Positions 1 through 12,306 of a stretch of DNA of 12,306 nucleotides are shown here, in pieces. The notes below the pieces were generated by a model. The model had not been told where the DNA came from. It saw nothing but the letters and a program-made list of their open reading frames with translations, and did not search any database. The DNA is from Dehalococcoidales bacterium (GTDB lineage Bacteria; Chloroflexota; Dehalococcoidia; Dehalococcoidales; UBA2162), in the NCBI GenBank assembly GCA_020343555.1, contig CP070800.1, positions 1,586,931-1,599,236 of the forward strand, read 5' to 3'. Position numbers and translations under genes: made by a program. Each line of letters opens with the position of its first letter. Position 1 is the first letter of the stretch.

Positions 1-1
1 C

Positions 2-289
2 AGGATGGTAGACCTGTTAACTCCTTTCAGCAGCTTTCACTACTATCATCCCTTACAGAAAGGCAGTGCTTCCTTGAAAAGAGTCCTCCCAGCCATTACC
101 GGTACGGGATATGATGATCTGGAAATCAACGATGGTCAGATCGCCAGCATGAATTACCTGGCAGCAAATTACGGGAATGTCCCGGAAGAAGAAAAGACTA
201 AAGTGTTTAATAACCTCGAAGAGTACTGCGGTCGAGATACCGAAGGGATGATCTGGATTATAGGAAAATTAAGAAAAATGGTGCAATAG
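2..289 (+). CDS. DUF2779 domain protein, C-terminal end (5' truncated by window)
   Basis: Only the last ~95 codons are present; the frame is open to the left edge, so the ATG at position 5 is probably internal. The segment resembles the C-terminus of DUF2779 proteins, large proteins with a RecB-like or RNase H-like exonuclease fold. Visible hallmarks are the VDLLTPFSSF and YYHP segments, then GSASLKRVLPAITG, then an acidic DDLEINDG stretch. Near the end is YCGRDTEGM, whose Y-x-x-x-D spacing matches the Exo III motif of DEDDy-type exonucleases. From family knowledge it probably processes nucleic acid; the substrate is unknown. The stop codon at 287-289 overlaps the ribosome binding site (AGGAG, 288-292) of the next gene, so the two are probably co-transcribed and perhaps translationally coupled. 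Confidence 0.8.
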   Translation, partial: RMVDLLTPFSSFHYYHPLQKGSASLKRVLPAITGTGYDDLEINDGQIASMNYLAANYGNVPEEEKTKVFNNLEEYCGRDTEGMIWIIGKLRKMVQ

Positions 290-300
290 GAGCAACACTC

Positions 301-1080
301 ATGATTGGGGCTATTGCCGGTGACATAATAGGTTCGGTCTTCGAACACGCTGCTATCAAATCAGCCGATTTCCAACTGTTTGAATGGTATTCAACCTTTA
401 CCGATGATACTGTCTTAACCATAGCTGTTGCTGACGCCATATTGAATAACAAAGTTTATGTTTCTACTTTAAAAGAATATGGGCAGAGATATCCTCATGC
501 TGGATATGGTGGAATGTTCGTAGAATGGCTGAAAAGTAATACGTTTGTACCATACAATAGTTATGGTAACGGTTCGGCAATGAGAGTAAGTCCGGTAGGT
601 TTCGCTTTCAATGCACTTGATGAAGTGCTCAAGGAGGCAGAGAAAAGTGCGGTGGTTACCCATAATCACCCGGAGGGAATAAAAGGAGCCCAGGCTGTCG
701 CATCAGCGATATACTTGGCGAGAAACGGCAAGAATAAAGACGAGATAAAGGACTTCATCGAATCCACCTTTAACTACGACCTGAATCAGAAACTCGACGA
801 TATAAGGCCGGGATACCGATTCGATGTAACCTGCCAGGGCTCGGTACCTCAGTCCATAATGGCTTTCCTCGAATCAGCAGATTACGAGGATGCAGTTAGA
901 CTATCCATTTCACTCGGTGGAGATGCCGATACCATGGCTTGTATAACTGGAGGTATTGCTGAGGCTTACTATAAAGTAGTGCCTGAAAATATAATTGAAA
1001 AAGTCAGAGAAATACTTGATAACGAATTACTCGGTATCATTGATACTTTTTACGAACGGTTCATATCAAACGATGGATAA
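301..1080 (+). CDS. ADP-ribosylglycohydrolase family protein (DraG/ARH-like)
   Basis: A 259-residue protein of the ADP-ribosylglycohydrolase family, a normal length. These all-helical enzymes use two metal ions (usually Mg) to remove ADP-ribose from proteins or small molecules. Metal-binding signatures are visible: GDIIGS at residues 7-12, TDDT at 34-37, and the C-terminal GGDADT at 206-211. GNGSAMR (89-95) and HNHPEGIKGA (121-130) are also typical of the family. No signal peptide or membrane segment is seen, so it should be cytoplasmic. The start is supported by AGGAG at 288-292, 8 nt before the ATG. No ADP-ribosyltransferase partner or nitrogenase gene lies in the window, so a DraG role in nitrogenase control is not supported. 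The actual substrate cannot be told from sequence. Confidence 0.93.
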   Translation: MIGAIAGDIIGSVFEHAAIKSADFQLFEWYSTFTDDTVLTIAVADAILNNKVYVSTLKEYGQRYPHAGYGGMFVEWLKSNTFVPYNSYGNGSAMRVSPVGFAFNALDEVLKEAEKSAVVTHNHPEGIKGAQAVASAIYLARNGKNKDEIKDFIESTFNYDLNQKLDDIRPGYRFDVTCQGSVPQSIMAFLESADYEDAVRLSISLGGDADTMACITGGIAEAYYKVVPENIIEKVREILDNELLGIIDTFYERFISNDG

Positions 1081-1096
1081 TATGGAGGAACATAAT

Positions 1097-1966
1097 ATGG
1101 CTGTTAATGCAGTAGGGCTTCTTAGCCCGGGAGATATGGGACATGCGGTTGGTGCTGTTCTCGTTGATAACGGAATAAAGGTGATAACCTGCCTGGAAGG
1201 GCGTAGTAACCGTACTCGTGAACTTGCTGATAAAGCCGGGATACAAGATGTATCGACATACCAGGATCTCGTGCGTGATGCTGATATTATCCTGTCAATC
1301 CTGGTACCCGCCGAAGCGAAAAACGCAGCTACTCTTGTATCACAATCTCTTGAAGAGACCGGACAGAAGATAACCTATGCAGACTGTAACGCGATAGCAC
1401 CGCAAACAGTACAGGAAATAGGCAAGATAATCACAACAGCCGGCAGTAATTTTGTGGATGCCGGAATCATTGGAGGCCCACCTGGACCGGGAGTTATGAA
1501 CAGGATATATATCTCAGGACCGGATACTGAAGCAGTCGAACAATTTGATAAATACGGGCTGGATGTAAGAGCTATTGGTCCGGAAATCGGGCAAGCATCC
1601 GGTCTAAAAATGGTATATGCAGCTCTTACCAAGGGTACGTCAGCGCTTGCCCTGGAATTGCTTGTTGCTGCAAAAAGACTAAACCTCTACGATGCACTTA
1701 TTGCTGAATGGGAAATGAGCCAGGTAGACAGATACGAGTCATTTAAAAGGGGACTTCAAAGCGTACCGAGTAAAGCCCACCGCTGGATAGGGGAAATGGA
1801 GGAAATAGCCAAAACATTCGGGGATGTGGGACTTACTCCGAAGATCCTCGAAGGAGCCGCTGACATGTACCGTTTCATAAAAAACAATCCTGTTTCTGAC
1901 GAAACACCTGAAACGATCGATAGAGACAGAACTCTTGAACAACTGATAAAGAAATTGGCTAGTTAA
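1097..1966 (+). CDS. NAD(P)-dependent oxidoreductase with DUF1932 C-terminal domain (beta-hydroxyacid dehydrogenase-like)
   Basis: A 289-residue two-domain protein. The N-terminus (residues 1-~150) is a Rossmann domain starting VGLLSPGDMGHAVG, a G-x-x-x-x-G-x-M-G variant of the beta-hydroxyacid dehydrogenase superfamily. It continues with ADIILSILVPAEA and GIIGGPPGPGV, the latter at the usual substrate-loop position. The C-terminal half, with GLKMVYAALTKGTSAL followed by an all-helical region, matches the DUF1932 domain. The lysine of GLKM is at the position of the catalytic Lys in this superfamily. Such proteins are expected to oxidise or reduce a 3-hydroxyacid-like substrate with NAD(P); the substrate is unknown. 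I chose the ATG at 1097 because GGAGG (1084-1088) lies 8 nt upstream; the in-frame ATG at 1082 overlaps that site. The gap to the previous gene is 16 nt, so an operon is likely. Confidence 0.88.
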   Translation: MAVNAVGLLSPGDMGHAVGAVLVDNGIKVITCLEGRSNRTRELADKAGIQDVSTYQDLVRDADIILSILVPAEAKNAATLVSQSLEETGQKITYADCNAIAPQTVQEIGKIITTAGSNFVDAGIIGGPPGPGVMNRIYISGPDTEAVEQFDKYGLDVRAIGPEIGQASGLKMVYAALTKGTSALALELLVAAKRLNLYDALIAEWEMSQVDRYESFKRGLQSVPSKAHRWIGEMEEIAKTFGDVGLTPKILEGAADMYRFIKNNPVSDETPETIDRDRTLEQLIKKLAS

Positions 1967-1999
1967 TATTCTGAACAAATAAAGCGAAATGCTATCTAA

Positions 2000-2040
2000 A
2001 CTAAGGTAGCACATATGATTTCAACGAAGCACTAAGGTAG
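2000..2040 (+). repeat. 10-bp direct repeat (ACTAAGGTAG x2) flanking a 6-codon mini-ORF
   Basis: ACTAAGGTAG occurs at 2000-2009 and again at 2031-2040. The second copy supplies the AAGGT ribosome binding site of the hydrolase gene starting at 2045. The first copy sits at the same kind of distance before an ATG at 2015 that opens a mini-ORF (MISTKH, stop at 2033-2035) whose stop lies inside the second copy. This may be a small tandem duplication or a translated leader; the sequence alone does not decide. Confidence 0.4.
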
Positions 2041-2044
2041 AAAC

Positions 2045-2950
2045 ATGACTTTGGAAAAAAACATAAACGCAGTCACATTCTCTAGTAAAGGGCTGAAATG
2101 CAGTGGCTTATTGTATAAACCTTCGATTGTCCAACCAGATACTCAACTACCGGCTATTGTAATGGCTCACGGGCTTTCAGGAGTAAAAGAACAGGCATTG
2201 CCGCAGGTTGGCGAGATATTTGCACACAATGGCTTTGTGACTCTTGTCTTCGACTATCGTTTTTTTGGTGACAGTGAAGGTGAACCCAGGAATCAGGTTT
2301 TTCCGCTTGAAATGGTAGAAGATTTCAAGAATGCTATCACCTGGGTTTCAGAATTACCGGAAGTGGATTCTGATCGAATTGGTATCTGGGGTACTTCTCT
2401 GAGTGGTGGTATTGTATTATACACAGCCACATTCGACAAGCGTGTAAGAGCTGTTGTCGCCCAGGTACCTGCAATATTTAATCCTGTTGTCCGTTTTGGC
2501 AGAAATCGGGACGCGTGGCATAATGACAGTAAAACGATATCACAAGATCGATTAGAACGTTTCAGGACGGGGATCATCAACTATATTCCTATTGTTAATC
2601 AGCCAGGACAGCCATGTGTGTTAACCGGGAAAGAAGCCTACGATTTTTTCATGTCAACAACAGACATAGCTCCGAACTGGCGAAACCAGATGACAGTGGA
2701 ATCAATAGAGAAGATGCGTGAATTCGATGTGATCAGTTCCATTGAGTTACTTTCTCCAACTCCAATAATATTTATACCTGCAGAGAATGATGGACTTATT
2801 TCCATAGAATCAATAGTAAATGTTTACAATAAAATCTCTGAACCAAAATCACTGGTTTCGTTACCAATCACTCACTTTGAGATATATAGCGATCCCTGGT
2901 TATCAAAAGCTGCTAATATTGCCAGCGAATGGTACCAGGCACACTTGTAA
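2045..2950 (+). CDS. alpha/beta hydrolase (dienelactone hydrolase/FrsA-like)
   Basis: A 301-residue cytoplasmic alpha/beta-hydrolase with no signal peptide. The oxyanion-side segment MAHGLSGVKEQ is at 40-50. The nucleophile elbow GTSLSGG is at 116-122 with Ser118 as the likely nucleophile. Asp249 in PAENDG and His277 in PITHFE complete a plausible triad. A cap-like insertion (about 145-235) lies between the Ser and Asp strands. The arrangement resembles S15/FrsA-like or dienelactone-hydrolase-like esterases acting on small esters or amides; the substrate is unknown. The ATG at 2045 has AAGGT at 2034-2038. It follows the DUF1932 oxidoreductase by 78 bp on the same strand and could be in the same transcription unit or have its own promoter. 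It is convergent with the MFS gene that ends at 3027. Confidence 0.9.
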   Translation: MTLEKNINAVTFSSKGLKCSGLLYKPSIVQPDTQLPAIVMAHGLSGVKEQALPQVGEIFAHNGFVTLVFDYRFFGDSEGEPRNQVFPLEMVEDFKNAITWVSELPEVDSDRIGIWGTSLSGGIVLYTATFDKRVRAVVAQVPAIFNPVVRFGRNRDAWHNDSKTISQDRLERFRTGIINYIPIVNQPGQPCVLTGKEAYDFFMSTTDIAPNWRNQMTVESIEKMREFDVISSIELLSPTPIIFIPAENDGLISIESIVNVYNKISEPKSLVSLPITHFEIYSDPWLSKAANIASEWYQAHL

Positions 2951-3006
2951 CAAAAATTCTGGTTATATTGCGATCCCGGTAATTCACATACTTGAATTTT
3001 GTCTAC

Positions 3007-3049
3007 TTTTAGAACACCACGATTGGTTAATTAGAACCACGTTCTAAAA
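3007..3049. terminator. Inverted repeat between convergent genes, possible bidirectional terminator
   Basis: TTTTAGAAC at 3007-3015 is perfectly complementary to GTTCTAAAA at 3041-3049. A smaller dyad, GGTT (3025-3028) and AACC (3035-3038), sits inside. The structure spans the stop of the minus-strand MFS gene and lies 57 nt after the plus-strand hydrolase stop, where a shared terminator would be expected. The arms are A/T-rich with no clear following T-run beyond the arm ends, so efficiency is doubtful. Confidence 0.4.
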
Positions 3050-4232
3050 GAGTTTTACGGCGTATCTTTGCCAGCACTATCGTGAGTCCAAACCCGAAAA
3101 TGCATGAAATCGCAATAGTTACAAAACCACTTAAAAAAGAGCCGGAAATGTCTTTGAGTATACCAAGTAGGTAGGTAAAAGAAAATGCGCCTAGATTGGC
3201 GAACAGGTTGCCGAAACCGGTGGAGGTTGCGGTAGTTCTCTCTCCGAGTACATCCACAGGAATGGAAAATAATGGTCCGAAATATGCCTGAATAAAGATA
3301 GAGTTAATTATTATTATTGTGACGAGTAAAATAATGTTATCCACCAGTACCATCGATACCGTTGTCATCGTTAGGACCAATAAAGACGTAGCTATAACAG
3401 AGATAGGATTCCTCAGCTTGTCGGAAATATACCCTCCGATTACATTAGAAGGAGCAATAAAAGCAGCCTGCACAGCGATAATAACACCTGCAAACTGTAA
3501 TGATAATCCCTTTTCTTCAACAAGAAGCGTAGGCAGCCAGAAAGTAATCCCCATCATTACCGCAAGCCTGACGTATTGTATCCCGCCGCATACCCACATC
3601 AACCGATGTTTAAACAGCTGCAAAACTTCCCACAGGCCAATTTCCTGCGTTGGTTTTTCCTGATACGGTTCTTTACCGAAACGCCATAATACGAGACTTA
3701 GAATAATACCAAGGGGAGGGAAAACCTGAAATGGGAAACGCCAACCGTATTCCGCTACAAGTACCGGACCCGCAATATCAATAATTAGGTTTCCTAAAAA
3801 CCCGCCGATAAGATAGAGTCCCATAGCAGTAGCTCTTCTATCAGGCGAAAACCAGGCAGAAATCAAGCGAATTCCCGGAGCAAACAAAAAAGCGCGAAAC
3901 AAGCCTGACACAGCTTGATTGATAAGAGCTTGCCAGTACTCAGTGACGAAGCCAAATGTCAGTGATAATATCGTCGTTCCCAGTATCCCTATTACGAAGA
4001 GTCTCTTACCACCAAAGCGGTCGGCAAGATAGCCGGCAGGTATCTGCATCAGGGCATAGACCAGAGTAGTGGCTGCAGCAAGTGTACCTCCCTGGGTGAA
4101 AGTTAACGTCAGGTCTTCGCGTATCAAGGGCAGGAACAACGCGATACCGCCGATACTCAATGCCTGAAAACTCTGGCAAATGATAATCAAAGGGACATTG
4201 AATAATTTTTCCCGCCTCGATATTTGTTGCAA
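3027..4232 (-). CDS. Major facilitator superfamily transporter (12 TM)
   Basis: A 401-residue integral membrane protein with hydrophobic segments along its whole length, consistent with 12 transmembrane helices. MFS motif A is clear between TM2 and TM3: GYLADRFGGKR at residues 67-77. A weaker counterpart, GGYISDKL, is in the second half. The family moves small molecules by proton- or ion-coupled transport or exchange; the substrate cannot be read here, though the closest feel is to organic-anion (ACS/NarK-like) carriers. The start is a TTG codon, supported by AGGAG 6 nt upstream on the minus strand (4239-4243). It follows the other MFS gene after 44 nt on the same strand, so the two are probably one operon. 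Its 3' end overlaps the inverted repeat at 3007-3049. Confidence 0.92.
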   Translation of the reverse strand: MQQISRREKLFNVPLIIICQSFQALSIGGIALFLPLIREDLTLTFTQGGTLAAATTLVYALMQIPAGYLADRFGGKRLFVIGILGTTILSLTFGFVTEYWQALINQAVSGLFRAFLFAPGIRLISAWFSPDRRATAMGLYLIGGFLGNLIIDIAGPVLVAEYGWRFPFQVFPPLGIILSLVLWRFGKEPYQEKPTQEIGLWEVLQLFKHRLMWVCGGIQYVRLAVMMGITFWLPTLLVEEKGLSLQFAGVIIAVQAAFIAPSNVIGGYISDKLRNPISVIATSLLVLTMTTVSMVLVDNIILLVTIIIINSIFIQAYFGPLFSIPVDVLGERTTATSTGFGNLFANLGAFSFTYLLGILKDISGSFLSGFVTIAISCIFGFGLTIVLAKIRRKTLLERGSN

Positions 4233-4276
4233 CGAATACTCCTAATTGTTTTTATATATTGTGACTACGATCTAAG

Positions 4277-5515
4277 TCAGACTTGGTTTTTCAATGGACA
4301 GACCAGAAAAAGCATTATCCCGGCGATGGCATAGCAAAGAACCGATATTAACAAAGCCACATTATAACTTCCGAATGTTTCTAAGACAATGCCCCAGATG
4401 GTTGGTCCCATACCTCCAATTAATCCCCAGGAGAGTGTCAGTATACCAAACGATGAGCCGATGTTCTGTCTTCCAAATAAATCACCAAGGTACGGTGCAA
4501 AAAGGGTACTGGAAAAACCTGCTCCGATACCGAATATGACAGCATAGACTATTAATTGATTAGCTGAATGGATCGTTATGTATCCCATCAACATGACCAG
4601 TGCGGAGAATGACGCTCCAAGGATCATTATTCTCCTTTTTCCGTATTTATCTCCAAGCCAGCCACTTCCGATTCTTGCCAGGATGGAGGGACCGTTAAAA
4701 ACGGTTACAAAAACACCAGCTGCTGCATTTGAACTCCCTAAATCTACTGCCCAGATAACCAGATGTGCTAATATCCCGTTGAAAACGATTCCGATTAAAC
4801 CATAAGCAGCAAATAATAGCCAAAACTGCGGTGTTTTAAGGAAATTGTTGGTTTTCGTCTGTTTACGTAAAACTTCTTGATCAATAACAATATCTGGTGT
4901 TGAATTTATTCCATCAGTATGTTGCCCTATCGATTCCGGAGTGTCCCGAATAATGAAATATGCCAGGAACATGATAGGGATGCCTGTAATAAAAGCCGCG
5001 ACCAAAGAGACCTGTCTCCAGGTATAGATGCTGGATGTTAATGTCAGTAAGGGAATAAATATTGCTGAACCGATAGCGAATGCAGAACTAATGATTCCAC
5101 TTGCTAAGCCAGCTCGTTTTACAAACCACTTTCGTGAAGTAGCTTGTAGTGGCACGAGATGTGTATTACTTACTGCTATTGCCATAATAAGACCGTAATA
5201 GCAATAGAGTTGCCAGAGTGAATTCACCTGGGACAGTAATATCCAACCGACAAGGCAGAAAAAACCCCCGATAAATATCGTTTTCCGACTACCAAGTCGG
5301 TCTGTCATCCAACCAGTTAATATCGATAATATTGAATACGCCCATAAGCTGACGCTTTGAGCTGTACCTATAGTTGATCGTGACCAGGCTAATTCTGATG
5401 AAAGAGCAGGAAAGAAAGCAGTGATGCTGTACCTGCCCATAGGCCCAAGGTTTCCAACTAAAAAGAGTGCAATAAGCACCCACCATCCGTAGAACACATC
5501 TCGGAATTTTCTCAT
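4277..5515 (-). CDS. MFS transporter, OFA-like (oxalate/formate antiporter-like or monocarboxylate carrier)
   Basis: A 412-residue, 12-TM transporter. The N-terminal FYGWWVLIALFL (residues 8-19) is a signature seen in oxalate:formate antiporter/monocarboxylate-porter-like MFS proteins, as are LAWSRSTIG (42-50) and KWFVKRAGLASGI before TM5. Motif A, GWMTDRLGSRK, is at 68-78; its second-half counterpart is GSGWLGDKYGKRR. A hydrophilic loop of about 35 residues separates the two six-helix bundles (around residues 195-225). Carboxylate transport is the family-based guess and is not proven. It is the first gene of a two-transporter unit reading leftwards, divergent from the propeller remnant and selenoprotein. 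The ATG has only a weak Shine-Dalgarno (GAGAG on the minus strand). Confidence 0.92.
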   Translation of the reverse strand: MRKFRDVFYGWWVLIALFLVGNLGPMGRYSITAFFPALSSELAWSRSTIGTAQSVSLWAYSILSILTGWMTDRLGSRKTIFIGGFFCLVGWILLSQVNSLWQLYCYYGLIMAIAVSNTHLVPLQATSRKWFVKRAGLASGIISSAFAIGSAIFIPLLTLTSSIYTWRQVSLVAAFITGIPIMFLAYFIIRDTPESIGQHTDGINSTPDIVIDQEVLRKQTKTNNFLKTPQFWLLFAAYGLIGIVFNGILAHLVIWAVDLGSSNAAAGVFVTVFNGPSILARIGSGWLGDKYGKRRIMILGASFSALVMLMGYITIHSANQLIVYAVIFGIGAGFSSTLFAPYLGDLFGRQNIGSSFGILTLSWGLIGGMGPTIWGIVLETFGSYNVALLISVLCYAIAGIMLFLVCPLKNQV

Positions 5516-5524
5516 ATTACGCTC

Positions 5525-5538
5525 TCGTATGAATACGA
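5525..5538. promoter_or_regulatory. Dyad symmetry TCGTAT-GA-ATACGA, possible operator
   Basis: Perfect 6-bp arms separated by GA lie just upstream of the MFS start and just downstream of the proposed minus-strand -10 box. That position suits a repressor site. It is short and may be chance. No regulator gene is present in the window. Confidence 0.3.
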
Positions 5539-5544
5539 TATAAA

Positions 5545-5574
5545 ACTATACCATTCAAGCATATTCGGAAACAA
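5545..5574 (-). promoter_or_regulatory. Candidate sigma70-type promoter for the MFS pair
   Basis: Read on the minus strand, TTGTTT (5574-5569) and TATAGT (5550-5545) are separated by 18 nt. The -10 box matches the consensus at five of six positions, the -35 at only three. Transcription would start roughly 25 nt before the ATG at 5515. Confidence 0.35.
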
Positions 5575-5589
5575 AGTCTCTCGATATTT

Positions 5590-5618
5590 TTGACAGGTAG
5601 TAAAGGTTGATTGATTAT
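5590..5618 (+). promoter_or_regulatory. Candidate sigma70-type promoter for the propeller remnant/selenoprotein unit
   Basis: A perfect TTGACA at 5590-5595 is followed after 17 nt by GATTAT (5613-5618), four of six matches to the -10 consensus. The predicted start of transcription, near 5625, falls after the ATG at 5621. This favours the GTG at 5651 as the first usable start downstream. Confidence 0.45.
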
Positions 5619-5650
5619 TTATGAACATAGACTGGATAAGGAGAATAACT

Positions 5651-5896
5651 GTGATTTACGGCAGTGATGATAACAGATATGAGCTGACAGTAAATTGGAC
5701 ACAATTACCACCAGGTTGGGCTTTCTATGATATTAGTTGCTACGATTGGGATTTTTTTGTGAGATCTCATGGTATCCGTATCACTTCTCAAGATGAACTC
5801 ATCTACACGGACGACATGACACACCTTGTCTCAATATACTCTTTAGCATATAATCGTTCATACCGTGAAAGTAAAAAAAGGACTGAAAGAGGATAA
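5651..5896 (+). pseudogene. NHL-type beta-propeller remnant with internal deletion
   Basis: About 81 codons from a GTG with AAGGAG (5638-5643) 7 nt upstream; an in-frame ATG at 5621 lacks a good ribosome binding site. The N-terminus (IYGSDDNRYELTVNW, then LPPGWAFYD) looks like the start of environmental six-bladed NHL-repeat propellers, often labelled peptidyl-alpha-hydroxyglycine lyase-like. In those proteins this start is normally followed by a VAVDSQDRVYVFNRG-type blade. Here the sequence jumps to FVRSHGIRITSQDELIYTDD, resembling the next blade (F-x-x-PHGI...D), and then ends in a charged tail. Full-length relatives have about 300 residues, so this is probably an in-frame deletion plus 3' loss. 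A functional small protein cannot be excluded. It ends 39 nt before the selenoprotein start. Confidence 0.55.
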
Positions 5897-5906
5897 GGAG
5901 AAAGAA

Positions 5907-5939
5907 ATGAACGTTTTGATACTTGGAGGAAGCAGATGA
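5907..5939 (+). CDS. 10-codon mini-ORF (leader peptide or Rossmann-gene stub)
   Basis: ATG at 5907 has a very good AAGGAG (5895-5900) 6 nt upstream and encodes MNVLILGGSR before TGA at 5937-5939. This TGA overlaps the ATG at 5936 of the selenoprotein gene (ATGA), and the mini-ORF contains that gene's GGAGGA site (5925-5930). It could couple translation to the next gene. Its sequence is also just what the first ten residues of a Rossmann-fold epimerase/dehydratase look like, so it may be a deletion scar. Confidence 0.35.
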   Translation: MNVLILGGSR

Positions 5940-7687
5940 CAGAGATATATAAATGTCTCAATCCGGTCGGTATGCAGCCACCCGTGAAACAATCGGCACT
6001 CGCACCGAGACTGGAGACTCTCGATGGAAAAACCATTCACCTGAGTATCTGCGGTGAAATGGATATCTGGGTTCCCCTTGAGAAAAAACTGAAGGCGGAT
6101 TATCCGAATATCAACTTTACAGTAAAGAAAGGTTATACACCAAATCCGATCCCTTTGTCGGAAGAGGAAAGAAAAACTACCGACGGTGTAATACTGGGGG
6201 TTTGCTGGTGACATGGTGCAGTAGAAAGGCAGTTGCCTTATCTGTCTGAACTTGAACGAGGTGGGATTCCTACTGTACTCCTTGGCTATACTGAAGAAAC
6301 AGGAATGGTCAGGAGTGAATCGGTATTACATGGGATTCCCCAATTGCGGTATATCGAAGCTTCACGCAACTCGCTGGGCGGCGTTACAGAAGCCGAAAAA
6401 GTCCTGCCACTGTTACTCGAAGGTCTGACCCGACCATTAACGGAGAAAGAAAAGGAGACCAGTCTCTGGGCGCCTTCCGAACCGAGGATACTTTTCGAGG
6501 GCACCCTCGAAGAAGCCGAGGAGTTCTATAATCAGAGTGTAATTATCCCGGGACTGGGCAATACTCCGTTTTCCCTGTATACGGATGGTCTCCCGGTGGT
6601 TATCCCCACCGAGGAACGCGTGGAAAAAATGCTGAAAGGAACTAGCCATAAACCCGACGAAATCATCACGTATCAGCGTGACATGGAGATGAGAGGTCCG
6701 ATGGGCTTCGGTGTACCCAGGAATAAAGGTGACGTAGTAAAGTTTATGCCTATGGAAAGGGTAGGCACGGTGGAGCAGGTAGCTGTCAATGCCGTGATGG
6801 CTGGCTGTAAACCGGAGTATTTCCCTGTGATACTGGCGATTACCGAGGCGGCAACATGGGGAGGTCGTGGCAACGGCGGAGCCTATATTGTCAGCGGTCC
6901 GATCTACAAAGAAATCGGAATGAACGTAAGTTACGGCAGATTCGGTCCCGGCAATCAGCCGAATAAGACCATAGGTCGTGTCGGCAGCCTTCTGTTACGT
7001 AACCTGGGCGGCTTCAAAGACAGTGTTACCGCTGTTTCCGTAACAACGACGTATAACAGCCCTGTTACCAACGGCGGGTTTATTTTTGCTGAATATGCAG
7101 AGGGATTGCCCGAAGGATGGAAGGGTCTTAACGAGGAGATGGGTTTCGGAAAGGATGAGAGTATTATCATGACCTGTATGCCCGGAGCATGGGGAATCGG
7201 GCAGCAGCATATGCCCGGCGTGTATCGTTCATTACAGAGAACCGGACACGGGGCTATAGCCAGGTTCCTCGATGTCAAGGGTATCCCCGGACCGCACAAT
7301 TATCTTGAATATCTGACCAAAGGTATCTGGGCTACCCGGGAAGGCGGTTTTACTCTTATCCTGGTACCCCAGATGGCCCAGGACCTGTATGATTACGGAT
7401 TCAAGACCAAGGAATCGATATACGAATGGATATGGAAAAAGAGCTTCGAACCACTTCGTGATTACCGTATGCGTGGAATTGGTGACCTGACAACTAATGG
7501 CTGGACGGGAATAGAAAAAACGTCCGGAAAACCATGGAAAGAGTTGCCTGATGATTATATGCTACCGGTTGGTGGAGAAAATCCATTCGACAGCTATTGC
7601 ATCATAGTCTGTGACGGGATGGAGACTGCAGCCGACAGGTTTACCGGCGGTCACGGCCAGGCATACAGCGTGGATGCATGGAGGTAG
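5936..7687 (+). CDS. Predicted selenoprotein: UGSC-like N-terminal domain with Cys-Trp-Sec motif fused to a large C-terminal domain (UGA at 6209-6211 read as Sec)
   Basis: One frame of 583 residues if the TGA at 6209-6211 is decoded as Sec92. The N-terminus (CLNPVG at 7-12, LAPRLETLDGKTI at 22-34) and the segment before the TGA (TDGVILGVCW) match the layout of UGSC-family (seleno)proteins. The frame continues as HGAVERQLPYLSELERGG and then IPTVLL, the expected helix and strand after that site. UGSC proteins have Sec-Gly-Ser-Cys; here the pattern is Cys90-Trp91-Sec92-His, so the partner Cys lies before Sec. Residues ~200-583 form a domain I cannot name, with conserved-looking VNAVMAGCKPEYFP (Cys291), a Gly-rich YGRFGPGNQPN and MPGAWGIGQQHMPG. 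No signal peptide or membrane segment is seen. GGAGGA at 5925-5930 supports the start. A thiol/selenol redox role is inferred. The gene looks richer in G+C than its neighbours. Confidence 0.85.
6219..6244 (+). promoter_or_regulatory. Bacterial SECIS-like stem-loop downstream of the in-frame UGA
   Basis: AAGGC (6226-6230) pairs with GCCUU (6235-6239) around the tetraloop AGUU (6231-6234). A lower stem adds CAG (6219-6221) with CUG (6242-6244), plus A6223-U6241 beside a bulged U6222. The loop begins 19 nt after the UGA and has G as its second base. Bacterial SECIS elements, as I recall the consensus, have a short stem, a small apical loop with G in the first two positions, and a loop 16-37 nt from the UGA. 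All of these are met. The element would recruit SelB with Sec-tRNA. Confidence 0.7.
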
Positions 7688-8113
7688 AATTCGACTCTAA
7701 TTATTTCCACCTTTAGCTGAAATCAATAAAAAAAATTTTTACCACGATGTATTAAAAGGAATACCTGTTGGTACTCCCGTTAGCTACAACGGCTATTTCA
7801 GATTTTCTTAATAACCTGATTTCATTATCGGAGAGGTATCTATTGTATATTTAAATACGATGAATCTCAGATTATACAGAACTCATGACCCTTCAGAAGA
7901 TAACTACTAAACGTATTGTGAACTGAAAATTAAATTGTATTCAATCCTGATTTTGCTTTTACTTTCTGTTCGCTCAACTCACAAAATACACTAACCGGTT
8001 ACTATCGGCGGAAATCATTTGACATAAACTATCAAGAAGTAAAAGTTACTTTTATATCTTGCATGGTAAAGACGGAGAGATTGTTAAAAACCGCGGAAGC
8101 GTAAATATATAAC
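7688..8113. other. 426-bp gene-free interval between convergent genes
   Basis: No credible gene is visible. It is A/T-rich with many stops in all frames. Notable items are an A8T5 tract (7728-7740), a short open stretch ending near 7794 that resembles no family I know, an isolated TTGACA (8019-8024) without a matching -10 box, and a small dyad AAGTAA-AAG-TTACTT (8037-8051). Since both flanking genes point into it, terminators are expected, but no strong hairpin with a T-run was found. Confidence 0.6.
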
Positions 8114-9151
8114 CTACAGCTTTTGGCAAATAGCTTCAACACGTGAGAGCACTTCATCAATATCTGATGAGGATATCTCCTGATGAGTGACCGCTCGAAA
8201 CTGACTTCCACCGCGTGAACCTACTCTAATACCAGCTTCCTTTAGATCGTCAATCAATCTTTTGGGTGATAAATCGGATTCAAGAGAAAACATTACGATA
8301 TTTGTAGGCAGGCTATCCGGATTAGTGTTGATTCCTTTTATACTCTCTAATCCCTTTGCCAGACGTTTTGCATTTATGTGATCTTCTCCCAAACGATCAA
8401 TCATTGTCTCTAAGGCTACTATACCCGCCGCTGCGATTATTCCTGCCTGCCGCATACCGCCACCGAGCATTTTCCGTATTTTACGGGCCTTCTTGATAAA
8501 GTCATTACTCCCACATAGCATTGATCCGACAGGTGCACTTAATCCTTTTGAAAGGCAGAATGATACGGAATCGACACTTTCAGTCAGTAACTGAGTTGGG
8601 ATATTCAGGGCAGTAGCAGCATTAAAAATACGCGCTCCATCCAGGTGTACCTTTATCCCATGGGCGTCAGTCAGTTCGCACACTTTATTTGTGTACACTC
8701 GATCCAACACAGTCCCTCCGCAATGGTTATGAGTGTTTTCCATACAGAGTAGCGTAGTTTTCGGATAATGAATGTTCTCACCACGAACAGTCCGTTCTAT
8801 GTCGTTTAAATCAAAGTGACCGGAACTATCATTCTGGATAGTGTGCATGACTACTCCGCCCAGGGCTGCAGCACCGCCTACCTCGTTCAAAAATATATGC
8901 GAATTGTTACCCACAATTATTTCGTCACCACGAACTGTATGAGTAAGAACTGCAATCAGGTTGCTTTGCGTCCCGGAGGTAGTAAATAAGGCGTCTTCTT
9001 TACCCATCATTTCTGCAGCAGTCGATTCAAGACGGTTTACTGTTGGATCTTCACCATAAACATCGTCACCAACCTTAGCTTCGAACATAGCTTTCCGCAT
9101 TGCCTGTGTTGGATGCGTAACAGTGTCACTTCGCAAATCGATAATTTTCAT
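8114..9151 (-). CDS. ltaE: Low-specificity L-threonine aldolase
   Basis: A 345-residue fold-type I PLP enzyme of normal length that cleaves L-threonine or L-allo-threonine to glycine and acetaldehyde; relatives also act on other beta-hydroxy amino acids such as phenylserine. The N-terminal IDLRSDTVTHPT (4-15) and GDDVYGEDPTVN (28-39) are family hallmarks. TSGTQSN (58-64) binds the PLP phosphate. HLDGARIFNAA (169-179) carries the PLP-ring Asp171. SKGLSAPVGS has the Schiff-base lysine at Lys202. GGGMRQAG follows, with a conserved Arg. It is cytoplasmic and complete, with AGGAAAG just upstream of the ATG on the minus strand. It is a lone gene, divergent from the flavin reductase-like gene across 275 bp, and may supply glycine. 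Confidence 0.94.
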   Translation of the reverse strand: MKIIDLRSDTVTHPTQAMRKAMFEAKVGDDVYGEDPTVNRLESTAAEMMGKEDALFTTSGTQSNLIAVLTHTVRGDEIIVGNNSHIFLNEVGGAAALGGVVMHTIQNDSSGHFDLNDIERTVRGENIHYPKTTLLCMENTHNHCGGTVLDRVYTNKVCELTDAHGIKVHLDGARIFNAATALNIPTQLLTESVDSVSFCLSKGLSAPVGSMLCGSNDFIKKARKIRKMLGGGMRQAGIIAAAGIVALETMIDRLGEDHINAKRLAKGLESIKGINTNPDSLPTNIVMFSLESDLSPKRLIDDLKEAGIRVGSRGGSQFRAVTHQEISSSDIDEVLSRVEAICQKL

Positions 9152-9223
9152 TTCTTTCTTTCCTAGAATAGTTTTATCCGGTTATAGACTATTATTCTAT
9201 CTGGGCATGATGAAAATCAACCC

Positions 9224-9254
9224 GAGAAGCAGGCTTCTCTGAAGGCGTTTTTTT
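9224..9254 (+). terminator. Hairpin GAGAAGC/GCTTCTC followed by T7, orphan terminator-like element
   Basis: GAGAAGC (9224-9230) and GCTTCTC (9233-9239) form a perfect dyad with a practical 6-bp stem and 4-nt loop. A run of seven T (9248-9254) follows after 8 nt, longer than in classical intrinsic terminators. It lies between divergent genes, upstream of the plus-strand gene at 9427 with no plus-strand gene just before it. A role in attenuation or insulation is possible but unproven. Confidence 0.3.
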
Positions 9255-9426
9255 GATTGTGAGCAGCAAAACCTGAACCGTATAGCTTTACTTGGATTAT
9301 CCTGCCAATTAAAATAAAACACGACATTGTTTAAGGTGAAGTTAGAGTCTTAGATTATTGACAGTTCGGGAACTTTAATATTTGCAGTGTGTACCACGAG
9401 TTGGGATAACACAGGAGGATTTGATT

Positions 9427-9999
9427 ATGGGCAAGATAGAGATAGAACCTTCAAGATTGATGTACCCACGACCTACTCTGCTTGTAGGAGCGAATGTAAA
9501 CGGTAAAGCTAATTTTATGGCAGTGGGCGGGGGTGGTGTTGCTAATGCGGATCCCCCGATGATTGCTGTTCCCATAAGGCACCACCAGTACACGCTGGAA
9601 GGAATAAAGCAAAATTCTACGTTTTCAGTAAATATTCCTTCTTCGGATCTGGTCAAAGAAACCGATTATTGTGGGATTGTTTCAGGTCGTACAGCAGATA
9701 AAGTAAAAGATTGCGGTTTTAAGATATTTTACGGTAATTTAGAGAATGCTCCTTTAATAGAACAGTGTCCTATTAACCTTGAGTTAAAAGTGGTGCATAA
9801 CCTTAATTTGGGAACTCATGCCTTCGTGGTTGGTGAAGTTAAAGGCTCTTTTATTACAGAAGACTGTATGTCAGATAATAAACCGGATGTAAATAAGATG
9901 AAGCCGATGATTTTCAATCTGGAATCGGGAGTGTATTTATCATTTGGTGAGATTATTGCGAAAGCTTTCAGTATAGGGAGAGAATTGATGACCGAATAA
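9427..9999 (+). CDS. Flavin reductase-like FMN-binding protein (flavoredoxin-type)
   Basis: A 190-residue protein of the flavin reductase-like (FMN-binding split-barrel) family, the usual size. Typical features are the early PRPTLLVGANVNGKANFMAV strand pair, a following PPMIAVPIRHHQYTLEGI segment, STFSVNIPSSDLV, and YCGIVSGRTADKV, which matches the C-G-x-x-SGR-x-x-DK motif of these proteins. It probably binds FMN and uses NAD(P)H or passes electrons, as in flavoredoxins of anaerobes; its partner is unknown. I chose ATG 9427 because AGGAGG (9413-9418) lies 8 nt upstream; the frame also opens at 9382 without such a site. The 3' end is followed by 146 bp before the next gene. Confidence 0.9.
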   Translation: MGKIEIEPSRLMYPRPTLLVGANVNGKANFMAVGGGGVANADPPMIAVPIRHHQYTLEGIKQNSTFSVNIPSSDLVKETDYCGIVSGRTADKVKDCGFKIFYGNLENAPLIEQCPINLELKVVHNLNLGTHAFVVGEVKGSFITEDCMSDNKPDVNKMKPMIFNLESGVYLSFGEIIAKAFSIGRELMTE

Positions 10000-10087
10000 T
10001 AGCACTTCTCATTATTGTTTAAGGGATTTTAAAGGATCAGATTTGTACTATGCTGGTTGCTACCACGTATTCATCCCGATGATATAT

Positions 10088-10117
10088 TTGAAATATGATT
10101 AGAGTATAGAATATACA
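10088..10117 (+). promoter_or_regulatory. Candidate sigma70-type promoter upstream of the ATC-hydrolase-like gene
   Basis: TTGAAA (10088-10093) and TATACA (10112-10117) are 18 nt apart, each matching the consensus at four of six positions. They lie 28 nt or more before the TTG start at 10146. The surrounding A/T-rich DNA makes chance matches likely. Confidence 0.3.
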
Positions 10118-10145
10118 CAACAAGTCTGGAATTTGGAGGAAGGAA

Positions 10146-10646
10146 TTGGGAGAGATAAAAAATACGCCATCAATAATCGATAAGCCGATTATTAATGTGA
10201 ACCGAAATCAGATAGAACATCGGGCGACCTGGATGGGACTCAGCTACAAAGCTGCCTGGAAGTCTGGTGCAGATGGAGAAAATATACTGCGGGTGGCGGT
10301 AGCTCAAACCGGTTGCCTTCATGGTGAAAAAATTAGACAGAAGCTTTCAGAGTCGATCGAACTTGATAAGTTTGCCGATGCGTTCCTGGATTCTGTTGGG
10401 ATAGAGACCTTCGAGATGGAATTTATGAAAAAGACCGCTGATGAACTGGAGATTCATTTCCACTATTGCCCTTTGGTTACAGCCTGGTTGAGAGCGGGAA
10501 TACCGGAAGAGGATATCCCGACTTTATGCGATATTGCTATGGACGGAGACAGGAATATTGCCAGCACGGTAGGCGTGGAATTCGAGCTCTCTGATACCAT
10601 TGCAGCAGGCGATGAGGTCTGTAAATTAAGGTTTTACAGGTACTAA
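10146..10646 (+). CDS. L-2-amino-thiazoline-4-carboxylic acid hydrolase-like protein
   Basis: A 166-residue protein resembling the L-2-amino-thiazoline-4-carboxylic acid (ATC) hydrolase family, whose founding member opens the thiazoline ring to S-carbamoyl-cysteine in a cysteine-forming pathway. Diagnostic sequence is HFHYCPLVTAWLRAGIPEED (about 103-122), followed by LCDIAMDGDRNIA, a conserved Cys/Asp-rich block. The N-terminal ~75 residues are variable, with an early RATWMGLSYKAAWK helix. Most genomic members have unknown substrates, so the name marks the family rather than a proven activity. The start is TTG, supported by GGAGG (10135-10139) 6 nt upstream. It is 54 bp before the metallo-beta-lactamase-fold gene on the same strand, so they may work together. 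Confidence 0.83.
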   Translation: MGEIKNTPSIIDKPIINVNRNQIEHRATWMGLSYKAAWKSGADGENILRVAVAQTGCLHGEKIRQKLSESIELDKFADAFLDSVGIETFEMEFMKKTADELEIHFHYCPLVTAWLRAGIPEEDIPTLCDIAMDGDRNIASTVGVEFELSDTIAAGDEVCKLRFYRY

Positions 10647-10700
10647 GAATCTTGAAAGTGAACAGGTTGGTTTGAATAATAGCAGGACTACGAGATAGCA

Positions 10701-11630
10701 GTGGCAGATATCAGTAACGTAGCTGAAAACATATACATGATAGATAACCGATTGTTTTCAATCCCGAAGTGGGGGAGCGTCTATCTTCTCGATGAAACAG
10801 AAAAAGCAATTGTCGAAAGCGGTCCCACAACGTCGGTCGACGCTGTCCTGGAAGGCTTAGCTCAACTCGGTAGAGAACCAGAAGATATTTCTTATTTGAT
10901 CGTTACCCATATTCACCTTGATCATGCCGGTGGGGCCGGGTCGTTGATGAAACTATTACCTAATGCCAGGCTGGTCGTTCATCATAGAGGTGCTCGACAC
11001 ATGGTGGATCCTTCCAGGCTGGTAGCCGGCGCTGTCTCAGCGCGTGGAAAAGATGTCTCTGAGATGCATGGGGAAGTGATACCGGTTGATAATGACCGTC
11101 TACTACCAGTTAGTGAGGGGGATTTTCTTACCCTCAGTCATAGTCAAATCTTGACATTTCTTGATACTCCTGGCCATGCCCCTCACGAACTTTGCATTCA
11201 CGAAACCCGGAACGATGGTGTTTTTACCGGAGATGCGTTGGCGCTTTACATTCCCGATTATGATATTGTCTTACCATATCATCCGCCGCCACAATTTAAT
11301 CTAAAAATGTGTCTGGAGACTCTGGATAGGCTGGAATATCTATCCCCTGATAAAATTTACTATTCCCATTTCGGAGTCAGTGATAACACAAGGGAAAACA
11401 TAGCTCGTGCGAGGAAAATGCTGCTGGAATGGGATGATATTGTTAGAGAAGCCATAAAAAACGACGTTTTAACCGAAGTCAAAACGAAGCTTATAGATCG
11501 TGCCGTATTGGAAATCAACCCAATAAAAAACATTCCGGACATGGCACCGCTATATTCATACCTTATTGAGAGAAGTTTCCCAACGAGCACTGAAGGCCAC
11601 ATAGCATATTACAAAGAGTTATATAAATAG
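10701..11630 (+). CDS. Metallo-beta-lactamase-fold hydrolase (glyoxalase II/lactonase-like)
   Basis: A 309-residue cytoplasmic MBL-fold protein. The metal motif THIHLDHAGG gives His70-x-His72-x-Asp74-His75. His159 in TPGHAPH, Asp178 in TGDAL and His223 in YYSHFG supply the remaining ligands of a dinuclear centre. These are all the ligands expected for COG0491-like enzymes that hydrolyse thioesters, lactones or similar bonds. A C-terminal helical extension (about 225-309) follows, as in glyoxalase II-like and related proteins. The start is a GTG with only a weak upstream GAG; the next in-frame ATG (10738) would remove part of the first strand, so GTG is preferred. The substrate is unknown. The closeness to the ATC-hydrolase-like gene suggests a shared hydrolytic pathway (inference). 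Confidence 0.9.
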   Translation: MADISNVAENIYMIDNRLFSIPKWGSVYLLDETEKAIVESGPTTSVDAVLEGLAQLGREPEDISYLIVTHIHLDHAGGAGSLMKLLPNARLVVHHRGARHMVDPSRLVAGAVSARGKDVSEMHGEVIPVDNDRLLPVSEGDFLTLSHSQILTFLDTPGHAPHELCIHETRNDGVFTGDALALYIPDYDIVLPYHPPPQFNLKMCLETLDRLEYLSPDKIYYSHFGVSDNTRENIARARKMLLEWDDIVREAIKNDVLTEVKTKLIDRAVLEINPIKNIPDMAPLYSYLIERSFPTSTEGHIAYYKELYK

Positions 11631-11726
11631 ATGAAAAAGATATTGATTGGTTGATATTGTAGTATATTAATCAAATTTTGAAATATGTAATAACCGATAA
11701 AGACATGAATGAAAGAGAGAGTATAT

Positions 11727-12306
11727 ATGGAGAATAGAGAACTCATCGATATGTACCGTACCATGCTAACCATCCGTCGTTTTGAGGAAAGGATTTCCAG
11801 GGAATTTTCTGACGGCAATATCAGGGGATACGTCCACACGTATATCGGAGAAGAAGCCGTTGCCACCGGCGTGTGCGCTAATCTACTGCCGACTGATAGC
11901 ATCGTCAGCCATCACCGTGGGCATGGTCACTGTATTGCCAAGGGAGCCGATATCAATAAGATGATGGCTGAAATATATGGAAAGAAGACGGGCTATTGCA
12001 AGGGAAAGGGTGGTTCAATGCATATAGCCGATTTCAGTATAGGTATGCTTGGAGCCAACGGGATTGTTGGTGCCGGTCTCCCCATTGCTCTCGGAGTTGC
12101 CATGGCAGCTCAGTTGGAGGAGAAGAATCGAGTAGCAGTAGTCTTTTTTGGTGATGGTGCATGTCACGAAGGCACGTTTCATGAAACTATGAATTTGGCT
12201 TCGGTATGGAAGCTGCCCCTAATCTTTGTTTGAGAAAATAATCTATAATCAGCTATTACAAAATAAAGTACCACAATTGCTATTTATGAAATCTACAAAA
12301 GAGCAG
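11727..12306 (+). pseudogene. Thiamine-diphosphate dehydrogenase E1 alpha subunit, interrupted by three in-frame stops
   Basis: The first 168 codons encode the N-terminal part of a pyruvate/acetoin-type E1 alpha subunit (family length about 320-360), which decarboxylates a 2-oxoacid or acetoin with TPP. Seen are RRFEERISREF (17-27), the GYVHTYIGEEA block, SHHRGHGHCIAKG (61-73), KGKGGSMHIAD (92-102) and GDGACHEGTFHE (142-153). A TGA at 12231-12233 then stops the frame. The next codons continue the homology: ENNL, TAA (12246-12248), SAITK, TAA (12264-12266), STTIAIYEIYKRA to the window edge. The GDG-x26-NN TPP motif is thus split by the first stop. Stops fall where Cys, Tyr and probably Gln or Tyr usually stand. 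Gene decay or sequence error is likely. The start at 11727 has AAAGAGAGA upstream; ATG 11709 is a less likely alternative. Confidence 0.75.

Follow-up and report, generated by a model that had tools for sequence, protein, structure and literature searches.

Selenoproteins of the UGSC family, represented by the profile models PF24696 and NF041046, and a fusion of such a selenoprotein to a conserved domain of unknown nature, termed UGSC/Unknown_1, have been in print since the GOS survey of 2008 (PMC2398784), the available text of which mentions neither an expansion of UGSC paralogues nor a relation to GrdB. UGSC-motif selenoproteins are further described for Geodermatophilaceae together with a tRNA-Sec of anticodon CUA (PMC5330540), which implies that the family also uses TAG as a Sec codon there.

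A second point of comparison is provided by the Sec-containing reductase subunit GrdB and its relatives (PF07355). In glycine, sarcosine and betaine reductase, GrdB occurs in the form of substrate-specific paralogues. Such paralogues are also exemplified by the farACEB system, which combines a GrdB/GrdE-type pair with an MFS antiporter of its own and for which cleavage of fluoroacetate has been proposed from transcripts and comparison (PMC10838667).

The window analysed here is a stretch of 12,306 nucleotides from a Dehalococcoidales bacterium (contig CP070800.1), in which a gene related to both groups appears as two open reading frames.

Structure of the locus

As confirmed by direct reading, the frame opening at ATG 5936 meets one single in-frame TGA at 6209-6211 and stays open up to the TAG at 7685-7687, comprising 583 residues with U92. 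The standard code splits 5936-7687 into a 91-aa ORF and a 484-aa ORF starting from TTG 6233, which are exactly the two proteins that ordinary annotation had been predicted to report. The following features are referred to below:

5925..5929, + strand: GGAGG, Shine-Dalgarno-like, 6 nt upstream of the ATG (read from the sequence)
5936..6208, + strand: residues 1-91 of the probable selenoprotein, first part of the UGSC-like domain; a 91-aa ORF in standard annotation
6209..6211, + strand: TGA, very probably selenocysteine 92; TGA in 67 of 70 readable relatives, Cys in cultured homologues
6215..6252, + strand: SECIS-like hairpin, core stem 6226-6230/6235-6239, loop AGUU 6231-6234
6233..6235, + strand: TTG, Leu100, part of the putative SECIS loop and its closing base; under the standard code, the point from which the 484-aa ORF is read
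5936..6475, + strand: UGSC-like domain at the N terminus (residues 1-180), modelled as Rossmann/flavodoxin-like
6476..7684, + strand: C-terminal domain, residues 181-583, with neither a Pfam match nor a clear PDB fold
7685..7687, + strand: TAG stop (read from the sequence)
4277..5515, - strand: MFS transporter, possible partner; nearest NCBIfam models below their cut-offs
3027..4232, - strand: second MFS transporter

A ten-codon ORF (5907-5939, MNVLILGGSR) that is ended by TGA overlaps the ATG of the long frame and contains its GGAGG, and a 91-aa ORF located just upstream (5621-5896) is matched by no model of Pfam or NCBIfam at E<=0.01.

Conservation of the TGA codon

Twelve loci were obtained by tblastn, and TGA is found in all 11 that cover the site, which excludes a chance in-frame TGA. 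A wider set of 100 phmmer rows gave 78 distinct relatives, the window gene included, after removal of contained duplicates; seven fragments and one full-length row gapped at the site are unreadable there, and the remaining 70 have TGA (67), TCA (2) or CTT (1) and in no case TAA or TAG. Searches of the three whole genomes G001 (isolate W403, with the closest homologue L001), G002 (isolate NC_groundwater_632, with L002) and G003 (isolate ARS79, with L008) returned 41, 24 and 17 matches, respectively, some being pieces of one gene, and 30, 23 and 13 genes with TGA in addition to the window gene. Nearly every full-length match in these genomes contains exactly one TGA, and ribosomal protein L2 is single-copy in each of them, which makes gross mixtures unlikely. 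Elsewhere in the class TGA is present in 39 of 40 rows, 21 of those rows coming from regions picked for a reported TGA. With the identical TGA in dozens of distinct genes, a sequencing error at 6209-6211 is ruled out.

L001 is 96% identical to the window protein and 88% identical at the nucleotide level, with dN/dS values of 0.014/0.81 before and 0.020/0.65 after the TGA. The claim that the codons directly following the TGA already encode protein is borne out by codons 93-99, where three synonymous and no non-synonymous changes separate the two genes. The gene thus has its in-frame TGA at a single conserved position, flanked on both sides by sequence under coding selection, as expected of a bacterial selenoprotein.

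Some deviating copies were also seen. One locus of G001 (L080, contig C41) consists of three tandem fused homologues without TGA, two of which have Ser (TCA) at the site while the third is gapped, and two short copies (L085, L091), whose frames end with TAA before or near the site, are probably decayed fragments.

Cysteine homologues and selenocysteine machinery

Homologues with Cys at the Sec site, another trait expected of bacterial selenoproteins, were found mainly among cultured organisms. A tblastn search of plasmids yielded 24 records, and of the eight regions read seven have TGC or TGT at the site (L152-L156, L158, L159) and one has Met (L157). The Cys lies in one open frame in Neorhizobium galegae HAMBI 540 (GVGHCSTC) and Variovorax boronicumulans (GCGACGSC), giving two continuous Cys homologues (L154 and L156), and in adjacent separate genes in the haloarchaea Haloterrigena, Halalkalicoccus and Halorientalis as well as in Variovorax SRS16. 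A second Neorhizobium copy (VafX2, L152), also with Cys, is split over two frames, as opposed to the single frame of the HAMBI 540 copy (L156). The homologue of Sporomusa is fused and has Met at the site, and two metagenomic proteins have Cys (P0122) and Ser (P0123). Homologues spanning both halves and having Sec or Cys at position 92, which had been named as a check, therefore do exist, with TGA in most relatives and Cys in the cultured ones.

selA, selB, selD and tRNA-Sec are all present in the three genomes G001-G003, a set of relatives that does not include the window's own genome; the tRNA-Sec scores above the cut-off in each and has the anticodon TCA according to ARAGORN. Their selD genes (L101-L103) contain one in-frame TGA each, so SelD is itself likely to be a selenoprotein in these organisms. 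Since 29 of 219 long stop-to-stop frames (frames, not all genes) are ended by TGA in the relatives, TGA remains a stop codon there.

With the conserved TGA, homologues covering both halves and the SECIS-like hairpin described below, the original prediction of one 583-residue selenoprotein with Sec92 is upheld, and the locus 5936-7687 very probably encodes such a protein.

Relation to UGSC proteins and to GrdB

PF24696 matches the joined protein only (E 1.8e-4, 22.1 bits, cut-off 25, residues 7-142) and neither half alone, NF041046 gives 16.3 bits (cut-off 125), and 56 of 60 aligned proteins, the window protein included, match PF24696 at E<=0.01 (best 4.8e-22). The TGA does occupy the place where UGSC-family proteins carry Sec or Cys, as had been proposed; membership in the family as curated does not follow, as the protein stays below both cut-offs and its motif, WUHGA, lacks the UxxC, the +3 residue being Ala in 51 of 52 window-type proteins. 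By comparison, the N-terminal region can be shown to represent a homologous yet divergent UGSC-like domain that is devoid of UxxC and is joined to a further domain of ~400 residues. This is probably the same architecture as that of UGSC/Unknown_1, matched here to its published description only (PMC2398784). In the structural model Sec92 is placed at the start of a helix following a strand in the Rossmann- or flavodoxin-like N-terminal domain. The C-terminal domain contains an invariant cysteine, Cys291 (52/52 window-type proteins); other genomes encode this domain on its own, in the vicinity of a UGSC gene.

According to profile comparison by hhalign, the UGSC domain and the Sec domain of GrdB from glycine reductase are remote homologues (E 9.3e-8 to 9.7e-10, probability 94-96), with the Sec sites aligned. 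The match persists when the Sec and +3 columns are masked (E 2.3e-7); reversed controls reach E 0.017-0.12 and the best of 79 unrelated single proteins E 0.021. Window-type rows alone give a weaker match (E 3.1e-5, probability 73), and for single GrdB-type sequences E varies between 6.3e-7 and 0.026, one of 23 being no better than the best control. GrdB differs from the window protein, however, in that the latter has no Pfam GRDB match (PF07355) at E<=0.01, lacks the UxxCxxC motif and carries a C-terminal domain that is not GrdE-like: against GrdE (PF09338 proteins) an E of 0.55 was obtained as compared to 0.42 for the reversed control, and the fused domain thus lends no support to a pyruvoyl chemistry like that of glycine reductase. 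farACEB shares with the locus a GrdB-type Sec paralogue accompanied by a dedicated MFS transporter, but differs in having a classical GrdB plus GrdE and another partner domain (PMC10838667).

Genomes of the class also harbour short GRDB-like genes (L171-L183), many with an in-frame TGA in a U-x-x-C motif (such as UPHC and UPDC), which form a second TGA-bearing family.

Expansion of the family

In the class to which G001 belongs, 130 of 393 sampled genomes match the alignment of the family (A1) with at most three candidates scored per genome. Among 21 regions chosen for having no TGA in their match (20 regions and L151), 18 contain a UGSC gene with TGA and nearby, as a separate frame, a gene for the C domain.

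The largest number of copies was seen in a genome of 5.0 Mb with one SelA (G030). Of 208 candidates for PF24696, 150 were scored, all of which pass the cut-off and 146 of which contain TGA; reading all 150 places (525,277 bases) gave 162 UGSC rows with the site codons TGA (156), TCC (2), TCT, TCA and GGC (one each) and one gap. TGA hence accounts for 156 of 161 readable sites, all in distinct contexts, and the five others encode Ser or Gly and in no case Cys. The nearest other copy is at the median 71% identical over 160 residues surrounding the site, with two rows at 90% or more and none at 98%. The motifs UGSC (65), UGAC (33), UGGC (31) and UGTC (20) predominate among the 156. When the TGA is read through, 106 of these genes are in frame with the C domain and 50 are not, and some of the 106 may be two genes. 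For comparison, the largest selenoproteomes in a 2026 review comprise 57 and 63 genes (PMC13188914), and another published count is 46 per genome. The window gene accordingly is a member of a large, poorly annotated paralogous family with 13 to 156 TGA genes per genome in four genomes.

Neighbouring genes and possible function

The nearer MFS transporter (4277..5515) scores 168.8 bits with the L-lactate model (cut-off 320) and 131.9 bits with the oxalate/formate antiport family (cut-off 374.85). Downstream, positions 8117-12233 encode a GntG-like aldolase, a flavin reductase, an ATC hydrolase, an MBL-fold protein and a dehydrogenase E1 alpha subunit, the last being cut by the window end; after the homologue L001 a glyoxalase gene follows instead.

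Among the 77 relatives other than the window gene, whose flanks are often short, 18 have an SBP_bac_5-like gene within 1.5 kb, while the other 59 lack an SBP over that distance in the sequence examined; with 12 occurrences, SBP_bac_5 is the commonest family among 79 neighbours. The G030 regions contain 62 SBP5 matches, a count with no genome-wide control behind it, and no TrxR-, TTT- or TAXI-like match nor one resembling the window's MFS transporter passed the filter there. The cultured relatives are accompanied by genes for CoA transferases, acyl-CoA dehydrogenases and aldehyde dehydrogenases, by TRAP, tripartite-tricarboxylate (TTT), TAXI and MFS transporters and, in the case of three Cys relatives, by a gene for a TrxR-like flavoprotein (TIGR01292, 159.5, 231.1 and 380.1 bits), one of the three scoring above the family cut-off of 343.45.

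These observations are compatible with the tentative proposal, to which we assign somewhat less than even weight, that the protein works like the Sec subunit of glycine or proline reductase (GrdB/PrdB), that is, as a substrate-specific selenium-dependent reductase. The C-terminal domain would hold the substrate, Sec92 would attack it with reductive cleavage of a C-X bond, and the selenium intermediate would be re-reduced by a thiol or a flavoprotein, the latter being suggested by the TrxR-like genes near the three cultured Cys relatives. The paralogues would differ in the imported substrate that they serve, which would fit the SBP_bac_5, tripartite-tricarboxylate, TRAP and MFS genes near some of them. 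By analogy, farACEB may be regarded as a published parallel for such a mode of action (PMC10838667). Taken as a whole, a single 583-residue selenoprotein, possibly acting in this manner, is the explanation that we consider likely to be the best.

Alternatively, the selenoprotein might be a general thiol/disulfide or peroxide redox protein, which appears rather unlikely though it deserves serious attention. A UxxC is present in the canonical UGSC relatives, as seen in G030, the TrxR-like genes mentioned above would suit such a role, and a Trx-like fold was surmised for UGSC by the authors of the 2008 survey (PMC2398784). However, the +3 Cys is missing in the window-type proteins, and the best structural rows are Rossmann- or flavodoxin-like, the missing Trx match by itself proving nothing. 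Moreover, the paralogues with TGA, some of them near transporters, would in their number exceed any housekeeping need, and the relation of the UGSC domain to GrdB is a further point against this reading.

It is improbable that Sec92 binds a metal or an organometal compound for detoxification or transport, a role published as a proposal for a different Sec operon, SAO. Where no resolving Cys lies nearby, a Sec could be a ligand, with the invariant Cys291 as a second one, but the neighbours of the cultured relatives look carbon-catabolic, and the relation to GrdB speaks against this function as well.

The SECIS-like hairpin and TTG 6233

Hairpins were sought 13-37 nt after the UGA, in accordance with the spacing limits of SECIS elements, and were required to have a stem of at least 4 bp and a G in the first two loop bases. 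A G in the apical loop is a rule for bacterial SECIS elements (PMC1088965). Of 67 genes, 43 have a hairpin of -5 kcal/mol or better, compared with an average of 18% and at most 38% when 86 other positions of these genes are scanned, and 62 have one of -3 kcal/mol or better, so that 24 genes miss the former and five the latter threshold. The mean folding z at the TGA (-1.11) is the lowest among 11 offsets. The window hairpin reaches -14.2 kcal/mol (z -2.12), with six of 200 shuffles being equally good. The same scan is positive for 82% of the G030 genes versus a mean of 27% (maximum 48%) at 25 control offsets, and 10 of 13 distant paralogues have a hairpin of different sequence passing -5 kcal/mol. 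A hairpin soon after the TGA with a G in its apical loop, as expected of a bacterial selenoprotein gene, is thus found in the window and in many of its relatives.

In the 54 window-type genes, the loop codons of Gln99 (CAG, 54/54) and Leu100 (TTG, 52/52 where Leu is encoded) form the sole codon-invariant columns among 109 conserved ones (L, P, G, A, V, T, S, R, Q), TTG making up only 12.7% of the Leu codons of these genes. Columns 19 and 30 covary (Fisher p 2e-9) with a compensatory exchange of AU and GC and 17 both-sided changes. The covariation score of 0.253 was reached by none of 500 shuffles; sliding the 3' partners by one column, however, lowers it only slightly, to 0.242, although the share of paired cells then drops from 88.1 to 59.6%. 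In the variety of its pair types the alignment does not stand out (179 of 500 shuffles), and with RNAalifold, restricted to ungapped columns, the full set of 67 genes yielded no structure and a subset of 50 two pairs.

The same region bears on the view, to which we give almost no credence, that two separate proteins are made, one of 91 aa ending at the TGA and one of 484 aa restarting at TTG 6233. The TTG is conserved in 52 of 54 genes, the codon being GCT in the other two. The statement that it lacks a proper ribosome binding site needs some qualification, as AAAGG lies 3 nt upstream in the window and 17 of the 54 genes read GGAGG-CAG-TTG; UGSC and C domain are, in addition, separate genes in other genomes. 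However, the two relatives with GCT retain the hairpin, codons 93-99 change only synonymously, the break between separate genes falls after the UGSC domain and not inside it, the Cys homologues L154 and L156 are continuous, and in 12 of 67 genes the next in-frame ATG, GTG or TTG lies 12 to 55 codons past the TGA. GGAGG-CAG-TTG with its short spacing is a Shine-Dalgarno look-alike, and the conserved TTG, which is better explained by its location, most likely forms part of the SECIS hairpin. A pseudogene or a genome-wide reassignment of TGA to another amino acid, for which the short TAA-ended copies might be cited, can be dismissed just as firmly in view of a dN/dS of about 0.02-0.03, the single TGA in nearly all full-length matches of G001-G003 and the use of TGA as a stop in 29 of 219 long frames of the relatives and 102 of 306 (frames, not all genes) in the G030 regions.

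The reading as one selenoprotein would also account for the database entries. In a set of 5.8 billion proteins 5139 matches were obtained, the best 120 of which all have lengths of 466-496 aa and a query coverage of 80-84%; lengths and coverage are those that entries beginning after the TGA would have; none of 91 candidates matches residues 1-110 below E 0.001. The position of TTG 6233 inside the putative SECIS would explain such shortened entries.

Implications

In the literature searched, no report was found of the fused subtype without UxxC, of the expansion of the family or of its relation to GrdB. Uncultured Dehalococcoidia may, in a scenario that we regard as plausible and short of probable, possess a giant and poorly annotated family of reductases that depend on Sec, differ from one another in the substrate that is imported for them and combine a Sec domain of GrdB-like type with a new partner domain. 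Dehalococcoides is known for its arrays of reductive dehalogenases, and if true, this family would be their selenium counterpart. The 156 TGA genes of a single family in G030 stand against 63 genes in the largest selenoproteome of the 2026 review (PMC13188914), and provided that they are real selenoproteins, very large selenium-dependent proteomes would exist in uncultured relatives of Dehalococcoidia, which are easily overlooked since the window-type proteins are probably listed in databases with starts inside their own SECIS. The relation to GrdB, finally, offers a concrete mechanistic hypothesis for the UGSC family.
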